Below are positions 1 to 64,000 of a stretch of 64,000 nucleotides of DNA, piece by piece. Made by a program: the position numbers and the translations under genes. The notes below the pieces were generated by a model. The model saw only the letters and a list, made by a program, of their open reading frames with translations. It did not search any database and was not told the origin of the DNA. Source of the stretch: Noviherbaspirillum saxi (GTDB lineage Bacteria; Pseudomonadota; Gammaproteobacteria; Burkholderiales; Burkholderiaceae_D); contig NZ_QYUO01000001.1 in the NCBI RefSeq assembly GCF_003591035.1, positions 1,240,001 to 1,304,000 on the forward strand. Direction: 5' to 3'. The stretch's first letter is position 1; each line of letters starts with the position of its first letter.

Positions 1-73
1 AGCCGAGCAGGCGAACGTAGAAGTCTTTGGATTCCTGCACCTTTTCAGTAATGACGCCAGACCAGATTTTCAT
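1..73 (-). CDS. VOC (glyoxalase-fold) family protein, N-terminal fragment
   Basis: Only the first 24 codons lie in the window; the rest continues past position 1. The start reads MKIWSGVITEKVQESKDFYV, which matches the first beta strand and helix of vicinal-oxygen-chelate proteins, usually small metal-dependent lyases, dioxygenases or resistance proteins. A good ribosome site (AAGGAG) sits about 7 bases upstream of the ATG. The start lies inside the 3' end of the AraC-type gene, with a 29-base overlap, so the two are probably co-transcribed. The substrate cannot be inferred from this fragment. Confidence 0.7.
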   Translation of the reverse strand, partial: MKIWSGVITEKVQESKDFYVRLLG

Positions 74-962
74 CGTTATCTCCTTGAGGTTGTAATGGGG
101 AGTTGTCATTCTCCGGGGGCGGCAAGGGCTGGTCTAGCAAGAATGCGACATCGCTCTTTGCAAGCTTTGCCGGCGAGATATTGATCAGGCGTCTGAATTC
201 ATTGCCCATGTGGCTTTGGTCGGTATAACCGGATTCAAATGCAATATCGGCCAGGGAATAGGCTTGTCGTTTGATAAGCGTCGCGGCATGGTGAAACCGC
301 ATGATGGAAGAAAAGAGTTTGGGAGAAATGCCCACCGTCTCAAGAAACACGCGTTCAAACTGGCGGCGGCTGGTGCCAAAGTTGGAAGCGGCTTCTTCGA
401 TTCTTCCGGTGCCATAAGTCGCTGTTATCTGTGCGACGGCATTGTCGATTCTGGATGGAAGCGGCTGTGTCCGTGCCACCTGTTTTTCAAATAGCGTATC
501 AAGTCGGGTGAAGATATCGAGTCCGGCAATATTGTCCGTTATGTTCTCCAGGGAAAAACGGAGCAGCCCCTCCACCGGCTCGCAGCGGTCAGCCAGTTCT
601 TTGGCCGCCGCTTTGATGAAGTGACGGCTTTGTCCAGGTTTGAAGCGAATGCCGAGGTAATGGCTGTTTGGCGCAAGCGCCACATCGGTAGCAGACGTCG
701 ATGTGCCGTATACCCGGCCTTGCACTTGCGCACCTTGCTGATGAATGACCAGATCGATAGCGCCGTCGGGCACCATCGGATAGGTCGGATTCAGGTTGCC
801 TATACTCAACCAGTAATGACTGATCAGGCCGCGAAGCGGGATTGAGGGCAGGATCGTGAAAAACCGGGGACCGGGGAACGTAGCGTCCATCATCGGTGGA
901 TGTTGATGCTTGTGAGCGTCGGTCCGGCAATTGTATATCGGGCTGCAGGCCGGGATTGGCAT
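45..962 (-). CDS. AraC-family transcriptional regulator
   Basis: A 305-residue protein from the chosen start. The N-terminal half carries a sensor-like segment (HYWL, then VPDGAIDLVIH) typical of AraC regulators of the DUF6597 type. The last 100 residues hold two helix-turn-helix motifs, including the signature segment LADIAFESGYTDQSHMGNEF followed by ISPAKL. The ATG at 962 overlaps the stop of the SMC-like gene as TAATG, suggesting reinitiation. A pair of ATGs at 893/890 gives a shorter product closer to the conserved domain; neither start has a convincing ribosome site. Its 3' end overlaps the VOC gene, its most likely target. Effector unknown. Confidence 0.8.
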   Translation of the reverse strand: MPIPACSPIYNCRTDAHKHQHPPMMDATFPGPRFFTILPSIPLRGLISHYWLSIGNLNPTYPMVPDGAIDLVIHQQGAQVQGRVYGTSTSATDVALAPNSHYLGIRFKPGQSRHFIKAAAKELADRCEPVEGLLRFSLENITDNIAGLDIFTRLDTLFEKQVARTQPLPSRIDNAVAQITATYGTGRIEEAASNFGTSRRQFERVFLETVGISPKLFSSIMRFHHAATLIKRQAYSLADIAFESGYTDQSHMGNEFRRLINISPAKLAKSDVAFLLDQPLPPPENDNSPLQPQGDNDENLVWRHY

Positions 963-3781
963 TAGGCCGCTTTTTCCGCCCTCCGCTGCAACACGAAAAT
1001 CGGTTGCGCCCAATGCGATTCCTTTTTCTTCTTGCTGGTGATCAGCGTTAGTTCCGAAGGATCGTAGACATCGGTATTGTGCGTCAGCGGCGTCGTCATC
1101 AGATATTGCGCATCGGTGTTCTTCAGGAACTCGCCGACGAGCTGGATATTGCGGATATCCAGGTGGGCAAAGGGCTCATCGATGAACACAAAGCCGCCTG
1201 AGCCGTCATCGGATTTCAGCAGGCCGATCAGCAGGATCAGCGACTTCATCACTTGCTGCCCACCCGAGGCTTCACCATCGTTCAAGCCGATTGGGCCCTT
1301 GCCATCGAACTTGAAGCGTACCTGCAAGCCTGCCTGCGCAAGCTGCACATCGTCGTTTTCCAGACGTACTGGATCGGTATGTACTTCGATGTTTGCCAAC
1401 TCGCCCAATTCCTTAATGTTGCGGCTATAGGTTTTGATCGTATAGCGCAGGCGTTCGATGTAGGCGCCGCGCGCATTGGTTGTGGCTTCGATCGCGCGAT
1501 TATTTTGATAGCGGCGTTCTTCGGTTTCGGCCTGACGGCCCTGCAGCAGCGCGGTCAGGCGTACATGCTGGTCGACCACGGTGGAATCGGTTTCCCAGTC
1601 TTCGCGCGCAAGATCGGTGGCGAGATGGCCGATGCGCAGATTGACCTGGTGCGCATTCTGATGCTGCTCGACCAGCTCGGCGCGGCGGGCAGGGCGGCGC
1701 CATGCAATCGGTAGATGACGCCAGTTCTTGCGGATGTCGATCAAGGCGCGTGCATGTGCGGAGCGTTCCTCTTGCGTGCGCTTTTGCGACAGGCGACCAT
1801 GCGCCTCGCTGTCGGCCAGCGAACGCTTGGCGTTTTGCCAGGCATTGTCGGCGAGCGTGCGTTCTTCGGTTGTCTTCTTGATCAAGGGGAACAGTTCGCC
1901 GAGCCGCGATCCGACCTCGGTACGTGTCGCTTTCAATGGTGCGGCATTATGCGTGGCTTCATCGAATTCGGGCTGACGCGCAACCAGTTCCTTGGCCGCA
2001 TCGACGCCGGCGATCCGTGCTTTCAGGGCGCTGACCTCGCCGGCCAGCTTGCTGATGCGAATCGTCAGTTGGTCTTCCTGCGCTTCTAGCTTGGGAAGCG
2101 ACTGTTGCAAGGCCGCCAGACGCTGGGCGCGTCCTGCTTGTCCGAAGCGGTAGCGCGCCGCCTCGACGAATACCGAGCGTCCGCCGCGTCGTTCGCGGTG
2201 ATAGGCGTCCGGCGTGATCCATTCTTCGTTCGCCGGCAGCCTGGCGCCGGCTTCGGCCGAGTCGACTCGTGTGACGCGTGCCAGTTGGTCAATCAGCCAG
2301 CCGGGTGCCTTGGCGCTAAAGCGTACGACAGCCAACAGGCTTTGGTCTTTCACTTCCGGCGCGGTCACGCGATCGGGTACGATGAAGTGGCCATAGCGTT
2401 CTTTTTCGCCGATGCGATATGCGGCGGCGGCATCGCGCGCATATTCAAGCAACACCACCGAGGTATAGCTGCGCAGCATGCCTTCCACCGCGCCTTGCCA
2501 GCGCGGATCGGTCACCTCGACGATGTCGGGCAGCATGGTATGCGCGATATTGGCGTCGCTTAATGCGCGTCGCATCACGCGCACATTTTCCGGGTCCGGC
2601 AAGCCCGATTTGCTTTCCAGTGCGGCGATGGCGCTGCGTTCGCCGGCGATGCGCGAGGCGAGCTCGTCGCGCGCCTGGCGCTGACGCATGTAATCGGCTT
2701 CCTTCTGCTCCAGCTCGGCCGCGACATCGGCGATACCGGCACCCGCGTCGGCCGCCAGTTTCTGCAATCGCGTTTTCTGTTCCAGCAGGCTTTCCAGCGG
2801 TTTGAGCTTGCCGTTGATTTCACCGAGGCGTTTTTCGAGTATGGTCTTTTCTTCTTCCAGCGTGGACTCATGCTGGTGCGCGGTGCTTAATGCGGAAGCT
2901 CGCTCGGCGAGGTCGACGCGCTTTTCCGACAATTGCTTATCCTGTGCCGCCAGCGAGTTGCGCGCCTCGTGCAAGGCGGTGCTGTTCGCCTGCGCCTTTT
3001 CGCGGATCTCGTGGTATTGCAGTGTCGGCAGGATTTCTTCCTGCAGATCGCGCTGCTCCTTGATCAATCCTTCCCACTGATGGTAGTTCGCGGCGCGCAG
3101 GCGCAAGCGTTCCTGGTTGGTCTGCGCCGATTCCAGTTCCGCCTCGAAGCGCTGCAATTCGGTTTCAGTATCGCGCTGATGGCGCTTGGCTTCATCATAG
3201 GCATCGAGCACTTCCTTGTCGCCGAACACTTGGAACACCAGGTCCAGCAACTGGCGCGGCGCATACTCGCATAGTTTGTCGGTCTCACCCTGTTCCAGCG
3301 CCAGCACTTTGGCCATGGCCGGCGAAAGGCCGGCATTGGCCAGGCGCTTGCGATAGCTTTCCAGGCCCAGCCAGTCGGTCGCTTCCTGCACTTCCTCGAT
3401 CTCGACCGCGCCGGCGCGCATCAGATATTGACGCTTCCAGTCGCCGCCGTTTTTCTGGATCTGGCAAAACAGGGTGACTTCATCTTCACTGAAGAAACCG
3501 GACGCGCGAAACGGCCGGTTCGACAGTTGCCGTCCGGTCGCGCGATTGTCGACCACAGCGCGCAGCCAGGAGGTCTGCTGGCCCGCATGACGCGCATAGT
3601 GCTTGTACGAACGCCCCATCGAACAATCCAGCCCGAACAGCGTGCGCAGTGCGTCGAGCAGGGTGGTCTTGCCCGAGCCGTTCTGGCCGGCGATGGTGAT
3701 GATCTTCGCATCCAGCGGAATGTTCTTGACGCGTTGCCAGTAGTCCCAGTGGACCATCTCCAGCGATTTGATATGAAACAT
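962..3781 (-). CDS. SMC-like condensin ATPase, MukB/MksB (JetC-like) family
   Basis: A 939-residue SMC-type ATPase. Walker A GQNGSGKTT is at residues 32-40 and coiled coil runs over about 190-390. A compact hinge-like region (about 395-545, with DPRWQGAVEGML) follows, then a second coiled coil to about 790. The ABC signature SGGQQ is at 839-843, Walker B FVFIDE at 864-869 and the D-loop HLD at 873-875. The head and hinge layout fits MksB and JetC proteins and is much shorter than E. coli MukB. The start at 3781 lies 14 bases after the MukE-like stop, with AGGA in front; an open frame extends further upstream but only through that gene in another frame. Expected role: ATP-driven DNA loop extrusion or compaction with the two upstream products. 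No JetD-like nuclease gene is adjacent, which argues for chromosome organisation over plasmid defence. That last point is inference. Confidence 0.8.
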   Translation of the reverse strand: MFHIKSLEMVHWDYWQRVKNIPLDAKIITIAGQNGSGKTTLLDALRTLFGLDCSMGRSYKHYARHAGQQTSWLRAVVDNRATGRQLSNRPFRASGFFSEDEVTLFCQIQKNGGDWKRQYLMRAGAVEIEEVQEATDWLGLESYRKRLANAGLSPAMAKVLALEQGETDKLCEYAPRQLLDLVFQVFGDKEVLDAYDEAKRHQRDTETELQRFEAELESAQTNQERLRLRAANYHQWEGLIKEQRDLQEEILPTLQYHEIREKAQANSTALHEARNSLAAQDKQLSEKRVDLAERASALSTAHQHESTLEEEKTILEKRLGEINGKLKPLESLLEQKTRLQKLAADAGAGIADVAAELEQKEADYMRQRQARDELASRIAGERSAIAALESKSGLPDPENVRVMRRALSDANIAHTMLPDIVEVTDPRWQGAVEGMLRSYTSVVLLEYARDAAAAYRIGEKERYGHFIVPDRVTAPEVKDQSLLAVVRFSAKAPGWLIDQLARVTRVDSAEAGARLPANEEWITPDAYHRERRGGRSVFVEAARYRFGQAGRAQRLAALQQSLPKLEAQEDQLTIRISKLAGEVSALKARIAGVDAAKELVARQPEFDEATHNAAPLKATRTEVGSRLGELFPLIKKTTEERTLADNAWQNAKRSLADSEAHGRLSQKRTQEERSAHARALIDIRKNWRHLPIAWRRPARRAELVEQHQNAHQVNLRIGHLATDLAREDWETDSTVVDQHVRLTALLQGRQAETEERRYQNNRAIEATTNARGAYIERLRYTIKTYSRNIKELGELANIEVHTDPVRLENDDVQLAQAGLQVRFKFDGKGPIGLNDGEASGGQQVMKSLILLIGLLKSDDGSGGFVFIDEPFAHLDIRNIQLVGEFLKNTDAQYLMTTPLTHNTDVYDPSELTLITSKKKKESHWAQPIFVLQRRAEKAA

Positions 3782-3795
3782 GCGAATCCTGTTGC

Positions 3796-4497
3796 TTATT
3801 GTTCGGTGTGCACAACCTGCGAAGATGCCTGCGCGTCGGGCTGAGGGAAGTGGATGATCGCGGCTTCCTTGGGCGGCGGCCGGTGGAAGATATCGGCCAG
3901 CGCGCCGTTGATGATCCGGTCTTTCAATGCATCGGTATCCATCATCAGGTCGAGCAGCGGGCCTTCGACAATCATGTCGCCGCGCCGCTCGATGAAGCCG
4001 AGCTTGTTGAGCTGGCCGAGATTGATGTCCATGCGCGTCTTCTTGCCGAGCTTGTCGCCGAAGTCGGCCAGTAGCGCCTTGTAGGAAATGCCCATCGACG
4101 CATCTTCGGCGCGCGGCATCGGTTTTTCCTTGCCGAACATGTCTTCCTGATCTTCCAGCGCATGCTGATGCGCTTCCTGGCGTTCGCGCTTGGGCAGGAT
4201 GATCATCGCCCACAGCACCACCAGCAGGGCCACGCCGTCACGCGCAAGGCCCATGTTGTTGTTTTGCCAGACTTCACGCGAGCCAAAGATCTTCGGCTCG
4301 ATTTCGCGGGCCAATGCCAGTGTGACGTTGTCCGCGTAGACGTTGTCGAGAAATTTCAGTCCGCACGCCGCCAGTCGGGTATCGAGATCGAGGCGAAACA
4401 CTTCGTCGGTGAGTGCGCGCTTGACCAGCTTGTTTTCGCGCGACAGGGTCTGGTGCGTCATCAGTTGCGCAATCAGGATTTGTGCGTCGTCAGTCAT
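3796..4497 (-). CDS. MukE/MksE-like condensin subunit (JetB-like)
   Basis: A 233-residue soluble protein in the position of mukE/mksE/jetB, between the kleisin-like and SMC-like genes. Residues about 132-190 look like a winged helix (MGISYKALLADFGDKLGKK, then LGQLNKLGFIERRGDMIVEG). The N-terminal half is helical with a hydrophobic stretch at 89-101 that is part of a globular fold in this family. Its ATG overlaps the stop of the upstream gene by 8 bases (ATGACTGA), a sign of translational coupling and fixed stoichiometry. MukE-type subunits bind the kleisin and modulate head engagement and DNA binding. The assignment rests mainly on gene order, size and winged-helix pattern. Confidence 0.65.
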   Translation of the reverse strand: MTDDAQILIAQLMTHQTLSRENKLVKRALTDEVFRLDLDTRLAACGLKFLDNVYADNVTLALAREIEPKIFGSREVWQNNNMGLARDGVALLVVLWAMIILPKRERQEAHQHALEDQEDMFGKEKPMPRAEDASMGISYKALLADFGDKLGKKTRMDINLGQLNKLGFIERRGDMIVEGPLLDLMMDTDALKDRIINGALADIFHRPPPKEAAIIHFPQPDAQASSQVVHTEQ

Positions 4498-5821
4498 GCT
4501 TGGTATCCGGTGGAGTTTCTGTAAGAGGAGTCAGGCTCGCATTGGAAATTGCGGCCACATGCGGGTCTTTCAGCTTGATCATGCCGTCCTGCGGTTCGAA
4601 GGCGAGCGGCAGACGCGCCATCGCGGCGGTGCCGCCCTGCAAGGCCGCTTCGCTTTCATCGCCGAGCAAGGGCAGCAGCGAAGCCCGATAAGACGCCACG
4701 GCAAAATTCGCCGGCAGCAGCGTGTCGTGCACCCTGGTCGAGGCATCGATCGATGCGGCAAATGAAGAGAGCCGGTTGAGCCAGGCATCGAGTTCGACCG
4801 GTGTCACGCTCGTCTTGCTTTCCATGACGGATGCATCTTCGCCGGCGGGAAGTTCCGCGACTGGCGCGGTGTTCTTGTCGGCGAACAGTTCGGCTTCGGC
4901 GACGTCGATCATTTCCGATGGCGTGATGAACATCGGCGTCACCGGCAATGCGATCGCATCGCGCGCAAGGCCAGCCAGATCTTCATGCTGCATCAGCCAG
5001 GTCTTGATATCGGTGGTCGACAGCCCCGATTGGCCGAGATGCACGCGCTGGCGTTCGATCTGATTGAGCGCGCGCGAAAACATGCCTTGCATATTGAGCA
5101 ATGCGCTCTGCGCGCGGCCGATCGCCTGTGCCGCTCGGTGTGTGGCCGTGTCGGCGTTGGGATCGTTGGTGATTGCGTGCAGGACTTCGGAGCCTTTTTC
5201 GACCCAGTCGCAGGCGGTATTCCATTTTTCCTGGGCCTTGCGCAGGCGGAATTCCGAGCCGGAGGCGATCGCATCGCGGAATTCCTCGGTCAGGTCCACC
5301 AGCCGTCCCAGCAAATGCTGGAGCTGTTCGACCGTGACACCGCCAACCGCCTGCGAGCCGGCCACCTGCGACAGCAGGAAGCCGATGTCGCCCTCGTCCT
5401 CATCCTGCGCCAGCGCCATCAGACTGTCGATCGCTGCCAGCACGTTGCGCGCCAGCGGCGTGATCCGGTACACCCCTTGCGGGGCGTCCCAGGACAGCAG
5501 CTGGTGCGAGCGCAGGCGATATAGCACGGTTTCCAGGCTTTCCGGCTCCAGATAGCCCAGCCTGGTATTGATATCGGCGCGGGTCAGCGCCGGTGCTGCA
5601 GCATCCGATGCCAGTTCCTGCAAGACCAGAAGCCGCACCAGCACTGCATCCGAACCGCCGTAGAACAGGGCCGTAAAGGCCGTCAGCAAGGGCTGCGCCC
5701 GCCTGAGGCGGTGTACCTGCTCGATATCGTCAGGGGAAATATTGGGCCTGAAGAAGGCTTGTAGAGAAGTCTGCTGCTCCTCATCCGGCATCGCGGCCGC
5801 ATTCGGTGAAAAATTCTGCAT
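4490..5821 (-). CDS. MukF/MksF-like kleisin subunit (JetA-like)
   Basis: A 443-residue protein, close to MukF in size. Residues about 60-125 form a winged-helix pattern (LTRADINTRLGYLEPESLETVL, ending GVYRITPLARNVL). A long helical middle with no catalytic motifs follows, then a variable acidic linker and a C-terminal domain. In MukF-type kleisins the N-terminal winged helix dimerises and the C-terminal domain contacts the SMC head. It is the first gene of the block and divergent from the ParA gene across 154 bases, so a promoter is expected there. There is no strong ribosome site before 5821; an ATG ten codons in (5791) is an alternative. Assignment is by gene order and fold pattern. Confidence 0.65.
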   Translation of the reverse strand: MQNFSPNAAAMPDEEQQTSLQAFFRPNISPDDIEQVHRLRRAQPLLTAFTALFYGGSDAVLVRLLVLQELASDAAAPALTRADINTRLGYLEPESLETVLYRLRSHQLLSWDAPQGVYRITPLARNVLAAIDSLMALAQDEDEGDIGFLLSQVAGSQAVGGVTVEQLQHLLGRLVDLTEEFRDAIASGSEFRLRKAQEKWNTACDWVEKGSEVLHAITNDPNADTATHRAAQAIGRAQSALLNMQGMFSRALNQIERQRVHLGQSGLSTTDIKTWLMQHEDLAGLARDAIALPVTPMFITPSEMIDVAEAELFADKNTAPVAELPAGEDASVMESKTSVTPVELDAWLNRLSSFAASIDASTRVHDTLLPANFAVASYRASLLPLLGDESEAALQGGTAAMARLPLAFEPQDGMIKLKDPHVAAISNASLTPLTETPPDTKHD

Positions 5822-5975
5822 CCCGGTATTTTAAGGCACCCCATGTGCCGCCCAGAAACAAAACGCTTCCTCCTCTGTAACAGTGTGAAAAAACCTCATG
5901 CTATGCTTGCAATAGTGTTGTCCATATGAAATTTTCGCAATTTCTCTATCGCCACATCAGCTGCGGAGGAAACCC

Positions 5976-6587
5976 ATGCCAGTCATCGTCATTGCCAATC
6001 CAAAGGGAGGTGTGGGCAAGAGCACCATCGCCACTAATCTGGCCGGCTATTTCGCAAAGCAGGGGCATAAGGTTATGCTCGGCGATATCGATATCCAGCA
6101 AAGCTCGCGTGCCTGGCTGGCATTGCGGCCGCCAAGCCTGCCGCCGATCGCCGCTTGGGAAATTGCCAATGGCCACATGGCGAAGCCACCCAAGGGAACC
6201 ACGCATGTCGTACTGGATACGCCGGCCGGTCTGAACGGGAGCCGTCTGGATGACGTGATGAAGCTGGCTGACAAGCTCGTCGTTCCGTTGCAGGCATCGA
6301 TGTTCGATATCCTCGCAACCCAGGAATTTCTGCAGCGACTGGCCGGCCGGCAAGAAAAGAACCAGGTGGGGGTGGTCGGCATGCGGATCAATGTCCGGAC
6401 CCGTGCAGCGGATCAGCTCGCGCATTACATGGGCAATCTGGGTTTGCCGGTGCTAGGCTATCTGCGTGACACGCAAAATTACGTGCAATTGGCTGCGCAT
6501 GGCGCAACCCTGTGGGATGTGGCGCCTTCTCGGGCTGAGCGCGATGTGGAGCAATGGCAAGAGCTTGTGAACTGGGTGCAGCAATAG
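5976..6587 (+). CDS. Solo ParA/MinD-type ATPase
   Basis: A 203-residue deviant Walker-A ATPase. The P-loop KGGVGKST is near residues 10-17, DIDIQQSSRAW matches the A' region, and VLDTPAG is the Walker B-like strand. A clear ribosome site (GGAGG) precedes the ATG. No parB gene or parS-like site cluster is visible, so it is an orphan, like the ParA-family ATPases that position chemoreceptors, plasmids or other cargo. Its divergent neighbours encode a MukBEF-like condensin, so a link with chromosome organisation is tempting but only suggested by position. It lacks the longer N-terminal DNA-binding region of chromosomal ParA proteins. Confidence 0.85.
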   Translation: MPVIVIANPKGGVGKSTIATNLAGYFAKQGHKVMLGDIDIQQSSRAWLALRPPSLPPIAAWEIANGHMAKPPKGTTHVVLDTPAGLNGSRLDDVMKLADKLVVPLQASMFDILATQEFLQRLAGRQEKNQVGVVGMRINVRTRAADQLAHYMGNLGLPVLGYLRDTQNYVQLAAHGATLWDVAPSRAERDVEQWQELVNWVQQ

Positions 6588-6664
6588 CGATGCCTCCAAT
6601 GAATGGAGACATCGATGCGGGCGGGACAGATCTTTTTTGATGCCTGTTTGACGGGCGTCTTTAT

Positions 6665-9421
6665 TTACTTGATTGCCTTGTCGGTATCCTCGCGCTCCGG
6701 ACCCGCTTCACTGCGCGCAGCCTGAGACCCTCCGGAAGAAGGTGTGTCGTTGCCGGCGGCAAGCAGATGACCGTTCGTGGTGCGCTGCCCATCGCGGAAT
6801 TCTCCTTCCCACACACTGCCGTTGGCCCAGCTGAAGCGGCCCTGGCCGTTGCTTCGTCCACGCGCGACCGTGCCGACATAGACATCGCCATTCTTGAAGC
6901 GTGTTACACCTTGGCCATGAGGCAGACCGTCCCTGATATCGCCTTCATAGCGGGTGCCGTCGGCAAATACATGGATACCTTTGCCGTTCGGCACGCCGTT
7001 TCGGATCTGTCCCTCATACCGCGAGCCATCGGAAAATATCAGTACGCCACGACCATCGGGCAAGCCGTTCCTGACCTCGCCCTCGTAGCGATTGCCGTTG
7101 GCAAACACGAGCGTGCCGCGTCCATTCGGCTCGTTCCTGAGCCAGTCGCCGTTATAGCGCTGACCATTGCTCCAGACGAACTGGCCTTTGCCTTCCTTCG
7201 AGCCTTTGACCAGCGTGCCATCGAAGCGGTCGCCGTTGTTCCAGACAATACGCCCGGTCCCGGATACCAGGCCGGTCACCGGATCTGCATTGAAATCCCC
7301 GCTCATCGTTTGATCCGCGTGCTTGTAGGTTTTGCGCGGCGTTGCGCTTGCCGCATCGGGTGAGGGGGCTGGCGGTGGCAGCTTATCCGTTGGCTGTTTG
7401 AAGCCTGAAGGAACAGAGGGAGAGGATGCCGGAGGCGGCGTGCGCTCGGTTCTCGAAGCGACCTGTGTGTCCGGTTCGCGCGGGGTGCTGCGCGACGGGT
7501 TCTCGGTTGGCTGGCTTGCTGCCGGCTGCGGACTCGCACTTCCGGTCGCGGCACTGCCTGCCGCTGCGTTGCCGGACGATGCGCGGTCGGTTTCGCTTGC
7601 CTGCGGCGGCCGTGATGCGACTTGCGCCTGAGGCTTCTCGACTTTTGACCGCAAGCGGATCTCGGCCAATCGCTGACGTGCGTCTATTGCATTGGCGCCA
7701 TAGGGAAAACGATTCAGGTAAGCCTCGTAGGCCGGCGCTTCATCAAGATTGCGCGCAATTCTCCATTGCTCCCGCTCCGCAGCGATTTTGGCAGTCTCTT
7801 TTTGCTTCGCCGCTTCGGTCGGGGTCGCCGGTATCGAAGGTGCCGGCTTCGCAGGTTCAGGCACAGGCTCTTTCTCCTTTGTAAGAGAAGCCAGCGGCGC
7901 GGTTGGTGCAGGCGGGGTTGCAGGCACGTCGCTGGCAGGTTTCTCGGCCCTGTGCTCCGGGCGTGCTTCGGGCAAGCGTGCGGGCGGCGGCGCAGCTTCT
8001 TCACTGCGCGCAATCACGGGTGCCGGCGGCATCACCGCCGGAGCTGTCTGTTGCGGCGGTATCGCGCGCGCGATGCCGGTATCCATGGATTCCGCGCTAT
8101 TGTCGGTTGAGCCGGCAATAGAGTTGCTTGCATGGTTTGCATCCGGCTCGAGCAGGCTTCCCTCGCCGATGATCAGGCCTGCGGCAATTCCGGCGACCAG
8201 CACGATACCCGACACGATCATTGCCGAACGGCGTGGCGGCGATGAATTGGGCGAAATCTTTTTCTCGAACGGCATCGGCTTTTGCCGGCCGTGCGACGCT
8301 GGCGCTTCGACGCCGACGGTCGTCATGCCGGATGGCTGTGCCATTGTCGTATCGCCTCTGGCACGGGTTTGCGCCGCGAGTGCCTCGCGGTGCAGGCGTA
8401 TCGCCTCGCGTGCGTTGGTCGCGCCGTGATAAGCAGACGGTTCCAATACAGTGCTGTCGCTCTTGAGTGCCGTGCGCATTGCATTTACCGATCGTATGCG
8501 CTCGTCCGGCCGTACGGCCAATGCATGATCGAGCGCGGCGAGCAGGTTATCGCTATAGACATTGCGTCCGACTTCGCACGCAGGCCGCATGGTGTCATTG
8601 ACGATGCGCTGGGTTGCGGGCGGCGGCGGCTTGCCGGCGATCAGGTAATACGCAACGGCAGCGACTGCATAGATATCCGTCCATGCGCCTTGCTCCAGAT
8701 CCGGCATGTCCGGATAGAGCTCGATAGGCGCAAATCCAGATACCAGCGTACCGGATCGCACCTGGGTAAGTTCCGCGATCATTGCCTGCGCAGAATCGAA
8801 TTCCAGCAATAGGGGGCGGCCGGTTTCACGAATCAGAATATTGCCTGGCGATATATTCCCATGGCAGGATTGGGCACGATGCACGGCTTCGATGGCATGC
8901 AACAGGTCGCTCACCAAGGTTTTGATCCACTCGTCATTCAAGGGCGCCCTATGCTCGGCAACGGTTTGCTTGAGCGTGATGCCTTCATAGAGCGGCATTG
9001 ACGCATAGGCGGTGCGATGTGCTTCCCAATAGCGCTGGACCTTGACCAGCGAAGCAGACTCAGTCCGGTTCAGCACCAATGCTTCATTGATGAAGCTGCG
9101 CAATCCGGCATCGAAGTTGGTGCTGTCTTGCCCGGAAGCCGGTTCTACCGACATGTCGGGTGTACGAACGGCAATACCTCGCGGCATGTATTCTCTCAGC
9201 GCAACATGCCGCCGTTGCGAATGATCATAGGCAAGATACAGAATCGACGCAGCACCTTCATTGATCACTTCGACAATGTTGAAGCTCTCTATGCGTGTAC
9301 CGGTATTCAGGGCTCCGGAAGTCTCGCCCTGTCCACGCGACGTCGTGGACGGTTTCGTTGCGGACGAGCCGATGTGGCCTTCGATGGAAGTCTTGGTGTT
9401 GTCGTCTTGCATATCGATCAC
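6665..9421 (-). CDS. Pseudokinase with transmembrane segment and C-terminal MORN repeats
   Basis: A 918-residue protein. Residues about 46-320 have the Ser/Thr kinase fold, but the three catalytic positions are changed: the VAIK lysine is Arg76 (VALREYMP), HRD reads HGN (187-189) and DFG reads EFD (207-209). The loop Asn194, the PIE motif near 232-234 and Asp249 remain. A transmembrane helix at 400-419 is followed by a Pro/Ala-rich linker, a short helical EAYLNRFPYG motif near 565 and seven 23-residue MORN repeats at about 722-884. The kinase half should face the cytoplasm and the MORN half the periplasm. The first codon is GTG at 9421; the ATG at 9412 is equally possible and neither has a strong ribosome site. 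Likely a scaffold or signalling protein at the envelope; no partner is visible nearby. Confidence 0.85.
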   Translation of the reverse strand: MIDMQDDNTKTSIEGHIGSSATKPSTTSRGQGETSGALNTGTRIESFNIVEVINEGAASILYLAYDHSQRRHVALREYMPRGIAVRTPDMSVEPASGQDSTNFDAGLRSFINEALVLNRTESASLVKVQRYWEAHRTAYASMPLYEGITLKQTVAEHRAPLNDEWIKTLVSDLLHAIEAVHRAQSCHGNISPGNILIRETGRPLLLEFDSAQAMIAELTQVRSGTLVSGFAPIELYPDMPDLEQGAWTDIYAVAAVAYYLIAGKPPPPATQRIVNDTMRPACEVGRNVYSDNLLAALDHALAVRPDERIRSVNAMRTALKSDSTVLEPSAYHGATNAREAIRLHREALAAQTRARGDTTMAQPSGMTTVGVEAPASHGRQKPMPFEKKISPNSSPPRRSAMIVSGIVLVAGIAAGLIIGEGSLLEPDANHASNSIAGSTDNSAESMDTGIARAIPPQQTAPAVMPPAPVIARSEEAAPPPARLPEARPEHRAEKPASDVPATPPAPTAPLASLTKEKEPVPEPAKPAPSIPATPTEAAKQKETAKIAAEREQWRIARNLDEAPAYEAYLNRFPYGANAIDARQRLAEIRLRSKVEKPQAQVASRPPQASETDRASSGNAAAGSAATGSASPQPAASQPTENPSRSTPREPDTQVASRTERTPPPASSPSVPSGFKQPTDKLPPPAPSPDAASATPRKTYKHADQTMSGDFNADPVTGLVSGTGRIVWNNGDRFDGTLVKGSKEGKGQFVWSNGQRYNGDWLRNEPNGRGTLVFANGNRYEGEVRNGLPDGRGVLIFSDGSRYEGQIRNGVPNGKGIHVFADGTRYEGDIRDGLPHGQGVTRFKNGDVYVGTVARGRSNGQGRFSWANGSVWEGEFRDGQRTTNGHLLAAGNDTPSSGGSQAARSEAGPEREDTDKAIK

Positions 9422-9652
9422 TTGAAGATGAGTCGCCTGGCAGGATCGCAGGAAAGGAATGGCCAGATCAGAAATGTGGATGTGCTATGGCGCTTGATTC
9501 GGTAGCCGATCCGGAGGAAGCCTGTGTCATCTAGGCACGTCTGCTGCGAGCCGCTCCAGCATTTAGAGAGCGGCTTCAGCCTGCCCAGCATAGCCTTCGC
9601 ATGCGCCAAGGTATCGATATTGCTCAAACATGATGTCGTCAGGGGGGATGAC

Positions 9653-9711
9653 TAGGGCGTGTCATCACTTGGTATGGGAGTGCGAACCATACCAAGTGAT
9701 GGCACGCCCTA
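9653..9711. repeat. 59-base imperfect palindrome (24-25 bp stem)
   Basis: Arms 9653-9677 and 9687-9711 are complementary apart from one G-T pair, with a 9-base loop. Left arm core: AGGGCGTGTCATCACTTGG. It lies between btuF and the pseudokinase gene. There is no T-run on either side, so it is not a standard intrinsic terminator. It could be a REP/MITE-type element or a large transcript-stabilising hairpin. Confidence 0.85.
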
Positions 9712-9721
9712 ACGTTAAGAA

Positions 9722-10603
9722 TCAGGATTTCTTGCGTACCGCGTCGAGTTGCTTGCACAGGGCCTCGGTTCCATCCAGTATGCGAGGTCCCGAGCGGTTG
9801 AGCAGTTCGCCGTCGATCAGCAGCAGGTTGCCGCGCTTGACCGCGGCCATACCCGGAAAGCGGCGCCACGCTGCCAGAACATCGTCCTGTTCACCGCTGC
9901 TGGCAATGATGGCTTCGGGATCGGCCTTGATCACGGCTTCGATGCTCACGGTCGGTGCGAGCTGGCTCAGGCCGGCAAAGACGTTTTCACCGCCGCAAGT
10001 GCGCAGCGCGGCCGAGACCATATGGGCACCGTTGAGTGTCATCAGCGGCGTGCGCCAGATCTGATAGAACACGCGTACCTTGCGCCGTTTTTGATAGGTT
10101 TCCTGTAGTTGTCCGAGTCGATGACGAAATGTATCCGCCGCCTTCTTGCCCATCATGTCGGTGCCGGCGAGGTGAGCCAGCCTTTCCATGGACAGGGCGA
10201 TCGCGGCATAGTCGTAAGGCTCGCTTTTGTAAACGGGAACGCCCAGCGATTCCAGTTTTGCCAGCTGCAATGCTGCATTGCCATTGTTCCAGCCGACCAC
10301 CAGATCCGGCTTGAGCGCCAGTATGCGTTCGAGGTCCAGTGTGACGCCGTTGCCGACTGAGGGAATGCGTTTTGCCTCCGGCGGAAAATCACTGAATTCG
10401 GTGACGCCGACTACCTGTGAACCGGCGCCGGCGGCAAACAGCATTTCGGTGACATGCGGCGCGACGCTGACGATACGGCGTGCGGGAGCGGGGAGGGTGA
10501 TGGTGCGCTTGACATCGTCCACTACGGTGACGGAGGCGGATGCCGGCGCAACCCATGCCAGCGAGACGGCAGCGACAAGAAAAGCCGGGATGAAGACTCG
10601 CAT
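9722..10603 (-). CDS. btuF: BtuF-like cobalamin-binding periplasmic protein
   Basis: A helical-backbone ABC substrate-binding protein. The pattern RIVSVAPHVTEMLFAAG, then FSDFPPEAK, LERILALKPDLVVGW and, later, CGGENVF matches BtuF closely. A signal peptide follows the chosen start (MRVFIPAFLVAAVSLAWV, cleavage after ASA). An in-frame ATG at 10654 would add 17 residues including a pair of arginines. It delivers vitamin B12 or a corrinoid to a BtuCD-type transporter in the inner membrane; no permease or ATPase gene is in this window. It is 13 bases downstream of panC if the longer start is used. No cobalamin riboswitch is visible upstream. Confidence 0.8.
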   Translation of the reverse strand: MRVFIPAFLVAAVSLAWVAPASASVTVVDDVKRTITLPAPARRIVSVAPHVTEMLFAAGAGSQVVGVTEFSDFPPEAKRIPSVGNGVTLDLERILALKPDLVVGWNNGNAALQLAKLESLGVPVYKSEPYDYAAIALSMERLAHLAGTDMMGKKAADTFRHRLGQLQETYQKRRKVRVFYQIWRTPLMTLNGAHMVSAALRTCGGENVFAGLSQLAPTVSIEAVIKADPEAIIASSGEQDDVLAAWRRFPGMAAVKRGNLLLIDGELLNRSGPRILDGTEALCKQLDAVRKKS

Positions 10604-10667
10604 AGCGAGACCAACCGCCCGCCGCGCCAACGATTTTGCCGACATGGCGGGCATGGTCTTGTCAGGC

Positions 10668-11510
<843 letters not shown>

Positions 11511-11598
11511 TCACCGGGTAGAAAAAGAATGGTTTCGTGCCGTCCTGCCGGGCGCAAACGCCGCCCGCGCAAGCCGCTTGATGCGTCTGCCTGAAACG

Positions 11599-12477
11599 TC
11601 AGGTTGGAGAATAGGCCAGCCGCACGTAAATCGGTGCAAACGCTTCGGCCTGGGTAATTTCGATCAAGGTTTCCTTTGCCAGCTCCAGCAGCGCGATGAA
11701 ATTGACGATCACTACCGGCACGCCGCGCGACGGGTCGAACAGATCAGCGAACTCGACGAACCTGGCCGACTGCAGCCGACGCAGGATGCCGGTCATGTGC
11801 TCGCGCACCGACAATTCCTCGCGGCTGATCGTATGGTGGGCGGTCAGCTTTGCACGCTTGAGGATGTCGGCCCACACTGCTTGCAATTCGCTCATGCTGA
11901 CTTCCGGCCAGCGGGTGACGACATTCTGTTCGATATAGATCTGCGCACGGACATAGTCCCGTCCGAGTTGTGGCAGTGCATCCAGTTCTTGTGCGGCGAC
12001 CTTCATCTGCTCGTATTCGAGCAGGCGGCGCACCAGTTCGGCGCGCGGATCTTCCGCTTCTTCGCCGGTATCGGCTTTCTTCACCGGCAGCAGCATGCGC
12101 GACTTGATTTCGATGAGCATGGCCGCCATCAGCAGATATTCCGCCGCCAGCTCCAGATTACGTACACGGATCTGATCGACGTAATCGAGATACTGGCGCG
12201 TTACCTGCGCCATCGGGATGTCGAGAATATTGAAGTTCTGCTTGCGGATCAGGTACAACAGGAGATCGAGCGGGCCCTGGAATGCTTCCAGAAAAACCTC
12301 GAGCGCATCGGGCGGAATGTAGAGATCCGTCGGCAGCTTGAACAGCGGTTCGCCGTACAGTTTTGCGTAAGCCATGCCATCAACGACATCAGGTGTCGTG
12401 TCCGGCTGTCCCGCGAGCGCAAGCTCGGGCGCGTCAGCCGGCAAATGCGCTAGCAGCGCGTCCTGCTGCGCCGACAT
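11599..12477 (-). CDS. scpA: Segregation and condensation protein A
   Basis: A 292-residue kleisin of the standard SMC-ScpAB condensin. The N-terminal family motif FQGPLDLLLYLIRKQNFNIL is clear near residues 69-88, and the C-terminal winged helix is present (FVEFADLF, VVIVNFIALLELAKETLIE). The gene starts within the stop codon of the DUF3460 gene (TGATG), so translation is probably coupled. scpB and smc are not in the window. With the MukBEF-like block at 1-6 kb, the organism appears to encode two different condensin kleisins. Confidence 0.92.
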   Translation of the reverse strand: MSAQQDALLAHLPADAPELALAGQPDTTPDVVDGMAYAKLYGEPLFKLPTDLYIPPDALEVFLEAFQGPLDLLLYLIRKQNFNILDIPMAQVTRQYLDYVDQIRVRNLELAAEYLLMAAMLIEIKSRMLLPVKKADTGEEAEDPRAELVRRLLEYEQMKVAAQELDALPQLGRDYVRAQIYIEQNVVTRWPEVSMSELQAVWADILKRAKLTAHHTISREELSVREHMTGILRRLQSARFVEFADLFDPSRGVPVVIVNFIALLELAKETLIEITQAEAFAPIYVRLAYSPT

Positions 12478-12674
12478 CAGAACTTGTTCTGATAAACGTA
12501 GGGCTGCTGCATGATGCGCGATTCCTCAGCACGCTTGCGGGCGTCGAGATCGATCGGTGCCTTGTCCCAAAAGATGGCGCGGCCGGCGCGCTGCTTCTGC
12601 TCCAACTCGGGATCCTTTTGCTTCAGCTCGTTCAGGAACTTGGTGAATTCAGACTCGTATTGCGAGAATTTCAT
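12477..12674 (-). CDS. DUF3460 family small protein
   Basis: A 65-residue soluble protein beginning MKFSQYESEFTKFLNELK. It is charged and Lys/Glu-rich, with ending RIMQQPYVYQNKF. This family is known from betaproteobacteria and is usually found just before scpA, as here, with a TGATG overlap. An ATG five codons upstream (12689) is possible, but MKFSQYESEF is the usual family beginning. Function is unknown; the coupling suggests a link to ScpA or simply a shared transcript. Confidence 0.8.
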   Translation of the reverse strand: MKFSQYESEFTKFLNELKQKDPELEQKQRAGRAIFWDKAPIDLDARKRAEESRIMQQPYVYQNKF

Positions 12675-12811
12675 GGTGTTTAAGGTCACAGGATGAATGC
12701 TGTCGTTATTCTACCTTGTCTTGCCCGTAAATCCTGTACTTCGGCACACACTGTGACGATGCGACAGGTATTGCGTATTAGACAATAAGAGCTCGATGCA
12801 AGATGGCAATC

Positions 12812-13291
12812 TTAATACCCAAGCATCCGACGCATTACGGTCGGTGCCGGCTCCAGCGGGTTGGCATGCGTGTATTCCAGTTCCGGTGCAAGTTCGAAGC
12901 CATAGGCTGCGTACAGGTCGAGCAGCCGTACCTGATCCGAGCGAACGCCCAGTCGCAGCTCGGTCACATCGGAAGCCTGAGCGCGATGAATGACCGCTTC
13001 GAGCAAGTGCTGAGACAAATGCTCACCCCGAAATTGCGGCAATACGCCCATGCGCATGATTTCCCAGATGTCCGGATCCACCTCGAGTGGACCCCAGCGC
13101 GCCGAGCCTATCGGTTCCTCATCGCGCAACAGAATAAAGCCACCGCCCTGTTCCAGGTCGTGCCGCACCCGCACCGCGGTTTCGCGGTGTCCGCTGGACG
13201 TCACCGCCACCTTGCTCGCCCACGCCGCGCGGGTCAGGTCGGCAATGAGCTGGGCATCATCGAACGTGGCTTCGCGGACAACAATATTCAT
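12812..13291 (-). CDS. GNAT-family N-acetyltransferase
   Basis: A 159-residue single-domain GNAT enzyme. The N-terminal strand VREATFDDAQLIADL and the acetyl-CoA segment MGVLPQFRGEHLSQHLLEAV (a variant of Q/RxxGxG/A) are visible, then LRLGVRSDQVRLLDLYAAYGF. It transfers an acetyl group from acetyl-CoA to an unknown amine. It lies between metG and the DUF3460 gene on the same strand with about 60 bases to metG. The substrate cannot be read from the sequence. Confidence 0.82.
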   Translation of the reverse strand: MNIVVREATFDDAQLIADLTRAAWASKVAVTSSGHRETAVRVRHDLEQGGGFILLRDEEPIGSARWGPLEVDPDIWEIMRMGVLPQFRGEHLSQHLLEAVIHRAQASDVTELRLGVRSDQVRLLDLYAAYGFELAPELEYTHANPLEPAPTVMRRMLGY

Positions 13292-13353
13292 GTGCAGAGT
13301 CTCGCCGGAAAAAGGGAAACGATACGCATGTCAGGTGTCATTGCATACTCCAC

Positions 13354-15438
13354 CTAGCGCACACGCATGCCGGGTTCGGCACCGGGCCAAGGGTTGAGTA
13401 CGTAAATGCCGGGATTGCTTTTTTCGTCTGCAGCGGAAGCCGCCAGCACCATGCCTTCCGACATGCCGAACTTCATCTTGCGCGGCGCCAGATTGGCCAC
13501 CATCACGGTCAACTTGCCGACCAGGTCTTCCGGCTTGTATGAAGACTTGATGCCGGAAAATACGTTGCGCATCCGGCCTTCGCCGACATCCAGCGTCAGG
13601 CGCAGTAGCTTGTCGGAGCCGTCGACGTGTTCGCAATTGACGATCTTCGCAATGCGCAGGTCGATTTTCGCAAAGTCGTCGATCTTTATTTCCGGGGCGA
13701 TCGTTTCCATTGCGCCGCCATCCTCACTGTTTCCTTGTGCAGCAGCAGGCGTGGAATCCGCACCCGCGCCGGTCAAGGCCGTAGCCTGTTCCGGCAATTC
13801 AAACAAGGCATCCAGCATCTTCGGATCGACCCGCTGCATCAAATGCTCGAACGTTCCGATCGCCGAAGGTGCATTCTGCAAATCAGCCCAGGTCAGGTCG
13901 CGCTCGATGCCGAACAGCGTCGATACCTTGCGTGTCATGGCCGGAAGTATCGGGGCCAGATATATGGACAGTTTGAAGAAGGCGCGCAGCAGGTTGCTGC
14001 ACACTTCCTGTAGCTGTTGATTGTTGGCCGCATCCTTCGCCAGTTCCCATGGCTTCTTGGTGTCGACGTATTGGTTGACTTCATCCGCCAGCGCCATGAC
14101 CAGACGGATCGCCTTGCCGTATTCGCGCGCTTCAAAAGCTTCGCGGATAGCCGACTCTTCCTCGGCAAAGCGAGGGCTCCAGGTTACCGCCGGGCTCAGT
14201 GCGCCGCCGAAACGCTTGGTAATGAAACCGGCCGCGCGGCTGGCGATATTGACGTACTTGCCGATCAGGTCGGAATTGACGCGTGCGACAAAGTCTTCCG
14301 GATTGAAGTCGACGTCTTCGACCTTCGCATTCAGCTTGGCCGCGATGTAATAGCGCAGCCATTCCGGGTTCATGCCGATATCCAGATAGCGCAGCGGCGA
14401 GATGCCGGTGCCGCGCGACTTCGACATCTTTTCGCCGCTGACCGTGATGAAGCCATGCACGAAGACATTGTTCGGCACCTTGAGACCGGAAAATTTCAGC
14501 ATCGCCGGCCAGAACAGCGTATGGAAATAGATGATGTCCTTGCCGATGAAGTGATACTGCTCGGTGGTCGGATCATTCATGAACGCGGTGTAATCGCGCC
14601 CCGTCTTGTCGAAATAGTTTTTCAGTGAGGCCAGATAGCCGACCGGCGCATCCAGCCACACATAGAAATACTTGCCCGGCGCATCAGGGATTTCGATGCC
14701 GAAATAGGGGGCGTCGCGGCTGATATCCCAGTCGCCCAGACCTTCTTCGCCTTCCAGCCATTCCTTGGCCTTGTTGAGCACTTCCGGCTGCAGTCGTCCC
14801 GGCTCTTGCGACCATTCGCGCAGGAAGCTGACGCATTTGGGATCGGATAGCTGGAAAAAATAATGCTCGGAAGTCTTGAGGACTGGCGTCGCACCCGACA
14901 ACGTGGAGTAGGGATTCTTCAGGTCGGTTGGTGCATAGACCGCACTGCATACTTCGCAGGAATCGCCGTATTGATCCTTGGCGCCGCATTTCGGGCATTC
15001 GCCCTTGATGTAGCGGTCCGGTAGAAACATATTTTTGACCGGATCGAAGAATTGTTCGATGGTCTTGGTCGTGATGAGCTTCGCCTGGTCGCGCAACCGG
15101 CGGTAGATGTCTTGCGACAACTCGTGGTTTTCGGCGGCATCGGTGGAATGCCAATTGTCGAAGCTGATATGAAAACCGTCCAGGTACTGCTTGCGGCCGG
15201 CAGCAATGCGGGCCACAAATTCCTGCGGCGTCACGCCAGCCTTCTCGGCTGCGATCATGATCGGCGCGCCATGCGCATCGTCGGCGCCGACGAAATGCAC
15301 TTCGTTGCCCTGCATACGCTGAAACCTGACCCAGATGTCGGCCTGGATATATTCCATGATATGACCGATGTGGAATGCGCCGTTGGCATACGGCAGGGCA
15401 GTGGTGACGAACAGCTTGCGGGACGGTGTGGTGCTCAT
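13354..15438 (-). CDS. metG: Methionyl-tRNA synthetase
   Basis: A 694-residue class I synthetase that charges tRNA-Met. The HIGH motif lies in [14 protein letters not shown] at the N-terminus and KMSKS in GEKMSKSRG. The zinc knuckle [17 protein letters not shown] is intact. The C-terminal tRNA-binding domain ([20 protein letters not shown]) is fused, as in E. coli-type MetRS dimers. The ATG at 15438 is followed at once by the first catalytic strand. It is transcribed away from gltX across a 179-base gap. Confidence 0.97.
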
Positions 15439-15534
15439 TTGGCAATGCTTATGGGAGGAATAAAACTGGCATTTTAGCAGTGCGGACCGGTCACACGCTG
15501 CACCATGAACAAAGCGGCAGTCTGAGGCTGTGGT

Positions 15535-15563
15535 TTGGATCCCCGTTGTCGACAGGGTAAAAT
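15535..15563 (+). promoter_or_regulatory. Candidate sigma-70 promoter of gltX
   Basis: TTGGAT at 15535-15540 and TAAAAT at 15558-15563 are separated by 17 bases, about 55 bases before the gltX ATG. The -10 matches 5 of 6 consensus bases; the -35 only 3 of 6. Confidence 0.4.
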
Positions 15564-15617
15564 AGCGAATCTTTCACACATCACGGCTTTGGCGTCCCAA
15601 GGCCGTTTTTATTTGCC

Positions 15618-17012
15618 ATGACCGTCCGCACCCGTTTCGCTCCCAGTCCGACCGGCTATCTCCACCTCGGCGGCGCCCGTACCGCACTGTTCTCCTGGGC
15701 CTATGCCCGACATTTCGGCGGTACCTTCATCCTGCGCATTGAAGATACCGACCTGGAACGTTCGACGCCGGAAGCCGTGCAAGCCATTCTCGAAGGCATG
15801 AACTGGCTTGGCCTGCACCATGATGAAGGCCCGTTCTATCAGATGCAGCGCATGGACCGCTATCGCGAAGTCGTCGCGCAAATGCTGCAGGCGGGAACCG
15901 CCTACCATTGTTATTGCACGCCCGAAGAAGTCGAAGCGATGCGCGAGCGCCAGCGCACTCTCGGCGAAAAACCCCGCTATGACGGTACCTGGAGACCGGA
16001 GGCGGGCAAGACGCTTCCCTCTGTGCCGGAAGGCCGCAAGCCGGTAGTGCGGTTCAAGAATCCGCTGGACGGCGACGTGACCTGGAATGATGTGGTCAAA
16101 GGCCAGATCACGATTTCCAACCGCGAGCTCGACGACCTCGTCATTGCACGTCCGGACGGTACGCCGACGTATAACTTCTGCGTGGCAGTCGACGACTGGG
16201 ACATGAAGATCACGCATGTCATCCGCGGCGACGACCATGTGAACAATACACCGCGTCAGATCAATATCCTGCGTGCGCTTGGCGCACCGTTGCCCGAATA
16301 CGGACATGTGCCGATGATCCTGGGTGCCGATGGCGAAAAGCTTTCCAAGCGCCATGGCGCGGTCAGCGTGATGGAATATCCGGCGCAGGGCTTCCTGCCG
16401 GAGGCCATGCTGAACTACCTTGCACGCCTCGGCTGGAGTCATGGCGACGATGAAATTTTTTCGATGGAGCAGTTCCGCGAATGGTTCGACCTCGATCATC
16501 TGTCCAAGTCGCCCGCACAGTTCAATCCGGAAAAGCTGGCCTGGCTGAATAACCACTACATCAAACTGGCGGATAACGCGCGCCTCGAAGCTCTTGTGCG
16601 GCCGGTGATGGAGCGGGAGGGTGCGCAATTCGCCGGCGCGCCCGATCTGCAAGCGGTTATTGCGTTAATGAAAGAACGTACCAATACCATCAATGAACTG
16701 GCAGATGCCGCAATGCTGTTCTATCGGCAGCCGACCCCGGACGCGGCATTGGTGACGCAGCATGTGACAGATGTCGTGAAGCCGGCATTGGTCCAGTTTG
16801 CAACGCAATGCAAGGACATCGAATGGAACAAGGCCGCCATTTCGGCAGCAATGAAAGAAGTGCTTGCTGCACACAAACTGAAAATGCCACAGCTTGCCAT
16901 GCCGTTGCGTCTGTTCATTACCGGCCAGTTGCAGACGCCGGCAATCGATGCAGTACTTGAACTGTTCGGACGGGAAGTCGTGCTCGCACGCCTCGAACAG
17001 TTTGCCGGTTAA
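15618..17012 (+). CDS. gltX: Glutamyl-tRNA synthetase
   Basis: A 464-residue class I enzyme that charges tRNA-Glu. The N-terminal motif [20 protein letters not shown] holds the HIGH-equivalent site, and EKLSKRHG is the KMSKS-equivalent. Length is normal for a bacterial discriminating or non-discriminating GluRS; which type it is cannot be told by eye. The tRNA-Glu gene lies about 200 bases downstream, so the enzyme and its substrate RNA are neighbours. Confidence 0.97.
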
Positions 17013-17037
17013 ATTTTTGCTTTCTGCGGCAAAGGGA

Positions 17038-17067
17038 TTTACACCGGAGAAAAAACTTTGCTATACT
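17038..17067 (+). promoter_or_regulatory. Candidate promoter of the tRNA-Ala/tRNA-Glu unit
   Basis: TTTACA at 17038-17043 and TATACT at 17062-17067 with an 18-base spacer, 16 bases before the mature tRNA-Ala 5' end. Both boxes match consensus well. Confidence 0.6.
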
Positions 17068-17083
17068 CTCGTTTCTTCGCAAG

Positions 17084-17159
<76 letters not shown>

Positions 17160-17214
17160 GCAGAAGATAGCGAAAAAGAAGAAGTACAATAGGCTGCAGT
17201 AACGACAGGTCACT

Positions 17215-17290
17215 GTCCCCATCGTCTAGAGGCCTAGGACATCACCCTTTCACGGTGAGTACCGGGGTTCGAATCCCCGTGGGGACGCCA
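17215..17290 (+). tRNA. tRNA-Glu (anticodon TTC)
   Basis: A 76-base cloverleaf: acceptor GTCCCCA pairs with TGGGGAC, then G and an encoded CCA. The anticodon stem TCACC/GGTGA encloses loop CTTTCAC, giving anticodon TTC at 17249-17251. Probably co-transcribed with the tRNA-Ala 55 bases upstream. Confidence 0.97.
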
Positions 17291-17293
17291 CTT

Positions 17294-17327
17294 AAAACGC
17301 CACGCTTATGCGTGGCGTTTTTCTTTT
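17294..17327 (+). terminator. Intrinsic terminator after tRNA-Glu
   Basis: The stem AAAACGCCACGC / GCGTGGCGTTTT with loop TTAT is followed by a T-rich run. It begins 4 bases after the tRNA CCA end. Confidence 0.92.
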
Positions 17328-17518
17328 TCCGCAACGTTTTTTTCGTGTTCCTATGACACACTTGCGGCCATCCTCATGAAGAATATGAGTGTGCGACAAA
17401 AGTCCGGACGAATGGTCTGGCGCGTATCCTCGACATGTTTTGCCGTTGAAGCCGAACCCCGGCTGCGGCGGGAACGAAACGCCACGATTTCTGCGCTTCT
17501 GGAATCAAGACATCAAAA

Positions 17519-18715
17519 ATGTTCCTCGATAAAAATCAGCCAGGCTCATTGGCCATATTCTGCAAAGTCGTCGATAACTATGGCGACATCGGTATCTGCT
17601 GGCGCCTGGCAAGGCAACTGCAACAAGAGCATGGGATTGCCGTCACCTTGTGGGTGGACGATTTGCAAAGCTTTCGGCGGATTTGTCCGGACGTCACGAT
17701 CAGCGCAGAAGTTCAACAGCTTGCCGGTGTGACGGTGCGCCACTGGTGCAATCAGGAGGGCGTATTTTCAGTTGGCGATGTCGACGATATCGTCATTGAA
17801 TTTTTCGCATGCGATATCCCGCCAGGCTACATTGTCGCAATGGCGGAACGCGATCCGCGTCCCGTGTGGCTCAACCTGGAAGGCTTGAGCGCCGAGGAAT
17901 GGGTTGAAGGGTGTCATACCTTGCCGTCACCCCATCCGCGCTTGCCGTTGACGAAATATTTTTTCTTCCCTGGTTTCACAAACAAAACGGGCGGCTTGCT
18001 GCGCGAATCTTCATTGGACGAAGCGCGTCGGCAATTTCAAGCAGACCCGGCGATCATCGCCGATTTTCTTGCGCAGTTTGGCGTCACATCGACGGAAATG
18101 GCGTCGTTGAAAGTGTCCTTATTTTGTTATCCGCACGCGCCAGTTTCGGCGCTGTTTAAAGCATGGCAAAGCGGTGATACGGCAATCACCTGCCTGGTGC
18201 CCGAGGGGGTTGCCGCAGACGCGGTTCAGGAATTTCTTGAAGGAGAGGGCAAACCGGGAGCGGCGCGAACACGCGGCGCGCTCACCGTACACGTCTTGCC
18301 ATTTGTCGCTCAACCGGACTACGACAAGCTTTTATGGGCGTGCGATCTCAACTTCGTACGTGGAGAGGATTCCTTCGTTCGTGCGCAGTGGGCAGGCAAG
18401 CCGTTCATCTGGCATATCTATCCGCAAGATGAAAACCTGCATCACAAGAAATTGCGCGCGTTTTTGCAACGCTACTCGGTCGGCACGCAAAGTTTGGCCA
18501 GACTCTCATTGCAATGGAATGGAGCGACGGCCGAGAACATGGAAGAGCAAGCCGACTGGTCCGCGCTATGGTCGTCATATCAGGCAGACATGCCAGACAT
18601 TACACGCAGGTCTGCCGAGTGGCAGCGGCAAATGTTGGGAAATGGTGATCTGGCATCCAACCTGCTGAAGTTTGTGCGTTCGCTTCAGTCGGTGGTCGCA
18701 GAAAAGAAGGTATAA
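17519..18715 (+). CDS. earP: EF-P arginine rhamnosyltransferase
   Basis: A 398-residue GT-B-type glycosyltransferase that moves rhamnose from dTDP-rhamnose to an arginine of elongation factor P. The N-terminal family pattern LAIFCKVVDNYGDIGICWRLA is near residues 11-31. Late segments such as CDLNFVRGEDSFVRAQWAGKPFIWHIYPQDE form the nucleotide-sugar site of EarP (old DUF2331). Its substrate gene efp follows on the same strand about 110 bases on, the usual arrangement. An ORF overlapping the start in another frame is not real. Confidence 0.95.
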   Translation: MFLDKNQPGSLAIFCKVVDNYGDIGICWRLARQLQQEHGIAVTLWVDDLQSFRRICPDVTISAEVQQLAGVTVRHWCNQEGVFSVGDVDDIVIEFFACDIPPGYIVAMAERDPRPVWLNLEGLSAEEWVEGCHTLPSPHPRLPLTKYFFFPGFTNKTGGLLRESSLDEARRQFQADPAIIADFLAQFGVTSTEMASLKVSLFCYPHAPVSALFKAWQSGDTAITCLVPEGVAADAVQEFLEGEGKPGAARTRGALTVHVLPFVAQPDYDKLLWACDLNFVRGEDSFVRAQWAGKPFIWHIYPQDENLHHKKLRAFLQRYSVGTQSLARLSLQWNGATAENMEEQADWSALWSSYQADMPDITRRSAEWQRQMLGNGDLASNLLKFVRSLQSVVAEKKV

Positions 18716-18716
18716 T
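18711..18716 (+). promoter_or_regulatory. Candidate -10 box upstream of efp
   Basis: A perfect TATAAT overlaps the earP stop codon, 110 bases before efp. No convincing -35 stands 16-18 bases upstream, so this is tentative. Confidence 0.3.
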
Positions 18717-18825
18717 GCGCGGTTAATCTATAACGTTTAAGTTTGATCGAACGTAAGCTTACGGCGCTGTTGGCCATGAGGCGACAGATGATTTTCATGC
18801 AACCTATTTTTTACGTACATTCTCT

Positions 18826-19401
18826 ATGAAATTCGCAAAAGAAATTCGTGTTGGCAACATCATTATGGTTGACAGCAAGCCTTTCATCGTGCTGCGTTCT
18901 GACGTCAACGGTTCGAGCCGCACCGGCTTCACTTACAAATGGAAGATGAAAAATCTTCTGACGAACGCGCCTCTGGAAAACGTATTCCGCGGCGACGACA
19001 AATTCGATGTCGTCGTTCTCGACAAGAAGCCGGTGACCTTTTCGTATTTCGCCGACCCGTTGTATGTCTTCATGGACGAAGAATACAACCAGTACGAAAT
19101 CGAAGAAGAAAACCTGGGCGATGCACTGCATTACCTGAAAGACGGCATGGAATGCGAAGCCGTGTTCTATGATGGCAAAGCGATTTCCGTTGAGTTGCCG
19201 ACGACTATCGCTCGCAAGGTGGTGTACTCCGAGCCTGCAGTCAAGGGCAACACTTCCGGCAACGTGCTGAAAGAAGCCAAGATCGAAAATGCCGTCGAGG
19301 CGCATTGCCATATCGTTCAAGTGCCATTGTTTGTCAGCCAGGACGACGTGATTGAAATTGATACTCGTACCAACGAATACAAGCGCGTGGTTCGTAACTA
19401 A
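18826..19401 (+). CDS. efp: Elongation factor P, Arg32 type
   Basis: A 191-residue ribosome-binding factor that rescues stalling at consecutive prolines. The loop tip reads NGSSRTGF, putting arginine exactly at residue 32. This is the position rhamnosylated by EarP, in contrast to the lysine of EpmA-modified or unmodified EF-Ps. The three-domain length and the ending [14 protein letters not shown] are normal. The ribosome site is weak. It is followed 20 bases later by a strong terminator. Confidence 0.97.
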
Positions 19402-19412
19402 ATCACCAGAAA

Positions 19413-19451
19413 TTAAAAAAAACGCTGCCGATATCGGCAGCGTTTTTTTTT
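19413..19451 (+). terminator. Intrinsic terminator of efp
   Basis: A perfect 20-base palindrome CGCTGCCGATATCGGCAGCG (19423-19442) is flanked by A- and T-runs, so it may work in both directions. Confidence 0.93.
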
Positions 19452-19558
19452 GCTCATTTGTTTGATAGTCTTCGGAAGCGCGGCTTTGCAATCGCGCATC
19501 TGTGCGGTATAAACTGATGGCTGCCCTCCGTCATTTGTCACTATTGAAAGCCTTGTAC

Positions 19559-19942
19559 ATGAAGCGACTGCTGCCGATTGCTGTTTTGACCGCCACCTTG
19601 CTGACCGCCTGCGCTTCTTTGCCAGGATATTCGGACACGAGTGCTGTGGCTTCTTCGCCTGCGCCGGCGATGGCCTCGCACAAGCAATCGGCCAATTCGC
19701 CTCGCAACGCGATACAGATCCAGGATGGGGCTGGTGGCGTAACCGTGCAAACAGTCGAATTTCAGCCAGGCGTTTCATCCGCTTCAGTAGAGCGACTTGC
19801 AAGGCGCTTTGGCTGCACCGGTTCCAATGGAGCGGGTCTGGTGACCGAAAAGGGGCCGGTGGAGGTTTATCGCATGCGCTGCGACAACGGCACTACCTTT
19901 ATTGCGCAATGCGAGTTGCGGCAGTGCAGGCCGATGAGATAA
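19559..19942 (+). CDS. Putative small lipoprotein
   Basis: A 127-residue protein starting MKRLLPIAVLTATLLTAC with a lipobox LTAC, so it should be lipid-anchored after signal peptidase II cleavage. A Ser/Ala-rich linker follows, then a compact C-terminal part with four cysteines (FGCTGSNG, RMRCDNGTTF, CELRQC) that may form disulfides. The frame is open from 19502, but the lipoprotein signal fixes the start at 19559. I do not recognise the family. It stands alone on the plus strand between efp and an oppositely oriented oxidoreductase. Confidence 0.65.
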   Translation: MKRLLPIAVLTATLLTACASLPGYSDTSAVASSPAPAMASHKQSANSPRNAIQIQDGAGGVTVQTVEFQPGVSSASVERLARRFGCTGSNGAGLVTEKGPVEVYRMRCDNGTTFIAQCELRQCRPMR

Positions 19943-20152
19943 CGTCTCTTCTGTATCGATTTCGCTCCAGGTATGTATGAGCCCGTTCGGCAGTAGCTGG
20001 ACGGCCTGATTGAAGGAGCAATCCAGCCGGATTCTGCGTTTCGCTTTTCGACGATGGTGGCAAATGCCGACGAACTAATTCCATTCTTGGTCAGTATGGC
20101 AACGGGAAATTCGTCGGCCTCCCGCATTTGCGTTCAATAAACGGAAGTACAA

Positions 20153-20182
20153 AAAAATGGCACGGGATTCCGTGCCATTTTT
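20153..20182 (-). terminator. Intrinsic terminator of the oxidoreductase gene
   Basis: A 13-bp stem (20153-20165 with 20170-20182) and loop GATT. Read on the minus strand, it ends in a run of T's about 30 bases after the stop at 20213. Confidence 0.85.
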
Positions 20183-20212
20183 CATTTCAGGAATTTCGAG
20201 CAACAAGAATAC

Positions 20213-21247
20213 TTAGTTGTCGTCCGCGACCTGCAGAATAAGTTTGCCGAAGTTCTTACCCTCAAACAGCATCAGCAGCGCTTCCGGAAACTTGTCGATG
20301 CCCTGCACGATATCCTCGCGCGTCTTGAATGTGCCTTCCTTCATCCACTTCGCCATTTCGGCCACACCCAGGTGGTAGCGATCCGCATAGTCAAAGACTA
20401 CGATGCCTTCCATGCGTGCACGGTTCACCAGCAGGGACATGTAATTGGCCGGTCCCTTGACCGGAGTCGTATTGTTGTATTGCGAAATCGCGCCGCAAAT
20501 GACAATGCGCGCTTTCATTGCTAGCTTTGCCAGCACATGGTCGAGGATCTCGCCGCCGACGTTGTCGAAATAGACGTCGACGCCCTTTGGACAATGCGTC
20601 TTCAGGCCTTCACGGACGGACTCGTTCTTGTAATCGATGCAGGCATCGAACCCTAATTCGTTGACGACGAAATCGCATTTGTCCTTGCCGCCGGCAATAC
20701 CGACGACGCGGCAGCCTTTATGCTTGGCGATCTGGCCGACCGTTTGGCCGACCGCGCCGGCAGCGCCGGAAACCACTACGGTTTCTCCGGCCTTCGGTTG
20801 ACCTACGTCGAGCAGACCGAAGTAGGCGGTCATGCCCGGCATGCCAAGGGCGTTCAGATATTTGGGCAGCGGCGCCATCTTCGGATCAACCTTGTAAAAA
20901 GCGCCTGCCTCATCGTCTGCCTGGCCGATCCAGAATTGCTGGACGCCGATCGTACCCGAAACATAATCGCCTACCGCAAATTTCGAAGACTTCGATGCAA
21001 CCACCTTGCCGATGCCGCCTGCGCGCATCACTTCATCAATGGCAACCGGACGAATATACGATTTGCCTTCATTCATCCAACCGCGCATCGCCGGATCGAG
21101 TGAAAGATACAGTGCCTTGACGGCAATTTCGCCATCGGCAATCTCGCGTACTGGTTCGCTCGTCAATTTCCAGTCGGTGGGTTTGGGCATTCCGACCGGG
21201 CGCGCTGCGAGGCGGACTTGTCGGTTATCAGTGGTAACTGCAGTCAT
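20213..21247 (-). CDS. NADP-dependent, zinc-independent MDR oxidoreductase (CurA/LTB4DH type)
   Basis: A 344-residue medium-chain reductase. The nucleotide-binding loop VVSGAAGAVGQTVGQIAK is clear near the middle; no structural or catalytic zinc cysteine cluster is present. Markers YLSLDPAMRGWM near the N-terminus and GGEILDHVLAKL match the family of curcumin/2-alkenal double-bond reductases. The start at 21247 has a strong ribosome site (AAGGAG), so the longer open frame is not used. It likely reduces alpha,beta-unsaturated carbonyls with NADPH; the real substrate is unknown. Confidence 0.88.
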   Translation of the reverse strand: MTAVTTDNRQVRLAARPVGMPKPTDWKLTSEPVREIADGEIAVKALYLSLDPAMRGWMNEGKSYIRPVAIDEVMRAGGIGKVVASKSSKFAVGDYVSGTIGVQQFWIGQADDEAGAFYKVDPKMAPLPKYLNALGMPGMTAYFGLLDVGQPKAGETVVVSGAAGAVGQTVGQIAKHKGCRVVGIAGGKDKCDFVVNELGFDACIDYKNESVREGLKTHCPKGVDVYFDNVGGEILDHVLAKLAMKARIVICGAISQYNNTTPVKGPANYMSLLVNRARMEGIVVFDYADRYHLGVAEMAKWMKEGTFKTREDIVQGIDKFPEALLMLFEGKNFGKLILQVADDN

Positions 21248-21547
21248 TGTTGTCTCCTTGGTGGCGATGGGTGAAAGCACTATACCGCAAAATGAACGGT
21301 CGTGCTTTTTTGGAAAGTGTAACAGAGTAAAATCGTTTTGAACTTTCCTAGGAGCATGCGGACAAAGTGAGAAGCCGCAACATTGCCGCGGCTCAAGAGG
21401 TGGGGAGTTGGAGTCAAGGACTCTTTTTCCTGCAGCGCAAACGCGAGTTAAGTGTTGCCTCGTTTTCAATGTAACAGGAGTGCCGATGCATTCCATGACA
21501 TTGCGATCGCCACACGTACTAACCACACAGATTTTTTAGGAGTTCAC

Positions 21548-22084
21548 ATGCTTCGTTCCGAAACGCTCTTTGGCAAGCGCGATGCCAATACGCCAAACTC
21601 TCCCCTCAATACCGCCAGCGGCATCGTCCCGACCGGCACCTCGGGTCTCAGCAAGACTATCTCCGCATCCGTCGGCAGCGTCGGTTCCAGCACCAGCAAC
21701 GTTGACACGACTTCCAGCACCAACGAAGGCGGCAGCAAGTTGATCGTCGGACCGAATATCAAGCTGAAGGGCGTTGAAATCACCGATTGCGACACGCTGG
21801 TTGTCGAAGGCCGTGTCGAAGCAACCATCGATTCCCGCGTGATCCAGATCGCCGAGCGCGGTGCGTTCAAGGGTTCCGCAGAAATCGATATCGCCGAAAT
21901 CCACGGCGAATTCGACGGTGATCTGACAGTGCGCCAAAAGCTGGTCATCTATTCGACCGGCAAGGTGACCGGCAAGGTCCGCTATGGCAAGGTTGTTATC
22001 GAAGAAGGCGGCCAGTTGGCTGGCGACATCCAGGTTGGTACCGCAAGCGCGACCAAGGGCTTGTCCGTCGCAAAAGTAGGCTGA
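21548..22084 (+). CDS. Bactofilin (polymer-forming cytoskeletal protein)
   Basis: A 178-residue protein with a Ser/Thr-rich N-terminal tail of about 70 residues, then a right-handed beta-helix domain. This shows as repeated short strands such as DTLVVEGRVEATID, GAFKGSAEID, EIHGEFDGDLTV and GKVTGKVRYGKVVIEEGG. Bactofilins polymerise without nucleotide and scaffold cell-shape, stalk or chromosome-segregation proteins at the membrane. The ATG at 21548 has AGGAG in front; an earlier open frame is not needed. No M23 peptidase, its common partner, is adjacent. Confidence 0.9.
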   Translation: MLRSETLFGKRDANTPNSPLNTASGIVPTGTSGLSKTISASVGSVGSSTSNVDTTSSTNEGGSKLIVGPNIKLKGVEITDCDTLVVEGRVEATIDSRVIQIAERGAFKGSAEIDIAEIHGEFDGDLTVRQKLVIYSTGKVTGKVRYGKVVIEEGGQLAGDIQVGTASATKGLSVAKVG

Positions 22085-22446
22085 TAACCGCTGCATCAGC
22101 TGCGAACAGCGCGCGTCACAAACCTGGGTTTGTCTTAAAGGTCTTGTGACGCAAGCGCAAAACATTTTCACAATAATAAAGAAACCGACGCCAGCGCTTG
22201 GAGTAACCGCACTGGCGTCCGGTTTCCATGCATATCATTCGCCGGTAGACCAGATGTTTGCCGTCACTAGCCGGGCCGGACAGGTCTCGGATGACCCGGA
22301 TCACGCCTCGCGTATCCGGGTTTTCTTTTGTTCGTGAAGGCGGACGCAATCGAATGTCGGAGCTCGCGGCATGCCGGGCGCATCCAAGTAGTCGCGGCAT
22401 GCGACAATAGCGCACTTTGGTTTGCCGCAATATCGAAAATATCACC
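22085..22446. other. Intergenic region between bactofilin and purU genes
   Basis: Holds no convincing gene. One terminator-like hairpin is at 22294-22329. A short open frame of 63 codons in the middle has no ribosome site and no recognisable product. Confidence 0.6.
22294..22329 (+). terminator. Terminator-like hairpin after bactofilin gene
   Basis: Arms ACCCGGAT (22294-22301) and ATCCGGGT (22314-22321) with a 12-base loop, followed by TTTCTTTT. It lies 210 bases after the stop, which is rather far. Confidence 0.6.
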
Positions 22447-23316
22447 ATGACGCATCCGGAATATATTCTCACTTTGTCCTGCCCCGATCATCGCGGAATC
22501 GTTCACCGCGTCTCGGGCTTCCTCGCCGAGCATGGCTGCAATATCATCGATTCCGCACAGTTCGGCGATGCGCAGTCCCAGCTCTTTTTCATGCGGGTGC
22601 ATTTTGCAGCCGAAGATCCTGCGATAAGCGATACCACGCTGCGGCAGGATTTTGCCGCCGTTGCAGACGAATTGAATATGAATGCGCAACTGCATGATGC
22701 CGGTAAGAAGCCGCGCATGATGCTGATGGTGTCGAAGATAGGTCATTGCCTGAACGATCTGCTATTCCGCTACAAGAGCGGCTTGCTGCCGGTCGAGATT
22801 CCGGCGATCGTGTCCAACCATACGGATTTCTACCAGCTATCGGCAAGCTATAACATTCCGTTCCATCATCTGCCGCTGGCGGCCGGCGCATCGCCGGAAG
22901 CCAAGCGCGCACAGGAAGAGCGGGTGCTTGAAATCGTCAAGGCCAATGACATCGATCTCGTTGTGCTGGCGCGTTACATGCAGATCCTGTCGCCTGAAAT
23001 GTGCAATGCGCTCAAAGGCAAGGCGATCAACATCCATCATTCCTTCCTGCCGAGCTTCAAGGGCGCCAAGCCGTATTATCAGGCACATGAGCGCGGCGTG
23101 AAACTGATCGGTGCCACTGCGCACTTCGTTACCAGCGATCTGGATGAAGGTCCGATCATCGAGCAAGATGTCGAACGCGTCGATCATTCAATGGACCCGG
23201 ACACGCTGACCGCGATTGGACGCGATGTCGAATGCGTGGTGCTGGCACGGGCGGTGAAGTGCTTTGTCGAGCATCGTATCCTGCTGAACGGTCACAAGGC
23301 TGTCGTCTTCAAGTAA
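22447..23316 (+). CDS. purU: Formyltetrahydrofolate deformylase
   Basis: A 289-residue enzyme that hydrolyses 10-formyl-THF to formate and THF, balancing one-carbon units. It has an N-terminal ACT-like domain (LTLSCPDHRGIVHRVSGFLAEHG) and a C-terminal formyltransferase fold. The catalytic region carries HHSFLPSFKGAKPYYQAHERG and the DEGPIIEQD segment. The start MTHPEYILTL is where the family begins; the frame is open 10 codons upstream without reason to use it. Confidence 0.95.
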   Translation: MTHPEYILTLSCPDHRGIVHRVSGFLAEHGCNIIDSAQFGDAQSQLFFMRVHFAAEDPAISDTTLRQDFAAVADELNMNAQLHDAGKKPRMMLMVSKIGHCLNDLLFRYKSGLLPVEIPAIVSNHTDFYQLSASYNIPFHHLPLAAGASPEAKRAQEERVLEIVKANDIDLVVLARYMQILSPEMCNALKGKAINIHHSFLPSFKGAKPYYQAHERGVKLIGATAHFVTSDLDEGPIIEQDVERVDHSMDPDTLTAIGRDVECVVLARAVKCFVEHRILLNGHKAVVFK

Positions 23317-23378
23317 TCCGGGCAGGCACGACAACGGTGCGCGTTCTACACGGCGCACCGGTTCGAATTCCTTATCCG

Positions 23379-24050
23379 TTACGTCAGCACCCGCTTGAGC
23401 CAAGTGCTGATGTCATCCACTTCTTCCGGGCAAACCGAGTGCGGCATCGCATAGGAATGCCATTCGACCTGATAGCCAAGCGCCTCCAAGATGTCCCGTG
23501 ACTGCTCGGCACGGGACAGGGGAATGATGGGATCGCTGCGGCCATGAACAAGAAAGATCGGCGTGTCGTGATTGGCGCTGTGACGCTCGTCGGGTACCAC
23601 TGCGTGTAGCGGCAGATAGCCCGACAAACACAACAGGCCTCCCAGTTTTTCCTGATGACGCAGGCCAGTCTGCAAGGTCATCGCGCATCCCTGTGAAAAT
23701 CCCGCAAGAATGATCCTGTTCGCCGGAATCCCGCGCGCCTTTTCTTGCGCAATCAAAGTCTCGACCATCGTTTGCGATTTGCGCAAGCCTGCCTCGTCTT
23801 CGCGTCGCGTGAGGTCGGTCCCGAGAATGTCATACCAGGCGCGCATGACATAGCCATTGTTGATAGTGACCGGCATGGTCGGTGCGTGCGGAAAAACGAA
23901 GCGAATTCCCGGGCACCCGGTCAGATCGAGCTCACGCACGATGGGTACGAAATCGTTGCCATCGGCTCCCAATCCGTGCAGCCATATGACCGATACGCTG
24001 GGATCGGGCGTGGTGTCGAGCTGGATCATTTCCAGGGAGGTCGTTGTCAT
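23379..24050 (-). CDS. Alpha/beta-hydrolase carboxylesterase (phospholipase/carboxylesterase family)
   Basis: A 223-residue serine hydrolase. The oxyanion region is VIWLHGLGADGNDF, the nucleophile elbow is GFSQG near residue 120, the acid is in VHGRSDPIIP, and the histidine in YAMPHSVCPEE. This is the bacterial carboxylesterase group related to Pseudomonas EstB and eukaryotic acyl-protein thioesterases. It has no signal peptide, so it is cytoplasmic. It lies downstream of mogA on the same strand. Natural substrate unknown. Confidence 0.9.
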   Translation of the reverse strand: MTTTSLEMIQLDTTPDPSVSVIWLHGLGADGNDFVPIVRELDLTGCPGIRFVFPHAPTMPVTINNGYVMRAWYDILGTDLTRREDEAGLRKSQTMVETLIAQEKARGIPANRIILAGFSQGCAMTLQTGLRHQEKLGGLLCLSGYLPLHAVVPDERHSANHDTPIFLVHGRSDPIIPLSRAEQSRDILEALGYQVEWHSYAMPHSVCPEEVDDISTWLKRVLT

Positions 24051-24094
24051 CTGCTTCCTTCAGTCAAGCCGCCGCATATAGGCGCACGGCCTTG

Positions 24095-24712
24095 TTATTT
24101 TTGCCGGATTGCCGACTTGGGACGGAACGCCTTGCACACGGCGTCGTTGGTCTCGATATACGGTCCGCCGATCAGGTCGATGCAATAGGGGACGGCGGCG
24201 AAGATGCCGGCAACCACCTGCTTACCGTCCGCATCTTTCAAGCCTTCGAGCGTCTCCTTGATCGACTTTGGCTGACCGGGAAGGTTCATGATCAGGGCCG
24301 CATGATTCGCGGTTTCGCGAATGACGGCAACCTGGCGCGACAGGATGGCTGTCGGTACGAACTTCAGGCTGATCTGGCGCATCTGTTCGCCAAAGCCCGG
24401 CATCTCCTTGGTGGCGACCGCCATCGTTGCTTCCGGCGTTACATCGCGCCGCGCCGGGCCGGTGCCGCCGGTCGTCAGTACGAGGTCGCAGCCTACGGTA
24501 TCCACCAGTTCGATCAGCGCCTGCTCAATCTGCGCGCGTTCGTCCGGTATCAGACGCGTTTCCATTTTCCATGGGCTGGTCAGCGCCGAGGCAAACCAGT
24601 CGCGTAGCGCTGGAATGCCTTGGTCTTCATAGACGCCGCTGGATGCGCGATCCGAGATCGACACGAGGCCGATCAGCAGTTCGTCAGGATTACTCTTCTT
24701 CGGGTTCGTCAT
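24095..24712 (-). CDS. mogA: Molybdopterin adenylyltransferase
   Basis: A 205-residue protein of the MogA/MoaB fold. It begins IGLVSISDRASSGVYEDQGI, and the binding loop LTTGGTGPARRDVTPEA is near the middle, with NLPGQPKSIKETLEG later. It adenylates molybdopterin before molybdenum insertion. Its start overlaps the 3' end of yjgA by 23 bases, so the two are co-transcribed. Other moa/moe genes are not in the window. Confidence 0.92.
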   Translation of the reverse strand: MTNPKKSNPDELLIGLVSISDRASSGVYEDQGIPALRDWFASALTSPWKMETRLIPDERAQIEQALIELVDTVGCDLVLTTGGTGPARRDVTPEATMAVATKEMPGFGEQMRQISLKFVPTAILSRQVAVIRETANHAALIMNLPGQPKSIKETLEGLKDADGKQVVAGIFAAVPYCIDLIGGPYIETNDAVCKAFRPKSAIRQK

Positions 24713-25289
24713 GCTCGTCAGAGGTCGATGGTTGAGCTGGCTTTGCAGACTTGCCTTGCAGCTGCTTCAGAATCTGAAATATTTCTCGATAGGCTTTGGG
24801 AGGCTTGTTTTCCGCCTGTTCCTTGCGCGCATTGCGGATCAGCGTGCGCAATTGCTGAACGTCGATTTCGGGGTGCTGTTCCTTCAGGTCGGTCAAGGAC
24901 TTGTCGTCGGCGAGCAGTTTGTCGCGGCGGCGTTCAAGCGCATGCATGGCGGCCGTCTCGGCCTTGGATGCACCTTTCCAGCTATCGAGCACTTTCTGGA
25001 TCGCGGCGATTTCGTCTTCCTCAAGCGTGCGCATTTTTTTGCCGACGAACTGCATCTGCCTGCGCCTGCCTTCATGGTCCTTGATCTTCTGGCACTCGAG
25101 GATGACGTCGCGCACGTCTTCGGGCATGGGAACGCGCATGACGCGATCCTTGGGTTCATTGACGAGTTCTTCGCCGAGTTTCTGCAGCGCTGTCATGTCG
25201 CGCTTGAGCTGCGACTTGGACGGACGATCGTATTGCTGTTCAAACTCGCTCGACTTGAAGCCGACCGCACCTCTGTTTGGATTAACCAT
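24690..25289 (-). CDS. yjgA: YjgA/DarP ribosome-associated protein (DUF615)
   Basis: A 199-residue, highly charged helical protein. The family segments SKSQLKRDMTALQKLGEEL and RRRQMQFVGKKMR are clear. E. coli YjgA (DarP) associates with 50S precursors and aids late assembly. The start at 25289 (MVNPNRGAV) fits the family; the frame stays open further upstream, across the pmbA promoter region and start, without a ribosome site. It overlaps mogA and is divergent from pmbA, an arrangement common in proteobacteria. Confidence 0.93.
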   Translation of the reverse strand: MVNPNRGAVGFKSSEFEQQYDRPSKSQLKRDMTALQKLGEELVNEPKDRVMRVPMPEDVRDVILECQKIKDHEGRRRQMQFVGKKMRTLEEDEIAAIQKVLDSWKGASKAETAAMHALERRRDKLLADDKSLTDLKEQHPEIDVQQLRTLIRNARKEQAENKPPKAYREIFQILKQLQGKSAKPAQPSTSDEHDEPEEE

Positions 25290-25361
25290 GATGAATTGAA
25301 GCCATTCTGTAAACGACTGATATGATAACTGTTTTAAAACGATATCCAAAAAAACCGGCCC

Positions 25362-26726
25362 ATGAGCACACCCGTATTTACCCACAGTCACGACCAGCTC
25401 AAGCAGCTTGCAGAAGATGTCCTGCGTTTCGCCAAGGAAATCGGTGCATCCAATGCTTCAGTGGAAATCAATGAAGGGAATGGATTGTCGGTGGCGGTGC
25501 GCAAGGGCAAGATCGAGACCATCGAGCAAAACAAGGACAAGGGCATGGGAGTGACGGTATACCTCGGCCCAGAAAAGCATGTGCGCCGCGGCAATGCCAG
25601 CACATCGGATTTTTCCCAGACGTCATTGAAAGCAACGGTGGAAGCCGCCTACAACATTGCGCGCTTCACAGCTGAAGACGACTGCGCCGGACTGCCGGAC
25701 GAGGATTCGCTGGAGATGGATCCGCAAGATCTGGCGCTATGTTACCCATGGCTTATCTCGACCGAAGAGGCGGTGGCGCTTGCCACTCGCTGCGAAGCTG
25801 CGGCATTTGCGGTCGACCGGCGTATTGCCAATAGTGAAGGCGCCAGCGTATACGCGCAGCAGACGCATTTCGTCTATGCGAATTCGCGCGGATTCATGGG
25901 TGGCTATCCGGCGTCGCGGCACACGATCTCGGTGTCGCCGATCGCGGGCAAGGGCGCCAACATGCAGCGCGACGACTGGTATTCATCCGGACGTGACCCC
26001 GGCAAGCTAGCCCGGCCCGAAGATATCGGTCGCTATGCCGCCGAGCGAGCGCTCGCCCGTCTCAATGCGCGCAAGCTGGACACGCGCAAGTGCCCGGTAC
26101 TGTTCGAAGCGCCTTTGGCCGCGGGCCTGGTAGCCGCGTTCATACAAGCGATTTCCGGCGGCGCCTTATATCGCAAGTCGACCTTTCTGCTCGATTCGAT
26201 CGGCAAGCCGGTCTTCGCCCCGCATATTCAGGTGGTGGAAGATCCGTACATTATCGGAGCTGTCGGCTCGTCGCCGTTTGACGAAGAGGGTGTAAAAACC
26301 AACCGGCGCGAGATCGTGAGCGACGGAGTGGTGCAGGGATATTTCCTCTCTACGTATTCGGCTCGCAAGCTTGGCATGAAAACGACTGGCAATGCCGGTG
26401 GTGCGCACAACCTGACTTTCGCATCTACCCAGACCCGCCCGGAAGACGATTTCAAGGCGATGCTCGCCAAGCTTGGCACCGGCCTGCTGGTAACCGAATT
26501 GATGGGGCAGGGCGTCAACTATGTGACCGGCGACTATTCGCGCGGCGCATCCGGTTACTGGGTGGAGAACGGGGAAATCCAGTATCCGGTGGAAGAAATC
26601 ACGATTGCAGGCAACATGCAGCAGATGTTTCAGCAAATCGTTGCCGTCGGTGCGGATACGCTGGTGCGCGGGACCAGAACGACCGGTTCCATCCTGATTG
26701 AAAACATGACGGTTGCCGGAAGCTGA
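25362..26726 (+). CDS. pmbA: Metalloprotease PmbA/TldE subunit
   Basis: A 454-residue member of the TldD/PmbA family. The N-terminal part has VEINEGNGLSVAVRKGKIETIEQN, and the C-terminal half has GGAHNLTF, TELMGQGVNYVTGDYSRGASGYWVENG and a typical ending. PmbA (TldE) pairs with TldD, which carries the catalytic HExxxH; PmbA lacks it, as here. The complex degrades unfolded peptides and processes microcin and CcdA-type substrates. tldD is not in the window. It is divergent from yjgA across 72 bases. Confidence 0.95.
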   Translation: MSTPVFTHSHDQLKQLAEDVLRFAKEIGASNASVEINEGNGLSVAVRKGKIETIEQNKDKGMGVTVYLGPEKHVRRGNASTSDFSQTSLKATVEAAYNIARFTAEDDCAGLPDEDSLEMDPQDLALCYPWLISTEEAVALATRCEAAAFAVDRRIANSEGASVYAQQTHFVYANSRGFMGGYPASRHTISVSPIAGKGANMQRDDWYSSGRDPGKLARPEDIGRYAAERALARLNARKLDTRKCPVLFEAPLAAGLVAAFIQAISGGALYRKSTFLLDSIGKPVFAPHIQVVEDPYIIGAVGSSPFDEEGVKTNRREIVSDGVVQGYFLSTYSARKLGMKTTGNAGGAHNLTFASTQTRPEDDFKAMLAKLGTGLLVTELMGQGVNYVTGDYSRGASGYWVENGEIQYPVEEITIAGNMQQMFQQIVAVGADTLVRGTRTTGSILIENMTVAGS

Positions 26727-26837
26727 TCAGACCGACGCTTGTATCGCCTTCGCCGTCGCCCATTCTGCCGCGTAGAACGGGCGTGCAAGCCTCAGGCCAC
26801 GCTTGTCGCGGACCAGAGGCTTGCTGCGTGCCGGCGT

Positions 26838-27119
26838 TTAGCTTACCGGCGTTGGCTCGCTGTCTTCCGGCATGCTGGCTGCGGATGCATCCAGGGCGAC
26901 CGGCTCGGCAGTGTCGCTGGACATGCCGACAACCGAGCTGACGTTGCCTGTGAATGCATCGGCTGCCGGTGCGGTCGCGACCGGCGCCGGCGCCGGCGTC
27001 GTGGCAACCGGCGCCGGCGTCGTGTCGGTTGCGGCGATATCACCTCCACCGTTACCTCCACCTCCGCCGCAGGCGGTTAGTGCCGCCAGTATCGGGAATA
27101 AAAACAAAAGCTTTTTCAT
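26838..27119 (-). CDS. Small Gly/Pro/Ala-rich lipoprotein
   Basis: A 93-residue protein beginning MKKLLFLFPILAALTAC, a lipoprotein signal with lipobox LTAC. The mature end is a flexible run of glycines followed by a Thr/Ala/Pro-rich linker with the repeated unit PAPVAT. No folded domain is evident. A ribosome site (AGGAG) precedes the ATG. It is 37 bases downstream of the DUF4331 gene and probably in its transcript. Function unknown. Confidence 0.65.
   Translation of the reverse strand: MKKLLFLFPILAALTACGGGGGNGGGDIAATDTTPAPVATTPAPAPVATAPAADAFTGNVSSVVGMSSDTAEPVALDASAASMPEDSEPTPVS
26987..27024. repeat. 17-base direct repeat in lipoprotein gene
   Basis: CCGGCGCCGGCGTCGTG occurs at 26987-27003 and again at 27008-27024. 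It encodes the repeated Pro-Ala-Pro-Val-Ala-Thr linker and is a likely slippage site. Confidence 0.85.
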
Positions 27120-27155
27120 GATGCACTCCTTGTCGGGTATAGATAAGCTGCATGT

Positions 27156-28649
27156 TCAATGCTTGACTGAGCCCGGCAGAGGATTCTTCAGGTAAGGAAA
27201 GGCGGCATCGACGAAGCTGCTATCGATATAGGCGCCATCGGTGAATTCGATATCGCCTGCCGGTGCATCCGCGGGCGCACAGCCGAGATTGAGGCGGCAC
27301 AGCTTGCCCATCACCACGCGCAATGCGATGTCCACTACGTCATCGCCCGGACGTCGTCCGTTCGGGAAACCTGCGGTGTCGCCGCCGATGACGCCCAGTC
27401 GGTGCTGAGCGCTTGCCACGGCAATGCCTGTGTTCAGGCGCAGCATTTCCGATGGCGTGCCATTCGCTGGCTTGTTCAAGCCCGGTACGCCGGTCAGGAA
27501 TGCCGTAACCAAATCATTGCGCGGGAAGTTGGTCGGCGCTTTGACGCCGGCGCTGCCGAACAGTACTTCGACCAGGGCTGGCAGAGTCGGATTGGTGACA
27601 TAGTCGATGAATTGCGTGTCGCCGCCCGGCTTGCTGTGGTTGAACTGATCCTTGTCCTTGAGGCCGATCACGACTTCATTGACGAGCGGCATGCCCAGGC
27701 GCGAGACTTGGGTCCATGCGCCGCCTTCCTTCGATGCCGCATTGCTGTTGGGAGTCGGATTAAGCAGGCGACCCTGGCGCAGGCTGGCCGTGGTCCAGCC
27801 GCCAACGACGGTTTCGGAACCGCTGGCCAGACAAGAGATTGGCACTTCCAGTGCGATCGAGGTCACATTCTTGTGCGCGAGCGAATCGCTGGCGGCGCGC
27901 TCGGCATTGGGATCGAATGCGGTGGCCGGTGCCTTGATGTTGATGAGGTCAAAGGTCTCGCCGAGATTCACGACGAAGGGATCCTTGCGTTGTCCCACGA
28001 ACATCCGCGCTGCCGTACCGCATCCGGGAATATTGATGTTGTAGCGATGCTTTGCCGCATACGACGCGTAATCGGAAATCGACTTGTTGCCGATGTTATC
28101 GACAGGTTTGTCGAAGGTGCTTGCGCCACCGGCAGCATTGGTCACTGCCGCACGCGTACCGCTGCGGCGGTCACCGCGTACCACGGTGACGGAATAGGTT
28201 TCGCGCTGGTTCAGGCCCGCCGCGTTGGGTTCATTGATATCCGAGGCGCCATTGATGATCAGGGGAATCGATACCTGTTTGCCGCCAACATTGAGCTTGG
28301 TGTCCTTGTTCTCATTCTTGAAGCGGAACTGGAAGGTCAGGTCCTCCTTGGCATCGCCATTGTTGTCCACGTGTATTTCGTACAGCGCGTCCGGGTCCAT
28401 GGAAAAATAATTTGGACCGCCGTAGGCATCCTGCAGCGGAATGTAATTTGCGATTAGTGTGACATAGTCGCCGCGCCCCGTTTCATAACTACGGAACATG
28501 TAGAAATCGGTCGCGTCCACCTTGGGCTGACGCGTGATGTATGGCGCTTCGCGGTGACTGGACGCGGCCGCCGGTATGCTGGCCAAGCCAAGCAGGGCGG
28601 TCGCGGCGATGCCGGCACCTACCGCGCTTTTGCTGATAACTGTGAACAT
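27156..28649 (-). CDS. DUF4331 family exported protein
   Basis: A 497-residue protein with a signal peptide (to about residue 30, AAA before SSHREAP). The mature start SSHREAPYI and the segment KVDATDFYMFRSYE are the hallmark of DUF4331. Further family markers are YANYIPLQ-type strands, DPDALYEIHVDNNGD and a C-terminal RPGDDVVDIALRV. These proteins are predicted beta-rich, extracytoplasmic and of unknown function. The start at 28649 has GGAGA in front. A 14-base perfect palindrome lies in the leader. The gene is divergent from the TRAP binding-protein array. Confidence 0.88.
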   Translation of the reverse strand: MFTVISKSAVGAGIAATALLGLASIPAAASSHREAPYITRQPKVDATDFYMFRSYETGRGDYVTLIANYIPLQDAYGGPNYFSMDPDALYEIHVDNNGDAKEDLTFQFRFKNENKDTKLNVGGKQVSIPLIINGASDINEPNAAGLNQRETYSVTVVRGDRRSGTRAAVTNAAGGASTFDKPVDNIGNKSISDYASYAAKHRYNINIPGCGTAARMFVGQRKDPFVVNLGETFDLINIKAPATAFDPNAERAASDSLAHKNVTSIALEVPISCLASGSETVVGGWTTASLRQGRLLNPTPNSNAASKEGGAWTQVSRLGMPLVNEVVIGLKDKDQFNHSKPGGDTQFIDYVTNPTLPALVEVLFGSAGVKAPTNFPRNDLVTAFLTGVPGLNKPANGTPSEMLRLNTGIAVASAQHRLGVIGGDTAGFPNGRRPGDDVVDIALRVVMGKLCRLNLGCAPADAPAGDIEFTDGAYIDSSFVDAAFPYLKNPLPGSVKH

Positions 28650-28664
28650 GTCTGTCTCCTGCAA

Positions 28665-29109
28665 GAAAAATGAACGGAATTCCGTTTGATGCAGAGTTCT
28701 ATACGCAGCGCGGTGTAGACCGGATTCATAGGATTCAAAAAAAATCTTGGGAATGTTGCAGGAGCAACGCCGATAGATAACCCGGCTTGATTCGTAGCGC
28801 GGTCAAACTTATGATGCGTGCGCGCCTGATACTTTTATTGCCGTTGTCCGTACATATTTACACGTCCAATGCGCATGCTTTATCCAACTCCTACTTAGTC
28901 CCGCAATGCCAGGCTCTTCCATCTCGGACATCGGGCTGGCGCAATCCCCTCTACGTATTTTTACCTAAGCACTGCTACGAGGAAGCACTTTTCGTGTTGC
29001 CTCCGGTATATCCGCACACCTAGAATCCTTAGGCTCGCGATCCGGCTATCCGCCGATCATCAAAGCTCGGTTCCGCATGACCTGTGTGTTCAATTCTCAA
29101 GGAGACAAA
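28665..29109. other. Divergent intergenic region, DUF4331 / TRAP binding protein 1
   Basis: A stretch of 445 bases that should hold promoters for both genes. AACGGAATTCCGTT (28673-28686) is a perfect palindrome just before the DUF4331 ribosome site. An open frame at 28787-29023 (78 codons) has a hydrophobic N-terminus but no ribosome site or recognised homology; I do not call it a gene. Confidence 0.6.
28673..28686. promoter_or_regulatory. 14-base perfect palindrome, possible operator
   Basis: AACGGAATTCCGTT sits 24-37 bases upstream of the DUF4331 ATG. Its position suits a repressor operator or a leader hairpin; no regulator is identified. Confidence 0.35.
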
Positions 29110-30189
29110 ATGGAACGTCGTTCGTTTATTAAAAAGGCGGCAGTCGGCGCGACTGTCGGAGCAGTCGCTGCTCCCGCGCTCGCGCAGACTCTGCCGACCA
29201 TCAATTGGCGTCTGGCATCTAGCTTTCCCAAATCGCTCGATACCATCTACGGCGCAGCGGAAGTCTTTTCGAAGCGCGTAGCAGCCTTGACCGGCGGCAA
29301 ATTCAACATTCGCGTTTTCTCAGGCGGCGAAATCGTTCCCGCGCTGCAGGTCATGGACGCAGTCCAAGCCGGTACGGTCGAAATGGGCCACAGTGCTTCG
29401 TACTACTACTTCGGCAAGGATCCGACGTTCGCATTCGATGGCGTGGTGCCGTTTGGCCTGAACTCCCGTCAGCAGACGGCGTGGTGGGACCAAGGTGGCG
29501 GCAAGGCGCTGACACGAGAATTCTTCAAGGACTACGGCATCGTCAACTTCATGGGCGGCAACACCGGCACGCAGATGGGTGGCTGGTTCCGCAAGGAAGT
29601 CAAGACAGTCCAGGATCTCAACGGACTAAAAATGCGTATCGGTGGCTTCGCCGGTCGTGTGATGCAGAAACTCGGCCTGGTGCCGCAGCAGATTGCAGGC
29701 GGTGATATTTATCCGGCACTGGAAAAGGGCACGATCGATGCGGCCGAATGGATCGGACCGTATGACGATGAAAAGCTCGGCTTCAACAAGGTTGCGCCTT
29801 TCTACTACACACCGGGCTGGTGGGAAGCCGGTCTGCAAGTGTCCTTCTACATCGGCATCAAGGAATGGGAAAAGCTGCCGAAGGAATACCAGGCTGCAGT
29901 CGAAGCGGCGTCGTATGAATCGCATGTCGTCATGCAGGCGGAATATGATGCGCGCAATCCTGCCGCGCTGGCGCGCTTGTTGAAGAACGGTGTGAAGCTG
30001 CGTCAGTTCTCCAGGGAGATCATGGAAGCTTGCTACAAGGCGACTAATGAAGTCATGGAAGAAGAAGCCGCGAAGAACGCCAAGTTCAAGAAGGTCTATG
30101 AGCCTTGGAAGCGTTTCCGTCAGGATCAGAACCAGTGGTTCTCGGTAGCGGAAGTGCCGCTGCAAAACTTCATGACGACCCGCAAGTAA
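29110..30189 (+). CDS. TRAP transporter substrate-binding protein DctP, paralogue 1 (TakP-like)
   Basis: A 359-residue periplasmic binding protein. The signal has twin arginines (MERRSFIKKAAVGATVG), suggesting Tat export, with cleavage after ALA at about residue 25. The segments SSFPKSLDTIYGAAEVFSKR, GGEIVPALQVMDAV and AEWIGPYDDEKLGF (Glu213-Trp214) match the TakP type. In that type a cation bridges a 2-oxo acid through the conserved Glu-Trp region. The ribosome site is AAGGAG. It is the first of three tandem paralogues that feed a TRAP membrane pair on the opposite strand. Ligand by analogy: a 2-oxo or hydroxy monocarboxylate. Confidence 0.9.
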   Translation: MERRSFIKKAAVGATVGAVAAPALAQTLPTINWRLASSFPKSLDTIYGAAEVFSKRVAALTGGKFNIRVFSGGEIVPALQVMDAVQAGTVEMGHSASYYYFGKDPTFAFDGVVPFGLNSRQQTAWWDQGGGKALTREFFKDYGIVNFMGGNTGTQMGGWFRKEVKTVQDLNGLKMRIGGFAGRVMQKLGLVPQQIAGGDIYPALEKGTIDAAEWIGPYDDEKLGFNKVAPFYYTPGWWEAGLQVSFYIGIKEWEKLPKEYQAAVEAASYESHVVMQAEYDARNPAALARLLKNGVKLRQFSREIMEACYKATNEVMEEEAAKNAKFKKVYEPWKRFRQDQNQWFSVAEVPLQNFMTTRK

Positions 30190-30226
30190 TTCATGCGGCA
30201 AGTTTGAAGAAGCAGCTGTAATGACG

Positions 30227-30259
30227 AAGCCCGCTGCATACCAATGCGGCGGGCTTCTT
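30227..30259 (+). terminator. Terminator-like hairpin after binding protein 1
   Basis: A 13-bp stem (30227-30239 with 30244-30256, one G-T pair) and loop ACCA, followed by a short T-rich tail (CTTG). It lies 38 bases after the stop. The weak tail may let some transcription continue to paralogue 2. Confidence 0.6.
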
Positions 30260-30479
30260 GCCATTGGGAAGCTGCCGGACGAGATGTGTTTTTTATGGCA
30301 TGCTTCTAAGCGCACAGGAATTGAACACCGTGTGCCTTGCCATGCAGGGTATCCGGTAGTTGACCTGCAGGTTCAATGCAAAGCCATGCCCGTATCAAGT
30401 ACACATATCGCGCATCTGCGCGTTCGTGAGTGCGTGCATGGTCGACATCGATTTGATGCCTTACTCAACAGGAGACAAA

Positions 30480-31559
30480 ATGGAACGTCGTTCCTTTCTA
30501 AAAAAAGCAGCGGTCGGCGCATCGGTTGGTGCAATTGCCGCACCGGCGCTTGCGCAAACCCAGCCGACTATTAACTGGCGCCTCGCATCGAGCTTCCCTA
30601 AATCGCTTGACACACTGTTTGGTACTGCTGAAGTTTTCAGCAAGCGGGTTTCGGCTCTTACCGGCGGCAAGTTCAATATCCGCGTTTTCGCCGGCGGTGA
30701 AATCGTTCCGGCTCTCCAGGTTGTCGACGCCGTGCAAAACAGCACCGTGGAGATGGGCCATACCGCGCCTTACTACTACTTCGGCAAGGATCCTACATTT
30801 GCATTTGATTGCGCGGTGCCGTTCGGGATGAATTCCCGTCAGCAGACCGCGTGGTTCGATCAGGGTGGAGGGCGCGAATTGCTGCGCGACTTCTACAAAG
30901 AGTACGGCATCGTCAATTTCCTCGGCGGGAATACCGGTGCGCAGATGGGCGGCTGGTTCCGCAAGGAGATCAAGACCCTGAACGACATCAAGGGTCTCAA
31001 GATGCGTATTAGCGCATTCGCTGGCAAGGTAATGGCGCCGCTGGGCCTGGTCCCGCAACAGCTCGCTGGTGCGGACATTTATCCCGCGCTGGAAAAGGGC
31101 ACGCTGGATGCGGTCGAGTGGACCACGCCGTACGACGATGAAAAGCTTGGGTTCTATAAGGTCGCGCCATACTATTACGCACCGGGCTGGTGGGAAGCCG
31201 GTGCGCAGCTTGCGTTCTACGTCGGCATGAAGGAGTGGGAAAAGCTGCCCAAGGAATACCAGCAGGCGATCGAGGCTGCATCCTACGAAGCCCACGTGAC
31301 CATGCAGGCCGAGTATGACGCGAAGAACCCGGCAGCGCTGGCGCGCTTGATCAAGGGCGGCGCCAAGCTGCGTTTCTTCTCGAAAGACATCATGGAAGCC
31401 GCCTACAAGGCGGCCGTAACAACGATGGAAGAAGAAGCGGCGAAGAACGCCAAATTCAAGAAGATTTACGAGCCATACAAACGATTCCAGCGTGATCAGA
31501 ATCAGTGGTTCTCGGTCGCTGAAGTGCCTCTGCAAAACTTCATGACTTCGCGTAAGTAA
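30480..31559 (+). CDS. TRAP transporter substrate-binding protein DctP, paralogue 2 (TakP-like)
   Basis: A 359-residue paralogue of the proteins on either side, with the same Tat-like signal (MERRSFLKKAAVGAS) and the same leader AGGAGACAAA before the ATG. Sequence differs from the other two at likely ligand-contact places: MGHTAPYYYF replaces MGHSASYYYF, EWTTPYDDEK replaces EW(I/V)GPYDDEK, and ISAFAGKVMAPLG replaces IGGFAG-VMQ-LG. This suggests a related but different ligand. It keeps the Glu-Trp pair. The long open frame upstream of 30480 is not coding. Confidence 0.9.
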   Translation: MERRSFLKKAAVGASVGAIAAPALAQTQPTINWRLASSFPKSLDTLFGTAEVFSKRVSALTGGKFNIRVFAGGEIVPALQVVDAVQNSTVEMGHTAPYYYFGKDPTFAFDCAVPFGMNSRQQTAWFDQGGGRELLRDFYKEYGIVNFLGGNTGAQMGGWFRKEIKTLNDIKGLKMRISAFAGKVMAPLGLVPQQLAGADIYPALEKGTLDAVEWTTPYDDEKLGFYKVAPYYYAPGWWEAGAQLAFYVGMKEWEKLPKEYQQAIEAASYEAHVTMQAEYDAKNPAALARLIKGGAKLRFFSKDIMEAAYKAAVTTMEEEAAKNAKFKKIYEPYKRFQRDQNQWFSVAEVPLQNFMTSRK

Positions 31560-31934
31560 GTCTCTGTCTTATCCTGCGGTACACATCGTTGTGCCGCAGG
31601 TTGCCTTGCGCATTCTGCGTTCTCCTCTCCCTTGCTTCCTGTTCGCGTGCCTCGCGACGCTGTCATTTCTTGCGTTTCATTCTGAAACGGCACCCTCCAT
31701 CCGACCGCTTTCAGATGCTGCTTCACGTCGTCTCTTTGCCGCCAGTGCTCTACAGCCTTTATTACGTGCCTTGCAGGTAGAGGCCTTTTGTGGCAATGGT
31801 GCGGTGCAATATCTGTTTTGATTGCATCCGAGATATTAGTAACCATACAATCGGCCGAAGCCGGAGGGGACGATGACCCGAATGGGTTAGTGCCGGTCAC
31901 AAATCAAGACTATGGTTCAATCACAGGAGAGAAA
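31560..31934. other. Intergenic region between binding proteins 2 and 3
   Basis: A stretch of 375 bases without a convincing gene. A hairpin (CCTGCGGTACA pairing with TGTGCCGCAGG, about 31574-31601) stands just after the stop but lacks a T-run. The rest probably holds a separate promoter for paralogue 3. Confidence 0.5.
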
Positions 31935-33029
31935 ATGGAACGCCGTTCCTTTATAAAAAAAGCAGCTATCGGCGCAACAGTCGGGGCAGTTGCAACCCCG
32001 GCATTTGCGCAAGCCCAGCCGACTATCACTTGGCGGCTTGCATCAAGCTTTCCGAAATCGCTGGACACGATTTTTGGCGCTTCGGATGTCTTTTCCAAGC
32101 GAGTGGCTCAGCTGACTGGTGGCAAATTCACGATTCGGGTATTCGCTGGCGGTGAGATCGTTCCGGCATTGCAGGTAATGGATGCAGTCCAGGCTGGTAC
32201 GGTGGAAATGGGCCATAGCGCCTCGTACTATTATTTCGGCAAGGATCCGACGTTCGCATTCGATTGTGCCGTTCCTTTCGGCCTGAATTCGCGCCAACAG
32301 ACAGCATGGATCGATCAGGGCGGTGGCCGTGAATTGATGCGTGAATTTTTCAAGGACTACGGTATTGTCAATTTCCTCGGCGGAAATACCGGTACCCAAA
32401 TGGGCGGCTGGTTCCGGAAGGAAGTCAAGACCGTCAAAGACCTCAATGGCTTGAAGATGCGCATCGGCGGTTTCGCCGGAAAGGTGATGCAAGAGCTCGG
32501 TGTGGTGCCGCAACAGATTGCTGGTGGCGACATTTATCCTGCGCTGGAAAAGGGCACGATCGATGCGGCCGAATGGGTTGGTCCGTACGACGACGAGAAA
32601 CTCGGCTTTAACAAGGTCGCGCCTTTCTACTATGCGCCCGGATGGTGGGAAGCTGGTCCGCAACTGTCCTTTTACGTTGGCCTGAAGGAATGGGAAAAGC
32701 TGCCCAAGGAATACCAGGCGGCCATCGAAGTAGCGACCTATGAAGCTCACGTCGTCATGCAGGCTCAATACGACGCTCGCAATCCGGCAGCACTGGCACG
32801 ACTGTTGAAAAGCGGCGTCAAGCTGCGCAGCTTCTCCAAGGAAGTCATGGAAGCATGCTACAAGGCAGCAAACACCGTCATGGACGCAGAGGCTGAGAAG
32901 AATGCCAAGTTCAAGAAAGTGTACGAGCCATGGAAGCGATTCCGCCAGGACGAAAACCAGTGGTTCTCCGTTGCAGAAGCTCCGCTGCAGAACTTCATGA
33001 TTACGCGTAAGGGCAGTAACGGTTCCTGA
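31935..33029 (+). CDS. TRAP transporter substrate-binding protein DctP, paralogue 3 (TakP-like)
   Basis: A 364-residue protein, visibly closer to paralogue 1 than to 2 (shared MGHSASYYYF, DAAEWVGPYDDEKLGF, MRIGGFAG). It has the same Tat-like signal (MERRSFIKKAAIGATVG) and a ribosome site AGGAGAGAAA. The C-terminus has four extra residues beyond the usual end. Being last, it converges with dctM across a shared bidirectional terminator. Duplicated array members like this often bind overlapping ligands or are expressed under different conditions. Confidence 0.9.
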   Translation: MERRSFIKKAAIGATVGAVATPAFAQAQPTITWRLASSFPKSLDTIFGASDVFSKRVAQLTGGKFTIRVFAGGEIVPALQVMDAVQAGTVEMGHSASYYYFGKDPTFAFDCAVPFGLNSRQQTAWIDQGGGRELMREFFKDYGIVNFLGGNTGTQMGGWFRKEVKTVKDLNGLKMRIGGFAGKVMQELGVVPQQIAGGDIYPALEKGTIDAAEWVGPYDDEKLGFNKVAPFYYAPGWWEAGPQLSFYVGLKEWEKLPKEYQAAIEVATYEAHVVMQAQYDARNPAALARLLKSGVKLRSFSKEVMEACYKAANTVMDAEAEKNAKFKKVYEPWKRFRQDENQWFSVAEAPLQNFMITRKGSNGS

Positions 33030-33063
33030 TATTCAGGGCGGCTTAGGCTCGGTATAAGAAGAA

Positions 33064-33096
33064 AAAAGCCCCGCGACTTCACGTCGCGGGGCTTTT
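33064..33096. terminator. Bidirectional terminator, binding protein 3 / dctM
   Basis: A perfect 14-bp stem AAAAGCCCCGCGAC (33064-33077) pairs with 33083-33096, with loop TTCAC. A-run and T-run flank it, so it suits both convergent genes. Confidence 0.92.
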
Positions 33097-33126
33097 GTTT
33101 TATGGAAAGCGGCTTACGAAAGCGCC

Positions 33127-34878
33127 TTACTTTTTCTCGGTATCGGTAGAGAAGTTGAGTTGCGGCTCGCTTTCTTCCTTCTTTTCCGTATCAGTAGAGA
33201 AGTTCAGTTCAGGAGCCTCTCCTTCTTCCCTCTTTTCTTCTTCCATCGCCGGTCGCTCGATGACCAAGCCTTCGGATGGCGTCGATGCGATGCCTTTGTC
33301 CAGGAATCCGGTCACCATTTGCGGGAAAGTAGCCACCAGGCCAACCATGATGACCTGCAGTACGACCCACGGCACAGCGCCCCAGTAAATATCCGAACTC
33401 TTGACTTCTTTCGGCGCAACGCCTCTCAGATAGAAAAGCGCAAATCCGAACGGCGGGTGCATGAACGAGGTTTGCATATTGACGCAAAGCATCACGCCAA
33501 ACCACACCAGTGCCGCCGAGGCCGCAGCCTCTGGACTGCCCATGCTCTCAAGCAGTACTGGAGCCAGCACCTTCTCTGCCACCGGAGCAATCATCGGCAC
33601 AACGATGAAAGCAATCTCAAAGAAATCGAGGAAGAAGGCCAGGAAGAACACGAACAGATTGACCACCACCAGGAAGCCGATCCACCCGCCGGGCAAGCCG
33701 GTGAACAGATGCTCGACCCACAATCCGCCATCCACACCCATGAAAACGACCGAGAAGCAGGTCGAGCCAATGAGGATGAATACGACCATGGATGTAAGGC
33801 GCATGGTCGACTGGTACCCGAGCACGATCAGGTCGCGCAACTCATTGATACGGCTGGCGCGAATGATCATCCAGACGAGAGCGACATACGCCGCGACCAG
33901 TCCAGCCTGCAGGAATGGAATGGCAACCTTGCTGACGCCGATTTCCGATGTATAGAATATTGCGCCGATCACGCCCGCTGCGGCCAGGCCGACCATGCCG
34001 ATGCGGAATACCGCGCGGTCCTTGCTGGTGAATTCCTTGTTTCGCAGCACAGCGAGCACAACGGCGCCGAGCGCGCCCATGGCACCGGACTCTGTTGGTG
34101 TCGCGACGCCGAGCATCATGGTTCCAAGCACCATGAAGATCAGCACTGCCGATGGGATGATGCCGCGAAGGCATTTCTTCCACAGTTCCCAACCTTGCAC
34201 TGTGCGTGCTTCTTTCGGGATTGCAGGTAACCATTCCGGCTTGATGCGAGACAAGATGAATGTGTACAGAATAAACAAGCCGATCTGCACAAGCGATGGT
34301 CCCCATGCGCCGAGATACATGCTGCCAACGTCGGCGCTTGCGGTCTGCGTGCGGAGTTGGTCAGCCAGCACAACCAGCACCAGCGAAGGCGGCACCAGTT
34401 GGGTAATGGTGCCGGAGGCGGCCAGTACGCCGGTGGTGTAGCGCATGTTATAGCCGTACCGCATCATGACCGGCAGGGAAATCATGGCCATGGTGATGAC
34501 CTGTGCGGCTACCGTTCCGGTAATCGCGCCCAGGATGAAGCCGACCAAGATGACCGAATAGCCAAGACCGCCGCGAATGGGGCCGAACAACTGACCCATG
34601 GAGTCAAGCATCTCTTCGGCCAGGCCGCACTTTTCTAGAATCGCCCCCATGAAGGTAAAGAAGGGAATCGCTAACAATAGATCGTTGGCAAGGACGCTTC
34701 CGAATATTCGCTGCGGTACCGCCTGCAGGAAATTCACGCCAAAAAATCCAAGTTCAATGGAGATGATGCCGAAGAACAGCCCCAGCGCAAGCAAGGAGAA
34801 GGCGACTGGAAAGCCGATCAGCATAAACAGGACCAGACCGCCGAACATCAGCGGCGGCATATACTCGAGCGGGATCAT
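33127..34878 (-). CDS. TRAP transporter large membrane subunit DctM
   Basis: A 583-residue integral membrane protein of the DctM/TRAP-large family with about 13-14 hydrophobic segments. Family features are FGSVLANDLLLAIPFFTFMG, GAITGTVAAQVITMAM and PTESGAMGALGA. It forms the sodium-driven translocation channel. The last 45 residues are a charged cytoplasmic-looking tail that contains the unit LNFSTDTEKK twice. At 583 residues it is longer than the usual 425-450 of DctM, as seen in the TakM-type group with an extra central region. The start overlaps the stop of dctQ by 4 bases (ATGA). Confidence 0.93.
   Translation of the reverse strand: MIPLEYMPPLMFGGLVLFMLIGFPVAFSLLALGLFFGIISIELGFFGVNFLQAVPQRIFGSVLANDLLLAIPFFTFMGAILEKCGLAEEMLDSMGQLFGPIRGGLGYSVILVGFILGAITGTVAAQVITMAMISLPVMMRYGYNMRYTTGVLAASGTITQLVPPSLVLVVLADQLRTQTASADVGSMYLGAWGPSLVQIGLFILYTFILSRIKPEWLPAIPKEARTVQGWELWKKCLRGIIPSAVLIFMVLGTMMLGVATPTESGAMGALGAVVLAVLRNKEFTSKDRAVFRIGMVGLAAAGVIGAIFYTSEIGVSKVAIPFLQAGLVAAYVALVWMIIRASRINELRDLIVLGYQSTMRLTSMVVFILIGSTCFSVVFMGVDGGLWVEHLFTGLPGGWIGFLVVVNLFVFFLAFFLDFFEIAFIVVPMIAPVAEKVLAPVLLESMGSPEAAASAALVWFGVMLCVNMQTSFMHPPFGFALFYLRGVAPKEVKSSDIYWGAVPWVVLQVIMVGLVATFPQMVTGFLDKGIASTPSEGLVIERPAMEEEKREEGEAPELNFSTDTEKKEESEPQLNFSTDTEKK
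33132..33213. repeat. Imperfect tandem duplication at the 3' end of dctM
   Basis: Two related copies of about 31 bases, around 33132-33162 and 33181-33213, share the core GTAGAGAAGTT. Both encode LNFSTDTEKK, so the protein tail appears to have grown by duplication. Confidence 0.75.
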
Positions 34879-35417
34879 TGGACGGGTCTTTCGTATTTGG
34901 TATCGAGGTGCACTTTGCCCGCCAATGCGGCAATGCGTTTGATGAGTTCCGAGATGCCTTGCAGTGCAAGCAGCGCGAAGCCAACCGGGACGATCAGCTT
35001 GATCGGATACCTGGGCAGGCCGCCTGCGTTCGCCGACTGTTCAAGGATGTCCCATGAAGGAAGAAACAATGCTTTCCATGAAAGCCAGGTAAACAACAGG
35101 CAGGCGGGAAGCAGGAAAACAATGATGCCGAATACGTCGATCCAGAACTGCGTGCGTTCGGAGACGTGGCCATAAATCAAATCAACCCGTACGTGCTCAT
35201 TCTTTTGAAACGTATAGGGAGCGCCCAGCATCACCGCCGCGCCAAACAAGTACCACTGAAGCTCGAGCGGCCAGTTATTACTCCAGTTAAATCCATACCT
35301 GACCAGTGCATTGGTAGCACTGACAACACAGGAAAGAAGGATCGCTATATTGGCGACCTTGCCTATCCGGTAGCCGATGAAATCGATCCAGCTTGAGAGC
35401 TTTAGCAATGATTGCAT
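34875..35417 (-). CDS. TRAP transporter small membrane subunit DctQ
   Basis: A 180-residue protein with four membrane segments, the DctQ topology. The markers NNWPLELQWYLFGAAVMLGAPYTFQKNEHVRVD are typical. It pairs with DctM, which overlaps it by 4 bases, and works with one or more of the three binding proteins opposite. The start MQSLLKLSSWIDF at 35417 is chosen because the longer open frame adds only a polar, Pro-rich leader; GAGAGG lies upstream. Confidence 0.9.
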   Translation of the reverse strand: MQSLLKLSSWIDFIGYRIGKVANIAILLSCVVSATNALVRYGFNWSNNWPLELQWYLFGAAVMLGAPYTFQKNEHVRVDLIYGHVSERTQFWIDVFGIIVFLLPACLLFTWLSWKALFLPSWDILEQSANAGGLPRYPIKLIVPVGFALLALQGISELIKRIAALAGKVHLDTKYERPVQ

Positions 35418-36036
35418 GATGCAAGCCCTCTCAGGAATGGCAGCCGGGCCTGAAGCCGGGCATGGGGAGGTGGAGTAATTTCCCGCTGCGCGTATGGCGG
35501 CAGGGGAGAGAACGGCAGGTATTGATCCGACCGGCGTGATCAAACGCACGGACAGAGCAAGCCAGGGGCGCTCGTGGCGATGACATGGTGCTTGTCTCCA
35601 TGAAAGAAAAACTCTGAATCAGGGTTGGGATCTTTTATGCGATGGGCTGTCTTATGGCACCCCGCTTTTAATTCGGGGGAGTATATGACAATTCTAGATA
35701 CAAACGAACACACCGAAGGCGTGTTCGCCATTCTTTTCATGGTGCGATGCAAAACATGAAGTTTTTTTCAGGCTTATACCGGATTTTAAGGTAGTAGCGC
35801 GTACGTGATAGTACGCAAACCGATTGAAATGTCGCGTTGCAGCATTGTGTGAATGCACTGGTCGGATCGAAGGGGCGGGCGACATATTCAACCAACGCCG
35901 CTCAATTTGCGGCAATCCGCATTGGGCTCTTTCCAGCATACGGCCATTACAAAGTTTGCGCTTCAGGGATTTGCAAAAACGTGCTTTTCACGCGACAGAG
36001 GTGCGCGCCATACCGCGCGTACCTCTGCCGTGTGAA
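35418..36036. other. Intergenic region upstream of dctQ
   Basis: A stretch of 619 bases with no convincing gene; short open frames near 35824-36045 have no ribosome site. It should contain the dctQM promoter. Arms CGAACAC (35705-35711) and GTGTTCG (35721-35727) form an inverted repeat with a 9-base spacer, possibly a regulator site. The argH terminator candidate lies at 35996-36027. Confidence 0.5.
35996..36027 (-). terminator. Terminator-like hairpin after argH
   Basis: A 12-bp stem (35996-36007 with 36016-36027, one G-T pair) begins 10 bases after the argH stop. No T-run follows directly; a small second hairpin with GTTTTT follows at about 35978-35990. Confidence 0.45.
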
Positions 36037-37431
36037 TCAGGATAGATGGCTGCGTAGATGTTCAATCGCTGCGCGCACCTGAGCAGGAGCGGTGCCTCCG
36101 ACATGATCTCGTGCCGCGACCGAACCTTCCAGCGTCAGCACCTTGAATACATCGGCTTCAATCAATTGCGAGAAGGCGCGCATCTCATCCAGCGTCAGAT
36201 CCGTCAGATCGCAGCCCCGCTGTTCGCAGGTGCGCACCGCATGCGCGACGGCCTCATGCGCGTCGCGGAAGGCAAGGCCTTTCTTTACCAGGTAATCGGC
36301 CAGGTCCGTCGCGGTTGCATAGCCTTGCAGGGCGGCGGCGCGCATTGCGTCCGGCTTGACCGTAATACCGCGTGCCATATCGGCAAAGATGCGTAGCGTA
36401 TCGACCACGGTATCGACCGTGTCGAACAGCGGTTCCTTGTCTTCCTGATTGTCCTTGTTGTAGGCCAGCGGCTGGCCTTTCATCAAGGTCAGCAAGCCGA
36501 CCAGGTGGCCGTTGACGCGGCCGGTCTTCCCGCGCGCGAGCTCGGGAACGTCAGGATTTTTTTTCTGCGGCATGATCGAAGAGCCAGTGCAGAAGCGGTC
36601 GGCGATATCGATGAAGCCCACGCGCGGGCTCATCCAGATCACCAGTTCTTCAGACATGCGCGAGATATGCGTCATGACGAGAGCCGCCGCCGCGCAGAAT
36701 TCAATCGCGAAGTCGCGGTCCGACACAGCATCCAGCGAATTGCGGCAGACTTCATCGAAGCCGAGGGTTTTCGCGACACGTTCGCGGTCGATCGGGAAGG
36801 TGGTTCCGGCCAGCGCGGCGGCGCCGAGCGGCAAGCGGTTGACGCGCTTGCGGCAGTCGGCCATGCGTTCGGCATCACGATTGAACATTTCGACGTAGGC
36901 GAGCATGTGATGGCCGAAGGTGATCGGCTGTGCCACCTGCATGTGTGTGAATCCGGGCAGGATGGTGTCGGCATGCTGCTCGGCGAGATCCAGTAGCGCC
37001 AGGCGAAAATCACGCAGCAGGCCGCTGATGTCGTCGATGGCACCGCGCATGTAGAGGCGGATATCGGTTGCCACCTGGTCGTTGCGCGAGCGACCGGTAT
37101 GCAGGCGCTTGCCGGCATCGCCGACCAGTTCGGTCAGGCGCTTTTCAATGTTCAGGTGGACGTCTTCCAGGTCGAGCAGCCATTCGAACTTGCCGGCGTC
37201 GATTTCGGCCTGGATCTGCGCCATGCCGCGCTGGATGTCGGCATAATCCTGGGCGCTGATGATGCCTTGATGCGACAGCATTTCGGCATGGGCAAGCGAG
37301 CCCTGGATATCGGCATTCGCCATCCTCTTGTCGAAGAACACGGAAGCGGTGTAACGTTTGACCAGGTCCGAGACCGGTTCGGAAAAGCGTGCCGACCAGG
37401 CCTCGCCCTTTTTGGAAAGTTGTGCTGTCAT
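36037..37431 (-). CDS. argH: Argininosuccinate lyase
   Basis: A 464-residue enzyme that splits argininosuccinate to arginine and fumarate, the last step of arginine synthesis. The fumarase-superfamily signature [12 protein letters not shown] is present, as are [19 protein letters not shown] and the N-terminal [12 protein letters not shown]. Length and start are normal. It is divergent from the AlgZ/AlgR-like pair, the same neighbourhood as argH-algZ-algR in Pseudomonas. Confidence 0.97.
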
Positions 37432-37478
37432 AATGGAATTCCGGTGAATCCGTGATTATAAAACAAGCGCTGGACCGT

Positions 37479-38543
37479 ATGCCGCTATCTCATGCCCGCA
37501 CGGCGCCCCGTCCGACCGATATTGTCATCCCCGATTGCTGCAACCTTGGCGTCGTGCTGCGCACGCTGATCGGCGTCAATGCGGCAGCATTCGGCTGGGT
37601 CATGCTGCACGCCATACACTGGCGTGCCGGCATGCTCGAATTCGCCGAAGTGTCGATCGTGGTCGAACTGTCATGTCTCTGGTCGTTATTCGCCATGTGT
37701 CTGCTGCGGCGCAGTCTTCCGGCCATCGGCATGCACCGCGCGGATGTTCTTTGGGCGCAGCGGCTCGCCTGTGTCATTGCGCCGGCGGTGGTGACGGCAA
37801 TCGTTGTCTATTTGTTTACGACGGTCGATTGGCTGATCAGCAGCTTCGTGCGCATGACGCTTGGCAAGAGCATCATGCTTGCCGCCTTGTTCGGCGCGCT
37901 GTTTCAGCATTATTTCGAATTGAGGACACGGGCTTTTTCGCCGGCTTTGGTAGAGGCACGGCTGCAGGCTTTGCAGGCGCGGATCCGTCCGCATTTCCTG
38001 TTCAATAGCCTGAACGCAGTGCTGTCGCTGATCAGGACCGAGCCGCAGCGTGCGGAAACGACACTGGAAGACCTGGCCGACCTGTTTCGCGTGCTGATGA
38101 GCGATCCGCGCAGCATGACGACGCTCGAACAGGAAATTCGGCTGTGCGAACAATATCTGTCGATAGAACAGATACGCTTGGGCGAGCGACTGCAAGTAAC
38201 ATGGGCCAGCGAAAATCTCGACAGTCAGGTGATGCGCAAGTCGCAGATACCGGTGCTTTTGCTCCAGCCTCTGCTGGAAAATGCAGTGCACTACGGCGTC
38301 GAGCCGGCAAGCGGGCCGACGCAGGTCCAGATTCACATGAGCCGCTCGCTCGACCGGATCGAGATCGTCGTCATCAACCCGTATCATGGCGAGGTGAGCG
38401 TCGCCGGCAATCACATGGCGCTGGAAAACATCCGTGAACGCCTGGCTTTGCTGTATGACGTCGAAGGGCAGCTCACCACAAGGATTGCGCGCGGATTCTT
38501 TGAAGTGAAGCTGCGCTTTCCGTATGTGAAGGGAGCGCAATGA
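37479..38543 (+). CDS. LytS/AlgZ-type sensor histidine kinase
   Basis: About 354 residues from the ATG at 37479; a GTG at 37452 is an alternative and neither has a strong ribosome site. The N-terminal half has four hydrophobic segments. The kinase core has the HisKA_5 phosphoacceptor IRPHFLFNSLNAVLSLIRTE, then the N-box VLLLQPLLENAVHYGVEP and a late glycine-poor ATP site. This is the AlgZ (FimS) group. Its stop overlaps the response regulator start, so they form a two-component pair. In Pseudomonas the equivalent pair controls alginate, twitching and virulence; the target here is unknown. Confidence 0.9.
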   Translation: MPLSHARTAPRPTDIVIPDCCNLGVVLRTLIGVNAAAFGWVMLHAIHWRAGMLEFAEVSIVVELSCLWSLFAMCLLRRSLPAIGMHRADVLWAQRLACVIAPAVVTAIVVYLFTTVDWLISSFVRMTLGKSIMLAALFGALFQHYFELRTRAFSPALVEARLQALQARIRPHFLFNSLNAVLSLIRTEPQRAETTLEDLADLFRVLMSDPRSMTTLEQEIRLCEQYLSIEQIRLGERLQVTWASENLDSQVMRKSQIPVLLLQPLLENAVHYGVEPASGPTQVQIHMSRSLDRIEIVVINPYHGEVSVAGNHMALENIRERLALLYDVEGQLTTRIARGFFEVKLRFPYVKGAQ

Positions 38544-39310
38544 TGCCGCGTCTTTTCATCGTGGATGACGAAGCGCCGGCACGCGTGCGCTTGAAAACGC
38601 TGCTGTCCGACATCGCCGCGACCTGTCCGCATCAACTCGTCGGCGAGGCGGAGCATCCGCAAGGCGCGCTCGACGGCATAGCGGCTACGTCACCCGACAT
38701 TGTGCTGCTGGATGTGCAGATGCCCGGCATGACAGGGCTGGAGCTGGCGAAGCATCTTGCCAGGCTGCCTCTGCCGCCGGCTGTCATTTTTGTGACCGCC
38801 TATGATGAATTCGCCTTGAAAGCCTTTGAGGTGCATGCGCTCGATTACCTGCTCAAGCCGGTACGCGCGGCGCGCCTGGCGGACGCCTTGCAGCGGGTTG
38901 GGGAATTGCGCGGCAAGGGTGGCGCTCCGACGCCGGTTCCCCATTCAGTGCGACAACATTTCTCGGTGCAGGAACGCGGCCGGCTGCTGCTGGTGCCGAT
39001 TGCGGAAGTGCTTTATCTGAAGGCGGAACAAAAGTACGTGACGCTGCGTACCCGCTCGCAGGAATATCTGTTTGAGGAATCCCTGACCTCGATTGAAGAC
39101 GAGCTCGGCGCCACGTTCGTGCGCGTACATCGCAATGCCCTTGTGGCGCGGCAGGCTATCGTGGGGGTTGAACGCGGATCGGCGTCTATCGATATCGAGA
39201 GCGAACACGACAAGGCCCAGGAGTCCTGGCAGGTGATCTTGCGCGGTATTGAGGAACGCCTGCCGATTTCCCGGCGGCAGTGGCCAGTGGTCAAGGCGCT
39301 GGTGAAGTAA
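38540..39310 (+). CDS. LytTR-type response regulator (AlgR-like)
   Basis: A 256-residue regulator. The receiver has the acidic pair in FIVDDEAPARVRLK, the phospho-acceptor Asp in VLLDVQMPGMTGLEL and the conserved Lys in YLLKPVRAARL. The C-terminal LytTR DNA-binding domain reads EVLYLKAEQKYVTLRT, then EYLFEESLTSIEDEL and FVRVHRNALV. Its ATG overlaps the kinase stop (ATGATG), with GGGAG in front. In Pseudomonas algR is followed by hemC; here ppc is inserted on the opposite strand before hemC. Confidence 0.93.
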   Translation: MMPRLFIVDDEAPARVRLKTLLSDIAATCPHQLVGEAEHPQGALDGIAATSPDIVLLDVQMPGMTGLELAKHLARLPLPPAVIFVTAYDEFALKAFEVHALDYLLKPVRAARLADALQRVGELRGKGGAPTPVPHSVRQHFSVQERGRLLLVPIAEVLYLKAEQKYVTLRTRSQEYLFEESLTSIEDELGATFVRVHRNALVARQAIVGVERGSASIDIESEHDKAQESWQVILRGIEERLPISRRQWPVVKALVK

Positions 39311-39372
39311 AAAGCCCGCATGCCCGTTGGACGCATGCAGGCATGGGTCCAACGGGCATGCGGGCTTTTTTT
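39309..39372. terminator. Bidirectional terminator with 24-bp perfect stem
   Basis: Arms 39309-39332 and 39347-39370 are perfectly complementary, with A-run and T-run ends and a 14-base loop. It overlaps the stop of the response regulator gene and ends 9 bases before the ppc stop, serving both convergent genes. Confidence 0.93.
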
Positions 39373-39381
39373 CAGGGGGCT

Positions 39382-42240
39382 TCAGCCGGTATTGCGCAAT
39401 CCAGCAGCGATGCCGTTGATCGACAAGTGGATGCCACGCCGTACCCGTTCATCCAGCTTGCGTCCATCGGCTGTCGCGGCGCGATGGCGCTTGATCAGTT
39501 CGACCTGCAAGTGGTTGAGCGGATCAAGATAGGCAAAGCGGTTCTTGATCGAACGCGCCAGCAGGGGATTGCCGGCCAGCCTTTCCTTGGCGCCGGTGAT
39601 CGTTGCCAGGCAGACGGTGGTGCGCTCATGCTCTTCAAGAATGCGCTTGAAGATACTGTTTCGCAGCTTTCTGTCCGAAACCAGGTCGGCATAGCGCGAC
39701 GCGACCGCCAGATCGGTTTTTGCCAATACCATATCCATGTTCGACAGCAGTGTTGCAAAGAACGGCCATTCCTTGACCATCGCCCGCAACTGCGCGACGC
39801 GGCGCTTCTGCTCCTTGCCGTCGCTGTCTTCTTCCAGCCAGGATGCGATCGCGCTGCCGAAACCATACCAGCCCGGCAAGAGCAATCGGCACTGGCCCCA
39901 TGAGAAGCCCCATGGAATGGCGCGCAAGTCTTCAATGCGGCGTGTCGATTTGCGCGATGCTGGACGGGAGCCGATATTGAGCTCCGCGATTTCCGCGATC
40001 GGCGTGGCGGCAAAGAAGTAATCGGTGAAGCCCGGCGTTTCATACACAAGGTTGCGATAGGTGTGATAGGCGCGTTCCGACAATTCTTCCATCACGCGTT
40101 CGAAACCGGCCAGTTTCCTGGCTTCCTTGCTGTCCGCCGCATTCGGCATCAGGCTGGCTTCGAGCGTAGCCGCCACCAGCAGCTCCAGATTGCGTCGACC
40201 GATTTCCGGATTGGAGAACTTGGATGCGATGATTTCGCCTTGTTCGGTCAGACGGATCTGGCCGTTGACCGTACCCGCCGGTTGCGCGAGGATAGCCTCG
40301 TAGCTCGGACCGCCCCCCCGGCCTACGGTGCCGCCGCGTCCATGGAACAGGCGCAACTTGACGCCCGCATTGTTGAACAGTTCGATCAGGCGGGTTTCTG
40401 CCTTGTACAACTCCCAGGTGGAGGTCAGGAAACCGCCATCCTTGTTCGAGTCCGAATAGCCGAGCATGACTTCCTGCAGTTCGCCCTGCTTGGCAATCAG
40501 GTGCCGCACCTGCGGTATCGCCATGAAACGCTGCATGATGTCGGTGGCGCAGCGCAAATCCGGAATCGTCTCGAATAGCGGAATGACCATCAATTCCATT
40601 TCCGCTTGCGGTCCCGAATTCGACGCGGCATCCCACTGGACATGCAGCAAGCCGGTTTCCTTTTGCAGCAGCAGGACTTCCAGCAAGTCCGAGACAGTTT
40701 CGGTGTGCGAGATGATGTAGTTGCGGATCGCGCGCTCGCCATAGCGCTGCCGCACGTCGCGGGCAGTGCGCAGGATGGCCAGTTCGGAATCGGTCTCGGT
40801 CGAATATTCGAGATAAGGCGAGTACAGCAGGCGCGGCTTGCCCAGTTCATCGAGCAGCAGCTTGATTTTCGCTTCTTCGCCAAGCCCGGCATAGTTGTCC
40901 GCCACACGCGCGCGCGCAAACATTTCAGCCAGCACGCGTTCATGCACGTCCGAGCTTTGCCGCATATCCAGTGTGGCCATATGAAAGCCAAAGATTTCCG
41001 AAGCACGCTTGAGCGTTGCCAGGCGCGGCTTGATCAGCGCCGCGCCATGATGGGCCTTGAGCGAGTCGACCAGAATTTGCAGGTCGTCGCTGAATTCGGC
41101 CGCTGTCGCATAGGGCGCCGCAGTCCCGACTTCCTGGCGCAGCACGTGTGCCGCGCCGAGTGTGCGGGCAGTCGCCGCCAGCCGCGCGTACAAGCCGATC
41201 AGCGCACGCCGGTAGGGCTCGTCCATCCGGTGATTGGACTGATCGGGCGAACGTTCGGCCAGCGCCTGCAGTTCGGGACTGACGCCGACCAGCAGCGTCG
41301 ATATCGAAAGTTCGGCACCGAGTGCGTGAACTTCGTCGAGGTAGAAATCGAAGATCGCCGTCGACTGACGCACCAGCGCATGCCGCATGGTGCCGGCGTT
41401 GACGTTGGGATTGCCGTCGCGGTCGCCGCCGATCCAGCTTCCCATCTGCACGAAAGGCGGGTGTTCTTTTTCGGCAGTCTGGCGCTGCGGGAATTGCGCG
41501 GCAAGTTCGGTTTCGATATCGTCGTACAGTCCCGGCAATTCGCGCAGGAAGGTAATGCGATAGTACGAGAGTGCATTGTCGATCTCGTCCGCCACCGTAA
41601 GCTTCGTATAGCGCAGCATGCGCGTCTGCCAGAGCGTGGCGACGCGTGCATGCAGCAATTGGGTATTGTGGGCGAGTTCCTTGTGCGTGAGCGGGTGATC
41701 ACGCTCTGCAAGCAGACGCGCAATTTCGCGCTCCGCATCCAGAATGCTCTTGCGCTGGACTTCGGTCGGGTGTGCGGTCAGCACCGGGGAAATCAGCGCA
41801 TCCTTGAAGAAGTTGCGCACAGTCGCTCCGGAGACGCCGGCGTCGTCGAGTCGCGACAAGGCCCAGGCGATACTGCCGCGCTGCGGCGCCGAGCCTGCCA
41901 GCAGGTGGGCGCGACGGCGGCGGTTGTGATGCTGGTCTTCGGCGATGTTGGCGAGATGCGAGAAATAGGAGAAGGCACGTACTACCGACACGGTCTGGTC
42001 GCGCGTCAGTTTTTTCAACATCCGGTTGAGTTCGGTGCCGGACTGGGCGTCGGATTCGCGGCGGAAGCGCACTGCGGTTTGACGGATGGTCTCGACGACC
42101 TGATAGACGGCATCGCCTTCCTGCTCGCGCAGGACGTTGCCCAGTAGACGGCCCAAGAGGCGGATATCTTCTTTCAACGGGGCGTCTTTATCTGCCACCG
42201 GCTTTTTTACGGCGGGCAGGGTGTTCACTTGTTTTGCCAT
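39382..42240 (-). CDS. ppc: Phosphoenolpyruvate carboxylase
   Basis: A 952-residue enzyme that carboxylates PEP to oxaloacetate and feeds the TCA cycle. The catalytic His motif [14 protein letters not shown] is near residue 155, and the Lys/Arg motif [22 protein letters not shown] is in the second half. The glycine loop [15 protein letters not shown] follows, and the ending [12 protein letters not shown] is the normal C-terminus. Length is slightly above E. coli (883) because of an extended N-terminus. It is transcribed opposite to the surrounding hem and alg-type genes. Confidence 0.97.
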
Positions 42241-42334
42241 GGTGAATGCTTATCAGAAGGAACGAAAGCGGCTTGTGACCGGGGACTGCAGGCGCACGCA
42301 TGATAAAATCTGCGCGCTGGTACGACCAGCACCA

Positions 42335-43303
42335 ATGAATTCGAAAGAGCCCGTCGTGAAAGTTTCTCCTCCCTCCAAGTTAATCATCGCCTCGCGCGAA
42401 AGTCGTCTGGCCATGTGGCAAGCAGAGCATGTCCGTGCAAAACTTTCGGCATTATATCCGCAGTGCAGTATTGAAATTCTCGGAATGACAACGAAAGGCG
42501 ATCAAATTCTTGACCGCACCTTGTCCAAGGTCGGCGGCAAGGGCTTGTTCGTCAAGGAACTGGAAGTCGCGATGGAAGAGCGCCGCGCCGATCTCGCCGT
42601 GCATTCGTTGAAGGACGTTCCGATGGAGTTGCCCGAGGGCTTTGCGCTGGCTGCCGTCCTTGAGCGTGAAGACCCGCGCGACGCCTTTGTCTCGAACGAC
42701 TATGCGTCGCTGGCCGATCTTCCTGATGGCGCGGTGGTAGGCACCAGCAGTCTGCGCCGTCAGGCACTGATTGCGGCGCGCTTTCCGGGGCTCATTGTCC
42801 GTCCCTTGCGCGGCAACCTCGATACGCGGCTCGGCAAGCTGGATCGCGGCGAATATGCGGCCATCATCCTGGCCGCGGCCGGACTCAAGCGCCTAGGTGT
42901 GCCGCAGCGCATCCGGGCATACATCGAACCGGAACAGAGCTTGCCGGCGCCCGGCCAAGGCGCGATGGCGATAGAGATTCTTGCAGGCCGCGATGATCTG
43001 ACGCAGTTGCTGGCGCCGCTCAACCATGAAGCGACCGCACAGGCAGTGCGCGCCGAGCGCACCGTATCCCGCGTGTTCGGCGGGAGCTGCCAGATTCCGT
43101 TGGCTGCATTCGCCACCGTCAGCAACGGCGCCATGCATTTGCGCGCCATGGTAGGTACGCCCGACGGAACGCGCATTGCCGTGGCCGAAGTCGACGGCGC
43201 AGCCGGCACGCCCGAGGCTGTCGGGCAGCAGGTCGCCGCATTGCTTGAAGCAAAAGGCGCAGGCGACATTCTTGCCGCATGCCGGGCCATGGAGGCGGGC
43301 TAA
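42335..43303 (+). CDS. hemC: Porphobilinogen deaminase (hydroxymethylbilane synthase)
   Basis: A 322-residue enzyme that joins four porphobilinogens in heme synthesis. The start [17 protein letters not shown], the motif [17 protein letters not shown] with the catalytic Asp region, GTSSLRRQA and the cofactor-binding cysteine in [13 protein letters not shown] are all present. The ATG at 42335 fits the family; the frame stays open upstream over the ppc start and is not used there. A GTG at 42356 is possible. First gene of hemC-hemD-hemX-hemY. Confidence 0.96.
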
Positions 43304-43336
43304 TCTGTCGCTCCGATCTTTCCGATTTTTCCTGCC

Positions 43337-44119
43337 ATGACCGACGCACGGCTTCCACCGGTTGTCATTACCCGGCCTCTGACGCAAGCCAGGCCGCTCG
43401 CTGAACGCCTGCGTGCGGCTGGCCGCGACGCCGTTGTCTTTCCATTGCTGGAAATCCGGCCGCTGGAAGATCAGGGCCGTCTGCGAACAATCCTGTCGCG
43501 GCTGGAAGAATATGCGATGGTGGCTTTCGTCAGCCCGAATGCCATCGATGCCGCGTTTGCCCATATAGCGGCATGGCCGGCACAGGTCGCTGTCGCAGTA
43601 ATGGGGGAGGGCAGCCGGGCTGCTCTTGCAAGCTACGGTGTGACACCGGCCAATGCACATATCATCAGTCCGGCGAACCGCCAGCGCACCGATTCGCAGA
43701 CCTTGCTGGAAGTGCTCGATATCGATGCATTGCGCGGCAAGCGCGTTTTGATCATTCGCGGAGAAACCGGCCGCGAACTGCTGGCCGACGCCTTGCGCCT
43801 GCAAGGAATAGAAGTCGAACAGCTGGCCGCATACCGTCGCGTCGCGCCGCATCTTGATCCGGCTGGGCAGCAAGGGCTGCTTACCTTGATCGAGTTCGAA
43901 TCGGAGTGGATCATCACCAGTTCGGAAGCGCTGCGCATCCTGATTGATCTCGTCGGCACAGCGGCCGGCTCTGCTGCAGTGGTTAAAATGCAACAGCAAC
44001 GCCTGATTGTGCCGCATGTCCGTATTGCGGAAACCGCCCGATCGTTGGGTTTTCAATGGATTGTCGAGACAGGATCAGGCGACGATCAGCTTATAGCCGC
44101 GTTACAATTTCACGCATGA
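43337..44119 (+). CDS. hemD: Uroporphyrinogen-III synthase
   Basis: A 260-residue enzyme that cyclises hydroxymethylbilane to uroporphyrinogen III. HemD proteins diverge, but VVITRPLTQARPLAERLRAAG at the N-terminus, AFVSPNAIDAAF, AVMGEGSRAAL and VLIIRGETGRELLADALR are clear. It begins 34 bases after hemC and its stop overlaps the start of hemX (ATGA), showing an operon. Confidence 0.92.
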   Translation: MTDARLPPVVITRPLTQARPLAERLRAAGRDAVVFPLLEIRPLEDQGRLRTILSRLEEYAMVAFVSPNAIDAAFAHIAAWPAQVAVAVMGEGSRAALASYGVTPANAHIISPANRQRTDSQTLLEVLDIDALRGKRVLIIRGETGRELLADALRLQGIEVEQLAAYRRVAPHLDPAGQQGLLTLIEFESEWIITSSEALRILIDLVGTAAGSAAVVKMQQQRLIVPHVRIAETARSLGFQWIVETGSGDDQLIAALQFHA

Positions 44120-45273
44120 ATGAAATGCCATCTTCCTCGAACGGCGGTCAGCCCGCATCTCCCCAGGTACCATCACAGCAGCCCGGCGTTGCGGGGTCCA
44201 GCGCGGCTGTTCAAAATGATAATGCGTCGATGACGCAGTTGCGAAAATTTACCTATGCCGGCCTCGGTGTGCTGGTTGTGCTGCTGCTTGCGCAGTGGTG
44301 GGCTACCCAAAGGGAAATCGGCAACCTGCGCGAAGACATGGCGCAACGGCTCAGGTCGGGCGAGTCCGTCAGCACCGAAACCAAGCTTGTCGCCAAATCG
44401 CTGCAGGATTCCACCAAAGAGCTGCAGGCAAAGGTCAATGTGCTTGAAAGCAGGCAAACCGAGGCACAAAGCCAGCAACTCGCGCTGGAACAGCTTTATC
44501 AGGAATTGTCACGCAATCGCGACGACTGGGCACTGGCTGAGATTGAACAGGTGTTGTCGACGGCAGGACAGCAGTTGCAGCTGGCCGGAAATGTGCAGGG
44601 TGCGGTGATCGCCTTGCAAAATGCGGACAATCGACTGTCGCGCACGGACAAGCCGCAATTCATCATCATCCGCCGCGCGATCGCGAAAGACCTGGAGCGC
44701 TTGAAGGCATTGCCGGTGGTGGACCTGACCGGTATCGCGTTGCGGCTTGACAGCATCATCGGGCAGATCGACGCGATGCCCTTGCTCTCCGACGAAAAGC
44801 CGGCACTTCCGGCGACCCAGCCGAAGCCGTCGCGCCGCGCGGAAAAAAATGCCGCCGCCTCGCCCACCGGAAAAGGAAATGGCAATTCCGACTGGATCGC
44901 CGACCTTGAAGACAAATGGCATAGCTGGACCAATGAAATGTGGACAGAGATCCGGCAATTGATCCGCGTGCGCAATGTCGAATCGCCCGACGCCTTGCTG
45001 CTGTCGCCGACGCAGGCTTACTATGCGCGTGAAAATCTCAAGCTGCGCCTGCTCAATGCCCGGTTGGCGTTATTGACGCGCAATGAGCCGGCATTCCGCA
45101 GTGATCTCAACGCGGCACAGGACGTGATTGCGAAGTATTTCGATACGCGCGCGCGGCAGACCCAGACCACACAGGCGCTGCTGCGACAGGTGCAGGCAAG
45201 TAACCTCTCGATTGAAATGCCGACGCTGTCCGAAAGCCTGAACGCGGTGCGCAACTATAAGGCAAAGCCATAA
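44116..45273 (+). CDS. hemX: HemX-like membrane protein
   Basis: A 385-residue protein with a short Ser/Pro-rich cytoplasmic start, one membrane helix (YAGLGVLVVLLLAQWWA, about residues 48-66) and a long periplasmic coiled-coil and helical domain. This is the HemX of proteobacterial hemCDXY operons. It was once thought to be a uroporphyrinogen methyltransferase but lacks that fold. It overlaps hemD by 4 bases and is 2 bases from hemY. It may organise heme-pathway enzymes at the membrane; the exact role is unsettled. Confidence 0.9.
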   Translation: MNEMPSSSNGGQPASPQVPSQQPGVAGSSAAVQNDNASMTQLRKFTYAGLGVLVVLLLAQWWATQREIGNLREDMAQRLRSGESVSTETKLVAKSLQDSTKELQAKVNVLESRQTEAQSQQLALEQLYQELSRNRDDWALAEIEQVLSTAGQQLQLAGNVQGAVIALQNADNRLSRTDKPQFIIIRRAIAKDLERLKALPVVDLTGIALRLDSIIGQIDAMPLLSDEKPALPATQPKPSRRAEKNAAASPTGKGNGNSDWIADLEDKWHSWTNEMWTEIRQLIRVRNVESPDALLLSPTQAYYARENLKLRLLNARLALLTRNEPAFRSDLNAAQDVIAKYFDTRARQTQTTQALLRQVQASNLSIEMPTLSESLNAVRNYKAKP

Positions 45274-45275
45274 CG

Positions 45276-46469
45276 ATGCGTATCTTCATTTCGCTCGTCA
45301 TCCTGTTTGCCGTCGCCATCGGTCTTGCCGTCGGAGCCCGCTTCAATCCGGGCAATGTGGTGTTCTTCTATTCGCCTTATCGGATCGACCTGTCGCTTAA
45401 TCTGTTTCTGGTGCTGCTTGTACTGTTGTTCGTTCTGGTCTACGCGCTCATAAATGCGTTGCGCAGCACGCAGCAAATGCCCCAGCGGGTCGCTGCCTAT
45501 CGGCGCGAAAAGCGCGAACGCGAAGGCAACCGTGCAATGCGCGATGCACTGAAGGCCTTGTTCGAAGGACGCTTCGGCCACGCGGAAAAAGCCGCCACGC
45601 GCGCCGCTGAATCGCCGGAAAACGCGGGCCTGTCGGCAATGATTGCCGCGCGTGCCGCCCATCGCATGGGGCAATCCGCCCGTCGCGAAACCTGGCTTGC
45701 GAAGGCGCAGGAACCGAGCCTGAAAACCGCACGGTTGATGACCACCATCGAATTGCTGACCGACGGCCACGAACCGGAATCTGCACTGGAAGCCGTACGA
45801 GAACTCAATTCCAGCGGCACTCGCCATATCCACGCATTGCGGCTCGCCCTCAAGGCCAACCAGCGCGGCAAGAACTGGCCGGAAGTCCTGCGACTGGTAC
45901 GTTTGCTCGACAAGCGCAATGCCTTGCATCCGGCCCTGTCGCGCCGCCTGCGCGAACTAGCCTATGAAGACCTGTTGACGACCCAGGCGCACGATGCCGA
46001 ATCGATCCGTCGCGTGTGGTCCGGCATTCCTCTGGAAGACCGGATCCAGCCGTCGGTCGCCATCCGCGGCGCCAAGGCATTCAATGCTAAGGGCTTGCAT
46101 GACGAGGCGAGGGTGGTGGTCGAAAAGGCCCTGGCAAGCGAATGGGACGACCGCCTGGTCAGGATGTACGGTGAATCGGCCGCCGCCGAAGGTTCGCCCG
46201 CGTTGCTGGCCCAGATCGAACGCTGCGAAGAATGGTCGCAAAAGCATCCCGGCGATCCGGAACTGGATCTGACGCTAGGGGCGCTCTGCCTGAGGCAAAA
46301 ACTCTGGGGCAAGGCGCAGCGCCACCTGGAGCAGGCGCTGTATGACGCGACCGACTCGGATACCGTGCGTGAAGCCCATCTCAAGCTTGCGCAATTGCAC
46401 GAGGCATTGAACCAGCCGGAACAGGCGGCATCCCATTATCGGCAGTGCGCGCTGGCGACAATGCTCTGA
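45276..46469 (+). CDS. hemY: HemY-like TPR membrane protein
   Basis: A 397-residue protein with two N-terminal membrane helices (about residues 3-22 and 42-63) and then TPR-type helical repeats. The HemY_N segment AMRDALKALFEGRFGHAEKAATRAAESPENAGLSAMIAARAAHRMG is typical. It is the last gene of hemCDXY and starts directly after hemX. It is unrelated to the Bacillus HemY oxidase despite the name. Its link to protoheme synthesis is by operon association. Confidence 0.92.
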   Translation: MRIFISLVILFAVAIGLAVGARFNPGNVVFFYSPYRIDLSLNLFLVLLVLLFVLVYALINALRSTQQMPQRVAAYRREKREREGNRAMRDALKALFEGRFGHAEKAATRAAESPENAGLSAMIAARAAHRMGQSARRETWLAKAQEPSLKTARLMTTIELLTDGHEPESALEAVRELNSSGTRHIHALRLALKANQRGKNWPEVLRLVRLLDKRNALHPALSRRLRELAYEDLLTTQAHDAESIRRVWSGIPLEDRIQPSVAIRGAKAFNAKGLHDEARVVVEKALASEWDDRLVRMYGESAAAEGSPALLAQIERCEEWSQKHPGDPELDLTLGALCLRQKLWGKAQRHLEQALYDATDSDTVREAHLKLAQLHEALNQPEQAASHYRQCALATML

Positions 46470-46501
46470 ATAACCGACGGGTTATTTCCTGTCGGCTATT
46501 C
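46464..46501 (+). terminator. Hairpin at the end of hemY
   Basis: Arms 46464-46476 and 46489-46501 (13 bases, one mismatch) enclose a 12-base loop and include the hemY stop codon. There is no T-run, so it may be an RNA stabiliser or Rho-linked site. Confidence 0.4.
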
Positions 46502-46602
46502 AGCATGGCGTAAGCGGCGCCTGCTATCGTGCGCAGCGATTCACGCTTTGTTTTCCGACGCCGGCATTGATGCTGCGGTGCGGAAGCGCCGGGCAAAGCC
46601 GT

Positions 46603-46608
46603 TATAAT
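46603..46608 (+). promoter_or_regulatory. Candidate -10 box of ppa
   Basis: A perfect TATAAT lies 41 bases before the ppa ATG. A matching -35 is poor (GCGGAA at the 17-base spacing). Confidence 0.4.
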
Positions 46609-46648
46609 CGCGCATTACCGAATTTTCTTTACCTTTTGAGAGAGCAAC

Positions 46649-47188
46649 ATGAGCTTGAATAATGTGCCGGCCGGCCGCAGCCTTCCCGACGATTTCAATG
46701 TGGTCATCGAAATCCCCATGAATGCCGACCCGATCAAGTACGAAGTGGACAAGGACACCGGCGCCATTTTCGTCGACCGCTTCATGGGTACCGCGATGCA
46801 TTACCCATGCAACTACGGCTATATCCCGCAAACGCTTTCGGATGACGGCGACCCCGTGGACGTGCTGGTCATTACGCCGTTCGCGCTGATTCCGGGTGTC
46901 GTCGTACGCTGCCGCCCGATCGGCGTGCTGAAGATGAACGACGAGGCGGGCGGTGACGCCAAACTGCTGGCTGTTCCTGTCGACAAGGTCCTGCCGATCT
47001 ATAAACACTGGCAAAAGCCGGAGGACATCAATGACTTGCGCCTGCAGCAGATTCAGCATTTCTTCGAGCACTACAAGGATCTGGAAAAGGGCAAGTGGGT
47101 GAAGATCGAGGGCTGGTATGGACCGGAAGAAGCCAAAAAGGAAATCCTTTCCAGCGTGGAAGCCTACAAAAAGTCGCAGGAAAAATAA
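46649..47188 (+). CDS. ppa: Inorganic pyrophosphatase
   Basis: A 179-residue class I (family I) enzyme that hydrolyses pyrophosphate to phosphate. The start follows GAGAGAG as ribosome site. Active-site segments [42 protein letters not shown] (the DxDPxD metal site) and the C-terminal [10 protein letters not shown]...[10 protein letters not shown] are intact. It ends 42 bases before a strong terminator. Confidence 0.97.
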
Positions 47189-47969
47189 GCTTCCGGCGCT
47201 AAGCCAAGCGATGCCGGATGTACTTACACGAAAGCGCACTCGACGAGTGCGCTTTTTTATTTGGCAAGGGTGTTACTACGCAAATGACCCAAAACACTTT
47301 TGGTTGACTATTCTCCGGATGGAAAGGACGCTATGGCAAACGAGGGGATTTGCGTGCCGCGCAGGCGCATCGCGTTATCGTTCAACCGGAGAACATGCGC
47401 ATCGGTCAACCCCGGTAACACATGCGTTTCCAGACCATCTGTGGCGCTGGTCAAACGCGCGCAGGCAATGATCCTGCCCAACGCGTGCGACTCTTGCGGA
47501 ACGCCGATCTCGCTGAGTTATTGAGAAAAAGAAATCTCGCCCCATCAATCAATCCTTCAATTGTTGTGAAGGAGTATGTATTCCCAATAAGATGAGTCAG
47601 ACATTGTGCGTAGTCAGAGGCTTCCTGGCACCAATGCTGGAATTTGATTTATCTCAAATGCCGCCATCTCATTTTCACCCGCTGGTGATGCGATAACGGC
47701 CCTGCAGAGTTAAGCTTTCGCTGAATCGGCATTGCGCGCTTTACCTTCAAATGCCAATGATCGAAAGCTCGACATCATGTCAGCCACATCTCTTCTTGCC
47801 TATGGCCATCGCCTGCTCGGGCGGTGCGTGATTATTTTCTTACGTTTGGGATTGTTGCCTGTGGCGGCCGTAGGGAAGACGAATCCAACGAATCCCGAGC
47901 AGATGCCATCACGCAGCCACAATTATTAGCGCAGGCAGCCAGCGATCATACATAGCGCAAGGAATTGCG
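47189..47969. other. Gene-poor region between ppa and the RCC1 gene
   Basis: Nearly 780 bases without a gene I can support, apart from the ppa terminator at its start. Small open frames at 47300-47524 and 47732-47929 have no ribosome site and no recognisable product. It looks like decayed or regulatory DNA in front of an accessory gene. Confidence 0.55.
47231..47258 (+). terminator. Intrinsic terminator of ppa
   Basis: AAAGCGCACTCG (47231-47242) pairs with CGAGTGCGCTTT (47244-47255) around a single loop base, in practice a 10-bp stem with a small loop, followed by T's. Confidence 0.9.
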
Positions 47970-49379
47970 ATGAGCATTCGCTCCGATTACTCCGACTACA
48001 AAGTAAAGGACACGGTCATGTTAGCCGCTAATTGGGTTCGCCACCTATCTATGAAGGCGTTCGATAAAACATCCCTAAAACAATGTCGTCCATTGTTTTT
48101 CCGGATGCGTCTTTTGTTCATTGCAACAGCGTTGGCGACGGGAGGAATATCTGCGACACAGGCCCAGGTGTTGAGTCCCGGCACGGTCACAGCCTGGGGC
48201 CGCAACGACTTCGGGCAGAGTAACGTTCCCGCCGGGCTCACAGGGGTTGCCGCGATCGCCGCAGGTTTTGGGCATAGTTTGGCCCTCAAGAGCGATGGGA
48301 CTGTAGTCGGTTGGGGATTTAATTGTTGTGGACAGGTTACCATCCCTGCCGGATTGACAGGCGTGACCGCAATTGCGGCAGGTACCACCCACAGCCTGGC
48401 TGCCAAGAACGATGGATCCGTCTTGGGATGGGGTACTAATAGTTTTGGACAAACTACCATCCCCTCCGGATTGACGGGCGTGACCGCAGTCGCGGCAGGT
48501 ACCAGTCACAGCCTCGCCCTCAAGAGCGATGGGACAGTAGTGGCCTGGGGTGATAACTCCACGGGTCAGTTGAATATTCCCGCCGGATTGACCGGCGTGA
48601 CTGCGATTGCCGCAGGTAGCTTTTACAACTTGGCCCTCAAGAGCGATGGGACCGTCGTAGGATGGGGTGATAACACCTTTGATCAGACTAATATCCCCGC
48701 CGGATTGACGGGCGTGACTGCGATCGCAGCAGGTCACGGGCATGGTTTGGCCCGCAAGAGCGATGGGACCGTCGTTGGCTGGGGATGGAATGCCCTTGGA
48801 CAAATCAACCTGCCTGCCGGATTGACAGGCGTGACCGCAGTCGCGGCAGGTAACCACCATAGCTTGGCTGCCAAGAGCGATGGAACCGTCGTGGCATGGG
48901 GGAGTAATACTTTTGGACAAACTAACCTCCCCGCCGGATTGACGGGCGTGACGGCGATCGCGGCAGGCGGGGCAGGCGGCGGGGACCACAGCCTGGCCGC
49001 AAATCTTGGTCCTGCTACTCAACCCTATACCTTTATCGGCTTCTTCGAGCCGGTCAATAACCCGGAGGTTATCAATCTTGGCAAGGCGGGCAGGACTTAC
49101 CCGGTCAAATGGCAGTTGAAAAATGCCAGCGGCGAGTTCGTCAGCGACCTGAGCGCGGTCAAATCGATCACGTTCAAGCCATCGCAGTGCGGCTCCTTTA
49201 CCGGGGATCCGACGGATTCGCTGGAAGTGGTCGCGACCGGCGGCACCGGACTGCGATACGATGTCACCAGCAACCAGTACATTTACAACTGGAAGACGCC
49301 GTCCGTAGGCTGCTACACGTTATTTTTGACCCTGGATACCGACCAGGTGCAATCCGCCTACTTTAACTTGAGCAGATAG
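47970..49379 (+). CDS. Secreted RCC1-repeat protein with C-terminal PxKF domain
   Basis: A 469-residue protein. After a hydrophobic export signal ([20 protein letters not shown], residues 46-65) come seven RCC1-type repeats of 39 residues (about 71-347) with consensus [24 protein letters not shown]. They should form a seven-bladed beta-propeller. The last 110 residues are a PxKF domain ([27 protein letters not shown]), common in secreted bacterial proteins. The start at 47970 has AAGGA in front but gives a 45-residue leader before the signal; an ATG at 48105 would begin right at it. The function is unknown: adhesion or ligand binding at the cell surface is possible. The repeats look recently amplified. 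Confidence 0.82.
48180..49010 (+). repeat. Seven tandem 117-base coding repeats
   Basis: The DNA of the RCC1 blades repeats with a period of 117 bases. Blocks such as GCCGGATTGACGGGCGTGAC and AAGAGCGATGGGACCGTCGT recur almost unchanged. This indicates recent duplication or gene conversion and potential for copy-number change. Confidence 0.88.
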
Positions 49380-49817
49380 ATGCCGTGGATGGTTCGCCAT
49401 CGGACCTGCTCATTGCGATAACCGACGGCACAGACCAAAAGACGCCCTTTACATTTACAAAGGGGTCGGGCGTGAGCCGAGATGACTATCTTCGGAGGCC
49501 ACTTGGACCGCCTTTTGGCGGAATCAGGGGGGATTGATTCTTGGTTTTCTGATGTGGCAAAAAACCTTAAGAATCATTCCAAAATCCGTCCAGCCATTTG
49601 ATTTAAAAGATAGTTCGTCATTTGCGTAGTAATGGTCGTCGAAGGTGCGCCGATTCTTTAATGTGGTCGAAAGCGGTTTGCAGCAGGCGCCTCAATATTG
49701 TGGCATTCATGCCGTTAAAGGCAGAGAAGCGCATCGCCAAGCTTGATGCGCATCGACAAGTCGCAGGCTATGGGTCATCATAGGTTGTATCAGAGGAAGC
49801 ATACTCAGGAGCCTTAC
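49380..49817. other. Intergenic region after the RCC1 gene
   Basis: A stretch of 438 bases with no gene. Small hairpins are visible: CCCTTT/AAAGGG at 49445-49464 with an 8-base loop, and CCGCC/GGCGG at 49508-49521. None has a proper T-run. The HDOD gene promoter should lie in the last part. Confidence 0.5.
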
Positions 49818-51461
49818 GTGGTTTTGGACAATACGGCATCGGTTGGCGCGGCGGCAGGAACGGCCACTGCGGCCGGTCTGGATGCGGGCGACACGGCTGT
49901 CAACGCGCGCGACCGCTTGCTGCGAAAGATCAGTGCCGAAGCAGACTTGCCGGCGCTTGGCAGTTCGGTATCGCGCGTTGTGCAGATGGCATCATCGGAT
50001 GACGAAGCGGTACGCGATCTGGCGCACTTCATTCTTTCCGATGTCGCGCTCACGCAAAAGGTACTGCGCGTCGCCAATACGGTGTCGTATCGCACCTCAT
50101 CCGGGACGCCGGTCACGACGGTGTCCAAGGCGATTTTCCTGCTCGGCTTCGAAGTCGTGAAGACGACAGCGCTGGCCATGCTGCTGGTCGATGGCATGTC
50201 GACCAAGCACGCCAAGAATGTACGCACCGAACTGAATCATGCATTATGCGCCAGCATCGTTGGACGCGAAATGGCGCGTCGCAGCCAGTACAGGGATGCG
50301 GAAGAGGCGGCCATTGCTGCTCTGTTCAAGAACATAGGACGGCTATTGGTCGCATCGCACGACCATCGCTTGTACAGCGAAATTTCACGTCTGGTCGAAA
50401 GCGGCAAATTCACGCCGGCACAGGCTTCGATGCAGGTTCTCGGATGCAGCTTCGACCTGTTGGGCGAAGCGGTGCTGCGTGAGTGGAATATCCCCGAAAC
50501 CATCGTACTCGCACTGGCCTCGCCACCGGCAGGCGTACTCAAGCCGGCCAAGGCGCGGCAGGAATGGCTGCAGCAGGTCGCCGCTTTCAGTTCGGCGGCG
50601 GCGCGCCTGATCCCGGACATGAATGAACCAGGGCAGGATGCCGCAGCCAAGGCAGTGCTGACGCGTTTCGGACATGCGCTCAATCTTGATCAGGCAAAGC
50701 TCGGCCAACTGTTTGCCAGCGTAGCCGAGGAAACCCGGGTCCTCGCCAGCAATGCACAGCTCACGATGCAGACGGATGAGCATGTTGAAGCGGCAAGTGC
50801 AATTGCAGGCGATTCCAAGACTGTTGCGCCGGGCTCCGCGAGCGACGCCACTGATACAGGCCTGCCGAGCGAGTTGCTGCTCGATCTGCTTGATGACAAT
50901 CAGCCGCTTCAGGTCAGCGATCGCCATGCCAGCGGCAAGCCGATGAATGCGCGCGACCTGCTGCTGGCCGGGGTACAGGATGTGACGCATATGATGGCGT
51001 CAGGACGCTGCAAGGTGAATGACTTGCTGCTGCTGGTGCTGGAAACGCTGTATGGCAGCATGGGTTTTCGTTTTGCCACGATCTGCCTGAAAGATATGCA
51101 GACACAGCAATTCCGCGCGCGTATTTCGATGGGAGACAATCACGCCGCAAGACAGGCCGGTTTTGCTTTTCCAATTGCGTCTGCACGCGACCTGTTTCAT
51201 CTGGCGATGGACAATGATGCCGATCTGATGATTTCGGATGCCAGCGCGCCGAAGATCCGCGATCTGCTGCCGGCATGGCATCGTTCGCTGTTACCGGATG
51301 CGCGCAGCTTCATCGTGTTGCCCATGGTCGTGCAAAAGAAACAGCTGGGCCTGTTTTATGCAGACCGCACTCAATGTGCGCCGGAAGGCGTGCCGCCGGA
51401 TGAAACTGCTTTGATCAAGACCTTGAAGGGGCAGGTACTGACTGCGCTGCAATCGCGATAA
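49818..51461 (+). CDS. HDOD-domain protein with C-terminal GAF-like domain
   Basis: About 547 residues from a GTG at 49818, chosen because AGGAG lies 6 bases upstream; an open frame to 49743 (TTG, then ATG) has no ribosome site. The N-terminal half is an HDOD domain (LPALGSSVSRVVQMASSDDEA, LSDVALTQKVLRVANT, AIFLLGFEVVKTTAL), a degenerate HD fold used in signalling and often tied to cyclic-di-GMP or stress pathways. The C-terminal part (about 385-545) resembles a GAF sensor (LLLVLETLYGSMGFRFATICLKD, FIVLPMVVQKKQLGLFYAD). It is convergent with a Ser/Thr kinase gene, possibly a signalling pair. Target unknown. Confidence 0.82.
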   Translation: MVLDNTASVGAAAGTATAAGLDAGDTAVNARDRLLRKISAEADLPALGSSVSRVVQMASSDDEAVRDLAHFILSDVALTQKVLRVANTVSYRTSSGTPVTTVSKAIFLLGFEVVKTTALAMLLVDGMSTKHAKNVRTELNHALCASIVGREMARRSQYRDAEEAAIAALFKNIGRLLVASHDHRLYSEISRLVESGKFTPAQASMQVLGCSFDLLGEAVLREWNIPETIVLALASPPAGVLKPAKARQEWLQQVAAFSSAAARLIPDMNEPGQDAAAKAVLTRFGHALNLDQAKLGQLFASVAEETRVLASNAQLTMQTDEHVEAASAIAGDSKTVAPGSASDATDTGLPSELLLDLLDDNQPLQVSDRHASGKPMNARDLLLAGVQDVTHMMASGRCKVNDLLLLVLETLYGSMGFRFATICLKDMQTQQFRARISMGDNHAARQAGFAFPIASARDLFHLAMDNDADLMISDASAPKIRDLLPAWHRSLLPDARSFIVLPMVVQKKQLGLFYADRTQCAPEGVPPDETALIKTLKGQVLTALQSR

Positions 51462-51537
51462 GGCAAGGGTCGCATTCCGCGCCGGTAGCGGGGAGCAGGT
51501 TTGCTCCGGAGCCCACTCGTATTCGGCAATCTTCCGT

Positions 51538-52587
51538 TCAGCGCAGGAAGAGATAGGCGCTACTCGCGACCGCGACAGCTGTTGCGGCGCCTATGGCAAC
51601 CGCGCGCAGGCGAAGCGTGCCGAACTGCGCAATCCATTCGGGACCGGAAGCGGCAGCCGAAGGCAGCTCCAGCCGGACGCGCCGTCGAGCGCGTCTTTCC
51701 TTCAAGAGATAGCGCTTGAGGTCCAGTGCCATTTCCTCTGCGGTCTGATAGCGTTTTTCCGGGCGCTTGGCCATTGCCTTCATGACGATGTGCGACAGGG
51801 CGGCGGGAATCCGCGCGTCGATTTCGGTTAACCGCGGCACGGCCTTGTATGCAATCTGCTGAAGCAGCTTGTCGGCCCGTTCGGCCTGGAAGGGCGTGCG
51901 GCCGGTAAGCATTTCATAGGCCACTGCGCCGAGCGAATAAATATCGGTCCGGCTGTCGACGGGTTTGCCTGCAGCCTGTTCCGGCGACATGTAGTTCGGC
52001 GTGCCCAGCAACCGATTATTGCCGATCATCGTGTACGGTTCGTCGGGCGGCGCATCGCGTTCCGCAAGCCGGTTGGGTGAGCGTGCAATGCCGAAGTCGA
52101 TCAGCTTGGGATGGTCGTCCTTCACGATGAAGATATTGGATGGTTTGATATCGCGGTGAATGACTTCGCGCGAGTGCGCATGATGCAAGGCATCGGCGAT
52201 TTTCCATGCAATGGACGCTACCTGATCCGGCGTATAACGATGCCCGCTTTCCAGGATGCGGTTGAGTTCGCGCCCCTGCAGATATTCCATCGCCAGATAG
52301 GTTGTGCCGCCTTCGCTCGATGCATCATAGATCGTCACAATGTGCGGATGCGACAGGCGCCCGGCCGCCCGCGCCTCGTTGATGAATTGCCGTTCGAAGC
52401 GGTTCTTTTCCGCCACGCCGAGACGGGGAGTGAAAGTCTTTACTGCGATATCGCGCGCGATGACCGGATCATGCGCCAGATAAACGCAGCCTGCCGTACC
52501 TCTTCCCAGTTCGCGCGTCACGCAAAATCGCCCGATCCTGCTATTGGCAGGGAGGCTGGGAGAAAACACGGTTTGTACGGGCGTCAT
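51538..52587 (-). CDS. Tail-anchored Ser/Thr protein kinase
   Basis: A 349-residue kinase with intact catalytic residues: Lys50 in IAVK, HRDIKPSN at 144-151, DFG at 164-166 and MSPEQ at 200-204. The glycine loop reads LGRGTAGCVY (27-36). A basic linker (KERRARRRVR) leads to a single C-terminal membrane helix (about 327-349) that ends the protein, so the kinase faces the cytoplasm and no extracellular sensor exists. It contrasts with the degenerate kinase at 6.7-9.4 kb. It ends 76 bases from the HDOD gene, convergent. Confidence 0.92.
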   Translation of the reverse strand: MTPVQTVFSPSLPANSRIGRFCVTRELGRGTAGCVYLAHDPVIARDIAVKTFTPRLGVAEKNRFERQFINEARAAGRLSHPHIVTIYDASSEGGTTYLAMEYLQGRELNRILESGHRYTPDQVASIAWKIADALHHAHSREVIHRDIKPSNIFIVKDDHPKLIDFGIARSPNRLAERDAPPDEPYTMIGNNRLLGTPNYMSPEQAAGKPVDSRTDIYSLGAVAYEMLTGRTPFQAERADKLLQQIAYKAVPRLTEIDARIPAALSHIVMKAMAKRPEKRYQTAEEMALDLKRYLLKERRARRRVRLELPSAAASGPEWIAQFGTLRLRAVAIGAATAVAVASSAYLFLR

Positions 52588-52706
52588 GATGCGTGAGGAT
52601 GCCGTGAAGTTTTATTTTTGGCAAGCAATACGCGTAATGCTTGCATTGTATTTTTAATAAATGCCCGGCGACGACCATCTGTCTGGAGTCTTGTGCGTAC
52701 TCCTGG

Positions 52707-53846
52707 TTATTTCGCGCCTCGAAACGGGCTGTGTTCGTTTAGTTCATCGAGATAGGCATCGATGCCATCGGCTTCACGTTCAAGATAACGTTCTATGGCA
52801 TCGGCAAAAGCAGGATGGGCCAGCCAGTGCGCGGACCAGGTTTTTTGCGGCAAGAAGCCGCGCGCCATCTTGTGTTCCCCCTGTGCTCCGCCTTCGAAGC
52901 AGGCGATCCGGCGATCGATACAGAACTCCAGCGGCTGGTAATACGCTGTTTCGAAATGCAGGCAGGGTACTTCCTCTATCGCTCCCCAATAGCGGCCGTA
53001 CAAGGTGGCGGCATCGTGGATGAGCAGCGATGATGCAAGCGGTTTGCCTTCGCGTTCTGCGACCACCAACAGGATATTGTCCGGCATGGAAGCGCCTATG
53101 CGCCGGAAGAAGTCCAGGTTCAGATAGGGTGTCGAATAATGCGCGGCATAGGTCTGGTCGTAGCAACGCTTGAAAAAACGCCAGTCCGCATCGACCGCCT
53201 CGCAGCCAGCGATGCGGCGGAAACGGATGCCTGCTTCCGCGACCTTGCGGCGTTCGGCGCGGATATTCTTGCGCTTCTTGCGATCCAGCGTCTCGATGAA
53301 TTCATCGAAGCTGCGGTATCCCTGATTCAGCCAATGGAATTGCACGCCGCTGCGCAGCATGAAGCCCGCCGCCTGCAATGCCTGCGCTTCAGCTTCTGGC
53401 GGAAACAGAACATGCGTCGACGACAGTTCATTGGCGACTTGTAGCGTGGTAAGCGACTCGATCAGCGCTGCCCTTGCTGCGGGATTGCGCGCCAGCAACC
53501 GGTTACCTGAAACCGGCGTAAAGGGAATGGCCGACAATAGCTTGGGGTAGTACGGCAGGCCATTGCGCTTGTAGGCGTCCGCCCATGCCCAGTCGAATAC
53601 ATATTCGCCGTAAGAATGGGATTTGACATACAGCGGCAAGGCCGCTTCAAGTGTATCTGCGTGCCAAAGCGTCAGGTATTGCGGCTGCCAGCCGGAATCG
53701 GCGGACGCCGACCCGGATTCATGCAAGGCATCCAGAAAAGCGAAGGAAAGAAAAGGCGTGCTGTCCGCTTGCCCAAAGACAAGAGAATCCCATGCCGTCT
53801 GGCCGATCTCCGAAAGAGAAGAGACGATTCGCGTGCGATAATTCAC
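52707..53846 (-). CDS. FemAB-like/GNAT-fold acyltransferase (DUF482, PF04339)
   Basis: A 379-residue protein of the family called peptidoglycan biosynthesis-like or FemAB_like. Visible markers are TPFLSFAFLDALHESGSA near the N-terminus, YVFDWAWADAYKRNGLPYYPKLLSAIPFTPV, FNETAYYQ-like FETAYYQPLEFCI and the ending GAQGEHKMARGFLPQKTWSAH. It likely transfers an acyl or aminoacyl group with a GNAT fold; substrate unknown. It is divergent from nadE across 224 bases. Confidence 0.85.
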   Translation of the reverse strand: MNYRTRIVSSLSEIGQTAWDSLVFGQADSTPFLSFAFLDALHESGSASADSGWQPQYLTLWHADTLEAALPLYVKSHSYGEYVFDWAWADAYKRNGLPYYPKLLSAIPFTPVSGNRLLARNPAARAALIESLTTLQVANELSSTHVLFPPEAEAQALQAAGFMLRSGVQFHWLNQGYRSFDEFIETLDRKKRKNIRAERRKVAEAGIRFRRIAGCEAVDADWRFFKRCYDQTYAAHYSTPYLNLDFFRRIGASMPDNILLVVAEREGKPLASSLLIHDAATLYGRYWGAIEEVPCLHFETAYYQPLEFCIDRRIACFEGGAQGEHKMARGFLPQKTWSAHWLAHPAFADAIERYLEREADGIDAYLDELNEHSPFRGAK

Positions 53847-54070
53847 TATTGATATTTAACTATGTAACTGTCCGGTTTGATGCTGTCGTCATAGGCCCAT
53901 AGGGCAGGCAAAGCTGACATTGCCCGGTCATTCTACGCAAAAACCGTTCAAGCATTCGACGATGGCAAGAGCGTGACTTTGTGAAAATTCGACATACACC
54001 ATCACGATGGAAACAGGGCGCTCATAGTCTGCCACCGGTCTCCGTCGTTTTCTTGAGGTAACGCCAAAAG

Positions 54071-56122
54071 ATGAGCAAGCCATTCTTCAGCATCTATTCC
54101 CACGATTTCGCACGCGTTGCCGTAGGCGTGCCGCGTTGCCGCGTCGCCGACCCGGCCGCCAATGCTGCGGAAACGCTTGCACTTGCCGCGGAAGCCGAGA
54201 AGAACGGTGCCGCCCTTGTGGCATTTCCCGAACTGGGCTTGTCCGCATATACCTGCGACGACCTGTTTCATCAGCGCGCGCTGCTCGATGCCTGCGTCGA
54301 TGCCTTGGCTACCGTCGTCAAGGCGTCTGAAAATCTCTCCATTGCCATGGTGGTCGGGCTTCCGCTGCGCGTTGAACACCTGCTGTTCAACTGCGCGGTC
54401 GTCGTATCGGGCGGACGGATACATGGTGTCGTGCCGAAGAGTTATTTGCCGAATTACGGCGAGTTTTACGAGGCACGGCAGTTCAGTCCGGCCGACAGCG
54501 CGATGACTACTGACATGATGCTATGCGGGCAGACCGTGCCGTTCGGCGCTGCCCTGATTTTCGAAGCAGCAAACCTGCCGCTCTTCAAATTTCATGTGGA
54601 GATCTGCGAAGATGTATGGGTTCCGATTCCTCCGTCTTCGTTTGCGGCGCTTGCCGGCGCCACCGTGCTCGTCAATCTGTCCGCATCCAATATCGTTGTC
54701 GGCAAATCGGGATACCGCCATCAACTGGTGTCGCAGCAATCAGCGCGCTGCTTGTCCGCCTATCTTTACTCGTCCGCAGGCAAGGGCGAGTCGTCGACCG
54801 ACATGGCTTGGGATGGGCAGGCGCTGATTTATGAGAATGGCGAAATGCTAGCGGAGTCGGAACGGTTTTCGGATGACTCGCACTTGATTTACGCCGACGT
54901 GGACCTCGAGCGATTATCTCGGGAGCGCATGCGGACCAGCACCTTCGGGCACTCGGTGCGACGGCACCGCGATGAAGTAGCGGCGTTCAGGCATGTTTCC
55001 TTTCACCTTGATCTACCGGTCGAGAAAACCTATCCGCTCAAGCGCAACGTCGAGCGATTTCCCTATGTACCTGCCGATTCCAGGCGGCGCAATGAGCGTT
55101 GCGAAGAGGTCTACAACATCCAGGTACAGGCTCTGGTTCAACGCCTGTCGGCCTCCGGTATATCGAAGGTGGTGATCGGCGTATCGGGCGGACTGGACTC
55201 GACGCATGCCTTGCTGGTCTGCGCCAAGGCGATGGATCGCCTTGGCCTGCCGCGCACCAACATCATCGGCGTCACCATGCCGGGCTTCGCTACCAGCGAC
55301 AGGACGCTGCTGCAGGCGAGGCAGTTGATGGAAGTTGTCGGTTGTTCCGCCAGCGAAATCGATATCCGGCCAAGCTGCCTGCAAATGCTGAAAGACCTGG
55401 GACATCCGTATAGCGAAGGCAAGGAAGAGTACGACATCACCTTTGAAAACGTACAGGCCGGGGAACGCACCAATCATTTGTTCCGCATCGCCAATTTCCG
55501 CAACGGGATCGTGATCGGAACCGGCGACCTGAGCGAACTGGCGTTGGGATGGTGCACCTATGGTGTTGGCGATCATATGTCGCACTACAACGTGAACGCC
55601 AGCGTTCCCAAGACTCTGATCACCCACCTCGTGCGCTGGGTCGCCGAGACCGGGCAGATCGGCAATTCCGGTTCTGACGTGCTGATCAATGTTCTGGATA
55701 CCGATATCAGCCCTGAGCTTGTGCCCGGCAAATCCAGCAATCGTCCCGAGCAAAAGACGGAAAGCGTGATCGGTCCGTATGAGCTGCAGGACTTCAATCT
55801 CTACTACACGCTGCGGTTTGGATTCGCGCCGACCAAGGTGGCGTTTCTCGCGCTCTCAGCGTGGGGCGACCGCGAGGCGGGCCGTTGGCCGGAGGAGGTG
55901 CATGTCACCCGTAACGAGTATGACCTGGGAGCGATCAAGCGCAACCTCGGCATCTTCCTGCATCGATTCTTCAAGACCAGCCAGTTCAAGCGTTCCTGCG
56001 TGCCCAATGCGCCCAAGGTCGGCTCCGGCGGCTCCTTGTCTCCGCGCGGAGACTGGCGCGCTCCCAGCGATTCGGAAGCCACGGTATGGCTGGACGAGTT
56101 GAAGAATATTCCCGAGCAGTGA
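54071..56122 (+). CDS. nadE: Glutamine-dependent NAD+ synthetase
   Basis: A 683-residue two-domain enzyme that makes NAD+ from deamido-NAD+, ATP and glutamine. The N-terminal nitrilase domain has the catalytic triad Glu54 (FPELGLSAY), Lys123 ([13 protein letters not shown]) and Cys179 (VEICEDVW). The synthetase domain has the PPi loop SGGLDST at 372-378 and the [25 protein letters not shown] signature. This long form belongs to the NadE-Gln type related to the eukaryotic and mycobacterial enzymes. A PII gene follows 110 bases later. In some proteobacteria PII has been reported to regulate such NadE enzymes. Confidence 0.96.
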
Positions 56123-56211
56123 GTTTCGGCGGTCCGTATAGGCGTGACTATCGGGACAAAGTCGATGTAAGAAGGTATTCTCTTGCAATTGCCGCAGGAT
56201 TTTGTGAGTGA

Positions 56212-56571
<360 letters not shown>

Positions 56572-56734
56572 GATAGCTTTCAGGAGCGGTGTGGAAGGGT
56601 AGTAAAAGCGTAGTGACGAGCTCGCGGATACCCGCCATATCCGCCGCAGTTCACTTGAGGTCCGCTCTTCGGTTGACTTTAGCTCATCCGGATCACTCCG
56701 AGACCGTTTTACAGGCGTTTCCAGCTGGACTGCC

Positions 56735-57337
56735 TCACTCCAGCCGCACACCCCGATGCCAGGTAAGCAGCCGCGCCACCACAATGGCGAGCGCGCTGGT
56801 CCATAAAGAAAAATCCGGCGGAACGCCGGTTTTTTGCATCAGCAGATACATCCAGCAGCCGCCGAACGAACAGATTGCATAAGGCTTCCCGTCGCGCAGC
56901 ACCATCGGGATTTCATTGCAGACGATATCGCGCAGCACGCCGCCGAAGATTCCAGTAATTACTCCCATCATCGATGCGATAAAAATCGGCATGCCGGCTT
57001 CCAATGCCTGCGACACGCCTACGATGGAGAAGAGACCAAGGCCGAGCGCATCGGCGACCACGATCAGACGCTCGGAAATAATCTTGCGCAATGTCCGAAT
57101 GGCCGGGACGGCAACCAAGGCAAGCAGGAAGATCAGGATTGCGTATTCCTGATGGGTCACCCAGAACAGCGGCCGCTTGTCGAGCAGGATGTCGCGCAAG
57201 GTGCCGCCGCCAAATGCAGTGATGAACGCCACGGTAAAGACCCCGACCACGTCCATCCGCTTGCTGCGCGCTTCGATGAAGCCGGAAAAGGCGCCCACGA
57301 GAATGGCGAGGATCTCAAGGATCTTGATCAGGGACAT
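56735..57337 (-). CDS. TRIC-family (UPF0126) membrane protein
   Basis: A 200-residue protein with seven hydrophobic segments in two internal repeats, each with a glycine-rich motif: AFGGGTLRDILL and GIFGGVLRDIVCNEIP. This is the YadS/UPF0126 family, homologous to animal TRIC cation channels; some bacterial members affect glycine uptake. It has no operon partner: PII is convergent and a separate minus-strand gene (Smr) lies 120 bases upstream. Confidence 0.9.
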   Translation of the reverse strand: MSLIKILEILAILVGAFSGFIEARSKRMDVVGVFTVAFITAFGGGTLRDILLDKRPLFWVTHQEYAILIFLLALVAVPAIRTLRKIISERLIVVADALGLGLFSIVGVSQALEAGMPIFIASMMGVITGIFGGVLRDIVCNEIPMVLRDGKPYAICSFGGCWMYLLMQKTGVPPDFSLWTSALAIVVARLLTWHRGVRLE

Positions 57338-57458
57338 GCGAGGCAGATGAAGTGGCCGATGTCCGCATCATACTGGGGAAGGGTAGGAAAGCAAACCGGC
57401 GTGCAACGAGGAGCCTGCCTGCCCTGGCGTGCATGAAGAAGGCGTAATCGCGATAATG

Positions 57459-58097
57459 CTAAGCCTTCAGCAACACCACCAACGCGCCCGCTCCGCCGTC
57501 AGCCGCACGCGCCTGGCAAAAGGCAATGACCTCTTCTTTTTGCACCAGCCAGCTGCGCACCTTGCTCTTCAGGACCGGTTCCTTGTTCACCGAGCCGAGA
57601 CCCTTGCCATGGATCACGCGCACGCAACGAACGCCGCGCTTGACTGCATTGCGCAGAAACTCGGCCAGTGCTTCGCGCGCCTCTTCCCGGCGCATGCCGT
57701 GCAGGTCCAGCTGCGACTGGATCACCCAGTGGCCGCGCCGCAATTTGCGCAATGTATCAGGACCGATGTTACTGCGCGCATAGCTCAGCGCTTCGTCGGT
57801 ATCGAGCAGGGTGTCGACATTAAATTCATCGGAAAGCGATTCGGCCAGTGCGGCCTGTTCGTCGGCGAGGTGCTGGCGTGCGATCGGCAGCGGGCGTGCC
57901 GGAGGGGATTCCGCCTTATCGTGGGATGCCAATGGCGCAACTTCACCGATGGACCGGCGAAACAGGTCGGCGTCGCGCCGGTTCTCGTGTTCGCGCCGAA
58001 GACGTTCCTCTTCGGCAGCCTTGCGTGCATCTTCCTGTGCCTTCAGTTCCGCGCGAAGCGATTTGAGCGAGGCAAAATCCTTGATGGGGCCGGACAT
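57459..58097 (-). CDS. Smr/MutS2-type endonuclease domain protein
   Basis: A 212-residue protein. The first 60 residues are a charged coiled-coil (KSLRAELKAQEDARKAAEEE). The C-terminal Smr domain has LDLHGMRREEAREAL and VRVIHGKGLGS, the LDxH and HGxG motifs of Smr nickases and RNases. The start at 58097 has AAGGAA in front; a longer open frame has no ribosome site. It is about 100 bases downstream of trxB on the same strand. It probably cuts or binds branched DNA or stalled-ribosome mRNA, as related proteins do. Confidence 0.9.
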   Translation of the reverse strand: MSGPIKDFASLKSLRAELKAQEDARKAAEEERLRREHENRRDADLFRRSIGEVAPLASHDKAESPPARPLPIARQHLADEQAALAESLSDEFNVDTLLDTDEALSYARSNIGPDTLRKLRRGHWVIQSQLDLHGMRREEAREALAEFLRNAVKRGVRCVRVIHGKGLGSVNKEPVLKSKVRSWLVQKEEVIAFCQARAADGGAGALVVLLKA

Positions 58098-58160
58098 GTC
58101 GGTAATTCCTTTGACCGCAGGCGCTCGGGTTGAATTGAGCGGGCCTGCCGCTTGCTGCTT

Positions 58161-58189
58161 GCACGGAATCCACAATGCAGATTCCGTGC
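58161..58189 (-). terminator. Hairpin between trxB and the Smr gene
   Basis: GCACGGAATC (58161-58170) pairs with 58180-58189, a perfect 10-bp stem with a 9-base loop, 10 bases after the trxB stop. It has no T-run, so it may attenuate or protect the trxB end. Confidence 0.5.
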
Positions 58190-58199
58190 CCAACCGGTG

Positions 58200-59198
<999 letters not shown>

Positions 59199-59421
59199 TC
59201 AAGAAAATACGCAAGTAAAAACGCAGCAAAAGTGCGTGGGGCGCGATGAAAGCGGCGCCTTTGCGATGCATATGTCGCCAAAAGGCAAAATTTCAACAGC
59301 TCATCAGTATTGCACCCGAAAAACTGGTTAAGATTATAGACGAACATGCCTTGCGAGGCGGAGCGCCGACCGAATTCCGCTTATCTCCCGCCCGAACGCG
59401 GCTCTTCCCCGAATCTAATCT

Positions 59422-61761
<2,340 letters not shown>

Positions 61762-61770
61762 GATAACGCT

Positions 61771-62430
61771 TTGAACCGGACTCAATCCCGCAACTTCAAT
61801 ATCAACAAGGCAGCCGCCATTTGCGCCGCTGCCTTTGCGTTGGCTTTACCCGCCTTGGCCAGTGCCTCGGCGCTCGATCAATTCAAATCCTTTGTGTCAA
61901 CGACCAAGTCGGCAAAAGGAGAGTTTTCGCAACGTCAGGTCAAGATGACGGACGGCAGCGCAAAGATTTCCAATCAGTCGACCGGGACCTTCATCTTTGC
62001 CCGTCCCGGCAAGTTCATCTGGACCTATCAAAAGCCCTATGAACAGCTGTTGCAGGCGGATGGCGAAAAACTGTACATCTACGACAAGGACCTCAACCAG
62101 GTGACGGTACGCCAGCTCGGCAACGCGCTTGGCTCGTCGCCGGCAGCGATCCTGTTCGGCAGCAACGACCTGGAAAAGAACTTTACGCTGAAGGAGGCCG
62201 GCACCAAGGACGGCCTGGAGTGGCTGGAAGCGACGCCCAAGACCAAGGACACCACCTTTGACCGCATCGGCATCGGCCTCAAGGATGGCGTGCCGATGGC
62301 GATGGAATTGCGTGATTCCTTCGGCCAGGTGTCGCTGCTGACATTCAAGAAATTCGAAAAGAATCCGGCCATGGCCGCCGACCAGTTCCGCTTTGCGGTG
62401 CCTAAAGGCGCCGACGTGTTTCAGCAATGA
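61771..62430 (+). CDS. lolA: Outer-membrane lipoprotein carrier LolA
   Basis: A 219-residue periplasmic chaperone that carries lipoproteins from LolCDE to LolB. It has a signal peptide (cleavage after ASA at about residue 33), then [24 protein letters not shown], the sheet segment [40 protein letters not shown] and a family C-terminus. The start is probably TTG at 61771, preceded by AGGATAA; no suitable ATG exists in frame. It is coupled to ftsK, as in many proteobacteria. Confidence 0.93.
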
Positions 62431-62434
62431 TGGC

Positions 62435-62462
62435 AGACGGCGCAAAGGCGCCGTCTTCGTTT
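62435..62462 (+). terminator. Terminator-like hairpin after lolA
   Basis: AGACGGCGC (62435-62443) pairs with 62448-62456, loop AAAG, then TCGTTT. The T-tail is weak, so read-through to rarA is likely. Confidence 0.5.
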
Positions 62463-62503
62463 GCAGTCAAAAGAAGAAAGGCGGGGCAGACCCGCTCCCC
62501 GAC

Positions 62504-63790
62504 ATGAATTCCATTCCGCTCGCCGAAAGGCTACGCCCGCAAACGCTCGATGACGTGATCGGTCAACAGCATCTGCTCGGTCCCGGTAAACCCTTGCGCG
62601 TCGCCTTCGAGTCAGGCGAGCCGCATTCCATGATTCTCTGGGGACCGCCCGGCGTTGGCAAAACGACGCTGGCGCGGCTCATGGCCGACAGTTTCAACGC
62701 CGAGTTCATCGCGCTGTCCGCAGTCCTGTCGGGCGTCAAGGACATCCGCGAAGCGGTCGAGCGGGCGCAGATCGTGCGCGCCAATTCCGGACGCCGGACC
62801 ATTCTGTTCGTCGATGAAGTGCACCGCTTCAACAAGAGCCAGCAGGATGCGTTTTTGCCGCATGTGGAAAGCGGCTTGTTTACCTTCATCGGCGCGACTA
62901 CCGAAAATCCCTCGTTCGAGGTCAATGGGGCGTTGTTGTCGCGTGCTGCGGTATATGTTTTGAAATCTTTGTCCGACGAAGATCTCGATGCGCTGATCGA
63001 CCGGGCCTGCATACAGGAACTCGACGGACTGGATTTCGCGCCGGAGGCAAAATCGACGCTGGTGGCCAGCGCTGATGGCGACGGCCGCAAGCTGTTGAAT
63101 AACCTTGAAATCGTCGCTCGCGCGGCTGCCTCGAAGGGGCAGGACGAGGTCGATGAAGCATTGCTGGGGACTGCGCTTGCCGAGAACCTGCGCCGCTTCG
63201 ACAAGGGAGGCGATGCTTTCTACGACCAGATATCGGCCTTGCACAAGAGCGTACGCGGTTCCAATCCCGATGCCGCGCTGTACTGGTTCTGCCGCATGAT
63301 AGACGGCGGCGCCGACCCGAGATATCTGTCGCGGCGCATAGTCCGGATGGCCTGGGAAGACATCGGCATTGCCGATCCGCGCGCCATGCAGATTGCGAAC
63401 GATGCGGCGGCTACCTATGAACGACTCGGCTCGCCCGAAGGAGAGCTGGCGCTCGCGCAGGCGCTGATTTACCTATCGATGGCAGCCAAGAGCAATGCCG
63501 GTTACAACGCCTACAACGAGGCAAAAGCCTTCGTGAAGCAGGACAAATCGCGCCAGGTGCCGGTGCACTTGCGCAATGCCCCGACCAAGCTGATGAAGGA
63601 ACTCGGCTATGGTCATGAATACCGTTATGCGCATGATGAGCCGAACGCGTATGCCGCCGGAGAAAGCTATCTGCCGGACGGCATGCGAGAGCCGCGCTGG
63701 TACCGGCCGACAGACCGCGGGCTCGAAGCCAAGATAGGCGACAAGCTGAACTGGTTAAGAGACCTTGATGCAAAGGCAGGCAAGAAATAA
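62504..63790 (+). CDS. rarA: Replication-associated recombination protein A (MgsA/RarA)
   Basis: A 428-residue AAA+ ATPase of the clamp-loader group that acts at stalled replication forks. It starts LAERLRPQTLDDVIGQQHLLGPG, has Walker A WGPPGVGKTTLARLMA near residues 46-60, Walker B TILFVDEVHRFNKSQQDAFLP and sensor TTENPSFEVNGALLSR. The C-terminal tetramer domain (SMAAKSNAGYNAYNEA) is complete. The ATG at 62504 fits the family, though its ribosome site is weak; the longer frame overlaps lolA. Confidence 0.95.
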   Translation: MNSIPLAERLRPQTLDDVIGQQHLLGPGKPLRVAFESGEPHSMILWGPPGVGKTTLARLMADSFNAEFIALSAVLSGVKDIREAVERAQIVRANSGRRTILFVDEVHRFNKSQQDAFLPHVESGLFTFIGATTENPSFEVNGALLSRAAVYVLKSLSDEDLDALIDRACIQELDGLDFAPEAKSTLVASADGDGRKLLNNLEIVARAAASKGQDEVDEALLGTALAENLRRFDKGGDAFYDQISALHKSVRGSNPDAALYWFCRMIDGGADPRYLSRRIVRMAWEDIGIADPRAMQIANDAAATYERLGSPEGELALAQALIYLSMAAKSNAGYNAYNEAKAFVKQDKSRQVPVHLRNAPTKLMKELGYGHEYRYAHDEPNAYAAGESYLPDGMREPRWYRPTDRGLEAKIGDKLNWLRDLDAKAGKK

Positions 63791-63791
63791 G

Positions 63792-63825
63792 AAGGCGTGA
63801 TGGCTTGAAACCATCACGCCTTTTT
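63792..63825. terminator. Terminator after rarA, also facing tal
   Basis: AAGGCGTGATGG (63792-63803) pairs with 63811-63822, loop CTTGAAA, followed by TTT. It begins 2 bases after the rarA stop and lies 26 bases beyond the tal stop. Confidence 0.88.
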
Positions 63826-63850
63826 GCAATTTCAGCCCGCCCCTTTACTG

Positions 63851-64000
63851 TCAGCGCAAGGCTTCCACCATCTTTTCCAGCTTGACCACGTCCGCGCAGA
63901 ACAGGCGTATGCCCTCGGACAGTTTTTCCGTTCCCATTGCATCGTCGTTCAGCATGTAACGGAAGGTTTTTTCATCCAGCGTCAGTTTCTGCAGGTCTGC
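63851..64000 (-). CDS. tal: Transaldolase, C-terminal fragment
   Basis: Only the last 49 codons and the stop are in the window; the gene continues past 64000. The segment [20 protein letters not shown], followed by [23 protein letters not shown], matches the end of the TalB-type transaldolase of the pentose phosphate pathway. It converges with rarA across a shared terminator. Confidence 0.88.

Follow-up and report, generated by a model that had tools for sequence, protein, structure and literature searches.

Organization of the Locus

The window, meaning the whole stretch of 64,000 nucleotides of Noviherbaspirillum saxi DNA analyzed here, holds three coupled genes on the minus strand, running from position 5821 down to 962 as judged from open reading frames and sequence. 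An mksF-like (kleisin) gene at 4490..5821 (443 aa) is followed by an mksE-like (KITE) gene at 3796..4497 (233 aa), both with ATG starts, and by an mksB-like gene coding for an SMC ATPase at 962..3781 (939 aa; ATG at 3781, stop at 962). All three frames are open. The longest mechanical open reading frame of mksB extends to 4213, and the start giving 939 aa is the one common to its relatives. An overlap of 8 bases (4490-4497) joins mksE and mksF, and 14 bases separate the mksE stop from the mksB start, confirming the coupled MukFEB/MksFEB/JetABC order described in the initial annotation. The F-E-B order is complete in 78 of 80 named related loci, with mksE and mksB matches in all 80; in L048 and L077 mksF is missing as the contig begins inside mksE. 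Since this order recurs across these related loci, and since all three proteins have many relatives at E ≤ 1e-3 (at least 1696, at least 975, and 1500 among the candidates scored), the operon is not a chance arrangement.

On one side of the operon lies an AraC-type regulator (45-1013) and on the other, divergent from mksF, a ParA-like gene (5976-6587, plus strand), which is short and reaches 111 of 180 bits with NF041546 (ParA_partition). A comparison of 22 Oxalobacteraceae loci, as had been suggested, led us to discard the latter as an mks partner, given that it adjoins mksF only in the window, L160, and L161; these two loci keep it beside mks together with panC and scpA. The gene at 6665-9421 (minus strand) encodes a protein-kinase-like domain, with NCBIfam matches below cut-off and C-terminal MORN-like repeats recognized by eye; the two closest relatives have no such gene in the interval from mks to scpA. 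Several Thauera/Rhodocyclaceae loci (L081 at 6870-7976, L083, L077, L090) carry an extra gene between mksE and mksB, which we take to resemble a tRNA uracil methyltransferase (TrmA-like), and L071 and L094 have other inserts. Neither open reading frames nor family models revealed a JetD on either flank of the window operon.

The SMC Motor

MksB has the features of an SMC ATPase: Walker A, signature, Walker B, arms, and hinge, all on the minus strand. The Walker A motif (residues 32-40, positions 3662..3688) reads GQNGSGKTT, a form found in 2 of 84 aligned sequences, the other 82 having GPNGSGKTT. The ABC signature EASGGQQ (residues 837-843, 1253..1273) is identical in 81 of the 84, and Walker B with its catalytic Glu, GFVFIDEP (residues 863-870, 1172..1195), in 83. 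Conservation in the alignment is concentrated in the two heads and in residues ~400-540, with variable arms between them.

The conserved hinge region (residues 390-555, 2117..2614), which is free of long coiled coil, matches the JetC proteins of the two Wadjet systems of the same genome in hmmsearch (L010, E 9.2e-8; L009, E 4.3e-6), against 6.4e-3 for the genome's own Smc, 0.22 for MukB, 0.97 for RecN, and 0.013 for the best shuffle. The MksB hinge is thus closer to JetC than to MukB, Smc, SbcC, or RecN. By hhalign, the full-length profile reaches JetC at E 1.8e-18 over 704 columns, ahead of the own Smc (5.9e-8), the JetC of L010 (1.2e-5), and MukB (2.1e-5); all 13 unrelated controls fall at E ≥ 0.12, though coiled coil may inflate these scores. 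The ATPase heads by themselves do not point to Jet in particular: with the N-head profile the own Smc (18.3 bits) comes out slightly ahead of JetC (17.6 bits), and in hhalign the C-head lies closest to MukB. With curated models, MksB obtains 71.8 bits for PADLOC JetC and stays below cut-off for the MukB family models (17.5 of 23 bits; 13.1 of 699).

These comparisons also bear on a Rad50/SbcC- or RecN-like repair ATPase, to which the SMC-type heads, a weak SbcC match at Walker A, and the top place of Rad50 in the PDB sequence matches might point. Yet MksB has three Cys and no CXXC zinc hook, its hinge is unlike those of SbcC and RecN, and its gene follows, in constant order, those of a kleisin-like and a KITE-like partner, so that this reading is barely credible. 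The strong SbcC or RecN match that would have spoken against a condensin did not appear in the profile searches.

The Kleisin-Like and KITE-Like Subunits

No Pfam, NCBIfam, or PADLOC family model scores above its cut-off for the window's MksF or MksE. The AlphaFold model of MksE, of low confidence (mean pLDDT 59.1), has just three Foldseek matches at E ≤ 0.001, all of them JetB chains (8as8_C, 8dk1_F, and 8dk1_E), and it displays the tandem winged helix of a KITE subunit. A weak DUF4194 match occurs in 6 of 22 members of the MksE family, the window's own protein not among them. The IFDR motif published for JetB (available part of PMC10586767) was found in none of 86 MksE sequences; as the nine JetBs analyzed here do not have it either, it is uninformative.

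The MksF model is likewise of low confidence (mean pLDDT 56.3), with a winged-helix N-terminus and a helical bundle. No Foldseek match was recovered for it at E ≤ 0.001; the best are MukF (7nz2_C1, E 5.6e-3, with low TM) and MukE-MukF (3euh_A, 1.9e-2), and VIA-align pairs it with winged helices of the MarR type and with helical bundles. In profile comparison with the Muk, Mks, and Jet proteins, as initially proposed, the SMC is nearest JetC, and the kleisin found no match in sequence searches. By hhalign, nothing clear emerged for the kleisin and KITE families against JetA, MukF, JetB, and MukE (KITE to JetB at E 0.015, best control 0.064), but known pairs failed alike (JetA-MukF 0.13, JetB-MukE 0.061, JetB-JetB 0.38). 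Neither family recovered a Jet or Muk chain in PDB profile searches. Of the three assignments, that of the kleisin is the weakest, a putative one resting on gene position and the weak structural match to MukF.

Taken together, the hinge, the KITE model, and the recurring F-E-B order identify the window operon as a divergent MksFEB complex of the JetABC type.

Other SMC and Wadjet Systems in the Genome

A canonical Smc is encoded in the genome (1138 bits against a cut-off of 567), and a ScpA gene lies inside the window at 11599-12477. Two JetD_C matches were found, at G000:C1:652856-653392 and at C3:1124203-1124340, each inside its own jet operon. The Wadjet at C1 is complete by PADLOC (JetA 744.6, JetB 311.6, JetC 1677.3, and JetD 495.4 bits). 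The second set, at C3, has JetB, JetC, JetD, and a JetA of 275 aa that matches profile positions 210-472 of 475 only. This short jetA (L010 3283-4110, plus strand, G000:C3) is missing roughly the initial 205 positions of the profile, and upstream of it no open reading frame resembling jetA was seen. The absence of JetD claimed at the outset is therefore true of the mks locus and false of the genome; the two jetD genes found elsewhere stand with their own jet genes and do not complete the window system.

A Diverged JetD behind mksB in Relatives

Clustering of neighboring open reading frames around 104 mks loci revealed, in 12 of them from diverse genera, a gene that follows mksB immediately and in the same direction, and a profile search raised this to 17 of 111 loci. 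The 111 are the 118 distinct mksB of at least 800 aa minus seven with less than 1.3 kb downstream (L032, L047, L080, L086, L090, L098, and L145). They take in 72 of the 80 named loci, 13 of these with JetD; L017 duplicates L014, and L026 and L045 are too short. Of the 12 aligned members of the fourth gene, as many as 11 are recognized by PADLOC JetD models (best 4.1e-22), and Pfam assigns DUF2399 to seven, JetD_C to two, and Topo VI A TOPRIM to two. The gene behind mksB is a diverged JetD of the TOPRIM type. Fifteen of the 17 retain the TOPRIM Glu and DxD; the two exceptions, L088 and L096 from Crenobacter, have substitutions there (E-to-Q, D-to-S).

Searches of other kinds passed over this gene. 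Phmmer with the genome's two JetDs detected no JetD in related loci, and a JetD_C search of 54 mks-carrying genomes matched 13, none next to mks; both missed the family's own JetD, which is present in genomes that are empty by JetD_C search (e.g., G154, G845, G825, and G802). Pfam JetD_C alone thus misses most JetD of the mks family, and counts of "JetD-less" systems obtained in this way are unsafe.

JetD diverges faster than MksB (L094 and L081 share 52% identity in the former versus 87% in the latter). Nevertheless, across the 17 loci the distances of the two proteins rise together (Spearman 0.555, a value reached in none of 2000 permutations), with the same nearest neighbor in 9 of 17, and this agreement favors inheritance together. 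Signature variants occur in 3 of the 17 JetD loci (L074, L088, and L096) and in none of the 94 others (Fisher 0.003), a contrast that we do not count as evidence because the rows are related.

Distribution of the mks Family

Among 599 pattern matches in species genomes, at least 532 were confirmed as MksB relatives, of which the best 80 were kept; those listed come from Lysobacteraceae, Rhodanobacteraceae, Nevskiaceae, Rhodocyclales, Chromobacteriaceae, Neisseriaceae, and Desulfuromonadales, among others. Of 97 genomes in the window's family, 39 have the kleisin, 36 of these being close to the type of the window, and three other genomes of the genus are without the mks gene set. MksB occurs in 31 of 200 genomes of the order that includes Vogesella, in 6 of 398 of the phylum, and in 2 of 369 of the class. 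With the three best candidates per genome scored, no full-length MksB relative was found in 248 genomes of a family which we take, from a 16S pattern, to be Pseudomonadaceae.

Such patchiness (39 of 97 family genomes) speaks against a condensin in that it also fits defense. One such scenario is an SMC-based defense that compacts or silences foreign DNA, or acts with an unlinked effector, without JetD cleavage; the Jet-like ancestry and the two Wadjets of the genome agree with it. Against it, the JetD-like gene is the sole neighbor shared family-wide among the 104 loci (top 22 clusters), the larger clusters looking lineage-local, and we regard this scenario as unlikely.

Loss or Gain of the Nuclease

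The family JetD was found in 12 of the 69 mks-carrying genomes searched, 11 times directly by mks and once unlinked. In the window's clade it occurs in 0 of 35 genomes, 26 of which are also without any JetD_C match, and the window's own genome does not have it either. The unlinked copy, in Chromobacterium alkanivorans (G850), lies on a different contig from mks, and the 14 kb examined there contain neither mks nor jetABC genes; this solitary gene (L204 8790-10445, minus strand) has an altered second TOPRIM Asp (ACDLAPSG).

It could be argued that the window complex is a plasmid-defense sensor borrowing JetD in trans from the Wadjet operons of the genome, as the two jetD genes elsewhere, the patchy distribution of mks, and the unlinked family JetD of G850 would allow. 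However, the genome's JetDs have their own jetABC, and in seven of eight JetD loci of relatives jetA, B, C, and D stand together (jetC of L180 is split over two frames; L187 gave no match). Moreover, with 26 of 35 genomes of the window's clade lacking either kind of JetD, a JetD in trans cannot be required. We consider such borrowing improbable.

On the mksB tree, which takes in the window (its sequence is identical to L098), JetD presence calls for at least 13 changes, compared with a shuffled mean of 16.1 (6 to 9 of 500 shuffles as low), although this count does not tell losses from gains. Eleven of the 13 are forced by well-supported branches, and several long branches make the details unsure. 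Decay states are also found. In L176 (G770) a jetD start of ~50 codons is left, followed by a 185-bp × 5.4 tandem repeat (12324-13313), and its group-mates G825 and G802 carry an intact JetD. A search for remnants in the 94 regions behind JetD-less mksB gave one match, L142, which is the same locus as L176. JetD in the mks family is therefore found intact, catalytically altered, truncated, relocated, and absent. Because of these decay states and the signal of co-inheritance, we infer that the change was a loss of JetD and not a gain. The earlier suggestion of a Wadjet relative that lost its nuclease gains strength: JetD lies behind mksB in 17 of 111 loci, and the window's clade (35 genomes) has none.

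The loss of JetD, together with the damage observed in some relatives (a few matches to mksB or mksF contain stop codons, and mksB of L045 lies in two frames), could also suggest a decaying, non-functional Wadjet remnant. The window's three frames are open, however, and its MksB is 86% identical to the nearest relative over 935 columns. Furthermore, the motor motifs are conserved in all 94 JetD-less loci: every one of them has an intact Walker A, with P or Q as its second residue, and the signature EASGGQQ, and Walker B is GFVFIDEP in 93, the remaining one with an I-to-V change. A dying remnant is thus very unlikely.

A Probable Nuclease-Free Accessory Condensin

In this context, we put forward that the window operon is probably a nuclease-less MksFEB, an accessory chromosome condensin that arose from a Wadjet-like ancestor by loss of JetD. 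The ancestor would have been a four-gene Wadjet-like system with JetD directly behind mksB, the nuclease being lost in the window's clade. By analogy with MukBEF, JetABC, and the MksBEF of P. aeruginosa, as the available parts of the accounts present them (PMC7485682, PMC10586767, PMC10512200), two MksB subunits would join at the JetC-like hinge, the MksF kleisin would bridge their heads, and dimers of the KITE subunit MksE would sit on the kleisin. Powered by the binding and hydrolysis of ATP, the complex might then load onto the DNA of the host chromosome and extrude loops there, without cleavage. Assembly, extrusion, and chromosomal target are all predicted on this analogy, as is a role of accessory condensin beside Smc-ScpAB. 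A broader proposal, that the whole family forms a Wadjet-to-condensin series in which the nuclease was lost many times independently and the bare motor was kept each time as a chromosome condensin, is more tentative, and we place it somewhat below an even chance.

The locus itself is of an ordinary kind, a nuclease-free MksBEF, in a divergent family outside the curated models, and its evolutionary context is unusually informative. Both forms occur side by side in one sequence family, and the origin of MksBEF by JetD loss is so far a proposal (PMC10586767, in the part available). With intact JetD in G825 and G802 and a truncated one in G770, all in one genus-level group, the change is testable in close strains having the same motor with and without the nuclease. 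A literature search yielded no description of the mks family or its JetD loss, parts of which Petrushenko 2011 and Deep 2022 may cover.

Comparison with Known Systems

SbcC/Rad50 differs from the window MksB by its CXXC zinc hook. Smc-ScpAB shares ABC ATPase heads, arms, and hinge, and there is a weak full-length similarity to SMC_prok_B (69.3 bits), but this is far below the NCBIfam cut-off of 567 bits and the genome has a separate Smc and ScpA. Escherichia coli MukBEF has the same F-E-B order and coupling, similar kleisin and KITE lengths (MukF and MukE, 440 and 234 aa), and in MukF the nearest match to the kleisin model. Unlike the window SMC, however, MukB measures 1486 aa against 939, upholding the distinction in size made initially; the MukB models stay below cut-off, and the hinge is not MukB-like.

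The MksBEF of P. aeruginosa PAO1 likewise comprises three genes, without nuclease, beside Smc-ScpAB. A chromosomal role is described for it (available part of PMC7485682), and its origin from Wadjet by JetD loss has been proposed (PMC10586767, likewise in part). It may differ, in that no full-length relative of the window MksB was found, among the three best candidates per genome, in the 248 presumed Pseudomonadaceae genomes. Finally, Wadjet (JetABCD, or MksBEFG) differs from the window locus in having JetD in the operon, in a longer SMC (the two JetCs of the genome measure 1146 and 1208 aa, against 939 aa here), and in a kleisin and KITE recognized by PADLOC, whereas it shares the F-E-B(-G) order, the JetC-like hinge, the JetB-like KITE model, and, in 17 of 111 relatives, the JetD-family gene behind mksB.
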